The notes beneath the pieces are model-generated. The model did no database searches and was not told the origin of the DNA. It saw only the letters and a program-made list of their open reading frames with translations. A stretch of DNA of 64,000 bases from Robertkochia solimangrovi (GTDB lineage Bacteria > Bacteroidota > Bacteroidia > Flavobacteriales > Flavobacteriaceae), in the NCBI RefSeq assembly GCF_007279655.1, contig NZ_QKWN01000007.1, forward strand, positions 124,001-188,000. The letters are read 5' to 3'. Shown one piece after another: positions 1 to 64,000 of this stretch (positions are counted from its first letter, which is position 1; each line of letters begins with the position of its first letter). Both the position numbers and the translations under genes were made by a program.

Positions 1-53
1 GGCTTAATACTTAAATACATAGCAGAAAATTCCTATATTTCCTTCGTTACAAG

Positions 54-101
54 ATGATTGAGATTATGGCATGTGCGCTGTTCACATGCAATTCTCATCA
101 T
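54..101. other. Interrupted hairpin upstream of M48 protease gene
   Basis: A 7-bp perfect inverted repeat, GCATGTG at 69-75 and CACATGC at 83-89 with a 7-nt loop, is flanked by a second, imperfect complementary pair at 54-63 and 93-101. No T-run follows on the plus strand, so it is not a clear terminator there. It may be an operator or an RNA structure in the leader of the gene at 162. Whether it belongs to an upstream gene outside the window cannot be seen. Confidence 0.35.
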
Positions 102-161
102 AATTTGTGATATTCTATGCACCCAATGAATATTTAAAAAGTACGAATTCCAGAAGGAACT

Positions 162-2231
162 ATGAACAAATTAGCAATAACACCATCCCCCTCCTTCCAA
201 CAGCAAACCAAAAAAGCGATAGGCTCCATAATACTCTTTGTAGCCTCCTACGTTTTAATTTTCCTCTTAAGCATCGCCATAACGATCGTATGCGTTTATG
301 GCAGCTATATTATAATTACACAATATTTCACCCTAATTACCGTAGCCTTCGGACTCGGATTAGCCAGTCTCGGATTTCTGATCCTGATATTTCTTATCAA
401 ATTCATCTTCACCTCTAAAAAGACCGACCTATCGGGTTATATCGAAGTTAAAGTCCATGAAGAGCCTGAGCTATTTGCCATGATTGAAGAGATTGTGACC
501 CAGGTAGGTACCGAATTCCCAAAAAAAGTTTATCTGTCATCTGAGGTAAATGCTTCGGTATTCTACAATTCAAACTTTTGGAGCATGTTCTTCCCGGTCA
601 GAAAGAATCTTCATATTGGGATGGGATTGATCAACAGCATCACCACCTCAGAACTCAAGGCAATACTCTCACATGAGTTTGGTCATTTTTCGCAGGAATC
701 GATGAAGGTCAGCAGTTATGTATACAACGTAAACCAGGTCATCTATAACATGCTGTTTGAGAATGATTCCTATTTCAGAATGGTGCACAACTGGGCCAAA
801 CTAAGTGGCATCATCTCTATATTCGTAATTGTGGCAGTTAAGATAAATCAAGGCATCCAATATTTGCTGCAACAACTATATGCCATCGTAAACAAGTCCT
901 ATTTAAGTCTTTCGCGTGAAATGGAGTTCCATGCTGATGAGATCGCAGCCCATATAACGGGTTATGAACCTTTACAGGATTCACTACTCAGAATGAATAT
1001 GGCTGAATTTGCACTTAATAATGTTTTTCAATTCTATGAGACCAAAGTTGAAATGAATGAGAAAAGCGAAAACATCTTTTCAGAACAAACGCATATTATG
1101 TTTTGTGAAGCCAGTGAGAGTGCTCTTGAAATGAAACATGGCTTCCCGGTGGTTTCTCTGGAAGAATTGAACCGTTATAACAAATCAAAACTTGTCATTA
1201 ATAATCAATGGTCATCTCATCCGGAACTATCAGACAGGATCGAAAATCTAAAAAAGAAAGGCAAAACAAGATCAATATTTGATAACCGACCTGCCAACAG
1301 CTTGTTCAAAGATGTTGAAAAAATTCAAAAGAAGCTTACCGAACTAATCTTCAAGAACGTTACTTATACAGAAAATCCTAAGGCTACCGGGTTTGATCAA
1401 TTCAAGCAGGAATATGCGGAATATCGTTCAAAAACCACCTTCTCCAGAATTTATAATGGCTACTATGATTATAAGAATCCCGTAATATTTAATTACTTGG
1501 AGATGGAAGGGTTAACATGTGAAAAATCCGTAAATGAGCTATTCTCCGACGAAACCGTTGACATCGTTTATAATTCCATCGCAATAAAGAATGATATCGA
1601 AACTCTTAAAATGATCGCCGATAGAACTATCCGCCTTAAGACCTTTGATTATGATGGGGTCAGGTATACCCGAAAGGATATTAATGCGTTGATAGAAAGA
1701 CTTCAGACAGAACAAAAAGAAATAGAAGCGTTTATTGAATTTAATGACAGAGCGATCTTTAGTTGTTTCAGGGATCTGGCCAAAACAGCCGGAGACCCTC
1801 ATAAATTGATCAATCTTTATCAGGATTATTTTAAGTATGATAGTGCATTTGATGAAAAGATTAAAGTCATTACAGAGCTTAGAAATAAACTTCAGTTCAT
1901 CTCTGAGAATACAGAAATGAACACCATAAAACTAAACTTTCTAAAAGTGGCATCCGGAGAGAAAGAGTTGAGAACAGGCATAGAAAATATGCTTAAAGAC
2001 AATTTATTCACCGAAGAGATCAGTATGGAAATGAAATCCAATTTCGAAACATATATCTCTAGGGAAAGGGTATACTTTGCAAAGCAAACCTATATTGAGA
2101 AGAATCTGGAAATACTCTTCAAAGCGATCAATGATTATGAGATCATGCTAAATAAAGGGTACTTCCTGTTAAAAAAGAAAATGCTGGCCTATCAGATCTC
2201 ACTAACAGACACCCACAGCACGGATATATAA
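162..2231 (+). CDS. M48-family membrane zinc metalloprotease
   Basis: This is a 689-residue peptidase of the M48 (HtpX/Ste24-like) clan. The zinc site is visible: HEFGH at residues 171-175, and the third ligand is probably Glu255 in EFHAD, which matches the family's ExxAD element. Two strong membrane segments lie near residues 20-56 and 58-84, and another near 214-228, placing the catalytic domain at the inner membrane. The remaining ~400 residues are soluble, helical and charged, much longer than HtpX (~290), so this is one of the large M48 forms with unknown C-terminal function. The start is the ATG at 162, with AAGGA about 8 bases upstream. The substrate is unknown; membrane-protein quality control is inferred from the family. 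Confidence 0.85.
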   Translation: MNKLAITPSPSFQQQTKKAIGSIILFVASYVLIFLLSIAITIVCVYGSYIIITQYFTLITVAFGLGLASLGFLILIFLIKFIFTSKKTDLSGYIEVKVHEEPELFAMIEEIVTQVGTEFPKKVYLSSEVNASVFYNSNFWSMFFPVRKNLHIGMGLINSITTSELKAILSHEFGHFSQESMKVSSYVYNVNQVIYNMLFENDSYFRMVHNWAKLSGIISIFVIVAVKINQGIQYLLQQLYAIVNKSYLSLSREMEFHADEIAAHITGYEPLQDSLLRMNMAEFALNNVFQFYETKVEMNEKSENIFSEQTHIMFCEASESALEMKHGFPVVSLEELNRYNKSKLVINNQWSSHPELSDRIENLKKKGKTRSIFDNRPANSLFKDVEKIQKKLTELIFKNVTYTENPKATGFDQFKQEYAEYRSKTTFSRIYNGYYDYKNPVIFNYLEMEGLTCEKSVNELFSDETVDIVYNSIAIKNDIETLKMIADRTIRLKTFDYDGVRYTRKDINALIERLQTEQKEIEAFIEFNDRAIFSCFRDLAKTAGDPHKLINLYQDYFKYDSAFDEKIKVITELRNKLQFISENTEMNTIKLNFLKVASGEKELRTGIENMLKDNLFTEEISMEMKSNFETYISRERVYFAKQTYIEKNLEILFKAINDYEIMLNKGYFLLKKKMLAYQISLTDTHSTDI

Positions 2232-2266
2232 CACTTTAAATCCAGGTCAATTAAGGAGTATTCATT

Positions 2267-3085
2267 TCAATCTTCAGAAATATGCTTTCTGAAGTTTTCA
2301 AACCCAACGAATTGTTGGCCGTCCCACTTGAAAAAACGTGTGGTGATACTCGTTCTTTCCCAAAGTTCTTCATCATTTTCAACGGTAATCAATTTTTGAG
2401 TATAAAGCACTCCCTCCTTTATATTTGGATTATCCTCCATAAACTCGAAACTCTCCGAAAAATAAAATATCCCGGCATCTGATAATTCAGACAAATCAGC
2501 CATTTTTTGCAATCCCTTAACAGACCAGGACAGATAGGTAACCCCACCTTCCACCATACAAGCATCTGCCTCATAGTTAACAGCTACTATTTTATCCACA
2601 CCTTTTAGTCCTTTATTCGACAAGAACTGAATTGAATATTGATCGCCGATAAGTTCAAATTCATAAGAAATATAGGGTTCACCCTCAATAATCTCTCTTA
2701 CCTTTAATACGGGATTCCGACCACCATTTTTCTTTAATTGAAATAAAAGCAACGCGCTTCCAAATTTTAAATGGCCAAAGGAAACCAAGCCCCCTAAAAC
2801 AAATCCAACTTTACCTTTGTAATCAACTTTATACCATGGTGAAACAATACCATCAAAATTCAAAGATGCATCGGAAACTTTAAGAATTTTGATCGCAGCT
2901 CCTATCGGAATTAATTCCAATACCTCAGACTCCAATCCAGGTTCACTTCTTAGCTTAACATTGTCAGCAAACATGATTTCAGTATCTCCCGGAACAAATT
3001 TGAAATATTCCGAATAGATGTGCTCCTGTTCCTGCGCATGAAGTATCAATGTAAAAAGGAAAAAAACTATCGATATTCTGTTCAT
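2267..3085 (-). CDS. Secreted protein with bacterial SH3 domain
   Basis: This 272-residue protein begins with a short signal peptide (hydrophobic to about residue 17, then QEQE). Residues about 38-105 read as a bacterial SH3 (SH3b) domain: a NVKLRSEPG start, a hydrophobic core and a WYKVDYKGKVGFV-type end are typical. SH3b domains usually bind peptidoglycan or cell-surface peptides. The C-terminal ~165 residues match no family I recognise. It is transcribed alone, convergent with the M48 gene. A periplasmic or surface location is inferred from the signal peptide. Confidence 0.6.
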   Translation of the reverse strand: MNRISIVFFLFTLILHAQEQEHIYSEYFKFVPGDTEIMFADNVKLRSEPGLESEVLELIPIGAAIKILKVSDASLNFDGIVSPWYKVDYKGKVGFVLGGLVSFGHLKFGSALLLFQLKKNGGRNPVLKVREIIEGEPYISYEFELIGDQYSIQFLSNKGLKGVDKIVAVNYEADACMVEGGVTYLSWSVKGLQKMADLSELSDAGIFYFSESFEFMEDNPNIKEGVLYTQKLITVENDEELWERTSITTRFFKWDGQQFVGFENFRKHISED

Positions 3086-3159
3086 AACGGGATTAGGTTA
3101 TGAACTAAAAGTAAGAAAAACCTTAGTATTTAAGCGATGTTTTACAAGTAAAATAAGCA

Positions 3160-3498
3160 TCATTTTATAAAATCTTCCCTAATCGGAGAAAATACATCTA
3201 CCAGCATTCCAGCTTTTTTACAAATCACCCCATGCATGGTATCCGGGGTAGCATAAAAGGAATCTCCTGCTACCAAAGTTTTGGTTTCATCGCCTATAGT
3301 CACTTCAAACTCTCCGTCTTCCACATAGGAAACCTGAGCATGGGGGTGTTTATGAGCATAACCGATGGCTCCTTCTTCAAAGGCAACTTTAACCAGCATG
3401 ATCGAATCATCATATCCCATGATCTGACGTTTCACTCCATCATCAACTTTTTCCCATTCCTGTTTTTTACTAAAGAAGGCTTCTGATCGCTTTTCCAT
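3160..3498 (-). CDS. Small cupin-domain protein
   Basis: This is a 112-residue single-domain cupin. Histidines in the GYAHKHPHAQ element and a later histidine in the DTMHGV element form the usual metal-binding set of small cupins. The GD-FYATPD turn is the second cupin motif. The longer open frame begins at a TTG with no support, and the ATG at 3498 gives the normal length for the family. These proteins often handle small molecules or act as accessory sensors, but no substrate can be assigned here. It lies divergent from the gene at 3621 across 122 bases. Confidence 0.7.
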   Translation of the reverse strand: MEKRSEAFFSKKQEWEKVDDGVKRQIMGYDDSIMLVKVAFEEGAIGYAHKHPHAQVSYVEDGEFEVTIGDETKTLVAGDSFYATPDTMHGVICKKAGMLVDVFSPIREDFIK

Positions 3499-3620
3499 GG
3501 CTTTGATTTTTGAAATTATAAAGTTAACCAATGTTTTCAGGATGACTCGATTCTATCACGAAATTTAAAACTGAACTATGAGTAATTTTCTGTAATTTAA
3601 TAGGATAAACAATCCATCCT

Positions 3621-4334
3621 ATGAAAGTCAATACCGTAATTTTTCTTTTCTTCCTATTTTCTACCCCCCTGTATTCCCAATCACCCATCGGTGGATGGGA
3701 AGGAAAGATCACACTCCCTTCGGGTGAACCTGCAAGAATTTTTGTAATTATAACCGACCACTACCAATCAGCGACCTGGTTCAAGGCTGAGACCGGAGAA
3801 TTTCTAATGACCAATGGGGGTACCTGGTCGATTGATGGAAATACGATGACTGAAACAGTGGAATACGATTCTGCAAATCCGGATCGTGTGGGCTCCTCCG
3901 TGACTTTTGAGATCGAGCTTACGGAGAAAACCTTCAGGATTACGGGAAGTGAAATGAAGCTGGAACGAATCGATTCGGGAACAGAATCACCCCTTGCCGG
4001 TGCATGGTTGATTTCCGGGCGTAAACAGGGAGAAGAAATCGCTTACCGCGATACCGACAGACCAAGGAAAACGATGAAGATATTATCAGGCAAACTTTTT
4101 CAATGGACCGCCTACAATACGGAAACTCATGAATTCATGGGAACGGGAGGGGGCATGTATAGCGCAGAAAACGGAATTTATACCGAAGAAATTCTATATT
4201 TCTCCAGAAACAATGCTCGAGTTGGTGCCAAACTGGAGTTCAATTTTGAACTCATCGATGGTAATTGGCATCATTCCGGCAAAAGCAGTAAAGGCGATCC
4301 AATCTATGAGGTTTGGATCAAAAGGCCTCAATAG
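3621..4334 (+). CDS. Secreted protein of two tandem related domains
   Basis: This 237-residue protein has a clear signal peptide (residues 1-20, ending YSQS). The mature part is an internal duplication. Each half starts with a GGW/GAW element and continues with a threonine-rich strand, a T-GG(T/M) turn, a TE-(V/I)-Y element, an RVG(S/A) turn and a final beta strand. This is a lipocalin-like beta pattern resembling small DUF4488-type secreted proteins, but I do not assign a function. It ends one base before the convergent ferredoxin gene, so the two share no spacer for a terminator. Confidence 0.55.
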   Translation: MKVNTVIFLFFLFSTPLYSQSPIGGWEGKITLPSGEPARIFVIITDHYQSATWFKAETGEFLMTNGGTWSIDGNTMTETVEYDSANPDRVGSSVTFEIELTEKTFRITGSEMKLERIDSGTESPLAGAWLISGRKQGEEIAYRDTDRPRKTMKILSGKLFQWTAYNTETHEFMGTGGGMYSAENGIYTEEILYFSRNNARVGAKLEFNFELIDGNWHHSGKSSKGDPIYEVWIKRPQ

Positions 4335-4335
4335 A

Positions 4336-4566
4336 TCACAGCATCTTCGTAGTTATGATCTTTACAGGACAAGCCTTTTGCGCTTCCATACAGGTATCAT
4401 AGATCGTATTATCATGGGACTTAAGGGTATGGAAACCCTTTTTATCCTCGGAATGCAGCAATACACTCTTGCCGTCCTTCTTTGACATTCGAAATTGATC
4501 AGGGGCAAGTTCCATACAATAATTACAACCGATGCACTTTGCGCGTTGAAGTGTAACTACAACCAT
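4336..4566 (-). CDS. 4Fe-4S ferredoxin, partner of U32 protein
   Basis: This is a 76-residue ferredoxin. Three cysteines sit in CIGCNYC (residues 11-17), a further CP pair lies near the C-terminus, and one more Cys precedes it, which is enough for one [4Fe-4S] cluster. Its ATG overlaps the stop codon of the upstream U32 gene by one base (TAATG arrangement), so the two are translationally coupled. The coupling suggests that it donates electrons or helps the iron-sulfur site of the U32 enzyme. That role is inferred, not known. Confidence 0.8.
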   Translation of the reverse strand: MVVVTLQRAKCIGCNYCMELAPDQFRMSKKDGKSVLLHSEDKKGFHTLKSHDNTIYDTCMEAQKACPVKIITTKML

Positions 4567-5807
4567 TAATTTGCGACAATTTTATACAGTTTATCTGAAA
4601 GTCGAACCCTAAAATCTGTTTTGATCGTACAAGAATCCCCCTTTGAGGCCTGATCGAGTTTTTCATCATTCACCATCATTTCGGTCAGCTCGAATTCCTG
4701 AACTCCTGTAGTAGGTCCGGTAATCAATAATTTATCACCTATCTTGATATCATAAGCTTCGATCTTGAACTCTGCGATACTGGATTTAGGAAAATAATGC
4801 ATCCCCTTGCCGACGTAAACCTTTTTCTGAGTCGCCTGAGACCCCGGGCCGTCACTCCATTCTCCAAGTTTTTGTCCGAGATAGTATCCGTTCCAGAATC
4901 CACGGTTATATACCTTTTTAAGTTCCTCCATCCAGGTAGCAACCTTTTCCTCATCATAGGTTCCGTCTGCATACGCATCGATCGCTTCCCTGTAGGTTCT
5001 GATAACTTTTGCCACATATTCCGGAGCTCTCCCTCTTCCTTCAATCTTCAATACTTTCGTACCTGCATCGATCACCTGATCCAAAATATCTAGTGTACAA
5101 AGGTCTTTCGGAGACATCATATACTCATTATCGAGTTCGATCTCGAATCCACTTTCCTGATCGATAACAGTATATTTCTTCCTGCAGTTCTGTTTACAGG
5201 CTCCGCGATTTGCAGAAGAATTATGGGAATGTAAACTGAGGTAACATTTACCGGATACCGCCATACACAAAGCTCCGTGTCCGAAGATCTCTATTTCTAC
5301 AAGGTTACCGGAGGGACCACGAACATCATCCTTAACGATCTGGTCACAGATCTGTTTCACCTGACGTAAGCTTAATTCACGACTTAATACCATCGTATCG
5401 GCAAACATCGCATAGAATTTAACCGTTTCGATGTTGGTAATATTGATCTGAGTAGAAATATGGATCTCCATACCGATCTGACGTGCATAAGCGATTACAG
5501 CCTGATCCATAGCGATCACTGCGGTCAGCTCAGCCTCTTTTGCCTTATCCAACAGGGTCTTGATCAAACTGAGATCATGATCATAAATGATGGTATTCAG
5601 GGTCAGATAGGTACGAACATTCTTCTCCTTACATCTTCTGGCTATTTCCGGAAGATCATCAAGGGTAAAATTAATCGTGGCTCTTGCACGCATATTGAGT
5701 TGTTCAACTCCAAAGTACACGGAATCAGCTCCATTGTCAAGGGCTGCCTGCAACGATTCAAAATTCCCTGCCGGAGCCATCAGTTCGATCTTTCCTGACT
5801 GCGTCAT
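4566..5807 (-). CDS. Peptidase U32 family protein, TrhP-like tRNA hydroxylase component
   Basis: This 413-residue member of the U32 family starts with the typical MAPAGN...AADNGADSVYFG TIM-barrel entry. It carries the U32 signature around EIFGHGALC...GKCYLS, followed by CKQNC, giving four conserved cysteines for an iron-sulfur cluster. Characterised relatives (E. coli TrhP/YegQ, Bacillus TrhP1/2) are not proteases in cells but are needed for prephenate-dependent 5-hydroxylation of U34 in tRNA. This assignment is the most likely one. It could also be a RlhA-like rRNA hydroxylase of the same family. It is followed by a coupled ferredoxin and preceded by a good housekeeping promoter. Confidence 0.75.
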   Translation of the reverse strand: MTQSGKIELMAPAGNFESLQAALDNGADSVYFGVEQLNMRARATINFTLDDLPEIARRCKEKNVRTYLTLNTIIYDHDLSLIKTLLDKAKEAELTAVIAMDQAVIAYARQIGMEIHISTQINITNIETVKFYAMFADTMVLSRELSLRQVKQICDQIVKDDVRGPSGNLVEIEIFGHGALCMAVSGKCYLSLHSHNSSANRGACKQNCRKKYTVIDQESGFEIELDNEYMMSPKDLCTLDILDQVIDAGTKVLKIEGRGRAPEYVAKVIRTYREAIDAYADGTYDEEKVATWMEELKKVYNRGFWNGYYLGQKLGEWSDGPGSQATQKKVYVGKGMHYFPKSSIAEFKIEAYDIKIGDKLLITGPTTGVQEFELTEMMVNDEKLDQASKGDSCTIKTDFRVRLSDKLYKIVAN

Positions 5808-5832
5808 AATAAGGCTGTTTTTTTAAGCGGTG

Positions 5833-5865
5833 CAAAAATACAATGTTTTCCTTTAAAATCACAAA
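5833..5865 (-). promoter_or_regulatory. Bacteroidota promoter for U32-ferredoxin operon
   Basis: Read on the minus strand, TTTG (5865-5862) and TATTTTTG (5840-5833) are separated by 21 bases. This matches the Bacteroidota sigma-A pattern TTTG-N19-23-TAnnTTTG exactly. The start codon at 5807 lies 26 bases downstream of the -7 box. Confidence 0.65.
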
Positions 5866-6113
5866 TCACTGGAATACAATAGGTTGATTTTAGTATGGGA
5901 ACAAAGAGCGGGAAAACAGTTTTTTAATGATTTGGGCTTAATCGAAAACAGGAAACAATTTACTGCGTTACTGCTTTATTGTGTGACGATGTGACGATGT
6001 TACCAGAAAACAGAGAACGGAAAACAGCATTCTGATTACTGATTACTGCTTACTGCTTCACTACTTCACTTTGTAACAGGTAAATCCTTTCCCATGGCCT
6101 AATTAATTTTAAT
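5866..6113. repeat. Intergenic microrepeat cluster A
   Basis: This gap carries no gene. It is made of short repeated words: GTGACGAT twice in tandem (5983-5998) followed by GTTAC, then a CAGAAAACAG-type block (6004-6028), then a TGATTACTGATTACTGCTTACTGCTTC run (about 6032-6060). A related cluster lies at 26577-26890, partly in inverted orientation. The origin is unknown. Confidence 0.5.
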
Positions 6114-6121
6114 TACTTTCG
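6088..6121 (+). promoter_or_regulatory. Probable promoter of ECF sigma gene
   Basis: TTTC (6088-6091) and TACTTTCG (6114-6121) are 22 bases apart, one mismatch each from the TTTG / TAnnTTTG consensus. The ATG follows 14 bases later. No ECF-specific motif could be assigned. Confidence 0.4.
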
Positions 6122-6135
6122 CAGATTAGTAAGAT

Positions 6136-6759
6136 ATGGCCTTGGAAGATTCTTTATCACATAGTAACGACGTGGTTTCCATGCTTTTTATTCGCTTCAA
6201 AAATGGAGACGAAAAGGCTTTTAAACATTTTTATGACCTCTTGTATAGTTCTATTCTTGGATTCTGTATGCAATTTATCGATGACGAAGAACAATCAAAT
6301 CATATCGTACAGGAGGCGTTTATCAATCTTTGGTTACATCGCACTTCGATCGAAAAACCCGGAGGTATCCGATCTTTCCTGTATACCGCAGCTAAATCCA
6401 GGTGCCTTAATCATCTGAAACATGAAAAGGTTAAACGTCGCTACAGAGACAATCACTTGGCTGAAAAAGAAAATCAGTTGAATATAAGCATTCTTGACTC
6501 CATGACTTTCGATGAACTGGTGATCAGAGAGATGGAAGAGATCATTTCACAATTTATAGAAGCGTTACCGGAGCAAACCCGCGCAATATTTAAATTAAAA
6601 CGATTTGAAGGAAAAAAGAATTCAGAGATCGCGGAGGAACTGAATATTTCCATAAAAACGGTTGAAGCCCACTTTACAAAGGCTTTACGAACACTCCGTA
6701 AACAATTGAAAGATTATTTCCCGGAATTACTTATCGCCATTTTTCTTCAAAATCTTTAA
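6136..6759 (+). CDS. ECF-type RNA polymerase sigma factor (FecI-like)
   Basis: This is a 207-residue sigma-70 family factor with only regions 2 and 4. Region 2 spans about residues 25-95. Region 4 spans about 140-192, with an ALPEQTRAIFKLKRFEG entry and an HTH containing NSEIAEELNISIKTVEAH. It belongs to the large Bacteroidota ECF group that is paired with FecR anti-sigma factors and SusC-type receptors. The FecR gene follows after 59 bases. By family logic, an outer-membrane signal passed through FecR releases this factor to transcribe the uptake genes behind it. Confidence 0.92.
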   Translation: MALEDSLSHSNDVVSMLFIRFKNGDEKAFKHFYDLLYSSILGFCMQFIDDEEQSNHIVQEAFINLWLHRTSIEKPGGIRSFLYTAAKSRCLNHLKHEKVKRRYRDNHLAEKENQLNISILDSMTFDELVIREMEEIISQFIEALPEQTRAIFKLKRFEGKKNSEIAEELNISIKTVEAHFTKALRTLRKQLKDYFPELLIAIFLQNL

Positions 6760-6818
6760 ATAATTAAAATTTAACATAGGGTTAACCGCAATTGAGTTGT
6801 ACTTAATAGGTAAAGCAA

Positions 6819-7934
6819 ATGAGTACGATGAATTCAGAACTATTATTTCGCTACCTGAACGGAGAGGCAAATGAGAATGAAGTTGAGGAGATCTTTGAAT
6901 GGATCGAAATGAGCGAGGTTAATCGTGCTGAATTCATACGTTTAAAAAAAGCATGGGCGATCGGTCATCGATCCGATTCAGCAAAAAAAGCATCAGCCGG
7001 AAAGATCATTCAGATCGCCAAAAAACGTACAGCGCGGAAACTTGAAAAACGCTTCCTGAAATATGCCTCCGTAGCAGTCATCGCAGGAGCACTATTTGTG
7101 TGGAATCTGACTGAAAAAGATTCAAACATCCCTGTAGAAAAAGTAAACAATGTGGTTCTCGAGCTTCCTGACGGAAACACCAGGGAACTGATCTCCAACG
7201 ACACCCTCTTTTTGAACGGTCAGGCTGTAGCTACTTTCAGCAAAGATTCTATTATCTATCAGGACAATCAGGATCAAATTGAATTCAATATCAAAGTCCC
7301 GTTTGAAAAAACCTATGCCGCTGTTCTGCCAGATGGCACCAAAGTGATGCTGAATGCCGGTAGTGAACTAAGATATTTTCAAAGCTCGGGGGATAGCCTT
7401 AGAAGAACCTCGCTTATCGGTGAGGCATTCTTCGATGTTGCCCGGAATGAAGCAGTTCCCTTCGTTGTTCATACAGAGGACATCGATGTCAGAGTGCTCG
7501 GAACACATTTCAATGTTATGGCCTATACTGAAATGGTAAGCGCTGAAATCACACTTACCGAAGGTTCTGTAAAGGTTTCTGCAAATTCGGAAACTAAAGA
7601 TCCGGTATACCTTGAACCCGGCGAAATTGCACAGTTCGACAAGACAACAGGCCTGTTATCCAAAAGAAAAGTAAGTGACCTAGACCATCTTTCATGGCGA
7701 TATGGCACACTTACCATGCACCAAATGGAAAGTAAAATTCTCTTTGAATTTCTGGAAAGATACTTCGGAGTAGATATAAAAATTGAAAATAGCGCTATTT
7801 CACAATCGAGATTCAGCGGGGAACTGAACCTTAAAGATCAGTCACTCCCGGAGATCCTCGAAATTCTTAAACTCGACACTCCCTTCGACTACCAGGTCAA
7901 TGGCAGTGTAATCAATTTAACAAAGCCAAATTAA
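6819..7934 (+). CDS. FecR-family anti-sigma factor
   Basis: This is a 371-residue inner-membrane signal transducer. Residues 1-80 are cytoplasmic and would hold the sigma factor. A single membrane segment lies at about 82-97. The periplasmic part holds a FecR domain (about 155-255, with an LPDGTKVMLNAGS element and GEAFFDV) and a C-terminal DUF4974 domain (about 300-371) resembling an STN fold, as usual in Bacteroidota. It ends nine bases before the SusC gene and should contact the N-terminal STN domain of that receptor. Confidence 0.92.
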   Translation: MSTMNSELLFRYLNGEANENEVEEIFEWIEMSEVNRAEFIRLKKAWAIGHRSDSAKKASAGKIIQIAKKRTARKLEKRFLKYASVAVIAGALFVWNLTEKDSNIPVEKVNNVVLELPDGNTRELISNDTLFLNGQAVATFSKDSIIYQDNQDQIEFNIKVPFEKTYAAVLPDGTKVMLNAGSELRYFQSSGDSLRRTSLIGEAFFDVARNEAVPFVVHTEDIDVRVLGTHFNVMAYTEMVSAEITLTEGSVKVSANSETKDPVYLEPGEIAQFDKTTGLLSKRKVSDLDHLSWRYGTLTMHQMESKILFEFLERYFGVDIKIENSAISQSRFSGELNLKDQSLPEILEILKLDTPFDYQVNGSVINLTKPN

Positions 7935-7943
7935 TAACTAACC

Positions 7944-10900
7944 ATGAGAAAGCGAAAGTCGCATTTTTTACGGTGGGGATTATTATTTCTATTTCTCCAT
8001 TGTAGTACATTTATTTACTCCCAGACCAAAACGTACAATTTGGATCTTCAGGATGCCCCCTTATCCAAACTTATTGAAGAAATTCGCCAAAATTCTGATT
8101 ACAAGATCATTTATAATTCTGAAAAGATTGATGTTACCACAAGAATTTCGGTAAGCGTTCAAAATGCCTCTATCCGTGAAGTCTTCAGCAAAGCCTTGTC
8201 GGATACTAACCTGAGCTATAAAATAAGTGGCAACCAGATCATTCTTTTGGTAAAACCCGCCACAACAATTCAGGAGCGTGAAATTAATGGAACTGTCCTC
8301 GATGATCTGTACGGCCAGCCACTTGCCGGTGTGGCAATAATGATCAACGGCACGGCTAAGGGATCGATCACCAATTTTGATGGAAACTTCAAATATCTGG
8401 TCAGATCGTCTGATCTGGAAAACGTTGAATTAAAGATTTCTTATATCGGGATGGAAACCATGATTATTCCTATGGGTGATAAGAGTGTTTTCAATATCCG
8501 AATGAAAGAATCGGTTAACGAACTGGATCAGGTAGTAGTGACCTCCTCCTATGGAACCACTAAATTAAAAGAAGAAGTCGTAGGTAGTATAGCAAGTATC
8601 AATTCCAGAGATATCGCCACCGAACAAGCAACCGAGAGTGTTGATAAGGCACTGGAAGGCCAGTTAGCCGGTGTGCTTATCGAAAATACCAGTGGTGTGG
8701 GTGGTCCCGTAAAGATCAACATCCGTGGCCAGGGTAGCCTGAGTCCGATCGGTAACCAGAATCTGGGTACTTCGACCCAACCGCTTATAATCATTGACGG
8801 GGTGACCATCACGGAGGAAATGGCCATTGACAACAGTTTTTTCGATGCCAGCGGATCCTTTGCTGAAAATCTCAACAACCCATTAGCACAGATCGCAGCC
8901 GATGATATCGAAAGTATCAGTGTACTAAAAGATGCCGCTGCAGCGAGTATCTACGGTGCAGATGGAGCTAATGGAGTTATCATTATTACCACAAAAAAAG
9001 GAAAGACTTCAAAGCCAAAATTCAATCTTTCAGCACAGACCGGTATTTCAGAAGCCATCAATCAAATAAAATATCTGAATGGGGCTCAATATACTGAATT
9101 GCGTAATGCTTACCTCATTAATACCGGTCAGAATCCAATATCCTATAACGGAGTGGATACCGATTGGTTCGACCTTATGAACAATACAGGCGTATACCAG
9201 AAATACAATTTCAGTGTTTCCGGAGCCCAAAAGAAATTTAACTATCGTAGTAGTTTAACCTATACAAATCTGGACGAACCTCAGGTGGGTAACGGATCGG
9301 AACAGCTGAACATGAACATAAGTCTTGGCTATACCTCCGGCGCTTTCAGTACCAGTTTGAAACTTAATCCCAGTTATATTCAACGAAACAATCCGAATAT
9401 CTACTATAACTATGCCTTTCTTCCAACCATAGCTCCTTATGACGAAGATGGAAATTACAGCGATATCGGCGTAAGCGGACTTGCAAATCCATTGGCTGCT
9501 GCAGAACAAAACCTGAACAGAACGGAAACCTACGGAATCCTTGGAAGCTTTCAGGCTGCTTTTAAGATCAATGAAGATCTGGAGATCTCAAGTTTATTCG
9601 GGATCGATCATAAGGACAAGGAACAGGACCGTTATTTTTCTGCTCAGAACGAAAGTGGGCGATATAACGGAAATTTTGTTTTAAATGGTGTGGAATACCC
9701 ATCCTGGGGAAGAAGGATCATCAACCAGCGAAATTCCACGCGATGGAACTGGCAGTCACAGGTCAGATATAATAAAAAATTTGGGCAGCATAAGTTTGAC
9801 CTTCTTGCCGGATTTGAAATGAGCGAGGAAAAAACGGATTTTAATTATGCATCCGGACGTGGATTCACAAACCCATACGTTGTTAACAACGTAATCGATG
9901 CCATTCAGGACAATGATCCGGATACCGAAGCTGATGAAACGAATACGAATCAAACTTACGACAGCGATATCAATTATAATTCCAGGGTTTCCTTATATTC
10001 TCAACTGAACTACGATCTGAAAGGTAAATATTTTGCTTTGGTGAATTTCCGCCGTGATGAAAGTTCCGTTTTCGGAGATGACACCAATGTGGCCTATAAT
10101 GGAGGTGCGGGTTTAAGCTGGATTCTGAGCAAGGAAGCATTTTTAGAAAATAGCTCATGGATTGATTTCCTGAAGCTCAAAGTGAGCTACGGTACTACAG
10201 GCAACTCCAGAATAGGTTCCTACCGATCCAAAGGACTCTACCAAACAGCTGTTTCCGGATACAACGGACTGGATGAAGCCACCCCCTATGCAGCTCCTAA
10301 CCCAAGACTTACCTGGGAGCGCAACACCAAATTCAATACAGGAGTCGATATCAATCTTTTTGACCGGCTAAGTCTTAACCTGGAATATTATTATGATAAT
10401 ATCGAAGACCTTATCACTTCCAGAGACATTCCCACAGAAACAGGCTACAGCTCTTTACAGCTAAATGCAGCAAGCATGTATAACAAGGGGTTTGAAGCAA
10501 CGGTCAATATGAAACTTATCAGAAAAGAAAACTTCAACTGGACCGCTTCCTTTAACCTGGCTACTCTGACCAGTGAAGTGACCAGCCTGACCGGACTCGG
10601 GAGTGATTATTCTACGGCCACGGCAGCACTGGCACAAAAAATTGGATACAGCACCTCCACTATTTGGGGTGTGAAATGGGCAGGTATTGATCCTGCAACC
10701 GGAAGAGACCTTATCGATGTTAACGGACAAATCTATGATGCGGCTACGTATAATCAACTACATACCGAGGAAGACTGGCAACCATTAGGTGACAGCCAGC
10801 CTGATGTGTATGGAGGGTTCAATACACGATTTCAAATCTTTAAAAATCTCCTGATTGCAGTGAGAGGTTCGTACCAGTTCGGAAGTGAGTATTTGGTTTC

Positions 10901-11267
10901 AAATAGTCTGATTTCGCAATACAACGTCACTTATAACCGAAATCTATCGGTTAACGCCTTCGATTATTGGAGAAATTCCGGAGATAATGTGCTGCAACCG
11001 ATACCCGCCAACAACCCTGTGATCTCTAACCTGAGTAAGTTTGTCTATGATGATTCCTATATCAGGATCAGCAATATAAATCTGTCGTATCAGATTCCCC
11101 TTCCGGAAAACAGCTTCCTGGATACCTTTTCCATATTTACCGATATTTCAAATGTAGCCTATTGGTATATGGATGAAGCTCCAAAAGGATTGAATGGCAT
11201 AAGAGAATTCAGGTTCAGCTATCCTCAGGCAAGAACCATTTCATGTGGAATTAAAACCAGCTTTTAA
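7944..11267 (+). CDS. SusC/RagA-family TonB-dependent outer-membrane receptor with STN domain
   Basis: This 1107-residue outer-membrane receptor has a signal peptide (1-26), an STN signalling domain (about 33-105), a carboxypeptidase-D-like domain (about 112-195, GTV...GQPLAGV...TNFDGNF), a plug with an IRGQGS element and an LKDAAAASIYGADGANGVIIITTKKG end, and a ~750-residue beta barrel. The STN domain marks it as a transducer that reports ligand binding to FecR as well as importing the ligand. The SusD gene follows after two bases. The substrate is not evident: no glycan-degrading enzyme is nearby, which makes a polysaccharide less obvious than usual. Confidence 0.93.
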   Translation: MRKRKSHFLRWGLLFLFLHCSTFIYSQTKTYNLDLQDAPLSKLIEEIRQNSDYKIIYNSEKIDVTTRISVSVQNASIREVFSKALSDTNLSYKISGNQIILLVKPATTIQEREINGTVLDDLYGQPLAGVAIMINGTAKGSITNFDGNFKYLVRSSDLENVELKISYIGMETMIIPMGDKSVFNIRMKESVNELDQVVVTSSYGTTKLKEEVVGSIASINSRDIATEQATESVDKALEGQLAGVLIENTSGVGGPVKINIRGQGSLSPIGNQNLGTSTQPLIIIDGVTITEEMAIDNSFFDASGSFAENLNNPLAQIAADDIESISVLKDAAAASIYGADGANGVIIITTKKGKTSKPKFNLSAQTGISEAINQIKYLNGAQYTELRNAYLINTGQNPISYNGVDTDWFDLMNNTGVYQKYNFSVSGAQKKFNYRSSLTYTNLDEPQVGNGSEQLNMNISLGYTSGAFSTSLKLNPSYIQRNNPNIYYNYAFLPTIAPYDEDGNYSDIGVSGLANPLAAAEQNLNRTETYGILGSFQAAFKINEDLEISSLFGIDHKDKEQDRYFSAQNESGRYNGNFVLNGVEYPSWGRRIINQRNSTRWNWQSQVRYNKKFGQHKFDLLAGFEMSEEKTDFNYASGRGFTNPYVVNNVIDAIQDNDPDTEADETNTNQTYDSDINYNSRVSLYSQLNYDLKGKYFALVNFRRDESSVFGDDTNVAYNGGAGLSWILSKEAFLENSSWIDFLKLKVSYGTTGNSRIGSYRSKGLYQTAVSGYNGLDEATPYAAPNPRLTWERNTKFNTGVDINLFDRLSLNLEYYYDNIEDLITSRDIPTETGYSSLQLNAASMYNKGFEATVNMKLIRKENFNWTASFNLATLTSEVTSLTGLGSDYSTATAALAQKIGYSTSTIWGVKWAGIDPATGRDLIDVNGQIYDAATYNQLHTEEDWQPLGDSQPDVYGGFNTRFQIFKNLLIAVRGSYQFGSEYLVSNSLISQYNVTYNRNLSVNAFDYWRNSGDNVLQPIPANNPVISNLSKFVYDDSYIRISNINLSYQIPLPENSFLDTFSIFTDISNVAYWYMDEAPKGLNGIREFRFSYPQARTISCGIKTSF

Positions 11268-11269
11268 CG

Positions 11270-12736
11270 ATGAAAAAATCACCAAAATATAATTCGGTCA
11301 TAACCTCAGCACTGTTACTCATACTACTGGTTTCCTGTAGTAATTTTTTGGAACAGGAACCTGGTAAACAAATATCCATCAACGAACAAATGGCTACCAA
11401 AAACGGAGTGCTTATGGCACTGACCGGCACTTACAGCTCTCTCGAAGAGCTAATGCGGATAGAGGCATTTGCGACCTATGGAGACCTTCAGGGCGGAAAT
11501 TTAAGCTTCACACCAGTTGCAACCGGAAGCCTGAAGGGTCAGGTAAGCGTACCCTATTTAGTAGAGAATGTTTATAATTTTCAGGACGATCCCCGTAGCA
11601 GTAATTTCGAAAGTTTCTATGATGCCGCGTATGATGTCATTAACCAGGCGAACCTGATCCTTACCTATGTAGCTGATCTGAATGATGCCAGTGAATCTGA
11701 AATATCTGAAATCAGCGCCGAGGCCTATGCAATTCGTGGTTTTACCCATTTCCTGCTTTCACAGATATATGCCAAGGATTATAGTGCTGGCGGTGATAAT
11801 CCGGGAATCGTTTATATGGATTCAAGCCTGGACAATAATCTTAGCTACCCGTCCCGAAGTTCACTGTCGGAAACGATGACATTGATCATCGAAGATATGA
11901 ACATGGCTTTATCTTCCTTTGAATCAGCACAGGCTTTGGATGGCCCTGAGTATTCTTATTTCAACACCGCAAACGTTCAGGCACTACTCGCACGTATCTA
12001 TCTGGCTGCAGGGCAATATGATAACGCCATTGAAACCGCAGAATCTGTGATTACCAATTCAGGATACAGCCTGACTTCCGGTGAAAACTACATTGCACAG
12101 TGGGAATCCTATAGTACGCCACTATCTGAGACCCTGTTCGAACTTACACCACCACGTGATCAGAATGGAAGTATCGGGGGCTCGCTGCAATCTTTTTTCG
12201 GTTATACAAGCAGTACCACCTTTGGTGATTATATCGCCTCTGCTGACCTTTTAGATATTTTCGAAGAAAATGACATACGAGGAAATGGAATGTTCTTTTC
12301 CACAGAATTGGACACAGATATCAATGGAACACTTACCCCTGTTTCCTATGCTTTTACGAAGAAGTTTCAGGGAGAGCCCGGCATTCCTGTAATACGACTA
12401 AGCGAAATGTATCTCATTATGGCAGAAGCATTACAGCAATCTGGAGAAGATCAGGAAGCGTTGAATTACGTGAACGTTATCAGGGAGCGTGCAAATATCG
12501 AAGCGATCACATCAACCGAAGATCTTGAAAATACAATTTTGCTGGAAAGAAGAAGAGAGTTCTGTTTCGAAGGTGCCCTATTCTTTGATCTGAAAAGATT
12601 ACAAAAGGATATTGTGCGCAATGATTGTATTGCAACCACCTGTGATCTCGTGTACTACTCCAATTACTATGTTCTTCCCATACCACAGAAAAATATCAAC
12701 CTAAATGAAAACCTGGAACAAAATGAAGGCTATTAA
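11270..12736 (+). CDS. SusD/RagB-family surface lipoprotein
   Basis: This is a 488-residue lipoprotein with its lipobox at LVSC (Cys23). It has the SusD TPR-like helical fold: an AEAYAIRGF element, an ARIYLAAGQYDNAIETAESVI repeat, an IRLSEMYLIMAEAL motif and an RRREFCFEG C-terminal motif. It acts as the lid of the SusC barrel, capturing ligand at the cell surface. It overlaps the next gene by 14 bases, so the two are probably co-translated. Confidence 0.92.
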   Translation: MKKSPKYNSVITSALLLILLVSCSNFLEQEPGKQISINEQMATKNGVLMALTGTYSSLEELMRIEAFATYGDLQGGNLSFTPVATGSLKGQVSVPYLVENVYNFQDDPRSSNFESFYDAAYDVINQANLILTYVADLNDASESEISEISAEAYAIRGFTHFLLSQIYAKDYSAGGDNPGIVYMDSSLDNNLSYPSRSSLSETMTLIIEDMNMALSSFESAQALDGPEYSYFNTANVQALLARIYLAAGQYDNAIETAESVITNSGYSLTSGENYIAQWESYSTPLSETLFELTPPRDQNGSIGGSLQSFFGYTSSTTFGDYIASADLLDIFEENDIRGNGMFFSTELDTDINGTLTPVSYAFTKKFQGEPGIPVIRLSEMYLIMAEALQQSGEDQEALNYVNVIRERANIEAITSTEDLENTILLERRREFCFEGALFFDLKRLQKDIVRNDCIATTCDLVYYSNYYVLPIPQKNINLNENLEQNEGY

Positions 12737-14195
12737 ATATATAATCCTGCTCGGTATAGTGCATCTTTTTAACTCTTGCAGTAACGATGACCATAATTAC
12801 CAGGATCAACAAAACATACAACCTTTTATAAGATTCAACTTTATAACGAACAGCAACAACGTTCCTTTGGAATACCCTCAGGTAAGTACAACCACAATTC
12901 CCAGGAACTCTTTTACGAACAATGCGGTAAAACCTCTCAAAATACCTGTTGCTCTGACTTATGCGGGACTTAAAAGTGAGGTTACTGCGACCTACACTAT
13001 GCAGACCGAACTGGATGGGACTGCTTTTGCGGTAAGCCCGGAAACCCTGAGTTTCAGTCCTCAAAAACTGACCGATACTATCATTGTCAATTTCACCGAA
13101 CGCTGGGATTCCGATGCTAAAATTGATTTTACCCTAAACAGCGTATCGGATCAGGAGGTCCATATTGGGAATTTAAACGATAACGCTAAAAACGATACTT
13201 TTGAAATAACCCTGGGCGATCTAAGTACTTCTATGAGTTTTGAGAATAACAGACTTGAGATCTCCGGAACCACTGAGGAAGCCTCTTACTTTCAGGTGAA
13301 TTTTCCCAATGGTTATTTTGATACAGAAATCGACGATAATGAGATCTTTAGCTTTCTAAATGATTTCAGCTATGATATATCAAGAGCATCTGTTACAAGC
13401 ACTTCGATCTTATATAAGATCACACTCAATGAACCTATCGATAATGATGATCTCACATACCAGTCGGTGATCAGTCTGGTTGAAAATGAGCAATATAGTT
13501 TAGGCGCTATCAGCAGATTACAGATCATCAAACCGATCAAAACTGACCGTGACCCTTCCATAAACCCGGCTGCAAAATTCTATGACCCTACGAATCCCTA
13601 TTTCAGAACCTATGGTGAAAACTGGATCGATCATGATAATGACGGTGAATGTACCTGGAGAAATTACTTTGCCTTCACACAGCCGATAGAAGTTTCTGCA
13701 GATCATCCAAATGCAGTGTTGTATTCAGATAATGGCACTCCCGATACTTCAGATGATATTTACTATGACGCGTTTCGAATCAGTTTCAAATCTACTTTGG
13801 CAGGAAGAACTACGAATCCTTTCAATCTACAAAGATGGTTTTCCAATGAGGCAACCGATGCGGATAGGTCTCCGGGATTCAACATCGACCCGGCGTTGGA
13901 ATTCTATCCGGAAAACGGAAATGATCCCGATAAAGGTAGCGTGTTGGTTGTTTCGCAATTCATCACTATTTCAAATAAAGATGGAAAGAGCTTTGAATTC
14001 GCAATCTCGGGTTCAGGAACGTATTTCAGGAATGATCAGGATATCGTGGAGATCGACTTAACTTTGAATGTTACTAATCAGGAAGTATACGGAGGAACGG
14101 TCAGTTCCCGGTACAGAATTTATAATTCCAACGGGTATACCGATCCAGAACCCTTAACCGATGAAGCTTGTATCAATGAGGTTACACTCGAATAA
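12723..14195 (+). CDS. Uncharacterised lipoprotein of the SusCD locus
   Basis: This 490-residue lipoprotein has its signal peptide and lipobox (LFNSC) directly after the ATG at 12723. An ATG 18 bases earlier is also in frame but lengthens the signal peptide for no benefit. Residues ~30-150 form a beta-rich Calx-beta/DUF1735-like region. A notable cluster at residues 301-312 reads WIDHDNDGECTW: a DxDxDG calcium-loop pattern next to one Cys and flanked by two Trp. I recognise no family with known function. Its place between SusD and a di-heme peroxidase suggests either a surface ligand-binding protein or a protein substrate of the peroxidase. Confidence 0.6.
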   Translation: MKAIKYIILLGIVHLFNSCSNDDHNYQDQQNIQPFIRFNFITNSNNVPLEYPQVSTTTIPRNSFTNNAVKPLKIPVALTYAGLKSEVTATYTMQTELDGTAFAVSPETLSFSPQKLTDTIIVNFTERWDSDAKIDFTLNSVSDQEVHIGNLNDNAKNDTFEITLGDLSTSMSFENNRLEISGTTEEASYFQVNFPNGYFDTEIDDNEIFSFLNDFSYDISRASVTSTSILYKITLNEPIDNDDLTYQSVISLVENEQYSLGAISRLQIIKPIKTDRDPSINPAAKFYDPTNPYFRTYGENWIDHDNDGECTWRNYFAFTQPIEVSADHPNAVLYSDNGTPDTSDDIYYDAFRISFKSTLAGRTTNPFNLQRWFSNEATDADRSPGFNIDPALEFYPENGNDPDKGSVLVVSQFITISNKDGKSFEFAISGSGTYFRNDQDIVEIDLTLNVTNQEVYGGTVSSRYRIYNSNGYTDPEPLTDEACINEVTLE

Positions 14196-14202
14196 CATGT
14201 GC

Positions 14203-15348
14203 ATGAAACAATTAATTCCCCTCATAATTTTCAGCATGCTGGTAGCGTGTAAGAACGAAACCAGCATGTCTGAAGACTACCTGCCGGTAACCGAACTTCG
14301 TAAGATGTATGGGTCAGGAGACGCATCCAAATGGCCCGAAGCAGTACTGGATTCAAGTATAGACCGTTCAGAATTTAAGGATATCGGAGTACTTCCAGAG
14401 GTAACCCATCCGGAGACGAATCCCTTTAATGAAGATAAGGCCTATCTGGGTAAAATGCTTTTCCATGATCCCCGCCTTTCACAGAGCGGACAGATCGCTT
14501 GTGCCTCTTGTCATAATCCGGAACTAGCCTGGACCGACAATATAACCAGATCCTTCGGGCATGATCGCCAAAATGGCAAGAGAAATGCCATGACCATAAT
14601 GAACTCGGCGTTCGCAAAGGAGCTTTTTTGGGATGGTCGGGCAGAAAGCTTAGAAGACCAGGCCCGCTTTCCCATTGCTGATAAAGTTGAAATGAATGAA
14701 GAATTAACCCTGGCAGTAGAGAAAATTCAAAATACCGAAGGATATAAACCCTATTTTCAAAAAGCTTTCGGCAATGACAGTATCGATCTTGACCGCATTA
14801 AGAAAGCGATCGCCACTTTTGAGAGAACGATCATAAGTTACCAAAGTAAATTTGACCGTTTTATAAGTGGAGACTCCGCACTCTTCACCGATCAGGAAAT
14901 TCAAGGACTTCATATTTACAGAACGAAAGCCAATTGCATCAGTTGTCATAATACGCCCTATTTCAGCGATAACAAGTTTCATAATGATGGTCAAACACTA
15001 TTTGGAACAAAAAATGAAGATTTCGGACGTTATCATGTAACCGGCAACCAGGAAGATATCGGTAAATTCCGCACTCCTACCTTACGGGAGGTAGGAAGAA
15101 CAGGACCCTGGATGCATAACGGACATTTCCCGAGTCTTATCGACGTCATCGAGTTTTACAATTTGGGAAACCCGTCACCAATTCAAAAGAAATATCTGGG
15201 GACACCAAGAGACTCTCTGATTCCGGACACTTCTCCAATTCTTCGAAAACTGGACCTGAACCGTGATGAAATTAATGCACTCGAAGCTTTCCTGAAAACC
15301 TTGAGTACGCCGGTAAGGCGAATCATAATTCCCGAACTTCCGGAGTGA
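14203..15348 (+). CDS. Di-heme cytochrome c peroxidase / MauG-type lipoprotein
   Basis: This 381-residue protein has a lipobox (SMLVAC, Cys about 18) and two c-type heme sites, CASCH at 100-104 and CISCH at 245-249. The flanking elements LGKMLFHDPRLS and RTPTLREVGRTGPWMHNG are those of the bacterial di-heme peroxidase/MauG superfamily. Members either reduce hydrogen peroxide or, like MauG and MbnH, oxidise residues of a partner protein. The earlier in-frame ATG at 14161 lies inside the previous gene; the ATG at 14203 fits the signal peptide. It starts seven bases after the lipoprotein gene and closes the operon before a terminator. Confidence 0.88.
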   Translation: MKQLIPLIIFSMLVACKNETSMSEDYLPVTELRKMYGSGDASKWPEAVLDSSIDRSEFKDIGVLPEVTHPETNPFNEDKAYLGKMLFHDPRLSQSGQIACASCHNPELAWTDNITRSFGHDRQNGKRNAMTIMNSAFAKELFWDGRAESLEDQARFPIADKVEMNEELTLAVEKIQNTEGYKPYFQKAFGNDSIDLDRIKKAIATFERTIISYQSKFDRFISGDSALFTDQEIQGLHIYRTKANCISCHNTPYFSDNKFHNDGQTLFGTKNEDFGRYHVTGNQEDIGKFRTPTLREVGRTGPWMHNGHFPSLIDVIEFYNLGNPSPIQKKYLGTPRDSLIPDTSPILRKLDLNRDEINALEAFLKTLSTPVRRIIIPELPE

Positions 15349-15371
15349 TCACTTTACAAACTTCAATCAAC

Positions 15372-15398
15372 CCCTTGCCTATGGTAAGGGTTTTTTTA
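15372..15398 (+). terminator. Rho-independent terminator after the SusCD-peroxidase operon
   Basis: CCCTTGCC (15372-15379), a TAT loop and GGTAAGGG (15383-15390) form an 8-bp stem with one G-T pair, followed by seven T. Confidence 0.75.
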
Positions 15399-15613
15399 TT
15401 TATCCTGCCAGAATGTATTACTCTTAATTTTTTAACGAATTGATCGAATAAAACACAAATATTCAGTGATAAAAGAAAAATATTTAAGTTTATTCCCACA
15501 AATAATTATCTTTCGTTTACAGATTTCCTCCCCCTGGATTTGAACAAACCATAAGGCATACCTTCTGATAACCTCAGGAGGTCCAAATATCATTTTAATC
15601 CTGTTTACCTTTT

Positions 15614-16444
15614 ATGAAAAATGGCTTAAATTACCTGAAATTGATCTTGCTATGTATGATTTCCTTTCCGGCTTTTGCTCAAAGTGGAATTGAAACGGAT
15701 ATCTTAGAAAAAGGCTATTTCCTATATGAACTGGAAAAAGCCTCGTGGTATAGTACCGATCTTCTCTTTGAAGAACACAAGGAACTTGTTGATTCGATCG
15801 GCTCCTATCTCTCCTATAAACCGGACGATGATAAAGTGATCACAGTATTCTTTTTAAAAGAGAATCCTGATATGATCAGGTTGACTATTCAATTTGACGG
15901 CCTTCCGGATGCAACACCAGATAAGGTAACCGCAACACTTCGAAATGCTTCAGCTCATGAAAAAGATCTTTTTGAATTGGTTGACGATGCAAAAAGGAGG
16001 GTGACAGAAAATGAAGACGACCTGTTTACCTTATATGAAAATACCGGTTTCAATTTCATACCCGTAATACAGGATGGTAAAAGAAGTGTTTACATTCTTT
16101 CCGGATCAAAGCAGAACGGAACCCTGTACATAGGAAATGACTACCTGTTGACGTATAACAATCGCAATAAATTTAAACAAGCTGAAAAAATCCATAATTC
16201 CCTGATCCCCTTTCAATTCGTCGGAAATTCAGAAGCTAAAAAGATCCAGGAGACATCCCATTCCCATGTAAACTCAGAATATATCGACCCAACCGATATT
16301 TGTACCTTATTGCTGTACAAAGATTTTATCGAATGGGATCAGCATTACGTGATCAGTGATAAACATGTCTCCATATTTGATATAAAGAATGAACACCTAT
16401 TGATCATTACAAGAAAAGCCTGGGAAAGAATAGGAAAAAAATAA
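15614..16444 (+). CDS. Secreted protein of unknown function
   Basis: This 276-residue protein has a signal peptide ending at AFAQ (about residue 23). The mature part is soluble, acidic and alpha/beta in pattern, with no cysteine cluster, repeat or enzyme motif that I recognise. Residues 30-110 contain an EKGYFLYELEKASW stretch followed by alternating strands. A -7-like TATCTTTC lies at 15507-15514, about 100 bases before the ATG. It stands alone between the peroxidase operon and a probable gene remnant. Export to the periplasm or beyond is the only inference. Confidence 0.5.
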   Translation: MKNGLNYLKLILLCMISFPAFAQSGIETDILEKGYFLYELEKASWYSTDLLFEEHKELVDSIGSYLSYKPDDDKVITVFFLKENPDMIRLTIQFDGLPDATPDKVTATLRNASAHEKDLFELVDDAKRRVTENEDDLFTLYENTGFNFIPVIQDGKRSVYILSGSKQNGTLYIGNDYLLTYNNRNKFKQAEKIHNSLIPFQFVGNSEAKKIQETSHSHVNSEYIDPTDICTLLLYKDFIEWDQHYVISDKHVSIFDIKNEHLLIITRKAWERIGKK

Positions 16445-16476
16445 AGCGTCAAACGGAAATTGAATTACAAATATCC

Positions 16477-16686
16477 ATGAATAAAATTAGAGTATAATTC
16501 CTCTTAGCCTCTTTATCCCGGACCTTGTGCATAGCACAAAATACCAGTCATCCTAACAATTCGAATGTATACAACTCTTAGTGTTACAATCCGGAAAACG
16601 AGAGAATGCCAACAGACCAGGCAATCATATTGAAACCGCCAGTACACTTTTTTGATCCATGTACGATCCGCCACTATAAGAAATAA
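16477..16686 (+). pseudogene. Probable remnant of a small secreted-protein gene
   Basis: The 345-base gap between the flanking genes contains an ATG at 16477 that opens a signal-peptide-like frame broken by TAA at codon 7. The frame continues FLLASLSRTLCIAQNTSH, with an AQ cleavage-like end, then hits TAG at codon 35. Moving to the +1 frame near that point extends it with LVLQSGKRENANRPGNHIETAS, whose QSG-x-N-N-N spacing recalls curlin-type repeats. Two stops plus a frameshift suggest decay. Chance cannot be excluded in so short a stretch. Confidence 0.3.
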
Positions 16687-16789
16687 GCACACAGATTACT
16701 TATGAATTTTAATAAATCCAATGGAGAGCAACTAAAATCCAATAAATTTCTAACTATCTTTAAATGCTATCTGACCCTATTTCAACACA

Positions 16790-18331
16790 TTGGCGAAAGC
16801 GTTTAAAATATCAACCAACACTCGTATTCTTGGAGTCTTTGTGGCGCTGAAGTTCATTCTGCAATACTCGTTGATCCACCCGGTTTATGATCTGCAACGG
16901 GATGAATATCTCTATCTCGATCAGGCGAATCATTTAGCCTGGGGATATATGTCGGTCCCGCCCCTGACTTCCTGGGTTGCCCTATTCATAAAGTTTCTGG
17001 GAAATTCAGTGTTCGTTGTCAAGTTCTTTCCTGCACTATTCGGAGTATTGACCCTTATTGTAGTCTGGAAGACCATAAAACATTTGGGAGGTGGCCGATA
17101 TGCCCTTATTTTGGGTGGGACCTGCGTACTGCTGTCTTCACTATTGCGTCTCAACACCCTTTTTCAGCCTAATTCTTTTGACGTATTGAGCTGGACTACT
17201 CTGTATTATTGTTTCATTCGATATCTGGACGCCTATAAGCCCAAATGGATCTACCATGCTGCGATAGTTTTCGCATTAGGTTTCCTGAATAAATACAATA
17301 TAGTCTTTTTGGTTTTGGGAATGATCCCGGCTATCCTGCTTACCCGACACAGGATCATTTTAAAAGAACGATCAGTGTATCTGGCTATCTTACTCGCTCT
17401 GTTGCTGATCCTTCCTAATTTGATATGGCAGTTCAATTATGATCTGCCTGTGTATAAACATATGCTGGAATTAAGGGAAAGGCAGTTGGTACATGTCGCC
17501 AGGAAGGATTTCCTGATGAGCCAGCTTTTATTCTTTACGGGGGCTCTTCCAGTATTGGTAAGCGCATTTTACGCTTTGATATTCTATAAACCCTACCGAA
17601 AATATCTGTGCTTTTTATGGGCCTTCATTTTTACGATCGTGGTTTTCTTGTATTTCAGGGCAAAAGATTATTACGCTATTGGTCTGTATCCGGTCTATAT
17701 CGCTTATGGAACTGTATTCCTTTCAAATAGTATCGGTAAGCAGGCCGGTAAACTTTTAAAGCCCGCTTTATTACTATTCCCTGTAGCATTCTTCGCGTTG
17801 ATGTCCCGGGTAGCTTTTCCGAATCATGATCCGGAATATATCATAGCACACCAGGACAAGTATGAAAGAATAGGAATGTTGCGTTGGGAAGATGGAAAGA
17901 ATCATGAGATCCCTCAGGATTTTGCCGACATGCTCGGCTGGAAGGAACTGGCTATCAAAGTGGATAGCGCCAGTAAGAGCTTCAACAATAAAAAGCCTAC
18001 CCTCATACTGTGTGATAATTACGGGCAAGCTGGAGCGATTAACTATTATTCTGAACTAAATCTGCAGGCTGTTTCGTTTAATGCAGATTATATTTATTGG
18101 TTCGATCTGCAACCGGAATATGCCAATCTTATTCGGGTCAAATATGCCAGTGAAGTACTGGAAGAATTTGAGAAGACATCACCATACTTTGAAAAAGCAA
18201 ATATATTCGACTCCGTTACGCACCCTTATGCCAGGGAAAGAGGCACTACCATTTTTACCTTTCAAAACGCCAGTATCAGCATCAATGATCGGATCAAATC
18301 AGAGATCGCAGAAGAGTTAGGTACAGAGTAA
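16790..18331 (+). CDS. GT39-like membrane glycosyltransferase
   Basis: This ~513-residue polytopic protein is of the ArnT/PMT (PMT_2, GT-C fold) type. The luminal catalytic acidic pair follows the first membrane helix in DLQRDEYLYLDQ, as in ArnT-like lipid-linked sugar transferases, and about ten further hydrophobic segments follow. A soluble C-terminal domain covers the last ~150 residues. The start is uncertain: the only in-frame candidate that keeps helix 1 is the TTG at 16790, and no ATG fits. It probably transfers a sugar from a polyprenyl carrier to an envelope lipid or glycan. The acceptor is unknown. Confidence 0.75.
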   Translation: MAKAFKISTNTRILGVFVALKFILQYSLIHPVYDLQRDEYLYLDQANHLAWGYMSVPPLTSWVALFIKFLGNSVFVVKFFPALFGVLTLIVVWKTIKHLGGGRYALILGGTCVLLSSLLRLNTLFQPNSFDVLSWTTLYYCFIRYLDAYKPKWIYHAAIVFALGFLNKYNIVFLVLGMIPAILLTRHRIILKERSVYLAILLALLLILPNLIWQFNYDLPVYKHMLELRERQLVHVARKDFLMSQLLFFTGALPVLVSAFYALIFYKPYRKYLCFLWAFIFTIVVFLYFRAKDYYAIGLYPVYIAYGTVFLSNSIGKQAGKLLKPALLLFPVAFFALMSRVAFPNHDPEYIIAHQDKYERIGMLRWEDGKNHEIPQDFADMLGWKELAIKVDSASKSFNNKKPTLILCDNYGQAGAINYYSELNLQAVSFNADYIYWFDLQPEYANLIRVKYASEVLEEFEKTSPYFEKANIFDSVTHPYARERGTTIFTFQNASISINDRIKSEIAEELGTE

Positions 18332-18443
18332 GTAGGAGGCCATAAATTTCATAGATCTTAAAATTTTATTTTGAGAATGTAAGAGAAACCTTTAAATTGC
18401 CTTTTACATAAACAACCTGACTAACTAAACCAGCTTATTAATT

Positions 18444-18659
18444 ATGATCTCAACCGCATTTGGATTGTGGCAGTTGACCCTATTCATCATTGCCATAATT
18501 ACCATCGTTTTCGTGGTAGCCGCCCTCATCGATATCCTTAAAAGTGAATTTCCCGGAAATAATAAGACCGTATGGATATTGGTTGTAGTATTCTTCGGAA
18601 TATTCGGTGCCATACTCTATTTCGGAGTCGGAACAAGCCAGAAGACAACCCATCGATGA
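18444..18659 (+). CDS. Small two-helix membrane protein, PLDc_N domain
   Basis: This 71-residue protein has two membrane helices (about 9-29 and 42-62) joined by a short ILKSEFPGNNKTVW loop. This is the phospholipase-D N-terminal (PLDc_N) fold, seen alone in many Bacteroidota. It contains no phospholipase catalytic domain. The role of stand-alone PLDc_N proteins is unknown, and a partner in membrane homeostasis is only a guess. It is monocistronic. Confidence 0.75.
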   Translation: MISTAFGLWQLTLFIIAIITIVFVVAALIDILKSEFPGNNKTVWILVVVFFGIFGAILYFGVGTSQKTTHR

Positions 18660-18787
18660 CAGTGGAAAAAGCAATAGGGAAGGTAGCGAGATATAAATTC
18701 TATTTACAGGTATCGATCCATGGATCTGCTTTCCATTTCCTTTGAAAACTCAACATTTTGTTTAATTTTATAGGACAAACACCGCTT

Positions 18788-19309
18788 ATGAAATTAGCCC
18801 TACCTCTTATTCTTTTACTTTGTTTTTCGATCATTCAAGCTCAGGACGGTTATCCGATTCCGGAAAGTACCCCAACAAGACTTTTCTATATTCAACATAG
18901 TCACAACCATAATACGTATGTATATGATGCCAATATGGAAGGAAAAAGTATTGACCGGGAAAACCCTGTTGAAGAATACCGAATCCTTTACACCAAAGGA
19001 GGCATAAAAAAACCGCTGACTAAACTGCAAAAGGAACTCGCTTATGGTCTGGATATAGATTTTTTGCGGCATAATTTCTTTGAAATGCATTTAGCGGCTT
19101 CCAAGAAACTAAAGTTCTACCTGACACTTGATGAACATGGTAAGCCACGCGTATATGTAACAGTAAATGATAAAAAGATTTTTCTGAAACGCATGTTCAT
19201 ACAACTCAAGGATAGTGCGACAGGTATTCATGCGAAAGTGGATTATGTACTGCTCGAAGGACTTGATTCTCAAATGGCCGTTTCGGTTTCTGAAAAAGTA
19301 AGTCTCTGA
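18788..19309 (+). CDS. DUF4833 secreted protein
   Basis: This 173-residue protein has a signal peptide ending at IQAQ. The longer open frame begins with a TTG 30 bases upstream; the ATG at 18788 places the signal peptide at the N-terminus. The mature sequence has the pattern I associate with DUF4833: PTRLFYIQHSHNHNTYVYDA near its start, an EEYRILY element, and a PRVYVTVNDKK strand. A histidine cluster (HSHNHN) could bind metal. No biochemical function is known. Confidence 0.65.
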   Translation: MKLALPLILLLCFSIIQAQDGYPIPESTPTRLFYIQHSHNHNTYVYDANMEGKSIDRENPVEEYRILYTKGGIKKPLTKLQKELAYGLDIDFLRHNFFEMHLAASKKLKFYLTLDEHGKPRVYVTVNDKKIFLKRMFIQLKDSATGIHAKVDYVLLEGLDSQMAVSVSEKVSL

Positions 19310-19426
19310 TTGTTCAGATCAAGTTCGAAGAGCGGGAAGTTGGGTAGATTGTAAATGTTAATTTATAATTCTTAATTTTCAATGCTAAACGTCTATCCAT
19401 CAACCCGCACAAGACAATAAAGGATA

Positions 19427-19455
19427 TTGATAACTAAAAAATAGGCTTATCTTTA
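19427..19455 (+). promoter_or_regulatory. Probable promoter of the amidohydrolase gene
   Basis: TTG (19427-19429) and TATCTTTA (19448-19455) are 18 bases apart, one mismatch from the TAnnTTTG -7 consensus. The ATG is at 19483. Confidence 0.45.
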
Positions 19456-19482
19456 AATCACCAACCAATAACTGCCTTTTTC

Positions 19483-20886
19483 ATGAAAATCAATATAATT
19501 CTTTCTGTCCTAATATCAGCGCTATTATTTTCCTGCAATTCTCAACCTAAGGAAGCATTTGACTTGTTGATCATCCATGCAAATGTCGTAGACGTTGCCA
19601 ATGGTGAAGTCTATGCCGACCAATTTATAGGTATTAGTCAGGATACGATCAGGATCGTTTCAACAAATGCAGCATTATCCGAATATAAAGCGGCCGACAC
19701 ACTGGACGCAGCTGGAGCTTATCTCATGCCCGGACTATGGGACAATCATGTACATTTCAGAGGTGGCGATAGTCTGATCGCTGAAAACAAGACCCTGCTC
19801 CCTTTGTTTCTTGCGAATGGAATTACCACCGTAAGGGAAGCTGGAGGTGATATCACACCTACGGTGCTTGATTGGAAGGCACAGATCAGAAAAGGTGAAT
19901 TATCCGGTCCTGATATTTTTACATCAGGTCCCAAACTTGATGGTGACGGCTGGTCCTGGGAGGGTTCTATTCCGGTGACCAATAAAGAGGAAGTAAGTAA
20001 GGCTCTTGATTCACTGCAAAAACTCAAGGTCGACTTCGTTAAAATTTATGATGGCAGTATAACGCCGGAAATGTATTATGAGATTATAAGTCAGGCGTCG
20101 AAAAGAGGATTTAAAGTGACCGGTCATATGCCGATGGATGCTGATCTGAATAAGGCGGTTGCTCTTGGCCTGGATGGAATTGAACATTTATACTACCTCA
20201 TGCCACAGGGTTCTGCAGTCGCAGATAGTATCCGTGATCTAAAGATAGGCTTTCAGGGACTTCCTCTTTTAACCGAGACTTATGACAACGATCTGGCTGA
20301 AAAGAATTTCAGAAGCCTGGCCGAAAAGAATATATATGTGACCGCGACACTCTATATAAGCAATGTGCTATTTAATATTCCCACCATGGATCTCGATTCA
20401 AAAACTTATCTGAAGTATATGGGACCCGGAATTCAAAAGACCTATGAAAGAAGAATAAAAACTGCCATGAACATGAGTGAAAAAAGCAAGGCGTATAACA
20501 GGAAAAGAATCGAAAAATTCAATGAGATGATTCCACCGATTTATGATTCTGGAATTCATATTCTTGCCGGTTCTGATTGTGGTGCTTTCAACTCCTTTGT
20601 GTATCCCGGCGTTTCATTGATCGAAGAACTAAGAGAACTCGTTAAACAAGGCCTGACTCCACAACAGGCACTCTCCGCATCTATGATCAACGGACCAGGA
20701 TTTTTTGATCTATCTGAGTATTACGGCGATATAGCTCCCGGGAAAGTCGGAAATCTGATCGTACTCGAAAAGAATCCCCTCGAGGATATCGAAGCGATCA
20801 AAACGCTTGAAGCTGTGATCAAGAACGGAAAGACTTTCAGTAAGGACATGCTCGAAAAGATGCTTTCTGAAGTGGTATATGACTAG
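19483..20886 (+). CDS. Amidohydrolase-family lipoprotein (imidazolonepropionase-like)
   Basis: This 467-residue lipoprotein (lipobox LFSC) has the metal-dependent amidohydrolase TIM barrel. HVH in DNHVHFRGG supplies two metal ligands, the lysine of VDFVKIYDG is the likely carbamylated bridge, the histidines in TGHM and GIEHL are the next ligands, and Asp in AGSDCG is the last. A small beta domain (DLLIIHANVVDV at the start, GKVGNLIVLEKNPLEDI at the end) completes the fold. Relatives cleave prolyl or arginyl dipeptides or cyclic amides. The substrate cannot be told. The location should be periplasmic or at the outer membrane. Confidence 0.85.
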   Translation: MKINIILSVLISALLFSCNSQPKEAFDLLIIHANVVDVANGEVYADQFIGISQDTIRIVSTNAALSEYKAADTLDAAGAYLMPGLWDNHVHFRGGDSLIAENKTLLPLFLANGITTVREAGGDITPTVLDWKAQIRKGELSGPDIFTSGPKLDGDGWSWEGSIPVTNKEEVSKALDSLQKLKVDFVKIYDGSITPEMYYEIISQASKRGFKVTGHMPMDADLNKAVALGLDGIEHLYYLMPQGSAVADSIRDLKIGFQGLPLLTETYDNDLAEKNFRSLAEKNIYVTATLYISNVLFNIPTMDLDSKTYLKYMGPGIQKTYERRIKTAMNMSEKSKAYNRKRIEKFNEMIPPIYDSGIHILAGSDCGAFNSFVYPGVSLIEELRELVKQGLTPQQALSASMINGPGFFDLSEYYGDIAPGKVGNLIVLEKNPLEDIEAIKTLEAVIKNGKTFSKDMLEKMLSEVVYD

Positions 20887-20922
20887 ATCCCTGAAGGCTT
20901 ATATCAATCCATTCCGGTATTA

Positions 20923-20954
20923 TTTCATCAGGTTATCAGGTTTTTATACTTTTG
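20923..20954 (+). promoter_or_regulatory. Promoter of the FemX-like gene
   Basis: TTTC (20923-20926) and a perfect -7 box TACTTTTG (20947-20954) are 20 bases apart. The ATG at 20971 follows 16 bases later. Confidence 0.6.
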
Positions 20955-20970
20955 CCGGAAATTTTTTTAA

Positions 20971-22074
20971 ATGAATTGTACCGTAGAGAGAAAAGAAATT
21001 GAAGAGATCAGACCGACTAACATTTTGCCTCAAACCTCCTTCTGGGGGCGGCTTAAAAACGAGCAAGGCTTTGAACCTTGCGGATTTGAACTAACGATTT
21101 CCAAAGACGCTCTCTATAACACCAACAATTCATTGGAAAACACATATGATGACCTGTTGGTACTGATTCGATATATCGATCCGGAGCATTGTTTTGCATA
21201 CATCCCTTACGGCCCGAAACTGGAGCCTAATTTTGAGAATCAGGGTGTATTTCTTGAGCAACTTTCAGAAACTATCAGACCTCACCTTCCACAGAATTGT
21301 ATTTTCATCCGTTATGATCTGATCTGGCAAAACCAATGGTCGGTTGAAGATGAATATTTTGATAATAATGGAGACTGGATGGGGCCGCCTCAACATAAGG
21401 TTCAGGAATTCAGAGTGAACTACAAAACCCACAACTGGAACCTTAAAAAAAGTCCGGGAGACATTCTCCCAAAGAACACCTTCTTTCTGGATCTGGAGAA
21501 CGAGGAAGATGACCTGCTCTACAATATGCGATACAATACCCGTTATAATATTCGTCGGGCTAAAAAGAAAGGGATCACCACAAGAGAATATGGAATTGAG
21601 AATATCAGTGATTGGTATAAGTTATATCATGAAACTGCAATAAGACACAATATGCCCCTTCAGGATGAAGCCTACTTCGCTTCCATTATGAAAAATCAGG
21701 ATGATTCCAAAAACGGCGTTAAGGTAAAAATGCTCATGGCTGATTGTGAAGGGGAATTTCTGGCATCCATGTTCCTGGTGCTATCCAATAAAAGAGGTAT
21801 CTATCTGTATGGAGCTTCTTCTACGGGTAATAAAGACCGGATGGCTAGTTATGCCCTGCAATGGGAAGCGATCAAAACCGCTAAAAAAAATGGATGTACC
21901 GAATATGACATGTTCGGCTCCGCTCCGAACCTCAACGATTCTCATCCACTTCACGGAGTGCACATCTATAAAAAAGGGTTTGGAGGAGACCTCTTTCACA
22001 GAATGGGTTGCTGGGACTATCCTTACGATCAGAAAGCTTATGATCTTTACAGGATCATGGAAGTGAAGAATTAA
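20971..22074 (+). CDS. FemX/FemAB-like GNAT acyltransferase
   Basis: This 367-residue protein resembles the lipid II:glycine glycyltransferase family (FemABX, a double GNAT fold). Visible markers are RYNIRRAKKKGI in the middle, the LYHETAIRHNMPLQDEAYF element and a C-terminal YDMFGSAP stretch. Such enzymes use aminoacyl-tRNA to add amino acids to peptides. Many Gram-negative members have no interpeptide bridge to build and may transfer amino acids to other acceptors. The reaction here is unproven. The gene has its own strong promoter and is followed by unrelated envelope genes. Confidence 0.75.
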   Translation: MNCTVERKEIEEIRPTNILPQTSFWGRLKNEQGFEPCGFELTISKDALYNTNNSLENTYDDLLVLIRYIDPEHCFAYIPYGPKLEPNFENQGVFLEQLSETIRPHLPQNCIFIRYDLIWQNQWSVEDEYFDNNGDWMGPPQHKVQEFRVNYKTHNWNLKKSPGDILPKNTFFLDLENEEDDLLYNMRYNTRYNIRRAKKKGITTREYGIENISDWYKLYHETAIRHNMPLQDEAYFASIMKNQDDSKNGVKVKMLMADCEGEFLASMFLVLSNKRGIYLYGASSTGNKDRMASYALQWEAIKTAKKNGCTEYDMFGSAPNLNDSHPLHGVHIYKKGFGGDLFHRMGCWDYPYDQKAYDLYRIMEVKN

Positions 22075-22206
22075 ACGAATTAATTATCCGATCCTATTTT
22101 TACAGCCTACGAAGATTCCCTAAACTTATACTGAAGCAGATTTGTGTCGGTAAACAAAAGGGTTAATTCACGTTGCAGGTTCATCGGAGTTAATTATCTT
22201 TCCTTT

Positions 22207-22845
22207 ATGTTCAGAAAAAAGAAAAGATATATACTAACCGTACCATTGATAGGGATTTTAATATTGGTATTACTATCTGATCATATAATTACGGATTATT
22301 CCAATGGAAAAACTTTTGACACCCTTTCCGAACTGCCTAAACATAAGGTAGGACTGGTGCTTGGCACCTCGAAATTGCTGAAAGATGGGAACCTCAATCT
22401 CTTCTTCAAATATCGGATCGATGCCACCGTCTCACTTTATAATAGCGGAAAGATAGCCTTTGTACTGGTAAGTGGTGATAACGGTCAGATTGCTTATAAT
22501 GAACCTTCTGATTTTAAAGACGCCCTGGTGGAGCGAGGCATTCCTGCTCAAAAAATATTCCTTGATTACGCCGGTTTCAGTACACTTGATTCGATGATCA
22601 GGGCAAAAAAGATCTTTGGTCTGGATAGCGTGATTGTAATTTCTCAAAAATTTCATAACGAAAGGGAGGTATATCTGGCCGGCATGAATGATCTTGTAGC
22701 TACGGGATATAATGCTATCGATGTTTCGGGTAAACATGGCATCAAAACGCATTTAAGAGAATACCTGGCCCGCACCAAGGCCGTGTTCGATGTCTTGTTC
22801 CATAAACAACCGAAATTTCTGGGGCCGAAAGTTTCGATCCCTTAA
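22207..22845 (+). CDS. SanA/YdcF (DUF218) family membrane protein
   Basis: This 212-residue protein has a basic N-terminus and one membrane helix (about 8-25), then a DUF218 domain: a KVGLVLGTSK first strand, ALVSGDN-like turn, YDEP-like NEPSDFKDAL, a GIP...IFLDYAGFSTLDSM motif and VIVISQKFHNERE. E. coli SanA affects envelope permeability to vancomycin at high temperature. The longer frame starts at GTG 22144; the ATG at 22207 gives the usual short N-terminus. A TATCTTTC -7-like box ends five bases before this ATG. The methyltransferase gene follows after 11 bases. Confidence 0.8.
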   Translation: MFRKKKRYILTVPLIGILILVLLSDHIITDYSNGKTFDTLSELPKHKVGLVLGTSKLLKDGNLNLFFKYRIDATVSLYNSGKIAFVLVSGDNGQIAYNEPSDFKDALVERGIPAQKIFLDYAGFSTLDSMIRAKKIFGLDSVIVISQKFHNEREVYLAGMNDLVATGYNAIDVSGKHGIKTHLREYLARTKAVFDVLFHKQPKFLGPKVSIP

Positions 22846-22856
22846 TTAACAATAAT

Positions 22857-23480
22857 ATGAAGATGACAGCATTTGACAGAAAATCGCATTGGGAACATAT
22901 CTATCAACATAAAAAACCAAAGGAAGTAAGCTGGTACCAGCCAATACCTCATCTGGCCCTTGATTTTATCAGGGAAATAAATTTGCCTGAAACCGCTCGG
23001 TTCATCGACGTAGGTGGTGGTGACAGTTACCTCGCCGATCATCTTCTGGACCTTGGTTATCATGATATTACGGTACTCGATATTTCTGAACATTCCATCA
23101 AAAAAGCTCAGGAAAGACTAGGCAAAAAAGCCCAAAAGGTGAAATGGATCGTATCTGACATCGTCGATTTCAAACCCTTCGAAAAATATGATTTCTGGAA
23201 TGACCGTGCTGCATTTCATTTCTTAACGGAGGAATCTGAGATCATGAACTATATAAGGATCACAGAGGAAGCGTTGTCTGATTCAGGTTATTTACTTATC
23301 AGTACATTTTCAGAATCAGGCCCCCTAAAATGCAGTGGAATTCCGATCCATCAATATGCAGCGAAGACATTACAGAAAAAGTTCGCGTCATTTAAAAGTC
23401 TCGGGTGTAAGGAAGTTGACCATAACACTCCTTTTGGAACACAACAGAATTTTACCAGCTGCAGGTTCCAAAAAATATAA
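22857..23480 (+). CDS. Class I SAM-dependent methyltransferase
   Basis: This 207-residue protein has a Rossmann-type methyltransferase fold. The SAM loop is FIDVGGGDSYLADHLL (about residues 44-59), the acidic end of strand 2 is ITVLDIS, and motif II-like IVSDIVDFKP follows. The early HWEHIYQHKKPKEVSWYQ element is typical of small-molecule or thiopurine-type methyltransferases. The acceptor is unknown. It is probably co-transcribed with the SanA-like gene just upstream and is convergent with the araC-type gene, with 30 bases between stops. Confidence 0.8.
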   Translation: MKMTAFDRKSHWEHIYQHKKPKEVSWYQPIPHLALDFIREINLPETARFIDVGGGDSYLADHLLDLGYHDITVLDISEHSIKKAQERLGKKAQKVKWIVSDIVDFKPFEKYDFWNDRAAFHFLTEESEIMNYIRITEEALSDSGYLLISTFSESGPLKCSGIPIHQYAAKTLQKKFASFKSLGCKEVDHNTPFGTQQNFTSCRFQKI

Positions 23481-23510
23481 CAGGATACGTGATTTTTTGC
23501 CGAGGACGTT

Positions 23511-24431
23511 TCAGTTTCGTTCCACGGACCGTTTGAACTGCTGCGGGGTCATCAATTCAAGTTTCTTGAATTGTCGATTGAAGTAACTTGTATTATTAAA
23601 TCCGGACTTATATGCGACTTCTGATATACTTTGAATTCCAGATTCTTTGATCAGCTTCTTAGCGATTCTGATCTTTTCTGAATTTATATAATCGATCGGG
23701 GAAATTCCGAGGGTGTTCTTGAACTTTTTATGAAAATGAGAAATGCTCATACAAGCCTTTTCGGCGAGAAGGTCTACGGTAATGTCAACATTAGTGAGAT
23801 TCTCCTTTATAAATTTGATAACCATTCCAATTCGGGTATCATTAAAAAGTTCCTCCGTATCGTTCAAGATATAAGCTTTAGCCTTTGTTTGTAACAGTCT
23901 TACGATCAATTCCTGAATCATGAGATCAAGCAGTACATCTTTGGTTCTGCTATTTGTCGTAAAGGTGGTTACCAAACGTCCTACCAATTGATTCACTTCA
24001 TTGTTATGAATGAGATGAGAAGCAGTATCATCGATATTCCAGATGTGATTCTCCTTTTCTACACGAACATAATGATTGAACTTTTCAACAACTTCATCGA
24101 TTTTGGAGCTCTCAATACCCAGTGCCAGACATTGCGTAGGATCCTTTTGTGTTGCGATCGGAAAGTCTATTACCATCTCTTTATTGGCCGGCATTACTAC
24201 CGATTCACCCGGAAAGAAATCAAATGAAGGAATTCCTTCGATATGCATTACTTTTTTACCGGTCAGCATACTGGCGATCACCGGAAAATCAAAGGTCAGG
24301 GAAACACCTTCTGCCGCCACATGGGTCTCATAGATATTGAGTTCGGCAAAATCTGCATTATACATGGTTCTGTTCTCGACCAGCGTTGTGAGTTTACGAC
24401 TGTTCTTATGATGCTCCAATAGATGTTCCAT
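23511..24431 (-). CDS. AraC-family transcriptional regulator
   Basis: This 306-residue regulator has an N-terminal cupin-like AraC_N ligand domain (about residues 25-170) and a C-terminal double helix-turn-helix (about 205-303). The second HTH contains SISEVAYKSGFNNTSYFNRQF, the hallmark of the family. It is divergent from the aldehyde dehydrogenase gene across 225 bases, which strongly suggests that it controls that operon in response to an aldehyde or alcohol. The AraC_N subtype is common next to dehydrogenase genes. Confidence 0.88.
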   Translation of the reverse strand: MEHLLEHHKNSRKLTTLVENRTMYNADFAELNIYETHVAAEGVSLTFDFPVIASMLTGKKVMHIEGIPSFDFFPGESVVMPANKEMVIDFPIATQKDPTQCLALGIESSKIDEVVEKFNHYVRVEKENHIWNIDDTASHLIHNNEVNQLVGRLVTTFTTNSRTKDVLLDLMIQELIVRLLQTKAKAYILNDTEELFNDTRIGMVIKFIKENLTNVDITVDLLAEKACMSISHFHKKFKNTLGISPIDYINSEKIRIAKKLIKESGIQSISEVAYKSGFNNTSYFNRQFKKLELMTPQQFKRSVERN

Positions 24432-24528
24432 GACTCTGTAGTTGAAATAAGTAACGAGATAAAAATCAAAAAATAGAAATGTTCAACAATATAACACATT
24501 TGTGCAAGAAAATAAGGATTTGATAAAT

Positions 24529-24536
24529 TATCTTTA
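24529..24536 (+). promoter_or_regulatory. Possible -7 box for the aldehyde dehydrogenase gene, within the AraC-controlled spacer
   Basis: TATCTTTA matches the Bacteroidota -7 box with one mismatch and lacks a well-spaced -33 box, as expected for an activator-dependent promoter. The spacer also has an 8-bp inverted repeat, CGATTATT (24544-24551) and AATAATCG (24615-24622), of unknown meaning. Confidence 0.3.
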
Positions 24537-24656
24537 CTAAAATCGATTATTACGCATTTTTAAACACTACAAACTACGAATAAGCCAACACGAAGGCTTT
24601 TTCTCAACCAATCCAATAATCGAATCTTTATCAAAAATTACTTAAAATCTGACACT

Positions 24657-26156
24657 ATGAGTTACACTAAACCCAAATTCAAAACGCAATACGGAAATTT
24701 CATCAACGGTAAGTTCATCGATCCCGTAGGCGGTGCGTATTTTGAGAACCGGTCTCCGGTAGATAATAGTCTGATTGCGAAATATCCGCGATCGCAAAAA
24801 GAAGATGTTGAACTGGCGCTTGACGCTGCAAATGCCGCCAAAGAAGCATGGGGAAACACCTCAGCAGCCGAAAGAGCTGCACTACTCAATAAAGTAGCAG
24901 ATATCATTGAAGCCAATTTAGAAGAATTCGCAGTTGTTGAGACCTGTGACAATGGTAAACCGATACGAGAAACCCTCAATGCAGATGTTCCGCTTGCAGT
25001 AGATCACTGGAGATATTTTGCGTCTTGTATCAGAGCCGAAGAAGGAACCGCGACGGAGCTGGATGCGAATACCTTATCGATGAACATCAGAGAACCGCTG
25101 GGCGTGGTCGGACAGATCATTCCTTGGAATTTCCCACTACTGATGTTGTCCTGGAAATTACCTCCAGCGTTGGCTACAGGAAATTGTGTGATATTGAAAC
25201 CTGCAGAACAAACCCCCTCTTCCGCAACATTGCTTATGGAAAAGATCGCTGAAGTCTTCCCTCCCGGAGTAGTGAACGTGGTACATGGCTTCGGTCCTGA
25301 AGCAGGAAAACCTTTAGCATCGAGTCCGAGAGTAGACAAGGTTGCATTCACCGGTGAAACCACTACCGGACAGTTGATCATGCAATATGCTTCGAAGAAC
25401 CTGAATCCGGTAACCATGGAACTCGGGGGTAAATCACCGAACATCTTTTTTAACAGTGTCATGGATGCAGATGATGCATTTTTAGATAAGGCTATCGAAG
25501 GAGCAGTCCTGTTTGCATTCAATCAGGGTGAGGTATGTACCTGCCCTTCCCGAATTCTTGTCCAGGAAGATATATACGACAAGTTCATGGCGAGAGTCAT
25601 CGAAAGGACAAAAGCGATCGTTCAGGATAATCCTTATGATGTAAATACTATGGTAGGCGCTCAGGCATCCAATGACCAATATGAAAAGATCAAATCGTAT
25701 ATCAATATCGGAAAGGAAGAAGGCGCAAAAGTTCTTTGCGGAGGCGATGTACGCAAACTCGATGGAGATTTCGCTAACGGATTTTATATTCAGCCAACCA
25801 TACTGGAAGGCCATAATAAAATGCGGGTATTTCAGGAGGAGATCTTTGGACCTGTAGTTTGTGTTACTAAATTCAAGGATGAGGCAGAAGCACTCGAAAT
25901 AGCCAATGACACATTGTATGGACTCGGTGCAGGAGTATGGACACGAGATGCGCATCAACTTTATCAAATACCCCGTGCGATCAAGGCTGGTAGAGTTTGG
26001 GTGAACTGTTATCATGCATACCCGGCTCACGCACCCTTTGGAGGTTATAAAAAATCTGGATTCGGTCGGGAAACCCATTTGATGATGATGGATCATTATC
26101 GCCAAACCAAGAATATGCTGATATCTTACGATAAGAATAAACTGGGATTCTTTTAA
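24657..26156 (+). CDS. NAD-dependent aldehyde dehydrogenase (ExaC/AldB-like)
   Basis: This is a 499-residue aldehyde dehydrogenase. The fold and active site are complete: [10 protein letters not shown] oxyanion region, ILKPAEQTP cofactor strand, FTGETTTG glycine loop, catalytic glutamate in MELGGKSP and catalytic cysteine in [11 protein letters not shown]. The extra Cys next to the nucleophile and the [11 protein letters not shown]-terminus match the acetaldehyde dehydrogenase (AldB/ExaC) subgroup. It oxidises short aldehydes to acids. It is controlled by the divergent AraC regulator and followed by its usual companion, a DUF779 gene. Confidence 0.9.
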
Positions 26157-26170
26157 AAATCCGTAACTTA

Positions 26171-26200
26171 AAAGGGCTGATAGATCTCAGCCCTTTATTT
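26171..26200 (+). terminator. Strong hairpin between ALDH and DUF779 genes
   Basis: AAAGGGCTGA (26171-26180), a 6-nt loop and TCAGCCCTTT (26187-26196) form a perfect 10-bp stem ending in a T-rich tract. It lies 8 bases before the next ATG, so it should reduce expression of DUF779 relative to the dehydrogenase or protect the upstream mRNA. Confidence 0.8.
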
Positions 26201-26208
26201 CTTTTAAA

Positions 26209-26562
26209 ATGGAGAGAATAGCCATTACTGACAAGGCTGCAACAGTAGTTCGCAAACTAAAAGAACAACACGGTGATCTCATCTTTCATCAAAGTGGTGG
26301 ATGCTGTGACGGCTCCTGCCCGATGATCTTTGAGAAAGAAGATATGTATCTCGATGAAAGTGATGTACTACTGGGACAACTCGAAGGGGTCAACTTCTAT
26401 ATGAACCGCGATCAATTTGAGTATTGGAAGCATACTTTCCTCACTATCGATATTACCGAAGGCCGCGGGTCCAGTTTCTCCTTAGAGATCCCAATGGGAA
26501 TACGATTCATCGTGCACTCCAGAATGTTAACCGAGGAGGAAAACAAGGTATTAAACCCTTAA
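26209..26562 (+). CDS. DUF779 protein, companion of aldehyde dehydrogenase
   Basis: This 117-residue protein has the DUF779 core: a HQSGGCCDGSCPM cysteine cluster near residues 27-40 and a C-terminal GRGSSFSLE...GIRF element. The genes are nearly always found beside ExaC/AldB-type dehydrogenases, as here, but the function is not known. The cysteine cluster could bind metal or sense a reactive aldehyde. It shares the AraC-controlled operon, separated by a strong hairpin. Confidence 0.85.
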   Translation: MERIAITDKAATVVRKLKEQHGDLIFHQSGGCCDGSCPMIFEKEDMYLDESDVLLGQLEGVNFYMNRDQFEYWKHTFLTIDITEGRGSSFSLEIPMGIRFIVHSRMLTEEENKVLNP

Positions 26563-26984
26563 TCTACTTTAAACATATAGAAAACTTAATACTGCTTTAT
26601 ATAGTGACACGTTACAAGGTTACAGGTAACAACGGAACAGAGAATGAAGAATTGAATATAACCCCATAATTCATAACCCTTAATTCATAATCCATAATTC
26701 ACAACCCTTTTAGAGTTAAAATGTTACTGATTGAACACATAAAGCAGAACCACATAAGAGTATCACTCCCTTCTCAATTATCAATTTTCAATTAAATCGA
26801 CGCCAGAAGTCAGAAAACAGAAAACAGCTAACTGCTTCAGCACTTACTACCTCCAGATAACAACGTTACAAGTAACATCGTAACACAAATGAATGGAAAC
26901 GACTCATAATTTTTTTTAGTAATTTCACAGTACTGTCCCTGACCGACGGATAGCCGTCATTTTTCACTAGAATTCAAAAGTATA
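26563..26984. repeat. 422-base spacer with microrepeat cluster B
   Basis: No gene is visible here. The 26665-26710 part repeats an ATAATTCATAACCCTT-like word three times with changes. CAGAAAACAGAAAACAGC lies at 26811-26828. GTAACATCGTAACAC at 26872-26886 is nearly the reverse complement of the GTGACGATGTTAC block at 5991-6003. A small GACGG/CCGTC hairpin with a T-run lies near 26945-26965, just before pncB. Confidence 0.5.
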
Positions 26985-28391
26985 ATGTTCGATATCTCCT
27001 TTTCACATACCGATCTTTATCAGATCTCAATGGCACAGTCTTTTTTTTTGAAAGGACGCGCTGAAACCCAATGTGTCTTCGATTACTTTTTCAGGAAGTT
27101 ACCCTACGAAGGGGGTTATGCCATTTTTTGCGGACTTTCGGAATTATTGCAACTCCTTGAAAAGATTCGGTTTACGGAAAGAGACCTTGACTTTTTAAAA
27201 GAAAAAGGGTTTGACAGTGACTTTCTGGCCTATTTGAAGGACTTCCGTTTCCGGGGTACGATCTTCGCTTGTCAGGAAGGTGATGTTATATTTCCTAACC
27301 GTCCGATCCTACAGGTTGAAGCTGGAATTGCGGAAGCCCAATTAACGGAAACCCTTTTACTGAACTATTTGAACTTTCAAAGTCTTATCGCGACCAAAGC
27401 ACGTAGAATCTATCAGGTAGCGAACGGAAAGACGCTTCTGGAACTCGGTTTAAGAAGAGCTCAGGGACTTGGCGGTTATCATGCCTCCAAGGCATCTTGT
27501 ATCGGCGGATTCAACGGAACCAGCAATGTATTGGCTTCCATGGATTTTGACCTTCCCGTTTCAGGTTCCATGGCACATTCCTATATTCAATCCTATGAGG
27601 ATGAACTTATGGCATTCCGGGATTTTGCTGAAACGAACCCGAATAACTGTGTATTACTTTTAGATACCTATGACACTCTCAACAGTGGACTTATCAATGC
27701 AATTACGGTAGCAAAGGAAATGGAAAATCGGGATAAAAGGTTGTTGGGGGTTCGGTTAGACAGTGGAGATCTCAGCTATTTATCAAAAGTCTGCAGACAA
27801 AGACTAAATGAAGCCGGACTCGATTATGTAAAGATCATCGTATCAAATCAGATCGACGAATATATCGTTAAAAGTCTGGAAGAACAAAAGGCTCCCATAG
27901 ATATCTATGGTGTCGGCACCTCCTTGGCCACCGCTAAACCTGACGCGGCACTTGATGGGGTTTATAAGTTGAGTGTATTTGATGGAAGTCCCCGAATGAA
28001 GATTTCGGAAACAGTCATTAAAACTACCTTACCCGATCAAAAACAGGTTTACAGAGCAATAGAAAATAATGGTGATTTTGCAGGAGCGGAGGTTATCACC
28101 TTAAGGAATGAAATGCCTCCCTCCAGAATGTTTCATGCTCATGAAGCGAGAAGACAATTATCTCTAAAGGAGTATCAATTACAACCGCTTTTGCATACTG
28201 TGATGAAAAATGGTATAATCGATCAGCAGGTAGCCTTAAAAACAGCAGACATCGCCCGGGAAAGTCTCCGTATCTTCGAAAAACTACCGGAAGATTACAA
28301 GCGTTTCGAATATCCTCATGATTATAAGATCGGCATCAGCGAAAATTTGATGGACAAAAGAAACACTTTGATGCATCGACTGAAGCATTAA
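26985..28391 (+). CDS. pncB: Nicotinate phosphoribosyltransferase
   Basis: This 468-residue protein is a nicotinate phosphoribosyltransferase, which makes nicotinate mononucleotide from nicotinate and PRPP in the NAD salvage pathway. Clear family blocks are the N-terminal SFSHTDLYQISMAQ, an ELGLRRAQG substrate motif, GTSNVLAS, SMAHSYIQS and the barrel elements VLLLDTYDT and LGVRLDSGDL. The length suits the bacterial form of ~470 residues. It is transcribed alone ahead of tRNA-Leu. It acts in the cytoplasm. Confidence 0.93.
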   Translation: MFDISFSHTDLYQISMAQSFFLKGRAETQCVFDYFFRKLPYEGGYAIFCGLSELLQLLEKIRFTERDLDFLKEKGFDSDFLAYLKDFRFRGTIFACQEGDVIFPNRPILQVEAGIAEAQLTETLLLNYLNFQSLIATKARRIYQVANGKTLLELGLRRAQGLGGYHASKASCIGGFNGTSNVLASMDFDLPVSGSMAHSYIQSYEDELMAFRDFAETNPNNCVLLLDTYDTLNSGLINAITVAKEMENRDKRLLGVRLDSGDLSYLSKVCRQRLNEAGLDYVKIIVSNQIDEYIVKSLEEQKAPIDIYGVGTSLATAKPDAALDGVYKLSVFDGSPRMKISETVIKTTLPDQKQVYRAIENNGDFAGAEVITLRNEMPPSRMFHAHEARRQLSLKEYQLQPLLHTVMKNGIIDQQVALKTADIARESLRIFEKLPEDYKRFEYPHDYKIGISENLMDKRNTLMHRLKH

Positions 28392-28465
28392 AATGACTGC
28401 TTATAAAGGTCAAATAATCCTTAAAAAATATTATTTTAAATATAGATGATATCTAACTATTTTTT

Positions 28466-28473
28466 TAGATTTG
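28466..28473 (+). promoter_or_regulatory. -7 box of tRNA-Leu
   Basis: TAGATTTG is a perfect TAnnTTTG box 26 bases before the tRNA 5' end. No well-spaced TTTG -33 box is seen. Confidence 0.45.
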
Positions 28474-28499
28474 CACCGCTGTTGAAATCAGCACCATTT

Positions 28500-28581
28500 G
28501 CACACGTGGTGAAATTGGTAGACACGCTGTCTTCAGGTGGCAGTGCCGTAAGGTGTGGAGGTTCGAGTCCTCTCGTGTGCA
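28500..28581 (+). tRNA. tRNA-Leu (anticodon CAG)
   Basis: This is an 82-nt class II tRNA. The acceptor stem pairs GCACACG (28500-28506) with CGTGTGC (28574-28580), and the discriminator base is A. The anticodon stem pairs CTGTC with GGCAG around the loop TTCAGGT, giving anticodon CAG for the codon CUG. A long variable arm follows, then a T-arm loop TTCGAGT. CCA is not encoded. The gene is followed at once by a terminator. Confidence 0.95.
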
Positions 28582-28582
28582 C

Positions 28583-28615
28583 AAAAAACCGTCCGGAATC
28601 CCAGACGGTTTTTTT
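28583..28615 (+). terminator. Terminator of tRNA-Leu
   Basis: AACCGTC (28587-28593) pairs with GACGGTT (28604-28610), extended by an A-run on the left and a T-run on the right. This is a standard Rho-independent terminator. Confidence 0.85.
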
Positions 28616-28625
28616 ATGTCTTTAA

Positions 28626-28718
28626 GATCCTGAGTCAGCGAAGCCCCGAAGTCAGGCCTGCCTGCTGTAGTCAGGATCGTCACTTCCCAGTGCGTAAGCA
28701 GAAGAAAAGACTTTAACC
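28626..28718 (+). repeat. Direct repeat, copy 1
   Basis: This copy begins GATCCTGAGTCAGCGAAG and ends TCACTTCCCAGTGCGTAAG...AAAGACTTTAACC. The same start and end occur at 30286-30341 in the same orientation, differing at a few bases. Copy 1 holds about 36 extra bases in the middle (from about 28644), themselves containing a repeated GTCAGG word. It begins 11 bases after the tRNA terminator. Confidence 0.75.
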
Positions 28719-28737
28719 AAACAGAACCTTCACCACT

Positions 28738-30066
28738 TCACTGTAGCTCCACCATCTCCTCCTCTGCGACCTTCTCATAAGGATTATTCAACAGGCTATT
28801 CAATTCCAGTCCGGTTATTATATTTTCCGTATTTCTTAAGAACCGTATCGGCGCATAGAGTCCCTCACCATAGAAATAATCATCTGCGATCGGTATCAAT
28901 TCTGTGGTTCCCCCAAAAACGCTGGCAATAAACTTACCATCCTGTTTTTGGATCAGAATTTCATCCTGATTTAAAAGGCTTTTATACCTGCCCGATAAGT
29001 CTTCTGCGATCCTATCAGATACTGGGACAATTACTTCAGTTGCGTTTGAACTCCCCATGCCATGCTCCATATTACACAGTTGACAATAACTCGGCTCGAA
29101 TCCTTTCAGCACGACGTGATCTACCGGATTTGTGGATTTTAATGCAAGAAAGATTGCCGAAAGATCTTCATCGGTCATATCCTTATAGAATCTCCAGGGC
29201 ATTACCGGACTGAGCGTTCCTCCCTTTCCGGTTCTGATCACAGCTATAAAATCTTTTTCCGTCCATGTCCCAATTCCGGAACTATCGGAAGAAATATTGG
29301 ATCCATATATGATCTTATCAAAATCTTCAAATGTAGACCCTCCGGCATACAGTTTAGGCTTACCTCCTTCAAAAGGTGTATGACATCCGGCACATACAGC
29401 AAGTCCAGCCAGATATTTACCTCTTTGAAGCGGATCGTTCATATCAGGTTCATCGATTGGATTATCTGTAATGCTGTTAAAGGGGTCAAATTTCAGGGCC
29501 ATCTCCATTTCTTCCGGAAGTTTTCTTTTAGGAATTTCTTTAACAATAGGTTTTAAAGTGCGAATATAGACCACCAGAGATACAAGGTCTTCATCGGTTA
29601 ATTGAGAAAAGCCGATGGTAGGCATATCGGCAAGTACACGACCATCCCTCCCAACACCTTTTCGTATGGCATTTGCGATCTCCGCATCGGTATATCCTCC
29701 AATCCCCGTCAGTGTATCAGCGGTGATATTCATAGAAAAAAGGCGGGTTGAATCTGTTTCAAACATCCTTCTGCCTACACCCTTTCTAGCCTCGAACAGG
29801 GAATCACCTGGCTTGGATTTCCATGCATCCGAATGACATCGAAAGCATTTCAACACATGGTTCGCAAGGTAATCGCCTCGACTTATCCTGGTCTCTGTAA
29901 CTTGAAATTTTGCATCTTCCAGCGGAATATTGGTTCCTGGATTGAAAAAAACTGAAGCTTCTATCTGTGCTACCGTCTTTTCTTTTTCACCTGAACAGGA
30001 GTTAGAATAGAACAGCACCCCCAAGACCAGCCAGAGCAACGAAAAAATACGGATCAATCTCTTCAT
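28738..30066 (-). CDS. Multi-domain cytochrome c lipoprotein
   Basis: This 442-residue lipoprotein (lipobox SNSC, Cys24) has two c-type heme sites, CFRCH at 74-78 and CAGCH at 225-229, each in a cytochrome c domain with a later methionine ligand candidate (PTIGF, MPWRF areas). A third site is degenerate: CQLC at 328-331 is followed by N instead of H. The layout resembles cytochrome subunits of alcohol or sugar dehydrogenases, but no dehydrogenase is adjacent. The ATG at 30066 is chosen because it opens the signal peptide; the frame is open 20 codons further. The gene is bracketed by direct repeats. Confidence 0.8.
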   Translation of the reverse strand: MKRLIRIFSLLWLVLGVLFYSNSCSGEKEKTVAQIEASVFFNPGTNIPLEDAKFQVTETRISRGDYLANHVLKCFRCHSDAWKSKPGDSLFEARKGVGRRMFETDSTRLFSMNITADTLTGIGGYTDAEIANAIRKGVGRDGRVLADMPTIGFSQLTDEDLVSLVVYIRTLKPIVKEIPKRKLPEEMEMALKFDPFNSITDNPIDEPDMNDPLQRGKYLAGLAVCAGCHTPFEGGKPKLYAGGSTFEDFDKIIYGSNISSDSSGIGTWTEKDFIAVIRTGKGGTLSPVMPWRFYKDMTDEDLSAIFLALKSTNPVDHVVLKGFEPSYCQLCNMEHGMGSSNATEVIVPVSDRIAEDLSGRYKSLLNQDEILIQKQDGKFIASVFGGTTELIPIADDYFYGEGLYAPIRFLRNTENIITGLELNSLLNNPYEKVAEEEMVELQ

Positions 30067-30285
30067 CTTATCGTGAGTTAGTTGGTTAACAGAATTAAAC
30101 TCAAAAGCTGTAGTGGGAGAAAACAATAACAGGTTATAGGCAGACAGGGCAAGAATACCCTAAATTTAAGCAATAAATAACCTAAAAACTATCACATTTA
30201 ACCCATAATTTGATAGAATCGGGTCATCTGTTCTATAGCAATAGAGCTCGATGAAATCCCTAATCCCTAATGAACCTGCGAAAAG

Positions 30286-30341
30286 GATCCTGAGCCAGTG
30301 AAGTCACTTCCAGTGCGCAAGCAGACACAAAGACTTTAACC
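30286..30341 (+). repeat. Direct repeat, copy 2
   Basis: This 56-base copy matches both ends of copy 1 at 28626-28718, in the same orientation, and lacks that copy's ~36-base middle. The two copies bracket the cytochrome c gene. Confidence 0.75.
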
Positions 30342-30400
30342 TATTCTTACAATTACAAAGCTCAGTAACTTCGATTACATTCAGGTTAACCAATATGACA

Positions 30401-30408
30401 TACCTTTG
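30401..30408 (+). promoter_or_regulatory. -7 box for DUF202 gene
   Basis: TACCTTTG fits TAnnTTTG exactly. The -33 region is poor (TTAC 22 bases upstream). The leader to the ATG at 30475 is about 60 bases. Confidence 0.45.
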
Positions 30409-30474
30409 TATCCGTTATGCATAATAGCAACATAACTTTCATTAAAACAATTAGATACATAAATAAAAACTACT

Positions 30475-30744
30475 ATGGCAAACAAAGGAGATCACATGAG
30501 TCTCACCGATATTCTGGCACTTGACCGTACAAGGCTTGCCAACGAAAGAACATTTCTCGCCTATTTTCGAACCTTTATCGTTTTTCTGAGTTCAGGACTT
30601 GCCATTATAAAACTCGAAATGCTGGAGCAGATCCAGTATATAGGATACGGCCTGGTGATTATTGCTCCGATACTCTTAGCTATCGGATTTGGAAGGTTCG
30701 TATATGTAAAGAGACATCTTGCTAAATTCTATAAGTACGAATAG
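30475..30744 (+). CDS. DUF202 (YidH-like) small membrane protein
   Basis: This 89-residue protein has the DUF202 pattern: an N-terminal LALDRTRLANERTFLAYFRT motif followed by two hydrophobic helices (about 33-50 and 58-76) and a basic tail. The family sits in the inner membrane and has no established function. It appears monocistronic, convergent with the MBOAT operon 63 bases further on. Confidence 0.85.
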   Translation: MANKGDHMSLTDILALDRTRLANERTFLAYFRTFIVFLSSGLAIIKLEMLEQIQYIGYGLVIIAPILLAIGFGRFVYVKRHLAKFYKYE

Positions 30745-30807
30745 CTCCAGGATATGGTTCTGATTTTAAAGATTGAATGCCTTGAAATTTACCAATAAAT
30801 AGTCTAA

Positions 30808-32466
30808 CTAGAACTGGAAGTAGATAAAAGGTTGGAAATCGGTGGAGAATGCCTGATAACACAAAACGCCAACCACAGCCACAACGGCTACTTTGACCGG
30901 TAACGGACTCACTCCATACCAGTGTTCGATCCTTTCTTTGGTGACCTGTGGTAACCAGTGTGTAATATATCCTACGAGCATTACAAAGAATACGGATTTG
31001 TACGCGACCAGTACATTCCAGGCATTTGCCCAATCCATATTATTGGTCACCTGCTTATAGAACTTGGAAATATGAGTCATACTCTCACCCCGGAAATAGA
31101 TACGGGTAAAGGTTATAAAGAGGAAGGTGATCAAAATTTTCCATGCGTGTACCATTATTCCGGTCTTGTTTTCCCACGGACTTACCTTTCGCCAGAATTT
31201 ATAAGTTACGATCCCAAGACCGTTTAAACCGCCCCAAATAACGAATTTCCAGCTAGCACCGTGCCATAATCCTCCGATAAGCATCGTCAGCATCACATTG
31301 ATATTCGTATTGATATGATTCTTTACCTTTTCTGAACGGTTCGCTCCAATGATAGCGGCCATGACCAAAAAAGGAATAACAAAGAACATTACAGGACTCT
31401 TAAAAGCAAGTATGACTCCAGTTAGTATAATTCCCAGAATAATATAGGTAGCGGTACTACCTTTTCTGTTACCTCCCAGGGGTATATACAGGTAATCACG
31501 TAACCAGGTCGAAAGTGAAATATGCCATCTACGCCAGAAATCTCCGGCATTTATAGCTTTATATGGTGAATTAAAGTTAACGGGGAGTTCAAATCCCATC
31601 AACAATGCCAATCCGATTGCTATGTCTGTATACCCTGAAAAATCTCCATAGATCTGAAGTGAATATCCGATCATAGCCATTATATTGGCGAATCCAGAGA
31701 ACATATCAGGCGTATCAAAAACACGATCCAAAAAATGCATGGCGATAAAATCAGCAAAGATCATTTTCTTGACCAGTCCCTTCAGGATCATAAATGTCCC
31801 TTTATTAAAATCATCCTTAGTGATAACTGTCGGAGCTGATATCTGGGGTACAAAGCTTTCGGCTCTCACGATAGGTCCGGCCACGAGTTGTGGAAAGAAA
31901 CTCACATAGAAACCGAAATCGAGTATTGAATCGAGCGGTTTCACCTTATTTCGGTAAATATCCACACTGTAACTGATGGTCTGAAATGTAAAGAAAGAGA
32001 TCCCTACAGGCAGAATGATCTTTTCAACTGTAAAGTAATTAACCGTAGTGAACCCATTACTCCACTGCGCAAGCCAGTTCACAACTTCGTAATTCGTATG
32101 AAATATATAATTGAAGGAATCTGTAAAAAAATAAGCGTATTTAAAATAACACAGCGTAGTGAGATTTATGATAACACTGAGTGTTACCAGAACTTTTCTC
32201 CAGGCTTGAACCTTGCTTCTGTAGATATTCTTACCTATAAAATAATCGACCAACGTTGAGAATATCAACAGAAGTACAAACATACCACTGGTCTTGTAAT
32301 AAAAGAACAAGGATACTGCAAACAGATAGATGTTACGAATCCGTTTTTTATCGTATACCAGAGAGAATACGAAATAAACAACTGCAAAAAAGATCCAGAA
32401 GTTAGCCTGGGTAAAGATTAGGGGGAAATCTTCCGTAAAAGTAAAAATATCTTTAAGCCTATTCAC
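30808..32466 (-). CDS. MBOAT-family O-acyltransferase (AlgI/PatA-like)
   Basis: This 552-residue polytopic membrane protein belongs to the MBOAT family. It contains the strongly conserved block FWRRWHISLSTWLRDYLYIPLGG and the catalytic histidine in GGLWHGASWKF, as in alginate O-acetylation protein AlgI. It should move acetyl groups across the inner membrane. The start is GTG at 32466, overlapping the end of the upstream SGNH gene by 8 bases, which points to coupled translation. With two SGNH proteins in the same operon it forms a surface O-acetylation module, analogous to PatA/PatB or AlgIJX. Confidence 0.88.
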   Translation of the reverse strand: MNRLKDIFTFTEDFPLIFTQANFWIFFAVVYFVFSLVYDKKRIRNIYLFAVSLFFYYKTSGMFVLLLIFSTLVDYFIGKNIYRSKVQAWRKVLVTLSVIINLTTLCYFKYAYFFTDSFNYIFHTNYEVVNWLAQWSNGFTTVNYFTVEKIILPVGISFFTFQTISYSVDIYRNKVKPLDSILDFGFYVSFFPQLVAGPIVRAESFVPQISAPTVITKDDFNKGTFMILKGLVKKMIFADFIAMHFLDRVFDTPDMFSGFANIMAMIGYSLQIYGDFSGYTDIAIGLALLMGFELPVNFNSPYKAINAGDFWRRWHISLSTWLRDYLYIPLGGNRKGSTATYIILGIILTGVILAFKSPVMFFVIPFLVMAAIIGANRSEKVKNHINTNINVMLTMLIGGLWHGASWKFVIWGGLNGLGIVTYKFWRKVSPWENKTGIMVHAWKILITFLFITFTRIYFRGESMTHISKFYKQVTNNMDWANAWNVLVAYKSVFFVMLVGYITHWLPQVTKERIEHWYGVSPLPVKVAVVAVVGVLCYQAFSTDFQPFIYFQF

Positions 32467-33748
32467 CTACTGATTTAAAATACGTTAGCAAACTGTTTTC
32501 CGGTCGGGCTGTAAAGCGTTCCCATTGTTCAACCATAGCCTTTAACAGAAGGTCAGCTTTAATACTATATCCCAACTTTGTGAAATGTATACGGTCGTTC
32601 GGCATAAGTCCGTTCTCATACCATTGCTGAGAAGCACCGATCCCTCCCATAATCTGGTAGAAATCCCAAACGGCCATATCATATTTCTGAGCGAGTTCAT
32701 AAATGATCTCCTGTTGTATTGCGGTATTCTTGTTAGGATATCGTTTTTTAAAGAAGGAGTCGTTTGGAACGGTCAGCAATATAGCACACTTCGGGTTCAC
32801 CCGAAGTATCATTTCGATGAATTTTTCATAGTGATCCCGAAATTCCTGAGGTTCGAAATTTCTTGTATAAGCGTCGTTGGTCCCGATGGAAACAATGAAC
32901 ATATCTGGTTTATATAGCTTTAACTGATTCTCAAAATAATTACAACGCTCATAAGATTTGAATTTAGCACCATTGGCACCGATACTGGTATATTCCACAC
33001 CAGGTTCATCATTCATCAGTTCAAGACCCATCAGTAAAAAATCGACAGCTGGAGACGAGGCCTTTCGCCTTACGATAAGCTTTATTTCCTCGGTTTCCTG
33101 GTCCAGTCTGAATTCTCTGTAATTCGCATCAGGATTCAAAGTGTCACTGACCACAGTAACGAGACTATCCGAAACGATGAGCTCATAATTATCCTGCCAG
33201 GTATTATAGAATACTCTGAGCTTATTGAAGCAATAGGGTTGTCGGGTGTAATTCTTGTAATTGGATTTGATCCTGATGGTATCTACCACATCATTAAAGG
33301 ATGCTGTTACCCCTGATAACCCCCAATCTGTATCATGATAACTTACTGAACAACGATACCCCTTCCATTTTGATTTATCGGCTTCCACACGATAGTTAAG
33401 CGGGTTATTGGTATGCGCCAGGTGATACGGAAAAATGAAGCCTCGCTGGCTCATGCTCACCCCATTCATATTTTGAAAGTATGTTCTGAGTTTGTTGGAG
33501 TAAATATCCGCCTGAATATGAGACCCTCCGATATGGAAAATATGGAGTTTCTCTTTCTTGCCTTCATAAAGGCTGTCAAGCTGGTCAAAGAAATTCCTGA
33601 AATTCGGAGAATCATCTGCAAATTTCAGGGAATTTGCCTGCATATCGATCAGGCCTCCCATTTCATTGGTCACGCTATCCAGCACATAATGCTGTGCATG
33701 AACGTGATAATAAACAATACATAGGGTAGTAAGTAGTAATCGCTTCAT
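32459..33748 (-). CDS. SGNH-hydrolase-like secreted acetylation protein
   Basis: This 429-residue protein has a signal peptide ending at HAQ (residue ~19). It has SGNH blocks: an HIGGSHIQAD block I in which the usual GDS is GGS, an Asn block SIGTNDAY, and a DRIHFTKLGY block V giving the Asp-His of the triad. Between blocks I and III lies a long beta-rich insert (~150 residues), as in AlgX/PatB-like acetyl-ester transferases. It probably takes acetyl from the MBOAT protein and attaches it to a periplasmic or surface glycan. It starts five bases after the other SGNH gene. Confidence 0.8.
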   Translation of the reverse strand: MKRLLLTTLCIVYYHVHAQHYVLDSVTNEMGGLIDMQANSLKFADDSPNFRNFFDQLDSLYEGKKEKLHIFHIGGSHIQADIYSNKLRTYFQNMNGVSMSQRGFIFPYHLAHTNNPLNYRVEADKSKWKGYRCSVSYHDTDWGLSGVTASFNDVVDTIRIKSNYKNYTRQPYCFNKLRVFYNTWQDNYELIVSDSLVTVVSDTLNPDANYREFRLDQETEEIKLIVRRKASSPAVDFLLMGLELMNDEPGVEYTSIGANGAKFKSYERCNYFENQLKLYKPDMFIVSIGTNDAYTRNFEPQEFRDHYEKFIEMILRVNPKCAILLTVPNDSFFKKRYPNKNTAIQQEIIYELAQKYDMAVWDFYQIMGGIGASQQWYENGLMPNDRIHFTKLGYSIKADLLLKAMVEQWERFTARPENSLLTYFKSVGE

Positions 33749-33753
33749 AAAAT

Positions 33754-35217
33754 CTATTTCATTAAATCAAGATAAAGTGCTGTAAAAAACAATTCAGATA
33801 TAACCTTCGTACCACTTGGTGAGAAATGTGTGTAATCACTTCCTGCCAATTTCTGATCAACCCAATGCTGCATGGAATTAGCTCCACCCATCGCATCAAA
33901 CATACTCCAGTAAGCAACGTTGTTCTGCAGACAAACCTCCTTTAGCTTCTCGTTTAGGTAAGGAAGATGGCGGTAGGTTATGTACCGGCCATTTTCTAAA
34001 GTAGACATATCCGACGGTCCGATGAAAATAAAACTCGCATTCTGAGCTTTCTTACGAACCCATCGCAGATTGGAATATATATATTTTGAATAATTATCGA
34101 TGGACGTTGAATCCTTCAAATACGGAACAGAATTCCCTCCATACTGAAAGATAAAGATATCCGGCTTAAGTTCACCGGTCATCTGCTGAAAATTTTTGCT
34201 GTCAAGTTTCGTAAATACCGTACCGGAAGCTCCACGCATGGCTACATTATCCATGGAAAGACCTTTCTTTCCATCAAGGGTGAGTCCGTAAAAATCAGGA
34301 CTGACCTGAGCCTCCAGTTCGATTCTTAACGCGGTAGGCGGGGTTTCCAGATCGATCTTATAATTGTGGTAATTACCATCAGCGATCAAATTACCCTCTT
34401 TGACCAGTACATCATCATTATACACTTTGATAGACACCGGAGTGATTGCATTCCCATAGTGAAGTCCAACTCTGGTGAATTTACGAAGTCTGGAATAGGA
34501 TTTCTTTGAGACCCCGATCGTAATATCGGCAACGGTTACCGGTATGGTATCAAGGTTCAGACTATCCGGACTGATGTAATAATGAGGAGTAAATCTTGAG
34601 ACTGAGGTATACACCCCATATTTTTTATGTTCGAAACGTTCCTGAGTTGGATCGAACGCAGCATATCGTAACCAGTTCTCACTGTGACTCACTTCTGCTT
34701 TAACCTGATCATAAGCCTGTTTAATAGGTACAAAACCTGGCCCTTCACCACCATAAAGCCCCTGCAATCTGTTCCTGACATAGGCTGTGATCCGGTCTCC
34801 TTCCAGCTGAGAGTCTCCGTAATGAATGATGCGGCATCCGGAACTTTGGAGTTTTTCCTTAAGTTCGTCACGAAAATCAGGATTATCGGTGGGCCAGCTT
34901 ATCTTTTGAACTCTCGCCGTATCGATCCTGCTGTAATCCGGAACGACCACTGCCGGAGTCTGATCAGAATTCTCAGAATCTTCCAGAACGACTTGTTCTA
35001 TATTCCCGACAATGCTATCGATATGAACGATCTGAGCATCAGATATACCTTCACTCATAAAGAAAGTCTGGGTGGTAGGGTATTTAATAAGACTATTGAA
35101 AACCAAAAATCCATCACTTTTTTTACCCTGGACAATATTGGTTCGGCTCAGAAAAGTAATTCCGAACAATACAGTCAAAGACACCACTATAAACAGACTT
35201 ATTCTCTTAGGATTCAT
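33754..35217 (-). CDS. SGNH-hydrolase-like membrane-anchored acetylation protein
   Basis: This 487-residue protein has an N-terminal anchor (about 6-24). SGNH motifs are complete: HYGDSQLEGD (nucleophile Ser), QYGGNSVPY (Asn block) and SDYTHFSPSG (Asp-His). It is the first gene of the three-gene acetylation operon. A -7-like box read on the minus strand, TAAATTTG at 35247-35240, lies 23 bases before the ATG. Its size and insert resemble the neighbouring SGNH protein, so the two are probably paralogues with different acceptors or steps. Which glycan is acetylated cannot be seen. Confidence 0.8.
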   Translation of the reverse strand: MNPKRISLFIVVSLTVLFGITFLSRTNIVQGKKSDGFLVFNSLIKYPTTQTFFMSEGISDAQIVHIDSIVGNIEQVVLEDSENSDQTPAVVVPDYSRIDTARVQKISWPTDNPDFRDELKEKLQSSGCRIIHYGDSQLEGDRITAYVRNRLQGLYGGEGPGFVPIKQAYDQVKAEVSHSENWLRYAAFDPTQERFEHKKYGVYTSVSRFTPHYYISPDSLNLDTIPVTVADITIGVSKKSYSRLRKFTRVGLHYGNAITPVSIKVYNDDVLVKEGNLIADGNYHNYKIDLETPPTALRIELEAQVSPDFYGLTLDGKKGLSMDNVAMRGASGTVFTKLDSKNFQQMTGELKPDIFIFQYGGNSVPYLKDSTSIDNYSKYIYSNLRWVRKKAQNASFIFIGPSDMSTLENGRYITYRHLPYLNEKLKEVCLQNNVAYWSMFDAMGGANSMQHWVDQKLAGSDYTHFSPSGTKVISELFFTALYLDLMK

Positions 35218-35239
35218 GGGGTTAGCATAGTTATGCTGC

Positions 35240-35247
35240 CAAATTTA
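35240..35247 (-). promoter_or_regulatory. -7 box for the acetylation operon
   Basis: On the minus strand this reads TAAATTTG, an exact TAnnTTTG match. No TTTG was found at the -33 distance. Confidence 0.35.
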
Positions 35248-35582
35248 AAAAATAAAAACCATAGGTGTCTGTTAAAGAATTAGAATAAACAAAAAAGAAT
35301 TTATCCACTTTAACAACCATACCACATTCAAAAAATGAGAATAAAGGGGTATAGAACTAAATTTCCTGACATGTAAACTACTGGAAATCTTAAAAATAAC
35401 AGTCGGTATAATCTATATCTCAAACACCATGAATAAAGAACTGTAGTGCTTCCGGTTTATTATATTCCTCAGTGTTAAATCTTCAAAATTTAGAAAAAAG
35501 ACAGCAAAGTAACACTAATAACTCATTCCGCAATTTATGATGAATACGGAATGAGTCTGATTGATGAATGATGGCTGATTTA
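35248..35582. other. Gene-free spacer with a 10-bp hairpin
   Basis: Nothing coding is visible here. ACTCATTCCG (35521-35530) and CGGAATGAGT (35547-35556) form a perfect 10-bp stem around a 16-nt loop, 27 bases past the stop of the gene at 35583. No T-run follows on either strand, so it may be an mRNA 3' structure or weak terminator for that gene rather than a classical terminator. Confidence 0.5.
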
Positions 35583-36269
35583 TCAGGCTTCAGGCCTGAT
35601 CATTCCTGGTATACCATTGGTGGTCTTAGCCTCAGGAATATTTACAGGAAGTAAATGTTCTTCCTTTTGATTGATACTACGGAAAACGGGCGCACTGATC
35701 TGAAGACATTTCTCCGTGTCATAATAGATTCCGTAGGATCGTTTCTCATCATAGATAACCCAGCGCTGTTCGTCAAAGGTCTTAACAAAATGCTCGCTCA
35801 ATACTGGTAGAATATTATAATCCGGAGACACGGTTGCCCAGTAAACTCCATCTCTTCCTAACTGAAAGCTTATAAATTCTTTCATGCGTTGTATCTGCCG
35901 ATTCACAATATTAGCAGCCTGATGAATACGGTTAGCATAGATATTCGTCTGGTCATTTTTATCGAAATGCTCAGAGGCATACACATGTACGATAAAGCCA
36001 AGCATGATATCTTCCGCTCCTTTGAACTCGCTTAAATGCGTCAGGTACATTTCCTTCACACGCTCCTTTCCAGCCTTCAGCTTCAATGATTCCCAAACCC
36101 GTCTCGCTTTTTCCGAATCGGTAACAACCTCCTGGATATCATTGAAAATTTCAGGCGTGAGATGTTTTTGCCGAAGAATAGAGACCGATTTAATATTACG
36201 CTCGAATACTTCATATACCGCGGTCAGAAAACCCTGCAAACTACCATCATAAACTAATATCGTTTTCAT
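35583..36269 (-). CDS. TIGR03915/DUF4130-like putative DNA-repair protein with atypical C-terminus
   Basis: This 228-residue protein begins MKTILVYDGSLQGFLTAVYEVFE, as in TIGR03915 (DUF4130) proteins. It keeps the family's HRV-like NRQIQRMKEFISFQ and DYNILPVLSEHFVKTF...QRWVIYDEKRSYGIYYD blocks. From about residue 190 it diverges: the usual final block (tryptophan-tyrosine-rich, ending in a MPxRYW-like motif) is absent and a proline-rich tail replaces it. The family normally partners a radical-SAM protein (TIGR03916) in a putative DNA repair pair; that partner is not adjacent. It is divergent from a self-cleaving repressor. Confidence 0.6.
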   Translation of the reverse strand: MKTILVYDGSLQGFLTAVYEVFERNIKSVSILRQKHLTPEIFNDIQEVVTDSEKARRVWESLKLKAGKERVKEMYLTHLSEFKGAEDIMLGFIVHVYASEHFDKNDQTNIYANRIHQAANIVNRQIQRMKEFISFQLGRDGVYWATVSPDYNILPVLSEHFVKTFDEQRWVIYDEKRSYGIYYDTEKCLQISAPVFRSINQKEEHLLPVNIPEAKTTNGIPGMIRPEA

Positions 36270-36405
36270 AAGCTTGTGTTTTACTGATGTCTGAACACTT
36301 CAACCGAACTCTTTATAACCCGTTCATAAAATCTGGCTCGGGCTTCATTTGCTTTATCGATTAGAAATGTATCTTTACATTCGTTAATTGCTTGATTCAA
36401 ATATA

Positions 36406-36436
36406 GGAATATTTCCAATCTTTTGGATATTTTCCA
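36406..36436 (+). promoter_or_regulatory. Paired operator-like palindromes before the S24 repressor
   Basis: GGAATATTTCC (36406-36416) and GGATATTTTCC (36425-36435) are near-perfect palindromes of the same form, GGA-N5-TCC, centred 19 bases apart, about two helical turns. They lie 23-53 bases before the repressor ATG at 36459. This is the arrangement expected for cooperative autorepression. The site could also act on the divergent gene at 36269. Confidence 0.55.
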
Positions 36437-36458
36437 TATTTTTATTTATATTTACCTT

Positions 36459-37223
36459 ATGAAGTCTGAACTGCCGATAGAAGCCCTTCGATTTAAAACA
36501 CTCAGGGAAGAGTTGAATTTAACGCAACAAGCCTTTGCCATTGCGCTTTCCATCAACAATTCAACCGCTGACATCGAAAGAGGTAAAACAAAAATCTCCG
36601 GAGCCGTGGTCGCGGAACTCATGGAACAATTCCGAATCAATCCACTTTGGCTGTTCGGAAAATCAAATAGAAAACTAATCGACCTTACCATCAACACCAC
36701 CCCGAAAGTAGTTACGGTAAATTCCGAAGACCGGGACAATATAGTTATGGTAAATGTTAAGGCAGCTGCGGGTTACCCGCATAATATTCAGGACGTCGAT
36801 TGGTATGAAGAACTACCAGCCTTCAGTTTGCCGCTTCCGGAATTCAGAAATGCCACCTACCGCGGTTTTCAGATTGAAGGCGACAGTATGCTTCCCGCTC
36901 TTGAACCCGGTGAATGGGTGCTTGCCAAAGCGGTTGAAAGCCTGGACATGCTCTCCAACCACACGCTTGCAGTCGTAGTCATGAACGACAGTGTTCTGGT
37001 AAAAAAAGTAAGCAAACACCAGAATAACGAAAAGCTCTCTTTAATCTCCCTGAATGCAGATTATCCACCGATTACTATCACAACGGATATCATCCAGGAA
37101 CTCTGGGAAGTCAAAAGTAAAATAAGTGGAAATATAGACACCGATCCCGGCAACCAAAACCTGTCTGACATACGGCAGTCTATCAAAGAGATTCAAAAAG
37201 AGATCGCTTCACTTAAAAAATAA
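36459..37223 (+). CDS. XRE-S24 repressor with LexA/UmuD-type autocleavage site
   Basis: This 254-residue regulator has an N-terminal HTH of the XRE/Cro type (about residues 11-65) and a C-terminal S24 peptidase domain. The parts needed for self-cleavage are all present: an Ala-Gly site at 104-105 (KAAAGYP), the nucleophile Ser143 in GDSMLPAL and the general base Lys182 or 183. The Ser-Lys spacing is close to that of LexA. The ATG at 36459 is used; the open frame runs further back only through a TTG inside the operator region. Likely a DNA-damage or stress switch. It is not LexA itself, whose HTH is of a different class. Confidence 0.85.
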   Translation: MKSELPIEALRFKTLREELNLTQQAFAIALSINNSTADIERGKTKISGAVVAELMEQFRINPLWLFGKSNRKLIDLTINTTPKVVTVNSEDRDNIVMVNVKAAAGYPHNIQDVDWYEELPAFSLPLPEFRNATYRGFQIEGDSMLPALEPGEWVLAKAVESLDMLSNHTLAVVVMNDSVLVKKVSKHQNNEKLSLISLNADYPPITITTDIIQELWEVKSKISGNIDTDPGNQNLSDIRQSIKEIQKEIASLKK

Positions 37224-37403
37224 TCATTGACCCAAGGTGTCAGCCTGGAATTCAATAAGAGTCCCTTCACTGAATTCAGCTTTGACTACAATTGGATTAC
37301 AGCACACTTCACAATCTTCGACATAGCTCTGACTTTCTGAAGGGTCGAGCAGCATCGAAATATGCTCCCAGCAATACGGACATTGAAAAAAATGTTCGAT
37401 CAT
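37224..37403 (-). CDS. CPXCG-motif cysteine-rich small protein
   Basis: This 59-residue protein has QCPYCWEHISM near the start (Cys8, Cys11) and CEVCCNPI in the middle (Cys31, Cys34, Cys35), a small zinc-ribbon-like pair of CxxC knuckles. It belongs to the CPXCG-motif family found widely in Bacteroidota and Proteobacteria; the function is unknown. The stop abuts the stop of the convergent repressor gene without a gap. The ATG at 37403 is the only good start. The upstream ABC-F gene is 55 bases away on the same strand but ends outward, so this gene could be its downstream companion. Confidence 0.8.
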   Translation of the reverse strand: MIEHFFQCPYCWEHISMLLDPSESQSYVEDCEVCCNPIVVKAEFSEGTLIEFQADTLGQ

Positions 37404-37458
37404 GATATGTCTTTTTTACATGGATCAAAACGAAAGCATCTCCGCAGGCCCGGATAAA

Positions 37459-39369
37459 TTATTCACCGAGAGCCTCAGTTACCTCATACCAGGATTCGGT
37501 TAACCGCTCAAGCTCCTTTTTCTTCTCCTTATACTTATCAAAGAAACCTGGCTTTGCGATCAATTCATCATAGCTTACCGCTAATTGAGCGTCGATCTCA
37601 GCGATCTCCTTTTCAAGTCGCGCTATTCCTGATTCCACCTTACTCAATTTATTTTTAAGCGATTTCTGCCTTTTCTGATCTTCATAAGAAATCTTCACCG
37701 ATTCCTTATCCTCTTTAACAGTCGCCTTCGGGGTTGAAGATTTCTCGATCTCTCTGAAGTCAGCTGCCTGTCGCTCATCAAGATAATAATTGATATCACC
37801 TAAAAATTCACGGATTCTTCCCTCTTTAAATTCATATACCTTATCGGTAAGCCCTTGAAGAAAGTCCCTGTCGTGAGAAACCAAAAGCAAGGTTCCCTCA
37901 AAACTCTTTAACGCCTCCTTCAAAACATTCTTAGACTTGATATCAAGGTGGTTGGTAGGCTCATCCATCACTAAAACATTAAATGGCTCCAGTAGCATCT
38001 TACAAAGTGCCAGACGATTTCTTTCGCCTCCTGACAACACCTTCACTTTCTTATCTACTTCATCCCCCCTGAAAAGGAAAGAACCAAGCATATCCCTTAC
38101 TTTAGTTCTGTTGGTATCATTGGCTGAATCCAGCATAGTATCCAGCACAGTTTTTTCTCCATCCAGATACTCCGCCTGGTTCTGGGCAAAATATCCCAGC
38201 TGAACGTTGTGCCCAAGCTTTACATTACCGGTGTGACTGATCTCCCCGATAATAATCTTGGCTAGCGTTGTTTTTCCCTGACCGTTCTGACCTACAAAAG
38301 CAACCTTACTGTTTCGCTCTACCAAAAGATCAATACCTCCCAGCACTTTTTTCTCACCATAGTTCTTCCCGATCGTTTCACCTTCGATCACCACTTTCCC
38401 GGGCTGTACAGATACAGGAAAACGGACATTCATCACCGCATTATCCTCTTCATCCACTTCGATCCGTTCGATCTTATCAAGCTTCTTAATCAGCGATTGA
38501 GCCATAGAAGCTTTACTAGCCTTAGCCCTGAACTTCTCGATTAGTTTTTCGGTTTGCTCGATTTGCTTCTCCTGATTCTTAAAGGCATTCATCTGCAATT
38601 CCCGCATCTCCTTTCGAAGAACAAGGTAGTCGGAATAAGCCTTAGGATAATCATATATCTTACCCAGAGAGATCTCAATAGTTCTGTTCGTCACATTATC
38701 CAGGAACATCTTATCGTGAGAAACGATTGCTACCGCACCGGAATATGACTTCAGAAATTGTTCCAGCCAAATGATAGATTCTATATCAAGGTGGTTGGTA
38801 GGCTCATCCAGCAACAGCACATCATTATTCTGTAAAAGAAGTTTAGCCAGTTCGATTCGCATTCTCCATCCTCCGGAGAAGGTATCGGTCATTTTCTCAA
38901 AATCCTCTCTTTTGAAACCTAGTCCGAGTAACACCTTTTCTGTATCCCCCTGGTAATTATAACCACCGAGGATCTCATAATGATGACTCACATCATTAAG
39001 ATCGATCATCAGCTGATGATAGCCTTCACTTTCATAGTCGGTTCTTTCTGCCAGTTGATGATTGATCTCATCGAGCTGACGCTCCAATCGCTTGATTTCC
39101 TCAAAAGCCTGATAAGCTTCCTCAAGAACCGTATTACCTTGCACAAAGTCAATATCCTGTTTCAGGAATCCGATTCTCACCTCCTTATCAGTAGCGATCA
39201 CTCCGGAATCTGCTTCCATTTCTTTTGAAAGCAATTTCAACATGGTAGATTTACCTGCCCCATTCTTACCGATAAGCCCAACACGGTCTCCCGGGTTCAG
39301 TCGGAATGAAACTTCTTCAAACAAATATTCTCCTCCAAAGGATACAGATAAATTGTGTACGTTCAGCAT
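37459..39369 (-). CDS. ABC-F family ATPase (Uup/YheS-like)
   Basis: This 636-residue soluble protein has two ABC cassettes and no membrane domain. Cassette 1 has GKNGAGKST (~36-44), the signature FSGGWRMR and Walker B LLLDEPTNHLD. Cassette 2 has GQNGQGKTT, LSGGERNR and LVMDEPTNHLD. The ~80-residue linker that reaches the ribosomal peptidyl-transferase centre is present, and a charged coiled-coil C-terminus (about 560-636) resembles Uup/ABCF. Members rescue or tune stalled ribosomes. Nothing shows antibiotic resistance here. It is followed on the same strand by the CPXCG gene. Confidence 0.92.
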   Translation of the reverse strand: MLNVHNLSVSFGGEYLFEEVSFRLNPGDRVGLIGKNGAGKSTMLKLLSKEMEADSGVIATDKEVRIGFLKQDIDFVQGNTVLEEAYQAFEEIKRLERQLDEINHQLAERTDYESEGYHQLMIDLNDVSHHYEILGGYNYQGDTEKVLLGLGFKREDFEKMTDTFSGGWRMRIELAKLLLQNNDVLLLDEPTNHLDIESIIWLEQFLKSYSGAVAIVSHDKMFLDNVTNRTIEISLGKIYDYPKAYSDYLVLRKEMRELQMNAFKNQEKQIEQTEKLIEKFRAKASKASMAQSLIKKLDKIERIEVDEEDNAVMNVRFPVSVQPGKVVIEGETIGKNYGEKKVLGGIDLLVERNSKVAFVGQNGQGKTTLAKIIIGEISHTGNVKLGHNVQLGYFAQNQAEYLDGEKTVLDTMLDSANDTNRTKVRDMLGSFLFRGDEVDKKVKVLSGGERNRLALCKMLLEPFNVLVMDEPTNHLDIKSKNVLKEALKSFEGTLLLVSHDRDFLQGLTDKVYEFKEGRIREFLGDINYYLDERQAADFREIEKSSTPKATVKEDKESVKISYEDQKRQKSLKNKLSKVESGIARLEKEIAEIDAQLAVSYDELIAKPGFFDKYKEKKKELERLTESWYEVTEALGE

Positions 39370-39435
39370 TTTTTGTGACTATTGTTACAGTTTAGCAGAG
39401 GGGAAAACATTAATTTTACCCTAAAATTTTTGCAA

Positions 39436-39825
39436 ATGTTAAAAAAAGGAAGCAAACTCTACAGCATTTTAACAGGAACTTGTCCTAAGTGCCAGATGGA
39501 AAGTATGTATATGTACAAAAATCCGTACATGCCAACCCATACACTTAAGATGAATGAACGCTGTTCTCATTGCCATACGAAATACAAAATCGAGCCTTCC
39601 TTCTTCTACGGAGCCATGTATGTCAGCTATGCGGTAGGTACCGCTTTCGCTGTGGCTGCCTTTGTGATTAGTTATCTTTTTATCGGAACCAGTCTGAAAA
39701 CCTCCTTTTTTGCCATCGTTGGCACTCTCGTTGTTTTCATGCCTGTGATCATGCGCCTGTCCCGAAATATCTGGATAAATTTCTTCATGAAATACGACCC
39801 TGAAGCAAATCAGGAAATGGCCTGA
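39436..39825 (+). CDS. DUF983 small zinc-binding membrane protein
   Basis: This 129-residue protein has an N-terminal CPKC and CSHCH pair (zinc ribbon-like, about residues 16-50) and two membrane helices (about 66-87 and 92-112). The first ATG of the open frame is 54 bases upstream; the ATG at 39436 (MLKKGSKLYSIL) gives the normal family start. DUF983 proteins have no known function. The 3' end overlaps the end of the convergent FAD oxidoreductase gene by 16 bases. Confidence 0.82.
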   Translation: MLKKGSKLYSILTGTCPKCQMESMYMYKNPYMPTHTLKMNERCSHCHTKYKIEPSFFYGAMYVSYAVGTAFAVAAFVISYLFIGTSLKTSFFAIVGTLVVFMPVIMRLSRNIWINFFMKYDPEANQEMA

Positions 39826-40868
39826 TATTTCTTTTTATAGCGCACTATATCCATCTCCGGATCCATGGGTATCTCATTTTCTATATAGGCAAATAATTGC
39901 GGTGCTGCATAGGGTCCAATCATAACCCCCCGACTTCCGAGACCATTCAAAACGTAGTAACGATCATAAACAGGATGGCGGCCCACCAATGGCCTCCTGT
40001 CTGCCACCGTAGGACGAATACCCGCAAACTGATCGATAACCTCGTAGCTCCCTTTAAAAAAGCTCCTGAGCTTATCTTCCAGCTCCTCTTTACTTTCCAC
40101 GGTTGGCTCCTGCGTCTTATCCTTCCATTTATAGGTTGCTCCTACCTTGTACAGGTCATTTCCCAATGGAAGCAGGAACACAGAGGATTTCAGCACAAAA
40201 TCAAGATCAAAACCTTTCGCTCTGATCAGTAAAAGCTCCCCTTTTGTTCCATTCAGTGGCAGGTAATTGAAATAAGGATTAGATTTGAGTCCAAATCCTT
40301 CGCAGAAAACGATATTCCCGGCTTTGTGTTCCTTATAACTAACATGATCCTCCAAACAGTGTAAAGCAGTATAATCGAAAGTCTCTTCCACCAATCTGCC
40401 TGCAGCTTTAAGGTACGTTTTATATTCCTTAAGCAGCAGGGCAGTATCAATCCGACCGCTACGAAGTACCTGACCAAATCCAAAGGGTGCATCGACATGA
40501 TTAACCGACTTCCGGATCACCTTAGGCTCCATAAACGCATTCAACCCGGGTTTGTCTGCTGCCTCGAACCAATTGTTCTGTTCTTCCACTGAAGCAAAAC
40601 GTCGTAAAACAGGAATTTTGTGATCGACCTTTACTCCGAGTTTCGCTTCAAGACGAGGGTAGAACTCTTCCAGATGCGCCATTTGTTCTTCCGATCTCCA
40701 TACACGGGTAAAGCGTTTAAGAATTACGGGATTATACATTCCTCCCGCAACTACTGAGGATAGCTGTGAAGCATCATCGATCATTAAAAAAGACCGCTTA
40801 TGTTTTTCCAGTTCTTCGCAAAAAGCAAGTCCTGCCAGACCGCTCCCTACAATAAGATAATCAACCAT
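39810..40868 (-). CDS. FAD-dependent amino-acid-oxidase-like protein (DAO family)
   Basis: This 352-residue oxidoreductase has a Rossmann GSGLAGLA motif near its N-terminus (~7-14) and a C-terminal FAD-binding element (LGSRGVMIGPYAA). IRPTVADRRPLVG is the block shared by glycine oxidase/MnmC-C-type enzymes. The substrate is unknown. The same oxidoreductase commonly stands next to gldN in flavobacteria. A -7 box TAACTTTG on the minus strand (40881-40874) lies just upstream of the start, so it is not part of the gld transcript, from which a terminator separates it. Confidence 0.85.
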   Translation of the reverse strand: MVDYLIVGSGLAGLAFCEELEKHKRSFLMIDDASQLSSVVAGGMYNPVILKRFTRVWRSEEQMAHLEEFYPRLEAKLGVKVDHKIPVLRRFASVEEQNNWFEAADKPGLNAFMEPKVIRKSVNHVDAPFGFGQVLRSGRIDTALLLKEYKTYLKAAGRLVEETFDYTALHCLEDHVSYKEHKAGNIVFCEGFGLKSNPYFNYLPLNGTKGELLLIRAKGFDLDFVLKSSVFLLPLGNDLYKVGATYKWKDKTQEPTVESKEELEDKLRSFFKGSYEVIDQFAGIRPTVADRRPLVGRHPVYDRYYVLNGLGSRGVMIGPYAAPQLFAYIENEIPMDPEMDIVRYKKKYQAIS

Positions 40869-40873
40869 AGCAG

Positions 40874-40881
40874 CAAAGTTA
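40874..40881 (-). promoter_or_regulatory. -7 box of the FAD oxidoreductase gene
   Basis: On the minus strand this reads TAACTTTG, an exact match to TAnnTTTG, 5 bases before the ATG; transcription would start at or very near the start codon, giving a very short or absent leader. Confidence 0.35.
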
Positions 40882-40958
40882 CACGGAAAGTTTTAAGAAT
40901 TGAATTTGGATTGTCACTATCCTGAAATTTCACCGATGCTATAAATCCACTCCATAAA

Positions 40959-40983
40959 AAAAGCCCGCTAAGTGCGGGCTTTT
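40959..40983 (-). terminator. Terminator of the gldKLMN operon
   Basis: AAAAGCCCGC (40959-40968) pairs perfectly with GCGGGCTTTT (40974-40983) across a 5-nt loop. Read on the minus strand it is followed by further T, closing the gld operon 35 bases after the gldN stop. Confidence 0.85.
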
Positions 40984-41017
40984 AAATGTTATATGTTTTG
41001 AATTGGAAATCGTGAGA

Positions 41018-41908
41018 TTAATAACTCCACATATCCTGTTCCTTGTTTCGGATCTCTTCTTTGATCCTTTGCGCTTCGAGAAGCTGGAACAGTGCATTAT
41101 CGGAAATATACTCTTTGATCTCCCGGTCTTGCTGAACGTTTTCCTCCTTGTAGATATAAGCGTTGAATCTTCTTGCATTCAAAAGCTGATCAAAGGAGAT
41201 CGGACGAGATGAGTTCTGGTTATTAAATGCCTTCGCTTCATGAAGAATTTCACGAACTGAAGGGAACCAAACCCAGAAGAGTGGCACGAGGTCAGATTGT
41301 TCTGAATCTATAAAGTTCACATCGGGTGCTACAGGAGCGATCCCAAGCAATCTGTACTTTATCTCTCCCTGACGTTTGTCAAAATACCACACCCCTTTGA
41401 TTCTCCACTCCTGAATATCAGCAGCGGTGATCTTTCTACGGTTGATGTATTCCAACGAAACAGGTTCTCCGGCATTTAATTGCTCATAACCAAGGTCAGT
41501 GGTATCCACTTTAACCAGGGTAGCAGCCAGATCTTCAAGACTACGTTTATCCGTGAAATAAGAATCTGAATAGATCGCATCGATCTTTCCGTTTTCAATA
41601 TTTCTCATCAAAACATCATAAAGCGATCTTCTGTCGCTACCGATACCCACAGTATCGATAGGATAGTACAATGGAAAGTTAATCCTTTCATCGAGATCGA
41701 TCTTTTCCCATACGGTTTTTGACCATAGTATGTCACGATCATCAACATATCCGTAGGCTAACGGTTCGTCGTTATCAGCTTCAATCTGTTCGCGGGTTTT
41801 TACTCCCACCTCCTCAGGCGTCTTTGCATTCAGAATGTTGGCCTGAGCAAGGGCAGAACCCGAGATCAATACGGCTGAAACAGTTAATACAATACCTTTC
41901 CAATTCAT
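41018..41908 (-). CDS. gldN: Type IX secretion / gliding motility protein GldN
   Basis: This 296-residue periplasmic protein has a signal peptide (ALAQ end, about residue 22). Its mature sequence matches GldN/PorN: AYGYVDDRDILWSKTVWEKIDLDERINFPLYYP in sense and the later RGEI-YRLLG, LFWVWFPSVRE blocks. With GldK it forms the outer-membrane-associated ring that GldM engages. It is the last gene of gldK-gldL-gldM-gldN, 15 bases after gldM. Confidence 0.95.
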   Translation of the reverse strand: MNWKGIVLTVSAVLISGSALAQANILNAKTPEEVGVKTREQIEADNDEPLAYGYVDDRDILWSKTVWEKIDLDERINFPLYYPIDTVGIGSDRRSLYDVLMRNIENGKIDAIYSDSYFTDKRSLEDLAATLVKVDTTDLGYEQLNAGEPVSLEYINRRKITAADIQEWRIKGVWYFDKRQGEIKYRLLGIAPVAPDVNFIDSEQSDLVPLFWVWFPSVREILHEAKAFNNQNSSRPISFDQLLNARRFNAYIYKEENVQQDREIKEYISDNALFQLLEAQRIKEEIRNKEQDMWSY

Positions 41909-41923
41909 AACATTTGGGTTTTA

Positions 41924-43534
41924 TTAATTTGTTAGCTCAACAACAACAGGAGATACTTTTTTAAGTTTATAAGATCTGTTGTTGGTAATATAAGCTTCAA
42001 TATCAAAAATTTGTACAGACTCACCGCGTCCGGCACGTTTAAGCGCCTGCTTAGCACGGTCATTCAGTTTATTTCCATTCACCTCTACGGTTGGTTGACC
42101 AGGAACTTTGAATTTAAATCCGCTGATCGCAAGGTTTAGGTCGAAATCGAAATCTTCAAGCATCGCTCCTACAGTAGCGATCTCAAGGTTCGTACGTGGC
42201 ATTTTGATCTCCCCGAACTCACCTCTTACAGTTCCGGATGGTCTTGGGATATCCTTGATACGGAATTCTGATTTAGAGCTGATTCCTTTACCATCAGGAA
42301 GCGTACCGCTTGCTGTAATGGTAACTGAACGTCCAGTTCCAGGCATCATCGCAAATTTACTACCGGATACTCTTGAAAGTCCAGGAGCACTTGCATTTAC
42401 CTTATTATCAGGTATACCAGGAATAGAGATCGTCAGTGGGTTAGAAACTCCACGATATACAACGTTCATCTTATCTGCAGAGATCACCGCAGCATTAGGC
42501 ATACTGATTGTTGCGAAGGTCTGCTCTACAGGTACTACCACTTCTTCACCGTCTTCTTTAAAGATAAGCTCCCCTTTGATATTGTGATCTCCAGGTGCTC
42601 CGGCACTTACTTTAAGTACCACTCTACCCCCCTGAAGTTCGAAATCTCTTCCTTCTTCAAGATCACGTCCGTCAAGTTTAAGACGAACCTCAGATGGCTT
42701 GGTAGCCTCATCAGTTCTACCCAGTACGATGGCTCCGTCAAACTTCTCACCAGAATAGTAAGCAGATTTAGGCTGCTGTAATAAAGTTGAGTAGTTATTC
42801 ATGGATACTTCAGAAGTCAGCTGACCCTGAACCATAGCAGACAGAATATCGTCTTCGGTTGTCTTGATATCCGACTGGATGTCGGTAAGTTTCGTAAGCG
42901 ACGCCACTAACGGGAATCCTTCATAGTGGTAGTTCAACCACTCGATTCTCTTTCCGTCACTGTTTCTCGGAACCTTACCATCTTCGTCACCGGTAGCAAA
43001 TCTCTCTGAAATAGAAGCGATAAGCGTTTCTTTCTGCGTTGCGTTCAACAAAGAATCCGGAATACTGGTAATGGTAGCAACGGTTTGTTCTCTATAGTTG
43101 TTGATATAGTCAACGAACTTCTTTCCATCCTTAGAGTAGTTATCTCCCTGGAAGAAAAGCTGATCAAGTTCGTCAGGCTTATCCATAACTTCGTAGTTCT
43201 TACTATCCAGATCTTCTGCAGGTACTTTAGCAAGGATCTTTGTTTTGATCTCTCCTACGTAATTGTAGAATTCCTGTGATAGGGTATTGATACCGTTATA
43301 ATCTTTAAGCAAAGTTTCATATTTCAACGGCTGATCTACTGCTTTCTGCTGTAAACCCGCATATGCCATTTGATTATTTACGGTAGCTTTCTCATTGGAA
43401 GCTTCAAGCTTTTCGTTCAAAAGACCGAAAGCCGAGAGTACTTCCTTACTCATGTTTAACGCCAGCATGGCGATGAAAACCAGATACATCAGGTTGATCA
43501 TCTTCTGACGTGGTGATAAATTTCCTCCTGCCAT
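41924..43534 (-). CDS. gldM: Gliding motility / T9SS motor protein GldM
   Basis: This 536-residue protein has one membrane helix near its N-terminus (about 13-31) inside the typical SPRQKMINLMYLVFIAMLALN segment, followed by a long periplasmic part with several beta domains (D1-D4 in the known structure). With GldL it forms the proton-driven rotary motor, and its periplasmic shaft pushes on the GldK-GldN ring. The start at 43534 has AAGAG upstream. The neighbours on both sides are gldL and gldN. Confidence 0.95.
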   Translation of the reverse strand: MAGGNLSPRQKMINLMYLVFIAMLALNMSKEVLSAFGLLNEKLEASNEKATVNNQMAYAGLQQKAVDQPLKYETLLKDYNGINTLSQEFYNYVGEIKTKILAKVPAEDLDSKNYEVMDKPDELDQLFFQGDNYSKDGKKFVDYINNYREQTVATITSIPDSLLNATQKETLIASISERFATGDEDGKVPRNSDGKRIEWLNYHYEGFPLVASLTKLTDIQSDIKTTEDDILSAMVQGQLTSEVSMNNYSTLLQQPKSAYYSGEKFDGAIVLGRTDEATKPSEVRLKLDGRDLEEGRDFELQGGRVVLKVSAGAPGDHNIKGELIFKEDGEEVVVPVEQTFATISMPNAAVISADKMNVVYRGVSNPLTISIPGIPDNKVNASAPGLSRVSGSKFAMMPGTGRSVTITASGTLPDGKGISSKSEFRIKDIPRPSGTVRGEFGEIKMPRTNLEIATVGAMLEDFDFDLNLAISGFKFKVPGQPTVEVNGNKLNDRAKQALKRAGRGESVQIFDIEAYITNNRSYKLKKVSPVVVELTN

Positions 43535-43578
43535 CTCTTAAGTTTTAATGGTTATTTAGTTTCTTATCCGACGAAGGA

Positions 43579-44232
43579 TTAATTTCTGTTCATTGCGGTT
43601 AACATACCACCATAAACACCATTCAGAGATGAAAGATTGGTTGCAAGAGAAGCCATTTGCTCTTTAAGCTTACCAGCGTTTTCAGCAACTTCCTCATTGA
43701 TAGAAGCCTGTCTGTTCGCGCTTTCAAGCTGAACTTTATAAAGGCTGTTCAGTGATTCCATCTGAGCGGCAGCAAGAGAAAGTTCCTCACTGTACTTCTT
43801 AGTAGAAGAAAGCGCTTCAGCGGTAGGAGAAATGTTCTTAGCAGCACCTTCGAAGTTCTTGATGCTTTCTCCAAGGCTGCTCATCAACTGAGAGTCGATC
43901 TTAGCCTCTTTCAACATTTCATCCAGCTTTTTAGAAAGTAGTCCGTCAGCTTCTTTAGCTTCAGCTACCTCATTTTTTCTGCTGGCTTTGGTCTCACCTC
44001 CTGCAAGTTCAGGATAAACAAGTGACCAATCCAGTTCGTCTTCTACCGGCTCGAATGCAGAGATCGCGAAGATCACCGCTTCAGAGATCAGACCGATCGC
44101 AAGGAGAAGTCCTCCGTTAATTGGCCCGATTTCCCAGTGAAGGATCTTGAATAACGCCCCGATAATTACAACCGAAGCACCCAGCCCGTAGGCCATGTTA
44201 AACAGTTTCTTAGATGATTTTGACTGTGCCAT
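43579..44232 (-). CDS. gldL: Gliding motility / T9SS motor protein GldL
   Basis: This 217-residue inner-membrane protein has two membrane helices (about 13-31 and 38-58). Lys29 in helix 1 and Glu51 in helix 2 stand where the functionally important Lys27/Glu49 pair of F. johnsoniae GldL sits; these control proton flow. A cytoplasmic coiled-coil tail (about 95-217) follows. It is the stator-like partner of GldM. Confidence 0.95.
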   Translation of the reverse strand: MAQSKSSKKLFNMAYGLGASVVIIGALFKILHWEIGPINGGLLLAIGLISEAVIFAISAFEPVEDELDWSLVYPELAGGETKASRKNEVAEAKEADGLLSKKLDEMLKEAKIDSQLMSSLGESIKNFEGAAKNISPTAEALSSTKKYSEELSLAAAQMESLNSLYKVQLESANRQASINEEVAENAGKLKEQMASLATNLSSLNGVYGGMLTAMNRN

Positions 44233-44274
44233 AGTAAAAAATTTTTAGTTAAGTTAAGTTATTAATTTGGATAT

Positions 44275-45636
44275 TTAGTTCTGGGTCACTTCAGTACCCA
44301 TATAGTCCTGAACTGTCCTGAAGCCGATATAGCTTCTGGCCGAGTCCTGATACTCATAATCTCTGGTACTCACTTGTAAGAAGTAAGCGACATCCTTCCA
44401 TGATCCTCCTCTAATAACCTTACGTTTGTTTTCGTCATCATAGGTGTTAGGATTCATGGTAGAAACATATTCATAAGAATTGGGGTTGTATGATGAATTT
44501 GTCCATTCAGAAACATTTCCGGCCATATTATACAGGTTGTAATCATTCGGATCGTAGGAATCCGCCTCCACTGTATAAAGTGCCTGATCTGCCGCATAAT
44601 CTCCACGGAGTGGTTTAAAGTTTGCCATAAAACATCCTCTGTCATTCATGATGTATGGCCCTCCCCATGGATAAGTACCTGATTCGATACCTCCTCTGGC
44701 AGCGTATTCCCATTCCGCTTCAGTAGGCAGACGGAACTGGTTTACGAATTGCATATTGTTATTCTTCTGGAAATCGTTTTTATACTTTGTTCTCCATGCA
44801 CAGAAAGCTTTCGCCTGCTTCCAGGAAACACCTACAACAGGATAGTCGCTGTAAGCTTCACTCCAGAAATAGTCATTGTGCATAGGCTCGTTATATGAAT
44901 AACTGAAATCCTTGATCCATACCGTGGTATCAGGATATACCAGTACTTCTTCATGACGGATGAAATCTTTACGTTTTCCACCACCCTTAGCACGGGCAGC
45001 CGCTTGAATATCCATCCAGTTATACTGATATTTCAATTTGTTTACATCAACTGTTCTGTGCCCGTTATATGACTCAACCTCAGGAATATACATAGAGTCC
45101 ATCACTTCAGAATAATACTGATCCGGATATCTCGAAGTTCTCCAAACGAGATCGATATCTTTATTCAGTCTTCTTCCTCGGTAACTCTCCTCATCCATAT
45201 TATCATAATTGAAAAGCATATACTTTTCATATTCCGACAGGTTAGAGGTATCTGCATCCCTGAATGCGAACTCACCGATTCCTCCGTCTCCGGGAACTTC
45301 CCCGAGCTCTTCGGCATAAATGGCTAGTCGCGTACGGATGATAGAATCTTTCACCCACTCAACAAACTGTCGATATTCGCTGTTCGTGATCTCTGTCTCG
45401 TCCATATAAAAAGAACGCACAGTAACGGTTTTGGTTGGCGCATTGAGAACATTGGCCTGGTCTTCATCTGAACGACCCATAATAAAGGCTCCGCCAGGAA
45501 CAAGCGACATACCGTAGGGCTTTTCGGGATGCCATTTTTTTCCGCGGATACCAACCAGTTCTCCTCTGTCATTAGAACCACAGCTGGTCAGCAATAATGT
45601 AACAGATGCTAATAGAAATAGCTTTTTCATATACAT
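44275..45636 (-). CDS. gldK: T9SS ring lipoprotein GldK
   Basis: This 453-residue lipoprotein has its lipobox at LLTSC (Cys19). The body is an FGE-sulfatase (formylglycine-generating-enzyme-like) domain with DETEITNSEYRQFV, RLPTEAEWEYAARGG and VIRGGSWKD blocks. In GldK/PorK this domain is structural, forming the ring on the periplasmic face of the outer membrane with GldN. Two ATGs stand six bases apart at the start (45636 and 45630); either gives a working signal peptide. It is the first gene of the operon. Confidence 0.95.
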   Translation of the reverse strand: MYMKKLFLLASVTLLLTSCGSNDRGELVGIRGKKWHPEKPYGMSLVPGGAFIMGRSDEDQANVLNAPTKTVTVRSFYMDETEITNSEYRQFVEWVKDSIIRTRLAIYAEELGEVPGDGGIGEFAFRDADTSNLSEYEKYMLFNYDNMDEESYRGRRLNKDIDLVWRTSRYPDQYYSEVMDSMYIPEVESYNGHRTVDVNKLKYQYNWMDIQAAARAKGGGKRKDFIRHEEVLVYPDTTVWIKDFSYSYNEPMHNDYFWSEAYSDYPVVGVSWKQAKAFCAWRTKYKNDFQKNNNMQFVNQFRLPTEAEWEYAARGGIESGTYPWGGPYIMNDRGCFMANFKPLRGDYAADQALYTVEADSYDPNDYNLYNMAGNVSEWTNSSYNPNSYEYVSTMNPNTYDDENKRKVIRGGSWKDVAYFLQVSTRDYEYQDSARSYIGFRTVQDYMGTEVTQN

Positions 45637-45672
45637 AATCGAGGTTAAATTACATTCTTAGATTTAAGATGG

Positions 45673-45703
45673 TAAACCTATTTAATAAATTCCAAAAAAA
45701 CAA
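45673..45703 (-). promoter_or_regulatory. Possible promoter of gldKLMN
   Basis: On the minus strand TTG (45703-45701) is 20 bases from TAGGTTTA (45680-45673), one mismatch from TAnnTTTG. It lies 37 bases before the gldK ATG. Confidence 0.4.
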
Positions 45704-45776
45704 TAAACACATAATTTTTGTTGTCAAACACCCATAAAACAAAGTGTACTACAAACTACCTGTTATAACGGGTGGG

Positions 45777-46934
45777 TTAAACTAACATCTTCTTGTATGC
45801 CTTCCACCATCTTTCCGGCACAACACCCTCACAAGCACTAAGATAATCCTCGTGGGTGCAAGGTAATAACGTTTGTCTTTTCAATTTATTATCTAAATTT
45901 TCAATTTGTGGTACTTCGATCCACCAACGTCCTGAAATATCACTCTTATAGAAATGAATCTCAAGATCTTCCATAGGCACGATATACTTATTGAAACTAT
46001 CGGACGAAGCAAAAGGATAGTCATTTTTACGAATATTCACTCCCTCAATAAAATACCAGATCACCTGAGCTGCAAGCTGATCGAATTGTGAATTCGTCTC
46101 ACACTCGAACACCCCGAAGGAAGTCACCTTATCGCTGATACCTGCATATCTGGCAATCGCACAGATCTCCCGGCCGTCGAAACCATTTGGATGACTGTTT
46201 CTCGCATTACCCAGATCAGCCGAACGTACCGCAGTCATATCCAGACTCACAAGATCTGCATCCCTGAACACCGGTTCCACCACGGTAATATCTCCGGTAA
46301 CCTCTCCTAAACGATACGCCTCGAAGAAAAGTCTTTCCATAAGATCGATCTCTTCCTGGGCATTGAAATAGGTCTGGTATCCAAGGTTGGAAAAATTAAA
46401 CAGATTGTTTGGCAGATTCACCACTATCTTACTCATATAAGAACGGGAAGATATCAATTCATCCGCACTTCCAAAATCGAATCTGCTATCAACAGAAACA
46501 AGATTGACCATTTGCTCCATCGTATCATAAGCGCGATACATCGCATAGGTAAGATCCTGACTTCCGCCGAACACCACCGGCAATATCCCTTGTTTAAGGA
46601 GACCGGTCATAATATTAGCGACTGCAAAATAGGTATCCTCAATCGACTCTCCCCCCGGAAGATTACCAAGGTCTGCAATCGGAGCACTCCAGTTACCCAT
46701 GAACAATTTATAAAGTTCAAGTCGGATATTTTTCAAACTAAGTTTACCATCCGGCTTTACCGATGCGTTTCGAATTTCATCAACTCCGATGAGCGCGATC
46801 TTAACTCCTTCCAGTTCAGGAAAACCGTTTTTTTCGGAATGAATTCGGATCGAACGCCCGAAAGACTGCCTAGGAAGTAATTCATTGTGTGCAAGAACCA
46901 CATTCTCGACAGGGATCAGAAAGTCGGTATTCAT
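45777..46934 (-). CDS. Arginase-fold protein lacking metal ligands
   Basis: This 385-residue protein has the ureohydrolase fold, and such proteins are often labelled formimidoylglutamase, but its metal site is broken. The GGDH block reads GGSQ (Gln126), the DAHxD block reads DSRFD (149-153, with Arg in place of His) and the SxDxD block reads SLDMT (Thr234). Three of the six manganese ligands are therefore missing. A binuclear-metal hydrolase reaction seems unlikely; a structural or regulatory role is more plausible. It starts two bases after topA, with which it is co-transcribed, and precedes gldKLMN, an order often seen in flavobacteria. Confidence 0.75.
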   Translation of the reverse strand: MNTDFLIPVENVVLAHNELLPRQSFGRSIRIHSEKNGFPELEGVKIALIGVDEIRNASVKPDGKLSLKNIRLELYKLFMGNWSAPIADLGNLPGGESIEDTYFAVANIMTGLLKQGILPVVFGGSQDLTYAMYRAYDTMEQMVNLVSVDSRFDFGSADELISSRSYMSKIVVNLPNNLFNFSNLGYQTYFNAQEEIDLMERLFFEAYRLGEVTGDITVVEPVFRDADLVSLDMTAVRSADLGNARNSHPNGFDGREICAIARYAGISDKVTSFGVFECETNSQFDQLAAQVIWYFIEGVNIRKNDYPFASSDSFNKYIVPMEDLEIHFYKSDISGRWWIEVPQIENLDNKLKRQTLLPCTHEDYLSACEGVVPERWWKAYKKMLV

Positions 46935-46936
46935 AT

Positions 46937-49420
46937 TTATTTCTTGGCTTTAGCTTTAGATCTTGTCTTTTTCTTTGGCGCCTGCTTTTCCAGGATCTCC
47001 TTCACCTGCTCAAGATTAAGCTTACTGGCATCAACATCTTTGGAAAGCTCGATCTTGGTCTTTCCTTTTATAATATTAGATCTTCCCCAACGGGCTTTTT
47101 CCACACGAATACCCTCTTCCTCCCAGTTATGGATGATCTTCTCACGTTCCTTTTTAAGTTTATCTTCGATCAGTTCAGCGATATCATCATTGCTCAGATC
47201 ATCGAAGTCATATTTCTTATTCACATTGATAAACATACCGTTCCATTTGATAAACGGACCGAAACGACCTTTTCCTTTGGTCACCTCTTCTCCTTTATAG
47301 GTAGCGATAGGAGCTTCAGCTTTTGCTTTAGCCTTGATAAGTTCAACGGCTCTGTCCATGTTTACATCAAAGATATCCTCGCCCTTGGCCAGGCTTACAA
47401 AACTTTTACCAAACCTTACATAGGGCCCGAACCTACCCACATTTACTTCAACATCTTCCCCTTCATAGGTCCCGAGCTTTCTCGGTAATTTGAAAAGATC
47501 AAGAGCCTCTTCAAAAGTTATGGTATCGATAGACTGATCAGGAAGCAAACTAGCAAATCGAGGCTTCTCTTCATCATCAGCAGTACCGATCTGGGCCATA
47601 GGACCAAATCGCCCGAGACGAACACTCAATTGCTTTCCGGATTCAGGATCTGTTCCGAGAACCCGCTCTCCGCTTTCCCGCTCTGCATTTTCTTCCACAT
47701 CAAGCACATTCGGATGAAAGTCTTTATAGAAATCCTTCATCATCTTCGTCCAGTCCTCTTCTCCGGACGCGATATTATCGAAATCCTCTTCAACCTTCGC
47801 GGTAAAATTATAATCGAGGATTCCTGCAAAATGGTTCACCAGAAAATCATTAACAATGGTCCCTATATCCGTAGGCACCAATTTCCCTTTATCAGAACCG
47901 ACCATCTCGGACAGCACCTCCTCTTTCACAACATTACCTGCGAGCGTAAGTTGCACATATTTACGCTCCTCTCCTTCTATAGTTCCCCGCTCCACATATC
48001 CGCGATTTTGAATCGTCGAGATCGTTGGCGCATAGGTAGAAGGTCTTCCGATTCCGAGCTCCTCCAGCTTTTTAACCAGTGAAGCTTCCGTATATCGATA
48101 AGGCGGACGCGTGAAACGCTGGGTTGCACTAATATAATTTGAGAATACCTCCTCATTCACCCGAAGTTCCGGAAGCATTCCACTTTGCTCTTCATCTTCA
48201 TCATCGGTTCCTTCAAGATAAACTTTCAGGAAACCATCGAATTTCAACACCTCCCCATTTGCCAGGAAATGCTCACTATGATTATTACAAGCTATCTTCA
48301 CCGAAGTACGCTCCAACTGTGCATCGCTCATCTGAGAGGCCAGCGTTCTTTTCCAGATCAGATCATAAAGACGAGCCTGATCTCTATCTATTGAAACACT
48401 ATGCGCACTCATATCGGTAGGACGTATGGCTTCGTGCGCCTCCTGAGCACCTTTTGATTTCGACTGGAAATTACGGGTCTGACTATATTCCTTACCGTAA
48501 TAACTTTCGATCTCCTTCTTTGCAGCCCCGATAGCCTCTGGCGAAAGATTCACACTATCAGTTCTCATATAGGTGATAAGTCCTGCTTCGTAGAGTCGTT
48601 GTGCCAGCGTCATGGTTTTAGAAACAGAGAAATATAGCTTCCTCGATGCCTCCTGCTGCAAGGTAGAAGTAGTAAATGGTGGCGCCGGAGATTTCTTTGC
48701 CGGTTTGGTATCCAGATCGGCTATATGAAATTCTCCTCCGGTATTCTTATTGAGAAAGGCCATCGCCTCCTCTTTGGTATCAAATGAATTTGATAATCGG
48801 GCCTTAAAGGTCTTTCCGTCATCATTTCTAAACTCCGCCGTAATTTTGAACGAAGCAACCGGCTCGAATGACTTAATCTCGCGCTCACGTTCCACAATAA
48901 GTCGCACAGATACCGACTGAACACGACCCGCTGAAAGTCCGGTCTTGATCTTCTTCCAAAGCACTGGAGAGAGTTCATACCCTACCAAACGATCGAGCAC
49001 TCTTCTGGCCTGTTGTGCATTAACGAGATTATAATCGATATTTCTCGGATTATCAATAGCTTTCTGAATGGCGTTTTTCGTAATCGAGTTAAAAACGATT
49101 CTTTTGGTTTTATCCTTGTCGAGTTTAAGCTCTTCCGCCAGGTGCCAGGCAATAGCCTCCCCCTCTCGGTCCTCATCACTTGCGAGCCAAACCGTTTCGG
49201 CTTTTTTCGCAAGATCCTTCAGCTTTTTCACCACAGCCTTCTTATCGCTGGAGACCACATATTTCGGTTTGAAGTCGGCATCTACATTTACCCCTAGTTC
49301 CCTGGAAGGAAGATCGGCGATATGCCCGAAACTCGACTCCACCTTAAAATCCTTACCTAAGAATTTTTCGATGGTCTTTGCTTTAGCAGGTGACTCAACT
49401 ATTACCAGATTCTTTGCCAT
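46937..49420 (-). CDS. topA: DNA topoisomerase I
   Basis: This 827-residue type IA topoisomerase starts with MAKNLVIVESPAKAKTIEK, the toprim entry, at the ATG at 49420. A longer frame exists but is not credible. The catalytic tyrosine lies in the GLITYMRTDS block. After the core come several C-terminal topoisomerase repeats (SVRLGRFGP, VNVGRFGPYVRFG and GKGRFGPFIKWNG elements) of the type used instead of zinc fingers in Bacteroidota, and a Lys-rich tail. It relaxes negative supercoils. It is followed at two bases by the arginase-fold gene. Confidence 0.95.
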   Translation of the reverse strand: MAKNLVIVESPAKAKTIEKFLGKDFKVESSFGHIADLPSRELGVNVDADFKPKYVVSSDKKAVVKKLKDLAKKAETVWLASDEDREGEAIAWHLAEELKLDKDKTKRIVFNSITKNAIQKAIDNPRNIDYNLVNAQQARRVLDRLVGYELSPVLWKKIKTGLSAGRVQSVSVRLIVEREREIKSFEPVASFKITAEFRNDDGKTFKARLSNSFDTKEEAMAFLNKNTGGEFHIADLDTKPAKKSPAPPFTTSTLQQEASRKLYFSVSKTMTLAQRLYEAGLITYMRTDSVNLSPEAIGAAKKEIESYYGKEYSQTRNFQSKSKGAQEAHEAIRPTDMSAHSVSIDRDQARLYDLIWKRTLASQMSDAQLERTSVKIACNNHSEHFLANGEVLKFDGFLKVYLEGTDDEDEEQSGMLPELRVNEEVFSNYISATQRFTRPPYRYTEASLVKKLEELGIGRPSTYAPTISTIQNRGYVERGTIEGEERKYVQLTLAGNVVKEEVLSEMVGSDKGKLVPTDIGTIVNDFLVNHFAGILDYNFTAKVEEDFDNIASGEEDWTKMMKDFYKDFHPNVLDVEENAERESGERVLGTDPESGKQLSVRLGRFGPMAQIGTADDEEKPRFASLLPDQSIDTITFEEALDLFKLPRKLGTYEGEDVEVNVGRFGPYVRFGKSFVSLAKGEDIFDVNMDRAVELIKAKAKAEAPIATYKGEEVTKGKGRFGPFIKWNGMFINVNKKYDFDDLSNDDIAELIEDKLKKEREKIIHNWEEEGIRVEKARWGRSNIIKGKTKIELSKDVDASKLNLEQVKEILEKQAPKKKTRSKAKAKK

Positions 49421-49442
49421 AGATTCACTATTAATGTGTGTA

Positions 49443-49472
49443 CAAAAGTATACAGAATTTTTAACTTGCAAA
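49443..49472 (-). promoter_or_regulatory. Promoter of topA
   Basis: On the minus strand TTTG (49472-49469) and TACTTTTG (49450-49443) are 18 bases apart. Both boxes match the Bacteroidota consensus exactly. The -7 box is 22 bases before the ATG at 49420, which supports that start. Confidence 0.7.
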
Positions 49473-49492
49473 TCCCCATAAGCCGGGATCAT

Positions 49493-49516
49493 AAAAAAAG
49501 CCCTTTAATAAGGGCC
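49493..49516 (-). terminator. Terminator of the membrane-protein gene at 49542
   Basis: On the minus strand a GCCCTT/AAGGGC stem (49515-49510 and 49505-49500) with a 4-nt loop is followed by a run of seven T. It ends the transcript of the gene at 49542 upstream of the topA promoter. Confidence 0.8.
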
Positions 49517-49541
49517 GCTCTACAAAGCTATTTTCAGAACT

Positions 49542-50315
49542 CTATTCAACCACCTTTTCCTGTACAGTGAACAGATCTTCCTCAAAACCTACTGCGTCCT
49601 TATATATATAGTATACTATATTATATACGAACGAAGCAGTGAAAAAAGTTCCTATTCCGCAAAGAATCAGACCCACTAACTGAGACGCTAAAGCCGCTAC
49701 GAAAACGAGCCCGAAGACAATAAACCATTTTTTGGTTCCCAGTTTAAAGGCAGCCTTAAGGACTTCGATCGGGGTTAATTCCGGATTGAAAGCGAATATC
49801 ACGGTTATGAGATACAAGGGCACACTCACATAGATCATCGGCAATATAAATAACATGGCAGCCACAAGAGAGATCAACAGCACCAGTAGTGAAAGCACAA
49901 GAGTCTTCTTGATATAGACCCATTTCAGGAAAACGAAAATCTCCCCGATGGTAACATCCTTACCCATATCCAGATTTTGAAGCACCCGATAGTAGCCGGC
50001 ATTCAGTGCCATGACAATACTATTCGCCAATAACATCACCACAAAGAACAGGAGCATGAACGGTAGCATCGTCAGAAAAGGAAGATCAGAAATTTGTTCC
50101 ATATGTTGCTGACTGTAATTATTGGCAGCCATCATACCGATCATCGGTATATATATAATAAGGAGTGCCGGAAGGACCAGCACAAAGCTGAGCAACACAT
50201 AAAGGAATCCCTGTAACCAGCTTTTTTTAAATAATTCGATGGCTTTTGAAAAAATTGCACCGAAATCCAGAGAAGGAGCCGCATCGATCCTACTCTCTAA
50301 AGTATCATATAACAT
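49542..50315 (-). CDS. Polytopic membrane protein of unknown function
   Basis: This 257-residue protein has about six hydrophobic segments (from about residue 38 onward) after a soluble start. It resembles the membrane domain seen in glycerophosphodiester-phosphodiesterase-associated and DUF975-like proteins: an FSKAIELFKKSW start and an AFKLGTKKW repeat-like element. I assign no function. The ATG at 50315 is used; the frame also opens at a TTG 12 bases upstream. It is transcribed alone and ends at a strong terminator. Confidence 0.6.
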   Translation of the reverse strand: MLYDTLESRIDAAPSLDFGAIFSKAIELFKKSWLQGFLYVLLSFVLVLPALLIIYIPMIGMMAANNYSQQHMEQISDLPFLTMLPFMLLFFVVMLLANSIVMALNAGYYRVLQNLDMGKDVTIGEIFVFLKWVYIKKTLVLSLLVLLISLVAAMLFILPMIYVSVPLYLITVIFAFNPELTPIEVLKAAFKLGTKKWFIVFGLVFVAALASQLVGLILCGIGTFFTASFVYNIVYYIYKDAVGFEEDLFTVQEKVVE

Positions 50316-50487
50316 ATTAGAAGTCAATTAATTGAGCCCTAAGGTAAATCAAAAGAAAAATGGGTGTGGAATTTTTTCGTTAATCACCTCATAAGTGCGG
50401 CTTAATTACCACTATGTCAGATTATTCCATCACCCCTTGTATTACTCGTCGTCCATCAGAATCTTACGTTAAAAATGCGCTGACAAT

Positions 50488-50520
50488 TTGTCACATATTT
50501 CTTTTTAATTCTATCTTTGC
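50488..50520 (+). promoter_or_regulatory. Promoter of miaB
   Basis: TTTG (50488-50491) and TATCTTTG (50513-50520) are 21 bases apart; both match the consensus exactly. The ATG at 50545 follows 24 bases after the -7 box. Confidence 0.7.
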
Positions 50521-50544
50521 ACTCAAATTGAACTATCAGCGATA

Positions 50545-51990
50545 ATGGAGAAGATCATCGAGGAAAACAAGCAAGGAGAAAGTATAGTGCTCGAACAGTC
50601 AAATGACGGCACACGCAAGTTATATATAGAAAGTTACGGTTGTCAGATGAATTTTTCTGACAGCGAGATCGTAGCTTCCATCCTGGCTAAGGAAGGTTTC
50701 AATACCACACAACAATTGGAAGAAGCCGACCTTGTACTCATCAACACCTGTTCCATCAGGGAAAAGGCAGAACAAACCGTTCGCAAGCGACTGGAAAAAT
50801 TCAATGCGGTTAAACGCATCAATCCGGCTATGAAAGTTGGTGTTCTCGGTTGTATGGCAGAGCGTCTGAAAAGCAAATTCCTGGAAGAAGAAAAGATCGT
50901 TGACATGGTGGTGGGTCCGGATGCCTATAAAGATCTCCCCAATCTGGTCCAGGAGATCGATGAAGGCCGCAATGCCGTTAACGTGATCCTGTCAAAAGAA
51001 GAAACTTATGGAGATATCGCCCCGGTAAGACTGAACAGCAATGGGGTTTCTGCCTTTGTTTCCATCACCCGAGGATGTGATAATATGTGTACTTTCTGTG
51101 TAGTTCCCTTCACCCGAGGACGTGAACGTAGTCGGGACCCCCATTCGATCCTGGAAGAAGTAGGGCAACTTTGGGAGCGCGGATTTAAGGAGATCACCTT
51201 GCTCGGACAAAATGTTGACAGCTACCTTTGGTATGGGGGCGGACTCAAAAAGGACTTTGAGAAAGCCACTCCAATGCAACAGGCTACTGCCGTAAATTTT
51301 GCGACCCTGCTATCTATGACTGCGGAAGCCTACCCTAAATTAAGGATCCGCTTCTCTACTTCGAATCCACAAGACATGACACTGGATGTGATCGAGACCA
51401 TGGCGAAGTATAAGAATATATGCAAATACATTCACCTGCCGGTTCAAAGCGGTAGCAACAGAATACTCAAGGAAATGAACCGACTGCATACGCGGGAGGA
51501 ATATTTTGAACTCATCGATAACATTAAACGCATCCTTCCCGAGTGCGCGATATCTCAGGATATGATCGCCGGATTTCCAACAGAAACCGAAGAAGATCAT
51601 CAGGACACCCTATCCCTTATGGAATATGTGCAATACGACTTCGGATTCATGTTCGCCTATTCCGAAAGACCAGGTACCATGGCCGCCAGAAAAATGGAAG
51701 ATGATGTCCCTGAAGAAGTTAAAAAGCGCAGACTCACGGAGATTATCAATCTGCAACAAAAGCACGGTCTCTTAAGAACCCGGGAACATCTGGGAAAAGT
51801 TGAGGAGGTACTCATCGAAGGATCATCCAAAAAGTCGGATGTACACTGGATGGGAAGAAATACCCAAAATACCGTAGTTGTATTTCCAAAGGAAAACTAT
51901 AAGGTCGGTGATTTCGTAAATGTCCGCATCGACGATTGTACCGCTGCCACCCTTATCGGAGAGGCTGTAGGCTACAGTGATAATAACTAA
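50545..51990 (+). CDS. miaB: tRNA-2-methylthio-N6-dimethylallyladenosine synthase
   Basis: This 481-residue radical-SAM methylthiotransferase adds a methylthio group to i6A37 of tRNA. The N-terminal MTTase domain holds the auxiliary-cluster cysteines Cys33, Cys69 and Cys103. The radical-SAM cysteines are Cys178, Cys182 and Cys185 (CDNMCTFC). A TRAM domain occupies the last ~65 residues. The length is normal. A sigma-54 activator gene follows after 31 bases, probably in the same transcript. Confidence 0.95.
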
Positions 51991-52021
51991 GGACAACTAA
52001 CAACCAGAAACCGAATTCAAT

Positions 52022-53299
52022 ATGGAATCCGTACAGGCGATCAAACAACGTTTCGGAATAATAGGAAACAACCTGAAATTGAACAGGGCGATTGAAAAAG
52101 CCATTCAGGTGGCCCCTACCGATATCTCAGTTCTTGTAACCGGAGAAAGCGGTGTGGGTAAAGAAGCTATACCTAAGATCATCCATTCACTATCTCACAG
52201 AAAACACGGTAAATTCATCGCTGTGAACTGTGGCGCTATCCCGGAAGGCACGATCGATTCGGAATTATTCGGACATGAAAAAGGAGCGTTTACCGGTGCC
52301 ACGCAAACACGTAGCGGATATTTTGAAGAAGCTGATGGCGGTACCATATTCCTGGACGAGGTTGGCGAGCTGCCGTTAACCACCCAGGTTCGCCTCCTGA
52401 GAGTATTGGAAAACGGTGAGTTCCTGAAGGTAGGTTCCTCCAAAGTACAGAAAACCGATGTGCGCATCGTGGCAGCTACCAACATCGACATGTTCGACGC
52501 CATCGACAAAGGTAAATTCAGAGAGGACCTGTATTACAGACTGAGTACAGTGGAGATCCATTTACCTCCCCTACGCGAAAGAAAGGAAGACATTCACCTG
52601 TTATTCAGAAAGTTTGCTTCCGATTTTGCACAGAAATACAAAATGCCCACCATCAAACTGGATGAACAGGCAGTAGCACTACTAAATAAATATCGCTGGA
52701 GCGGAAATATCAGACAACTCCGTAATATCGCCGAGCAGATCTCTGTTTTGGAACAGGAACGTCAGATATCCCTGGAGACACTCAGAGGCTATCTTCCAGA
52801 TGCCGGAACCAATCTTCCTGCCGTGATCAAAACCTCGAAATCAGAAAGCGACTTCAGCAGTGAACGCGAAATTCTTTACAAGATCCTTTTCGACATGAAA
52901 GGCGATCTCCATGATTTGAAAAAACTCACCATGGAACTGATGAAAGAAGGCAATGCAGAAAAGGTACAGAAGGAAAACCAAACCCTGATCAAAAAAATCT
53001 ACGGAGAAGAGGACACTATCGAATACGATCCTGAAGTAGAAGAAGAAGACATCCCTTTGGAGATCCTTCAACTGGAACAGCATAAAGAGATCCCGGAGAG
53101 CCTGCTTCCAATACAGGAAGACAAGTACCATTTTGCCGAAGAGATTGAAGAGGAAGAAACCCTTTCGCTACAGGACAAGGAACTCGAACTCATCAAGAAA
53201 GCACTGCAACGCAATAAAGGCAAACGCAAGGCAGCAGCCAATGAGCTCGGTATCTCTGAACGCACCCTTTACCGCAAGATCAAACAATACGATTTATAA
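52022..53299 (+). CDS. Sigma-54-dependent transcriptional activator without receiver domain
   Basis: This 425-residue bacterial enhancer-binding protein is an AAA+ ATPase with Walker A GESGVGKE (41-48), the sigma-54 contact loop GAFTGA (88-93), Walker B TIFLDE (~108-113), and a C-terminal Fis-type HTH (NKGKRKAAANELGISERTLYRKI). There is no response-regulator receiver, PAS or GAF domain at the N-terminus: the AAA+ domain starts near residue 10. A ~110-residue acidic linker joins AAA+ and HTH. The activating signal is therefore unclear. Its neighbours are miaB before and lptE after. Confidence 0.92.
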   Translation: MESVQAIKQRFGIIGNNLKLNRAIEKAIQVAPTDISVLVTGESGVGKEAIPKIIHSLSHRKHGKFIAVNCGAIPEGTIDSELFGHEKGAFTGATQTRSGYFEEADGGTIFLDEVGELPLTTQVRLLRVLENGEFLKVGSSKVQKTDVRIVAATNIDMFDAIDKGKFREDLYYRLSTVEIHLPPLRERKEDIHLLFRKFASDFAQKYKMPTIKLDEQAVALLNKYRWSGNIRQLRNIAEQISVLEQERQISLETLRGYLPDAGTNLPAVIKTSKSESDFSSEREILYKILFDMKGDLHDLKKLTMELMKEGNAEKVQKENQTLIKKIYGEEDTIEYDPEVEEEDIPLEILQLEQHKEIPESLLPIQEDKYHFAEEIEEEETLSLQDKELELIKKALQRNKGKRKAAANELGISERTLYRKIKQYDL

Positions 53300-53393
53300 T
53301 TTTTTTTGTTCTTTTGGGGCTTGACAAACCAAAAGACCCGTTTTAAGGAAAATAAGACACTTTCGTGACGACGGCTAAACGATCAGACTTAGG

Positions 53394-53885
53394 ATGAAAC
53401 GATTTTTTTACTTACTTTTAGTGATGAGCCTGTTCTCAGGTTGCGGCCCTTATTCCTTTACCGGAGTAAACACCACAGCGGAAACTTTTCAGGTGAACTT
53501 TTTTCAGAACAACGCCCCTATAGTGGAACCGGGACTGGATCTGCAATTCACCAATGCATTGCAGGACCTTATATTAAACCAGACCAATCTACAACTGGTG
53601 ACTTCTAACGGGGACTTGTTATATGAAGGAGAAATCACTGAATATCGGGTATCCCCTATGTCGGCAACCGCTGAACAAACAGCAGCCCAGAACAGACTGA
53701 CGATTACGGTCAGAGTACGGTTTTATAACAGGGATAATGAAAAGGAAGACTTCGAAAGAAACTTCTCCTTTTTCTATGACTTTCCTGCAACGACCCAGCT
53801 TGTAACTGTTCGATCCGCTGCTGTTGAAGAGATCTATGAACGAATCACTCAAGACATCTTCAACGCATCGCTCGCCAATTGGTAA
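53394..53885 (+). CDS. lptE: LPS-assembly lipoprotein LptE
   Basis: This 163-residue lipoprotein (lipobox FSGC, Cys17) has the short form of LptE seen in Bacteroidota: GPYSFTGVNTTAETFQV at the mature start, a central long strand pair and an amphipathic C-terminal helix ending IFNASLANW. It plugs the LptD barrel and helps insert LPS in the outer membrane. The sequence is too divergent from the E. coli protein for certainty, but the local gene order supports the call. The TPR gene starts four bases later. Confidence 0.8.
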   Translation: MKRFFYLLLVMSLFSGCGPYSFTGVNTTAETFQVNFFQNNAPIVEPGLDLQFTNALQDLILNQTNLQLVTSNGDLLYEGEITEYRVSPMSATAEQTAAQNRLTITVRVRFYNRDNEKEDFERNFSFFYDFPATTQLVTVRSAAVEEIYERITQDIFNASLANW

Positions 53886-53889
53886 TTTT

Positions 53890-54843
53890 ATGAATGTAAC
53901 AAACTTCTCAAACCTGCTGCAGGATCCTGGAAAGATAGATGCTGGTCATCTCGAGACACTACGCCGTATCATCGAGGAATACCCTTATTTCCAACCCGCA
54001 AGAGCCATTTATCTAAAGGCACTGAAGGAGCAGGGAAGTTTTAAATATAATGCCACCCTGAAAGCCACGGCAGCCTATACGGCAGACAGGACCATGCTTT
54101 TCGAATTCATCACCTCAGAAGTATTCATTCAGAATCAGGTAGCTGAAAAGATCATCGAACTCACCACCAATCACGAGGTAAGAGAAATGATAGTGGAAAT
54201 GGAAGAAGTGATCGTCAGGGATAATAAAACTGCCTTCGACTTCAATAAGGTAGATTCGGATGCGGTGATGGACCCCGAGCTCTTTACACCAAAACATCCG
54301 GAACAAGCTCCTCCAAAAGATCTTCAATCAAATGAAGAAACTCCGGAGAAAACCGAAACCCCGGAAGCGATATTGCAGATCGGCAAACCTTTGAATTTCG
54401 GAAGAAGTGAAACGCACTCCTTTTCTGAGTGGTTAAGACTATCTGGAAAATTCAAGCCTATAGACAGAAGCGGTACCTCATCAGAAATGGAAAACGGACC
54501 GGAGCCGGAATTTATCCCGGAACCGCATGAAGAGCCGCAATCGGACAATTTCACAAAACGTCCGACACTGGAAGATAAAATGAACCTGATCGATAAATTC
54601 ATCGAAAATAGCCCTAAGATTTCACCGGTTTCCGACCAGGGAACCAAGGGCAATCTCGCTAAGGTCATCGAAGTAGAAAAATCAGAATTGATGACGGAAA
54701 CCCTGGCGAGAGTTTATCTCGAACAGAAGAAATATAAAAAGGCAATTCAGGCCTATAAAATTTTAAGTTTGAAATATCCGGAAAAAAGTGGTTTCTTTGC
54801 AGACCAAATTAGGGCAATAACGAAATTAAAAGATAGTAATTAA
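53890..54843 (+). CDS. TPR-like protein between lptE and secG
   Basis: This 317-residue protein has a helical N-terminal domain (about 1-110), a disordered acidic/Pro-rich middle and a C-terminal tetratricopeptide hairpin (ETLARVYLEQKKYKKAIQAYKIL, about 270-295). It has no signal peptide, so it is cytoplasmic. It is conserved in this position in flavobacteria but uncharacterised. The ATG at 53890 is preferred; the frame opens 66 bases earlier inside lptE. SecG follows after seven bases. Confidence 0.6.
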   Translation: MNVTNFSNLLQDPGKIDAGHLETLRRIIEEYPYFQPARAIYLKALKEQGSFKYNATLKATAAYTADRTMLFEFITSEVFIQNQVAEKIIELTTNHEVREMIVEMEEVIVRDNKTAFDFNKVDSDAVMDPELFTPKHPEQAPPKDLQSNEETPEKTETPEAILQIGKPLNFGRSETHSFSEWLRLSGKFKPIDRSGTSSEMENGPEPEFIPEPHEEPQSDNFTKRPTLEDKMNLIDKFIENSPKISPVSDQGTKGNLAKVIEVEKSELMTETLARVYLEQKKYKKAIQAYKILSLKYPEKSGFFADQIRAITKLKDSN

Positions 54844-54850
54844 TATAAAC

Positions 54851-55213
54851 ATGAGTACGTTTTCAATATTTTTAGTGCTGATCATAATTGTAGCATTTCT
54901 ATTGGTTTTAGTGATTATGGTGCAGAACCCTAAAGGAGGTGGACTTTCATCTTCTTTCGGTGGCGGAGGAAATCAAGTTGTAGGTGGGGTAAAGAAAACA
55001 GGAGACTTTCTGGATAAAAGTACCTGGACACTTGCTACCATACTGATCGCATTGATCCTTCTTTCAAACATCTCCCTGATGTCAGATAACGGAAGTAACG
55101 CAGACTCTAAATTATTGGAGAGTCGTAGTATCGAAAATACAGTACCGGAAACTGTTCCGACTGAAACTCCTGCTCCTGTCAATACAGGATCAGATTCTAC
55201 CGATTCGCAATAA
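54851..55213 (+). CDS. secG: Preprotein translocase subunit SecG
   Basis: This 120-residue protein has two membrane helices (about 3-23 and 58-77) around the conserved NPKGGGLSSSFGGGG loop, as in SecG. The C-terminal ~40 residues form a Thr/Pro/Ser-rich tail, a common extension in Bacteroidota. It is part of the SecYEG channel. A strong terminator follows. Confidence 0.93.
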   Translation: MSTFSIFLVLIIIVAFLLVLVIMVQNPKGGGLSSSFGGGGNQVVGGVKKTGDFLDKSTWTLATILIALILLSNISLMSDNGSNADSKLLESRSIENTVPETVPTETPAPVNTGSDSTDSQ

Positions 55214-55236
55214 GATTAACGATTTTATACCCTTTA

Positions 55237-55272
55237 AAATGCCAGCTTGTCATCCAGCTGGCATTTTTTTTT
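55237..55272 (+). terminator. Terminator of the lptE-secG transcript
   Basis: AAATGCCAGCT (55237-55247) and AGCTGGCATTT (55256-55266) form an 11-bp perfect stem followed by a T-run. It isolates groES from the upstream genes. Confidence 0.9.
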
Positions 55273-55295
55273 GCATTTTGTCAGTATATGACCTA

Positions 55296-55310
55296 TGGCA
55301 CAATTTCTGC
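55296..55310 (+). promoter_or_regulatory. Sigma-54-type -24/-12 sequence before groES
   Basis: TGGCACAATTTCTGC has GG and GC exactly 10 bases apart and fits the sigma-54 consensus TGGCAC-N5-TTGC with one mismatch (C for T). The ATG of groES is 54 bases downstream. No TTTG/TAnnTTTG pair was found in the same spacer. Confidence 0.55.
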
Positions 55311-55363
55311 CTGATTGAAGACTGGTAATTTAAATCTTAAATTAATTAACTAAAATTAATAAT

Positions 55364-55642
55364 ATGTCTAAGTTAAACATTCAACCATTAGCAGACCGGG
55401 TTCTGATCGAACCTCTGGCAGCAGAAACTAAAACAGCTTCAGGGATCATCATTCCTGATACCGCCAAAGAAAAACCACAAAAAGGTACTGTGGTAGCTGT
55501 TGGACCGGGAACTAAAGATGAAAAAATGACTGTGAAAGTTGGAGATACTGTTCTTTATGGAAAATATTCCGGAACAGAGTTGAAATTAGAAGGTACCGAT
55601 TATCTGATGATGCGCGAAAGTGACATCCTGGCGATTGTATAA
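55364..55642 (+). CDS. groS: Co-chaperonin GroES
   Basis: This 92-residue protein has the GroES fold: [12 protein letters not shown] start, a mobile loop with [26 protein letters not shown] and [11 protein letters not shown]. It caps GroEL during protein folding in the cytoplasm. groEL follows after 62 bases. Expression would depend on the promoter upstream; neither CIRCE nor another heat-shock operator was seen. Confidence 0.96.
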
Positions 55643-55698
55643 TCTGCCCACACACAAAAACTGACAAGGTAAATCCAAAAAATAAAATCAAAAAATAA

Positions 55699-57333
<1,635 letters not shown>

Positions 57334-57357
57334 TCACATCTTATACTTTATAATTGT

Positions 57358-57392
57358 AAGCGGCTGTCAGATTTTGACAGCCGCTTTTTTAT
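57358..57392 (+). terminator. Terminator of groES-groEL
   Basis: AAGCGGCTGTCA (57358-57369) and TGACAGCCGCTT (57375-57386) form a perfect 12-bp stem with a 5-nt loop and a T-run. Confidence 0.92.
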
Positions 57393-57435
57393 TCCTCCTG
57401 AATACTTAACTTTACGAGACGTAAAATCAAGTCGC

Positions 57436-58308
57436 ATGTCTAACAAAGGATTGATCATCGAAGAACGCGCCAGAGATATAGGAGATTTTCTCGTAGGCCG
57501 CCTATTACCATTCAGAAAGAAAAGAACTGTAGGCCCCTTTATATTTATCGACCACATGGGCCCGTCAACGATCGGTCCGGGTAGTTATATGGATATCGGC
57601 CAACACCCCCATATCGGACTCTCAACACTTACCTATTTATTTGAAGGCTCAGTAAGGCATCGGGACAGTATAGGCAGCGACCAGATCATCGAGCCGGGCG
57701 CTGTAAACTGGATGACCGCAGGGAAAGGCGCAGCTCATACCGAAAGAACACCAGAACCATTACGAGATGGCCGGACCACAAATCTTCACGGTTTTCAGAT
57801 CTGGGTTGCCCTGCCGAAAGAACTGGAATTTATCGAACCTGTATTTCACCATTTTGAAAAAGCAACCCTGCCGGAATGGAATTCCAATGGTATGACTTTT
57901 ACACTGATCGCCGGCGAAGCCTACGGAAGGAGATCTCCGGTACCGGTTCACTCCCCTTTATTTATGATACAGATAAAGGCTACGGAAAATGCATCTTTAC
58001 AAATTAAAGGAGAAGTTACAGGAGAGATTGGAATCTGTGTGGTAAGCGGCCATGTAATGGCATGCGATCAACGAATCGATGCCGGCAGCATGATCGTTTC
58101 CAAAACAGAAGATGCCTGTAAGGTAGTTGTATCTGAAGATGCTCATTTACTGCTGTTCGGCGGTCAACCGCTCCCGGAAGAACGTCATATCTTCTGGAAT
58201 TTTGTCGCATCCGATCGAACCACGATCGAGAAAGCCAGTCAACTATGGAAAGAAAAAGGATTCCCTGAGGTTGAAGGAGACGACAGCTATATTCCCCTGC
58301 CAGAATAA
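57436..58308 (+). CDS. Pirin-family protein
   Basis: This 290-residue bicupin belongs to the pirin family. The metal site in the N-terminal cupin is complete: HPHIGLST gives two His, a later His is in RHRDS, and GAAHTERTPE gives His and Glu. Pirins can act as quercetinases or redox-linked regulators. The actual role here is unknown. It is transcribed alone between the groEL terminator and the GAF-domain gene. Confidence 0.88.
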   Translation: MSNKGLIIEERARDIGDFLVGRLLPFRKKRTVGPFIFIDHMGPSTIGPGSYMDIGQHPHIGLSTLTYLFEGSVRHRDSIGSDQIIEPGAVNWMTAGKGAAHTERTPEPLRDGRTTNLHGFQIWVALPKELEFIEPVFHHFEKATLPEWNSNGMTFTLIAGEAYGRRSPVPVHSPLFMIQIKATENASLQIKGEVTGEIGICVVSGHVMACDQRIDAGSMIVSKTEDACKVVVSEDAHLLLFGGQPLPEERHIFWNFVASDRTTIEKASQLWKEKGFPEVEGDDSYIPLPE

Positions 58309-58331
58309 CGTTGTTTTTTTATACAATTTCG

Positions 58332-58363
58332 TTTTACGGAAATTAACTTGTGAACTACCTTTG
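58332..58363 (+). promoter_or_regulatory. Promoter of the GAF-domain reductase gene
   Basis: TTTTA (58332-58336) and a perfect -7 box TACCTTTG (58356-58363) are 19 bases apart. The ATG at 58379 follows 15 bases later, supporting that start. Confidence 0.6.
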
Positions 58364-58378
58364 CCAAAAGGTTATTCT

Positions 58379-58834
58379 ATGACATTTGACGTACTTAAAA
58401 ACGAGGTGACCGGGATCATTTCTCAAAACGACACCCCTATTGATGATAAACTCACAGCTATCTGCGAATTACTTCGCAATAATATCAACTATTACGACTG
58501 GGTAGGATTCTATTTCAGGAATGAAGACAAGGAAGAGCTTAAACTACGAAGTTTTGCCGGAGAACCTACCGATCATACCATTATTCCATTCGGAAAAGGC
58601 ATTTGCGGACAAGTAGCCGTTTCGAACAAGAATTTTGTAGTTCCCGATGTTAAAGCTCAGGATAATTATATCGCTTGCAGCATCTACGTAAAAGCAGAGA
58701 TTGTGATCCCATTATTCAAGAATGGAGAGAATATCGGACAGATCGATATCGATTCCAACACACCGAACCCCTTCTCTGATGAAGATGAAAGGTTTCTGGA
58801 ATTCGTAAATGAGCAGGTAGCATCCATACTTTAA
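58379..58834 (+). CDS. Free methionine-(R)-sulfoxide reductase-like GAF protein
   Basis: This 151-residue protein is a single GAF domain like E. coli fRMsr (MsrC/YebR). Cys76 (KGICGQ) and Cys100 (YIACS) match the fRMsr Cys94 and catalytic Cys118. The third cysteine of the E. coli enzyme (Cys84) is replaced, with His66 standing near that position. DIDS and the DEDERFLEF end are typical. The reaction reduces free Met-R-sulfoxide with thioredoxin. The ATG at 58379 fits a promoter placed 15 bases upstream; the longer open frame overlaps the pirin gene and is not used. Confidence 0.8.
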   Translation: MTFDVLKNEVTGIISQNDTPIDDKLTAICELLRNNINYYDWVGFYFRNEDKEELKLRSFAGEPTDHTIIPFGKGICGQVAVSNKNFVVPDVKAQDNYIACSIYVKAEIVIPLFKNGENIGQIDIDSNTPNPFSDEDERFLEFVNEQVASIL

Positions 58835-58913
58835 ACTGTTACCCCCTCATTTTCAACCGTAAATAATTCAAATAATTTTAGCGGGAACGCTAAAAATTCT
58901 GATGCAAAAAAAG

Positions 58914-58921
58914 TACTTTTG
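58914..58921 (+). promoter_or_regulatory. -7 box of purH
   Basis: TACTTTTG is an exact TAnnTTTG box 23 bases before the ATG. No -33 TTTG at a normal distance and no purine-riboswitch fold were seen. Confidence 0.5.
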
Positions 58922-58944
58922 CATTTTTAATCAAAGCAGTAAAA

Positions 58945-60477
58945 ATGAGCAATTTAAAAAGGGCTAAATCAGCTTTAATCTCAGTATTCAGTAAAGACGG
59001 ACTTGAACCAATTGTAAAAAAGCTTGATGAACTTGGTGTGACCCTGTATTCTACAGGAGGAACTGAAAAATTCATCCGCGACCTCGGTGTTGAAGTGGTT
59101 CCTGTGGAAGATGTAACCAGTTATCCTTCTATTCTTGGTGGTCGAGTAAAAACGCTTCACCCTAAGGTATTTGGAGGTATTCTGAACAGACAGGATGAAC
59201 CGAGCGATCTGGAAGAAGTACGCAAGTATGAGATCCCTCAACTGGATATAGTTATCGTTGACCTCTACCCTTTTGAAAAGACCGTTGCCAGTGGAGCTGC
59301 TGAGCAGGATATCATCGAAAAGATCGATATCGGAGGTATTTCCCTCATTCGTGCAGCTGCGAAAAACTTCAAGGATGTTCTTTGTGTTTCTTCCATGGAA
59401 CAATACGGAGAATTCCTCGATATTATTACTGAAGGAGCGGGAGAAACTTCGCTTGCAGACCGAAAGCGTTTCGCAGGAAAAGCCTTTAATGTTTCCTCTC
59501 ATTACGACACAGCCATTTTCAACTACTTTAATCAGGAAGGCGAAGAAAACGTATTCAAGATCAGCGAAAACCAGGGCCAGGTACTGCGATATGGTGAAAA
59601 TCCACATCAGCAGGGATATTTCTTTGGAGACCTTGAAGCGATCTTCGACAAACTACATGGAAAGGAACTTTCTTATAACAACCTTCTGGATGTGGATGCA
59701 GCCGTAAATCTTATGGAAGAATTTAAAGGTGACGCGCCTACATTCGCTATTTTGAAACATAATAATGCCTGTGGCGTTGCGACAAGACCGTCTTTAAAGG
59801 AAGCATATCTCGATGCTCTTGCCGGAGATCCGGTTTCAGCATTTGGCGGAATTCTTATTGCTAATACCACTATAGATGAGGCAACTGCAAATGAGATCAA
59901 CTCACTATTCTGTGAGGTTGTGATCGCTCCTGCCTATGAAAATGCTGCCCTCGACATCCTAAAGGGCAAAAAGAATCGTATAATATTAGTACAAAAGGAA
60001 ATCGAATTGCCTCAACGTTCAGTCAGAACCTGCCTGAACGGTATCCTTGTACAGGATAAAGATCTTAAAACTGATGAACTGAACGATCTTGATTATGTGA
60101 CCACCGGCAAACCTTCCGAAGGAGAACTGGAAGACCTGATGTTCGCATCCAAGATTTGCAAACACACAAAATCGAATACGATTGTTCTTGCTAAGAACAA
60201 GCAGCTTTGTGCAAGTGGCACCGGCCAAACCAGTCGTGTTGACGCCCTTCGCCAGGCTATTGAAAAAGCAGGATCATTTGAATTCGACCTCGATGGAGCG
60301 GTAATGGCAAGTGACGCATTCTTCCCATTCCCTGATTGCGTTGAGATCGCTGATAACGCCGGAATCAGTTCTGTTATTCAGCCCGGAGGATCGATCAAGG
60401 ATCAATTGAGCATCGATTATTGTAATGAAAATAATGTTTCTATGGTATTCACCGGAACCCGCCATTTTAAACATTAA
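58945..60477 (+). CDS. purH: Bifunctional AICAR transformylase / IMP cyclohydrolase
   Basis: This 510-residue enzyme catalyses the last two steps of purine synthesis. The N-terminal MGS-like cyclohydrolase domain (about 1-150) has ALISVFSKDGLEPIV and STGGTEKFI. The transformylase domain has the RYGENPHQ motif and the ATP-independent folate site with KHNNACGVA. The length is normal. It is transcribed alone with its own promoter; mreB starts 53 bases later. Confidence 0.97.
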   Translation: MSNLKRAKSALISVFSKDGLEPIVKKLDELGVTLYSTGGTEKFIRDLGVEVVPVEDVTSYPSILGGRVKTLHPKVFGGILNRQDEPSDLEEVRKYEIPQLDIVIVDLYPFEKTVASGAAEQDIIEKIDIGGISLIRAAAKNFKDVLCVSSMEQYGEFLDIITEGAGETSLADRKRFAGKAFNVSSHYDTAIFNYFNQEGEENVFKISENQGQVLRYGENPHQQGYFFGDLEAIFDKLHGKELSYNNLLDVDAAVNLMEEFKGDAPTFAILKHNNACGVATRPSLKEAYLDALAGDPVSAFGGILIANTTIDEATANEINSLFCEVVIAPAYENAALDILKGKKNRIILVQKEIELPQRSVRTCLNGILVQDKDLKTDELNDLDYVTTGKPSEGELEDLMFASKICKHTKSNTIVLAKNKQLCASGTGQTSRVDALRQAIEKAGSFEFDLDGAVMASDAFFPFPDCVEIADNAGISSVIQPGGSIKDQLSIDYCNENNVSMVFTGTRHFKH

Positions 60478-60529
60478 TTTATTACATTTGGAAGATTGAG
60501 ACAAACCAAATTAATACCGGAACAATTAC

Positions 60530-61558
60530 ATGGGATTTTTTGACTTCTTAACTGAAGAAATTGCTATAGACCTGGGTACCGCCAACACCCTGATCATCCA
60601 TAACGACAAAGTAGTCGTTGACAGCCCGTCAATCGTTGCTCGTGATCGTATTTCAGGAAAGATCATCGCTGTCGGCAAGGAGGCCAACATGATGCAGGGT
60701 AAAACACACGAGAACATCAAAACCATTCGTCCTTTGAAGGATGGTGTGATCGCCGATTTCGATGCCTCGGAAAAGATGATCAATATGTTCATCAAAGGTA
60801 TTCCCGCATTGAAGAAAAAATTCTTTCAGCCTACCCTGAGAATGGTAATTTGTATTCCATCCGGTATTACTGAAGTAGAAATGCGCGCGGTTAAGGAATC
60901 GGCGGAAAGGGTAAACGGAAAAGAAGTTTACCTGATCCATGAACCGATGGCTGCCGCGATCGGTATAGGATTAGACATTATGCAACCCAAGGGTAATATG
61001 ATCGTCGATATCGGTGGAGGTACCACAGAGATCGCCGTCATTGCCCTGGGGGGTATTGTCTGTGATAAATCGGTAAAGATCGCGGGTGACGTATTCACCA
61101 ATGATATCATTTACTACATGAGGACACAACACAACCTCTATGTTGGTGAAACCACCGCAGAAAATATAAAAATCGCCATAGGAGCAGCTACCGAAGATCT
61201 GGAAGTTCCGCCAGATGAGATGAGCGTTCAGGGTCGTGACCTGCTTACCGGGAAACCGAAACAAGTACAGATTTCTTATCGGGAGATCGCTAAGGCCCTT
61301 GACAAATCTATCCTTAGAATTGAAGATGCCGTAATGGAAACCCTGTCGCAGACCCCACCCGAGCTTGCCGCTGACATCTATAACACCGGTATCTATCTTG
61401 CCGGAGGTGGATCGATGCTTCGCGGACTCGACAAGAGAATCTCGCAAAAGACAGACCTTCCCGTTTATATCGCGGAAGATCCGTTACGTGCTGTGGTTCG
61501 GGGTACAGGTATCGCCCTTAAAAACCTGGAAAAATATAAGCCAATACTTATCAAATAA
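60530..61558 (+). CDS. mreB: Rod-shape-determining protein MreB
   Basis: This 342-residue bacterial actin has the phosphate loops IDLGTANT and IGGGTTEIAV, and the adenosine motif AGGGSMLRG. It forms membrane filaments that guide elongation-mode peptidoglycan synthesis. It is the first gene of mreB-mreC-mreD-mrdA. The ATG at 60530 gives a hydrophobic start, MGFFDFLT, usual for MreB. Confidence 0.97.
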   Translation: MGFFDFLTEEIAIDLGTANTLIIHNDKVVVDSPSIVARDRISGKIIAVGKEANMMQGKTHENIKTIRPLKDGVIADFDASEKMINMFIKGIPALKKKFFQPTLRMVICIPSGITEVEMRAVKESAERVNGKEVYLIHEPMAAAIGIGLDIMQPKGNMIVDIGGGTTEIAVIALGGIVCDKSVKIAGDVFTNDIIYYMRTQHNLYVGETTAENIKIAIGAATEDLEVPPDEMSVQGRDLLTGKPKQVQISYREIAKALDKSILRIEDAVMETLSQTPPELAADIYNTGIYLAGGGSMLRGLDKRISQKTDLPVYIAEDPLRAVVRGTGIALKNLEKYKPILIK

Positions 61559-61570
61559 ATAGGTTCGTGA

Positions 61571-62392
61571 ATGCAACAGATCATCAATTTTTTAATAAGG
61601 AATAAAACCTTTATTATCTTTTTGGTGCTGTTTAGTATTGCACTCGGAATAACATTTCAGTCTCACAATTACCACAATACCAAACTTATTAATTCAGCAA
61701 ACTGGGTTTCTGGAGGGGTGTATTCAACCACTGATAATGTTTCCGATTATTTCCATCTTAAGGAATATAACGAACAGCTTTTAGAAGAGAACAAACAACT
61801 CCGGAAACTGTTGTTTAACCGGGAAATAGAAAACACCGACAGTCTGACGATCGCAGACAGTGTATTCAACCAATACCGGATCTACACAGGACGTGTCATC
61901 AAGAACAGTTATACCACAGAAAGAAACTATCTGCTGATCGATAAAGGCACCTCCGACAGTATCCGCCAGGATATGGGAGTGATCACCTCACAAGGAATTG
62001 TCGGTATCATAGAAAATACTTCAAGTGGTTACGCAACTGTACAGTCGGTTTTAAACACCTTATCGGAGATCAATGCAGCCGTAAAGAACACTAACAACTT
62101 CGGATCTCTGCAATGGGATGGTAAGAACATCGATGTGGTTCAACTTGTGGATATCCTTAGAGCAGCCCCGATCAAGGCCGGAGATACGATCATCACCGGA
62201 GGTATGTCCAGTATTTTCCCAAAAGGTATTCCTATCGGAACCATAAAGGATTTCAATCTCGACATTTCCGAGAACTACTATAAGATCAATGTACAACTGT
62301 TCAACGACATGAGTACACTGGATCAGGTTTATATCATTGAGAACACTGACAAACAAGAGATCGAAGAACTGGAAGAATCCCTGAATGAATAA
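61571..62392 (+). CDS. mreC: Rod-shape-determining protein MreC
   Basis: This 273-residue protein has one membrane helix (about 12-31), then a periplasmic coiled coil (about 70-95, LKEYNEQLLEENKQLRKLL) and a double beta-barrel domain with VIKNSYTTERNYLLIDKGTSD and GVITSQGIVGIIEN. It links MreB to PBP2 in the elongasome. The last bases overlap the mreD start by 8 bases. Confidence 0.95.
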   Translation: MQQIINFLIRNKTFIIFLVLFSIALGITFQSHNYHNTKLINSANWVSGGVYSTTDNVSDYFHLKEYNEQLLEENKQLRKLLFNREIENTDSLTIADSVFNQYRIYTGRVIKNSYTTERNYLLIDKGTSDSIRQDMGVITSQGIVGIIENTSSGYATVQSVLNTLSEINAAVKNTNNFGSLQWDGKNIDVVQLVDILRAAPIKAGDTIITGGMSSIFPKGIPIGTIKDFNLDISENYYKINVQLFNDMSTLDQVYIIENTDKQEIEELEESLNE

Positions 62393-62894
62393 TACGATCG
62401 TTTCAAATATCACCCGATTCATCATCCTGGTATTACTGCAGGTTACCCTATTCAATCACATTGATTTTTTGGGCTATCTGAACCCGTATATCTATATCCT
62501 GTTCATCGTATATTTCCCGTTCGATAAGGAAACCAGAATTCCTTTTCTTTTCTTTTCCTTTCTCATTGGTTTATCCATCGATATATTCAGTGACAGCGGT
62601 GGTGTCCATAGTGCTGCTTCGGTTGCCATCGCCTATTTACGCCCGGTAATTATGCGATGGGCATTCGGATTGAGTTATGACTATCAAACTTTAAAGATCA
62701 GTAAAACGACTTTTGGTCAACGATTTAATTTTCTTTCACTCCTTATTTTAACACATCATTTGATCCTGTTCACACTTGAGATCTTTAGCTTTGCACAAGT
62801 GGTGAACATCCTGAAAAAAACAATATTCTCTGCAATATTCACCCTGATCCTGTGTTTAATCTTTATCTCGTTATTCAGTAGAAAAAGATCATGA
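62385..62894 (+). CDS. mreD: Rod-shape-determining protein MreD
   Basis: This 169-residue membrane protein has about five hydrophobic helices and little else, as usual for MreD, with a GLSIDIFSDSGGVHSAA loop typical of the family. It is the membrane partner of MreC. It overlaps mreC by 8 bases at its start and mrdA by 4 bases (ATGA) at its end, so the three are translated together. Confidence 0.9.
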   Translation: MNNTIVSNITRFIILVLLQVTLFNHIDFLGYLNPYIYILFIVYFPFDKETRIPFLFFSFLIGLSIDIFSDSGGVHSAASVAIAYLRPVIMRWAFGLSYDYQTLKISKTTFGQRFNFLSLLILTHHLILFTLEIFSFAQVVNILKKTIFSAIFTLILCLIFISLFSRKRS

Positions 62895-64000
62895 GAAAGT
62901 TTTTACTATCATCTATCATCATCATTCTTGCGATAATCTATATCGGAAGACTTTCCTATCTCCAACTCGTAGACAGTTCGAGCCAGAACCCCCTGGACGA
63001 TACAGCCATCAAAGCGGTCTATGACTATCCGGAAAGAGGCCATATCTATGATCGCAATAAAAATCTACTGGTAGCCAACCAGGCATTCTATGATGTCATG
63101 GTAATCCCCAGAGAGGTTAAACCTCTCGATACACTAGAATTTTGCCAGTTACTGAACATTACCAAAGAAGATTTTGATTCAAAATATAAGAAGGCATACA
63201 CCTATTCCCCAAGACTTCCATCGGTATTCCTCCCCCAGCTATCCAAGAAAGAATACGCTACGTTTCAGGAGAAGATGCGAAAGTATGAAGGGTTTTATAT
63301 TCAGAAACGATCGCTACGTCATTACATGACCGATGCCGGCTCCAATTTCCTGGGATATATCAGTGAGGTTAATGAGCGGGATCTGAAAAATAAACCCTAT
63401 TACCAATCCGGTGAACTTATCGGACGTCAGGGTGTGGAACAGGAATATGAAGAGATACTCCGGGGAAGAAAAGGCGTTAAATTTATTCAGAAAGACCGCT
63501 TTAACCGAGTTATAGGTCCGTATAAAAATGGAATGTACGATACGTTGCCGGATCAGGGTAAAGACATTCGCCTCACTATTGATAACGCTCTACAGAAGTA
63601 CGGAGAAGAACTAATGGTCAACAAAAGGGGTGGTATCGTTGCGATCGAACCCTCCTCAGGAGAGATTCTGGCATTGGTGACAGCTCCGAGTTACGACCCG
63701 GAACTACTGGTAGGAAGGAAGCGTTCGAAGAATTACACCGAACTTTACTATGACTCGATCGCCAAACCGACATATGATCGTGGCCTTTTAGCGCAATATC
63801 CTCCGGGATCACCTTTCAAAACCCTCAATGCCCTGATCGGTTTACAGGAAGGAGTGATTGACGAGAACACCACCTTCACCTGTTACCACGGCTATAAATA
63901 CGGAAGGAGATTCATGGGATGTCACTGCCCTTCAGGTTCGAGAAACAACCTCGACAGGGGTATTTATGAATCCTGTAACGCCTATTTCGCCAATACGTAT
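62891..64000 (+). CDS. mrdA: Penicillin-binding protein 2 (partial, 3' end beyond window)
   Basis: The first 370 codons of a class B penicillin-binding protein are present and the gene runs off the window. There is an N-terminal membrane helix (about 4-20), a dimerisation domain (PERGHIYDRNKNLLVANQ) and the start of the transpeptidase domain. The active-site SxxK is SPFK, Ser307 and Lys310, in YPPGSPFK. A cysteine-containing insert with GCHCPSG follows, typical of the PBP2 zinc/Cys segment. It cross-links peptidoglycan during elongation with MreBCD and RodA. Confidence 0.93.
   Translation, partial: MRKFLLSSIIIILAIIYIGRLSYLQLVDSSSQNPLDDTAIKAVYDYPERGHIYDRNKNLLVANQAFYDVMVIPREVKPLDTLEFCQLLNITKEDFDSKYKKAYTYSPRLPSVFLPQLSKKEYATFQEKMRKYEGFYIQKRSLRHYMTDAGSNFLGYISEVNERDLKNKPYYQSGELIGRQGVEQEYEEILRGRKGVKFIQKDRFNRVIGPYKNGMYDTLPDQGKDIRLTIDNALQKYGEELMVNKRGGIVAIEPSSGEILALVTAPSYDPELLVGRKRSKNYTELYYDSIAKPTYDRGLLAQYPPGSPFKTLNALIGLQEGVIDENTTFTCYHGYKYGRRFMGCHCPSGSRNNLDRGIYESCNAYFANTY

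Follow-up and report, generated by a model that had tools for sequence, protein, structure and literature searches.

An inherited SusCD uptake module with an unclassified lipoprotein and a MauG-type di-heme enzyme that may modify it

Six genes at positions 6136-15348 of a 64,000-nucleotide stretch of Robertkochia solimangrovi DNA (the window) form an ECF/FecR-controlled SusCD locus, at the end of which lie the genes for an unclassified lipoprotein, here called LIPO, and a di-heme enzyme. The six constitute one inherited uptake module, for which we infer the chemistry. Our tentative reading, possible rather than probable, is that LIPO is a third surface subunit of the SusCD system and is matured by the enzyme at a conserved Trp/Cys cluster. 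We know of few proteins that serve as substrates for the large CCP_MauG superfamily; the LIPO family, which accompanies one Tyr-bearing di-heme clade at each of the loci examined, is a concrete, small, and testable candidate. As far as we know, SusCD uptake serves only the import of carbohydrates, peptides, and similar compounds. If the reading is true, a post-translational oxidation step would be added to it; if the ligand is what the enzyme acts on, heme-catalyzed oxidation would still be at the center of this SusCD system.

All six genes lie on the forward strand. The locus opens with a Bacteroidota-type ECF sigma factor (6136..6759; TIGR02985, 170.5 bits against a cut-off of 126.4) and a FecR-type anti-sigma/transducer protein (6819..7934; PF04773, 53.1 against 24, with PF16344 also over its cut-off). 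The SusC/RagA TonB-linked receptor (7944..11267; TIGR04056, 614 bits, cut-off 368.25) has an N-terminal STN signaling domain at residues 53-102 (46.1 bits) and is followed by the SusD/RagB surface lipoprotein (11270..12736; PF07980, 101.6, cut-off 23.1), LIPO (12723..14195; 490 aa), and the MauG-type di-heme c enzyme (14203..15348; 381 aa; PF03150, 195.7 bits, cut-off 25.6). With SusC and SusD adjacent and both over their cut-offs, the locus is a SusCD system, and with its sigma factor, FecR, and STN-bearing receptor it is an ECF/FecR TonB-dependent transducer. The preliminary description had the coordinates, the gene order, and the 7-base gap between LIPO and the enzyme (14196-14202) exactly right; it also held that the locus carries no glycan-degrading enzyme, and no such family matched when the six operon genes were scanned with Pfam and NCBIfam profiles.

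Together with 22 relatives, the window gives 23 loci for comparison (L034, from genome G429, matched L008 in its identities and was left out as a duplicate). SusC is present at every one of them, and SusC, SusD, LIPO, and the enzyme follow in one order and on one strand at 23/23, an arrangement that exceeds chance because it is kept throughout. The ECF/FecR pair lies upstream of SusC at 21 loci; the two others have a SusC some 100 residues shorter that gives no STN match. Among the receptors scanned, STN was found in four of five long ones (window, L012, L035, and L036, not L007) and in neither of two short ones. Of 395 genomes of the order, 18 contain LIPO, and exactly these 18 contain SusD (E ≤ 1e-50) and the enzyme (at least 58% identity). 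LIPO had no match on plasmids; a partial match in genome G008 (41 residues, E 8e-4) was judged to be chance and left uncounted, the surrounding stretch (L014) having no SusCD or di-heme match. Our literature search found no paper on LIPO with a di-heme enzyme, the items retrieved being off-topic by title and abstract.

The idea that the enzyme modifies LIPO had been expected to fall if relatives of the lipoprotein commonly occurred without it, and none such was found at these loci or in these genomes. The strict co-occurrence and the invariant cluster described below thus support the idea, but the whole SusCD module co-occurs and no pair is singled out: as the module is all or none, its distribution cannot tell whether the enzyme's partner is LIPO or SusCD. 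LIPO in fact has a tighter link with SusD than with the enzyme. Each of the 23 loci has the same 14-nt overlap between the SusD and LIPO genes, whereas the LIPO-enzyme spacing ranges from -11 to 682 nt, and at L049 a 169-aa gene intervenes. One simple pattern revealed no separate promoter before the enzyme in the nine gaps longer than 60 nt.

LIPO had been called a lipoprotein of no known family, and this stands, with no Pfam or NCBIfam match over cut-off and no convincing PDB chain whether it was tried singly, as 23 members, or as a profile. It has a lipobox-like FNSC with lipid Cys19, followed by the acidic stretch CSNDD. At least two acidic residues fall at +2 to +6 after the lipid Cys in 23/23 members (an alignment-based count), which matches the export signal of surface-exposed Bacteroidota lipoproteins as set out in the available part of the source (PMC5080379) and suggests that LIPO is probably at the surface. 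We rejected the idea that it is a divergent form of either of two lipoproteins found next to di-heme genes: profile comparisons with four MbnPs and with DUF4876 proteins align the signal peptide only, and the MbnP family PF20243 is absent from the matches of all 23.

Invariant in all 23 are Trp128, Trp301, Cys310, Trp312, and Cys483 (14169..14171), the second invariant non-lipid Cys, with 7 residues from there to the C terminus; W372 is kept in 22. The protein is otherwise poor in these residues, with exactly four Trp in 16/23 and exactly three Cys in 20/23. The cluster WIDHDNDGECTW (W301-IDHDNDGE-C310-T-W312; 13623..13658), pointed out in the preliminary description, is present in the window protein, and its Trp and Cys are conserved as had been required of it, but its other residues are not invariant. 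A calcium-like acidic loop did not survive as a conserved feature: DHDNDG is exact in only 6/23 and shortened in all 13 members from genus g121, and we rejected a calcium-binding loop as the conserved core. Because most protein families conserve their Trp and Cys, invariance here counts for little. None of the 23 proteins' His columns is invariant, the highest holding 16, 13, 12, and 12 His, and the window protein has Tyr in the first of these. AlphaFold models of LIPO and the enzyme from six-row alignments were poor (mean pLDDT 45.9 and 36.7), and exposure of the cluster is therefore unsupported. The best PDB matches of the poor LIPO model are Calx-beta type domains, which is not evidence on the Trp/Cys region, and one of the 23 members has a weak Calx-beta profile match (E 0.05).

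The enzyme belongs to the CCP_MauG superfamily, with PF03150 over cut-off and both CXXCH hemes (C100-H104 and C245-H249) in 23/23, and its best PDB match is the di-heme peroxidase 1iqc (E 2e-61). It falls below the cut-offs for MauG (TIGR03791, 233.1 against 443.85 bits) and MbnH (TIGR04039, 226.5 against 362.85 bits), as do all TIGR04039 matches in 149 relatives searched for the latter. Tyr319, present in 23/23, aligns with MauG Tyr294 (3rn0 chain) and with an MbnH Tyr, and would be the axial ligand of a six-coordinate heme as in MauG. The Met of canonical bacterial cytochrome c peroxidases (bCCPs) is thus missing; it presumably falls at the Tyr319 place, the printed bCCP alignments ending just before it. 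His120, Trp143, Gln153, and Glu163, corresponding to the peroxide site and inter-heme Trp of bCCPs, are present in 23/23. His120 stands at the position of the bCCP ligand-switch His; the Trp, Gln, and Glu are common to MauG-type enzymes as well. In 23/23, Ala243 precedes the second heme Cys by two residues and may occupy the place of the electron-hole hopping residue Trp199 of MauG. If the enzyme had kept every residue of an ordinary peroxidase, the partner idea was to be given up; the outcome is divided, with the axial Met replaced but the four other residues all retained.

The enzymes of the LIPO loci form one clade (97/87) with eight clade-specific invariant residues; the stretch with three of them, 331, 333, and 336, is mostly gapped or different in 20 sampled relatives. 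In the window, the enzyme has the lipobox LVAC with lipid Cys16, as expected from its description as a lipoprotein, but lipidation is not conserved. A lipobox is clear in 10/23 and not clear in 13/23, with no consistent export signal (L049 and L035 were read manually as lipoboxes, FSC, and the Cys of L044 as none, by its relatives). With so many enzymes lacking a clear lipobox, contact with LIPO would be periplasmic.

The 20 relatives are next-closest enzymes sampled from 53 listed, at no more than 56% identity. At 11 of their loci a DUF4876/DUF6850-type set of TonB receptor, lipoprotein, and barrel genes precedes the di-heme gene; the other nine enzymes have no receptor-lipoprotein set directly upstream. 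These solo enzymes retain Tyr319, Trp143, Gln153, and Glu163, and also His120 (9/9), where MbnH-like enzymes have Ile or Val (6/6). MbnP (PF20243) lies directly upstream at four of six MbnH-like loci inspected in the same order. In Bacteroides thetaiotaomicron and Porphyromonas gingivalis, TBDT-DUF4876 genes are reported to be up on iron depletion, and no di-heme gene is named among the matches listed in the available part of that paper (PMC10434189).

The cellular locations, the choice of LIPO as substrate, the residues modified, and the ligand are what we infer in the scheme that follows. The enzyme, periplasmic and lipid anchored in some lineages and without a clear lipobox in others, would use peroxide to oxidize the LIPO cluster (W301, C310, and W312, which may lie near C483) before LIPO is transferred to the cell surface. 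The oxidation would give LIPO, the third surface lipoprotein and a new family, a working ligand- or metal-binding site. SusD and LIPO would then capture the ligand, SusC would import it, and the STN domain of SusC would signal by way of FecR and the sigma factor. The single gene order and shared distribution favor this reading, as do the clade's own invariant residues with Tyr319 at the MauG/MbnH place, the few yet invariant Trp and Cys of a protein that everywhere has a surface-export signal, and the other lipoproteins that precede other Tyr-bearing di-heme genes of the order. The CorA/CorB and MopE/SACCP precedents, as far as the available parts of the reports go, point the same way (PMC3912023, PMC3621798). 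The all-or-none module and the loose LIPO-enzyme spacing beside a fixed SusD-LIPO overlap disfavor it, and so do the solo relatives, the retained His120, the peroxidase BthA, Ala243, the lack of a LIPO His column above 16/23, and the knock-out phenotype of a CorB-type enzyme (PMC3912023).

In another reading, LIPO would be an ordinary third SusCD surface lipoprotein comparable to SusE/SusF. The enzyme would provide a catabolic step, oxidizing or cleaving in the periplasm the ligand brought in by the module, and would never touch LIPO. We consider this somewhat unlikely. The gene spacing, the distribution of LIPO, SusD, and the enzyme as one block, and an export signal constant in LIPO but not consistent in the enzymes, many of which have no clear lipobox, argue for it, and the six genes include no other catabolic enzyme. 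A secreted ELWxxDGT protein at 6/23 loci suggests further surface parts. Yet there is no evident ligand or set of downstream catabolic genes, and MauG, CorB, and SACCP are shown or proposed, in the portions of the literature available, to act on a co-encoded surface or secreted protein. It is very improbable that the substrate is SusD or the ELWxxDGT repeat protein rather than LIPO. Six of the 18 module genomes searched have ELWxxDGT genes, each with a same-strand copy at the module (six of seven genes, G449 having a second elsewhere); the gene occurs in 10 of 99 relatives in a different sample with two genomes in common. At the 17 other loci, that of the window among them, the stretch fetched does not contain it. 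The window genome gave no hit, in a search in which no control genome matched either, and a literature search on ELWxxDGT found no paper.

The enzyme might also be a plain peroxidase, which we think unlikely; it would clear hydrogen peroxide in the vicinity of an uptake system whose ligand is redox-active or iron-related. The match to 1iqc, the four retained residues, the solo relatives, and the iron-depletion response of TBDT-DUF4876 genes argue for it. Against it, the enzyme shows strict linkage with one SusCD-LIPO module, not with general stress genes, and it is confined to 18 of 395 genomes. The Tyr in place of Met also speaks against it without being decisive. The six-coordinate heme is Met-His ligated in bCCPs and Tyr-His ligated in MauG, and BthA, in which Tyr directs the enzyme to the bis-Fe(IV) state, combines Tyr-His ligation with peroxide turnover, according to the available text (PMC6405878). 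Tyr319 therefore does not exclude a peroxidase, and BthA and the His120 comparison together weaken it as a mark of protein modification.

Among known systems, the enzyme shares with bCCPs the superfamily and His120, Trp143, Gln153, and Glu163, differing from canonical members in the Tyr, and it resembles BthA in its putative Tyr-His ligation but has Trp143 between the hemes where BthA, as reported, has Ser. MauG, which makes tryptophan tryptophylquinone, is likewise a di-heme protein with Tyr aligned to Tyr319; the enzyme scores below its cut-off, and no methylamine dehydrogenase gene is among the six. As in the methanobactin-associated pair MbnP/MbnH, a lipoprotein gene directly precedes a Tyr-bearing di-heme gene, with the differences in score, His120, and PF20243 given above. 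In the TBDT-DUF4876-DUF6850 loci of the same order, too, the enzyme comes last in a set of genes for an outer-membrane receptor and a lipoprotein, but the receptor and the lipoprotein family are different and a barrel gene is added. In CorA/CorB and MopE/SACCP, the gene for a di-heme protein accompanies that for a surface protein, one Trp of which becomes kynurenine (PMC3912023, PMC3621798). The CorA copper site has two His, and the authors infer from the CorB-type knock-out that copper binds without the enzyme (PMC3912023). LIPO differs in lying in a SusCD operon and, judged by its alignment, is probably not a copper protein of the CorA/MopE type, since two conserved His are lacking. A more novel reading, which is rather unlikely, is that LIPO founds a new class of proteins modified by MauG-type enzymes. 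It would be a SusCD subunit at the surface that acquires a Trp- or Cys/Trp-derived modification in the periplasm and has none of the His ligands of kynurenine copper proteins, and a Bacteroidota system for nutrient uptake would thus depend on a protein-derived cofactor put in place by a di-heme enzyme.

In the window, six genes lie head to tail: those for an ECF sigma factor (6136-6759), a FecR (6819-7934), a SusC with an STN domain (7944-11267), a SusD (11270-12736), an unclassified lipoprotein that we call LIPO (12723-14195) and, last, the di-heme enzyme (14203-15348). Gene calls and family scans of the six genes agree with the preliminary description both in its coordinates and in its account of the locus. 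SusD and LIPO overlap by 14 nt, and 7 nt separate the end of LIPO from the start of the enzyme. The genome (G000; the locus is on contig C19) is 4.4 Mb.

This arrangement proved to be a conserved and coinherited module. LIPO relatives were found in five Leeuwenhoekiella genomes, in G073 and G091 and in 15 more genomes of the order, giving 23 loci with the window; L034, a duplicate of L008, was left out of the counts. At all 23, SusC, SusD, LIPO and the enzyme follow one another in this order on a single strand. In a sample of 395 genomes of the order, LIPO was present in 18, and the identical 18 held the SusD (E<=1e-50) and the enzyme (at least 58% identity); at most four first-look candidates were scored per genome, so some copies could have been missed. 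Sampling 395 genomes across the phylum gave nine LIPO matches, each among those 18 genomes, and the plasmid search gave none. A 41-residue partial LIPO match in G008 was regarded as chance and excluded. The module-locus scores of G429, from the same family as the window genome, were identical to those of the Leeuwenhoekiella polynyae (Flavobacteriaceae) locus.

An ECF and FecR pair precedes SusC at 21 of the 23 loci, the exceptions being those of G091 and G388 (L013 and L049). In these two genomes SusC is also short, at 1012 and 1019 residues compared to 1107 to 1126 elsewhere, and no STN domain was matched in either; STN was seen in four of the five long SusC proteins scanned. Absence of the signaling domain where the regulators are missing suggests that they are dedicated to this SusC. 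Regulators and STN extension were seemingly gained or lost as one at L013 and L049. Past the end of the enzyme gene, the G388 locus does carry a distantly related ECF-like gene (27% identity); no FecR was matched.

Other neighbors are less constant. A protein with ELWxxDGT repeats and a type IX secretion (T9SS) tail is encoded near the module, on its strand, at 6 of the 23 loci (L012:6424-7806, L035:4185-5594, L039:14363-15940, L040:3725-5320, L048:11891-13459 and L049:12947-14395; three confirmed by family scan, the others from the genome search). Three of the six belong to one genus, g121, so that the finding covers four genera. Such a gene occurs in 6 of the 18 module genomes searched; each of the six has it at the module, and G449 alone has another copy elsewhere. 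The genome search found no match in the window genome. Among 99 relatives, 10 had a match, and no di-heme gene lay within the stretches at the six of these neighborhoods examined. In one of the six, the ELWxxDGT protein (L163:7833-9341; 39% identity to that of L012) adjoins another ECF/FecR SusCD locus, and the 16 kb retrieved there contain no di-heme gene. The literature search returned no paper naming the repeat. At L036, L043, L044 and L046, genus g121 loci, a His- and Cys-rich heavy-metal P-type ATPase-like protein, named by eye, is encoded nearby, downstream of the enzyme; in L038 and L042 the gene runs off the end of the stretch.

For LIPO itself, Pfam, NCBIfam and the PDB gave no convincing match. 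The preliminary description had singled out an acidic loop with neighboring Trp and Cys residues. Across the 23 aligned proteins the loop is not conserved, and the Trp/Cys cluster is: W301, C310 and W312 are invariant, as are C19, C483 and W128, with W372 kept in 22. Exactly four Trp occur in 16 of the proteins and exactly three Cys in 20. C310 and C483 may be disulfide-bonded or may belong to one site. There is no invariant His, the fullest His columns being 16, 13, 12 and 12 of 23. At L049, an apparently secreted 169-aa protein without a Pfam match (6400-6906) is encoded between LIPO and the enzyme.

All 23 LIPO proteins have at least two acidic residues at +2 to +6, and acidic residues after the lipid Cys are a published lipoprotein export signal (PMC5080379). 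The enzyme has no consistent export signal across the loci; a lipobox could be read by eye in 10, with no clear one at the 13 of genus g121. Given this difference, we imagine that the two would meet in the periplasm and that LIPO would be exported afterwards. For comparison, CorB and its M. alcaliphilum counterpart are described as lying mainly in the periplasm and SACCP as a surface protein, and knock-out of the counterpart was interpreted there as leaving copper binding possible (PMC3912023).

The enzyme belongs to the CCP_MauG superfamily (195.7 bits) and scores under the curated cut-offs of both the MauG model (233.1 bits; cut-off, 443.85) and the MbnH model (226.5 bits; cut-off, 362.85). 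In alignments, its Tyr319 falls at MauG position 294 and opposite a Tyr in the structure of MbnH. Tyr319, His120, Trp143, Gln153, Glu163 and both hemes are kept at all 23 loci. Heme ligation is given as Met-His in bacterial CCPs and Tyr-His in MauG; BthA, which is Tyr-His ligated and has a bis-Fe(IV) state, nevertheless reduces peroxide (PMC6405878). Thus, Tyr319 allows MauG-type chemistry without proving it. The window genome encodes a second CCP_MauG protein on contig C14 (L015:9448-11292; 615 aa, including a long extension at the N terminus; 171 bits to the MbnH model), adjoined by a 517-aa protein without an NCBIfam match.

Beyond the module, 53 further enzyme matches were listed, each at no more than 56% identity, and 20 were fetched. 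Eleven lie downstream of a TonB receptor-lipoprotein-barrel gene set (L080, L088 to L094, and L097 to L099), so that a Tyr-bearing di-heme enzyme is repeatedly encoded beside another lipoprotein. Pfam identified DUF4876 in all three lipoproteins and DUF6850 in all three barrels scanned; the other eight loci were typed by gene order and size, with the 11 lipoproteins aligned jointly. The nine solo enzymes lack such a set, L084 and L085 having a divergent receptor-like gene (read from sequence) and L081 lying downstream of a beta-helix protein. Tyr319, Trp143, Gln153 and Glu163 are kept in all 20, and so mark the branch, not partnership with LIPO; eight other residues are invariant within the LIPO clade and nearly absent from the 20. 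All nine solo enzymes keep His120, as do 4 of the 11 of DUF4876 type, and six of six MbnH-like enzymes have Ile or Val instead, so by this residue the LIPO-clade enzymes look more peroxidase-like. In a tree of 44 enzymes, whose very distant outgroup leaves the root not firm, the 23 form one group (97/87) neighboring seven solo enzymes.

That the enzyme modifies LIPO at the Trp/Cys cluster is the most likely single reading, although we would put it at somewhat less than an even chance. It is favored by the known pattern of Tyr-bearing enzymes encoded beside a lipoprotein or secreted protein and by the conservation of the few Trp and Cys residues of LIPO. It falls short of proof because the linkage extends to the entire SusCD module, with LIPO tied more closely to SusD than to the enzyme; because close enzymes without such partners exist and this one retains its peroxidase residues; and because the predicted structures of both proteins are poor.

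In the order, Tyr-bearing di-heme genes accompany at least three lipoprotein families, or none. MbnP is encoded directly upstream at four of six MbnH-like loci inspected (by Pfam, four of four scanned) and was not seen at the other two; LIPO has no detectable similarity to MbnP or DUF4876 proteins. As to the ligand of the LIPO module, there is only a hint, by analogy with the TBDT-DUF4876 operons, a type found with some of the next-closest enzymes: in iron depletion, such genes are reported to rise 112- to 128-fold in Bacteroides thetaiotaomicron (BT3631-33) and 20.8- to 214.5-fold in Porphyromonas gingivalis (PG1019-22) (PMC10434189).
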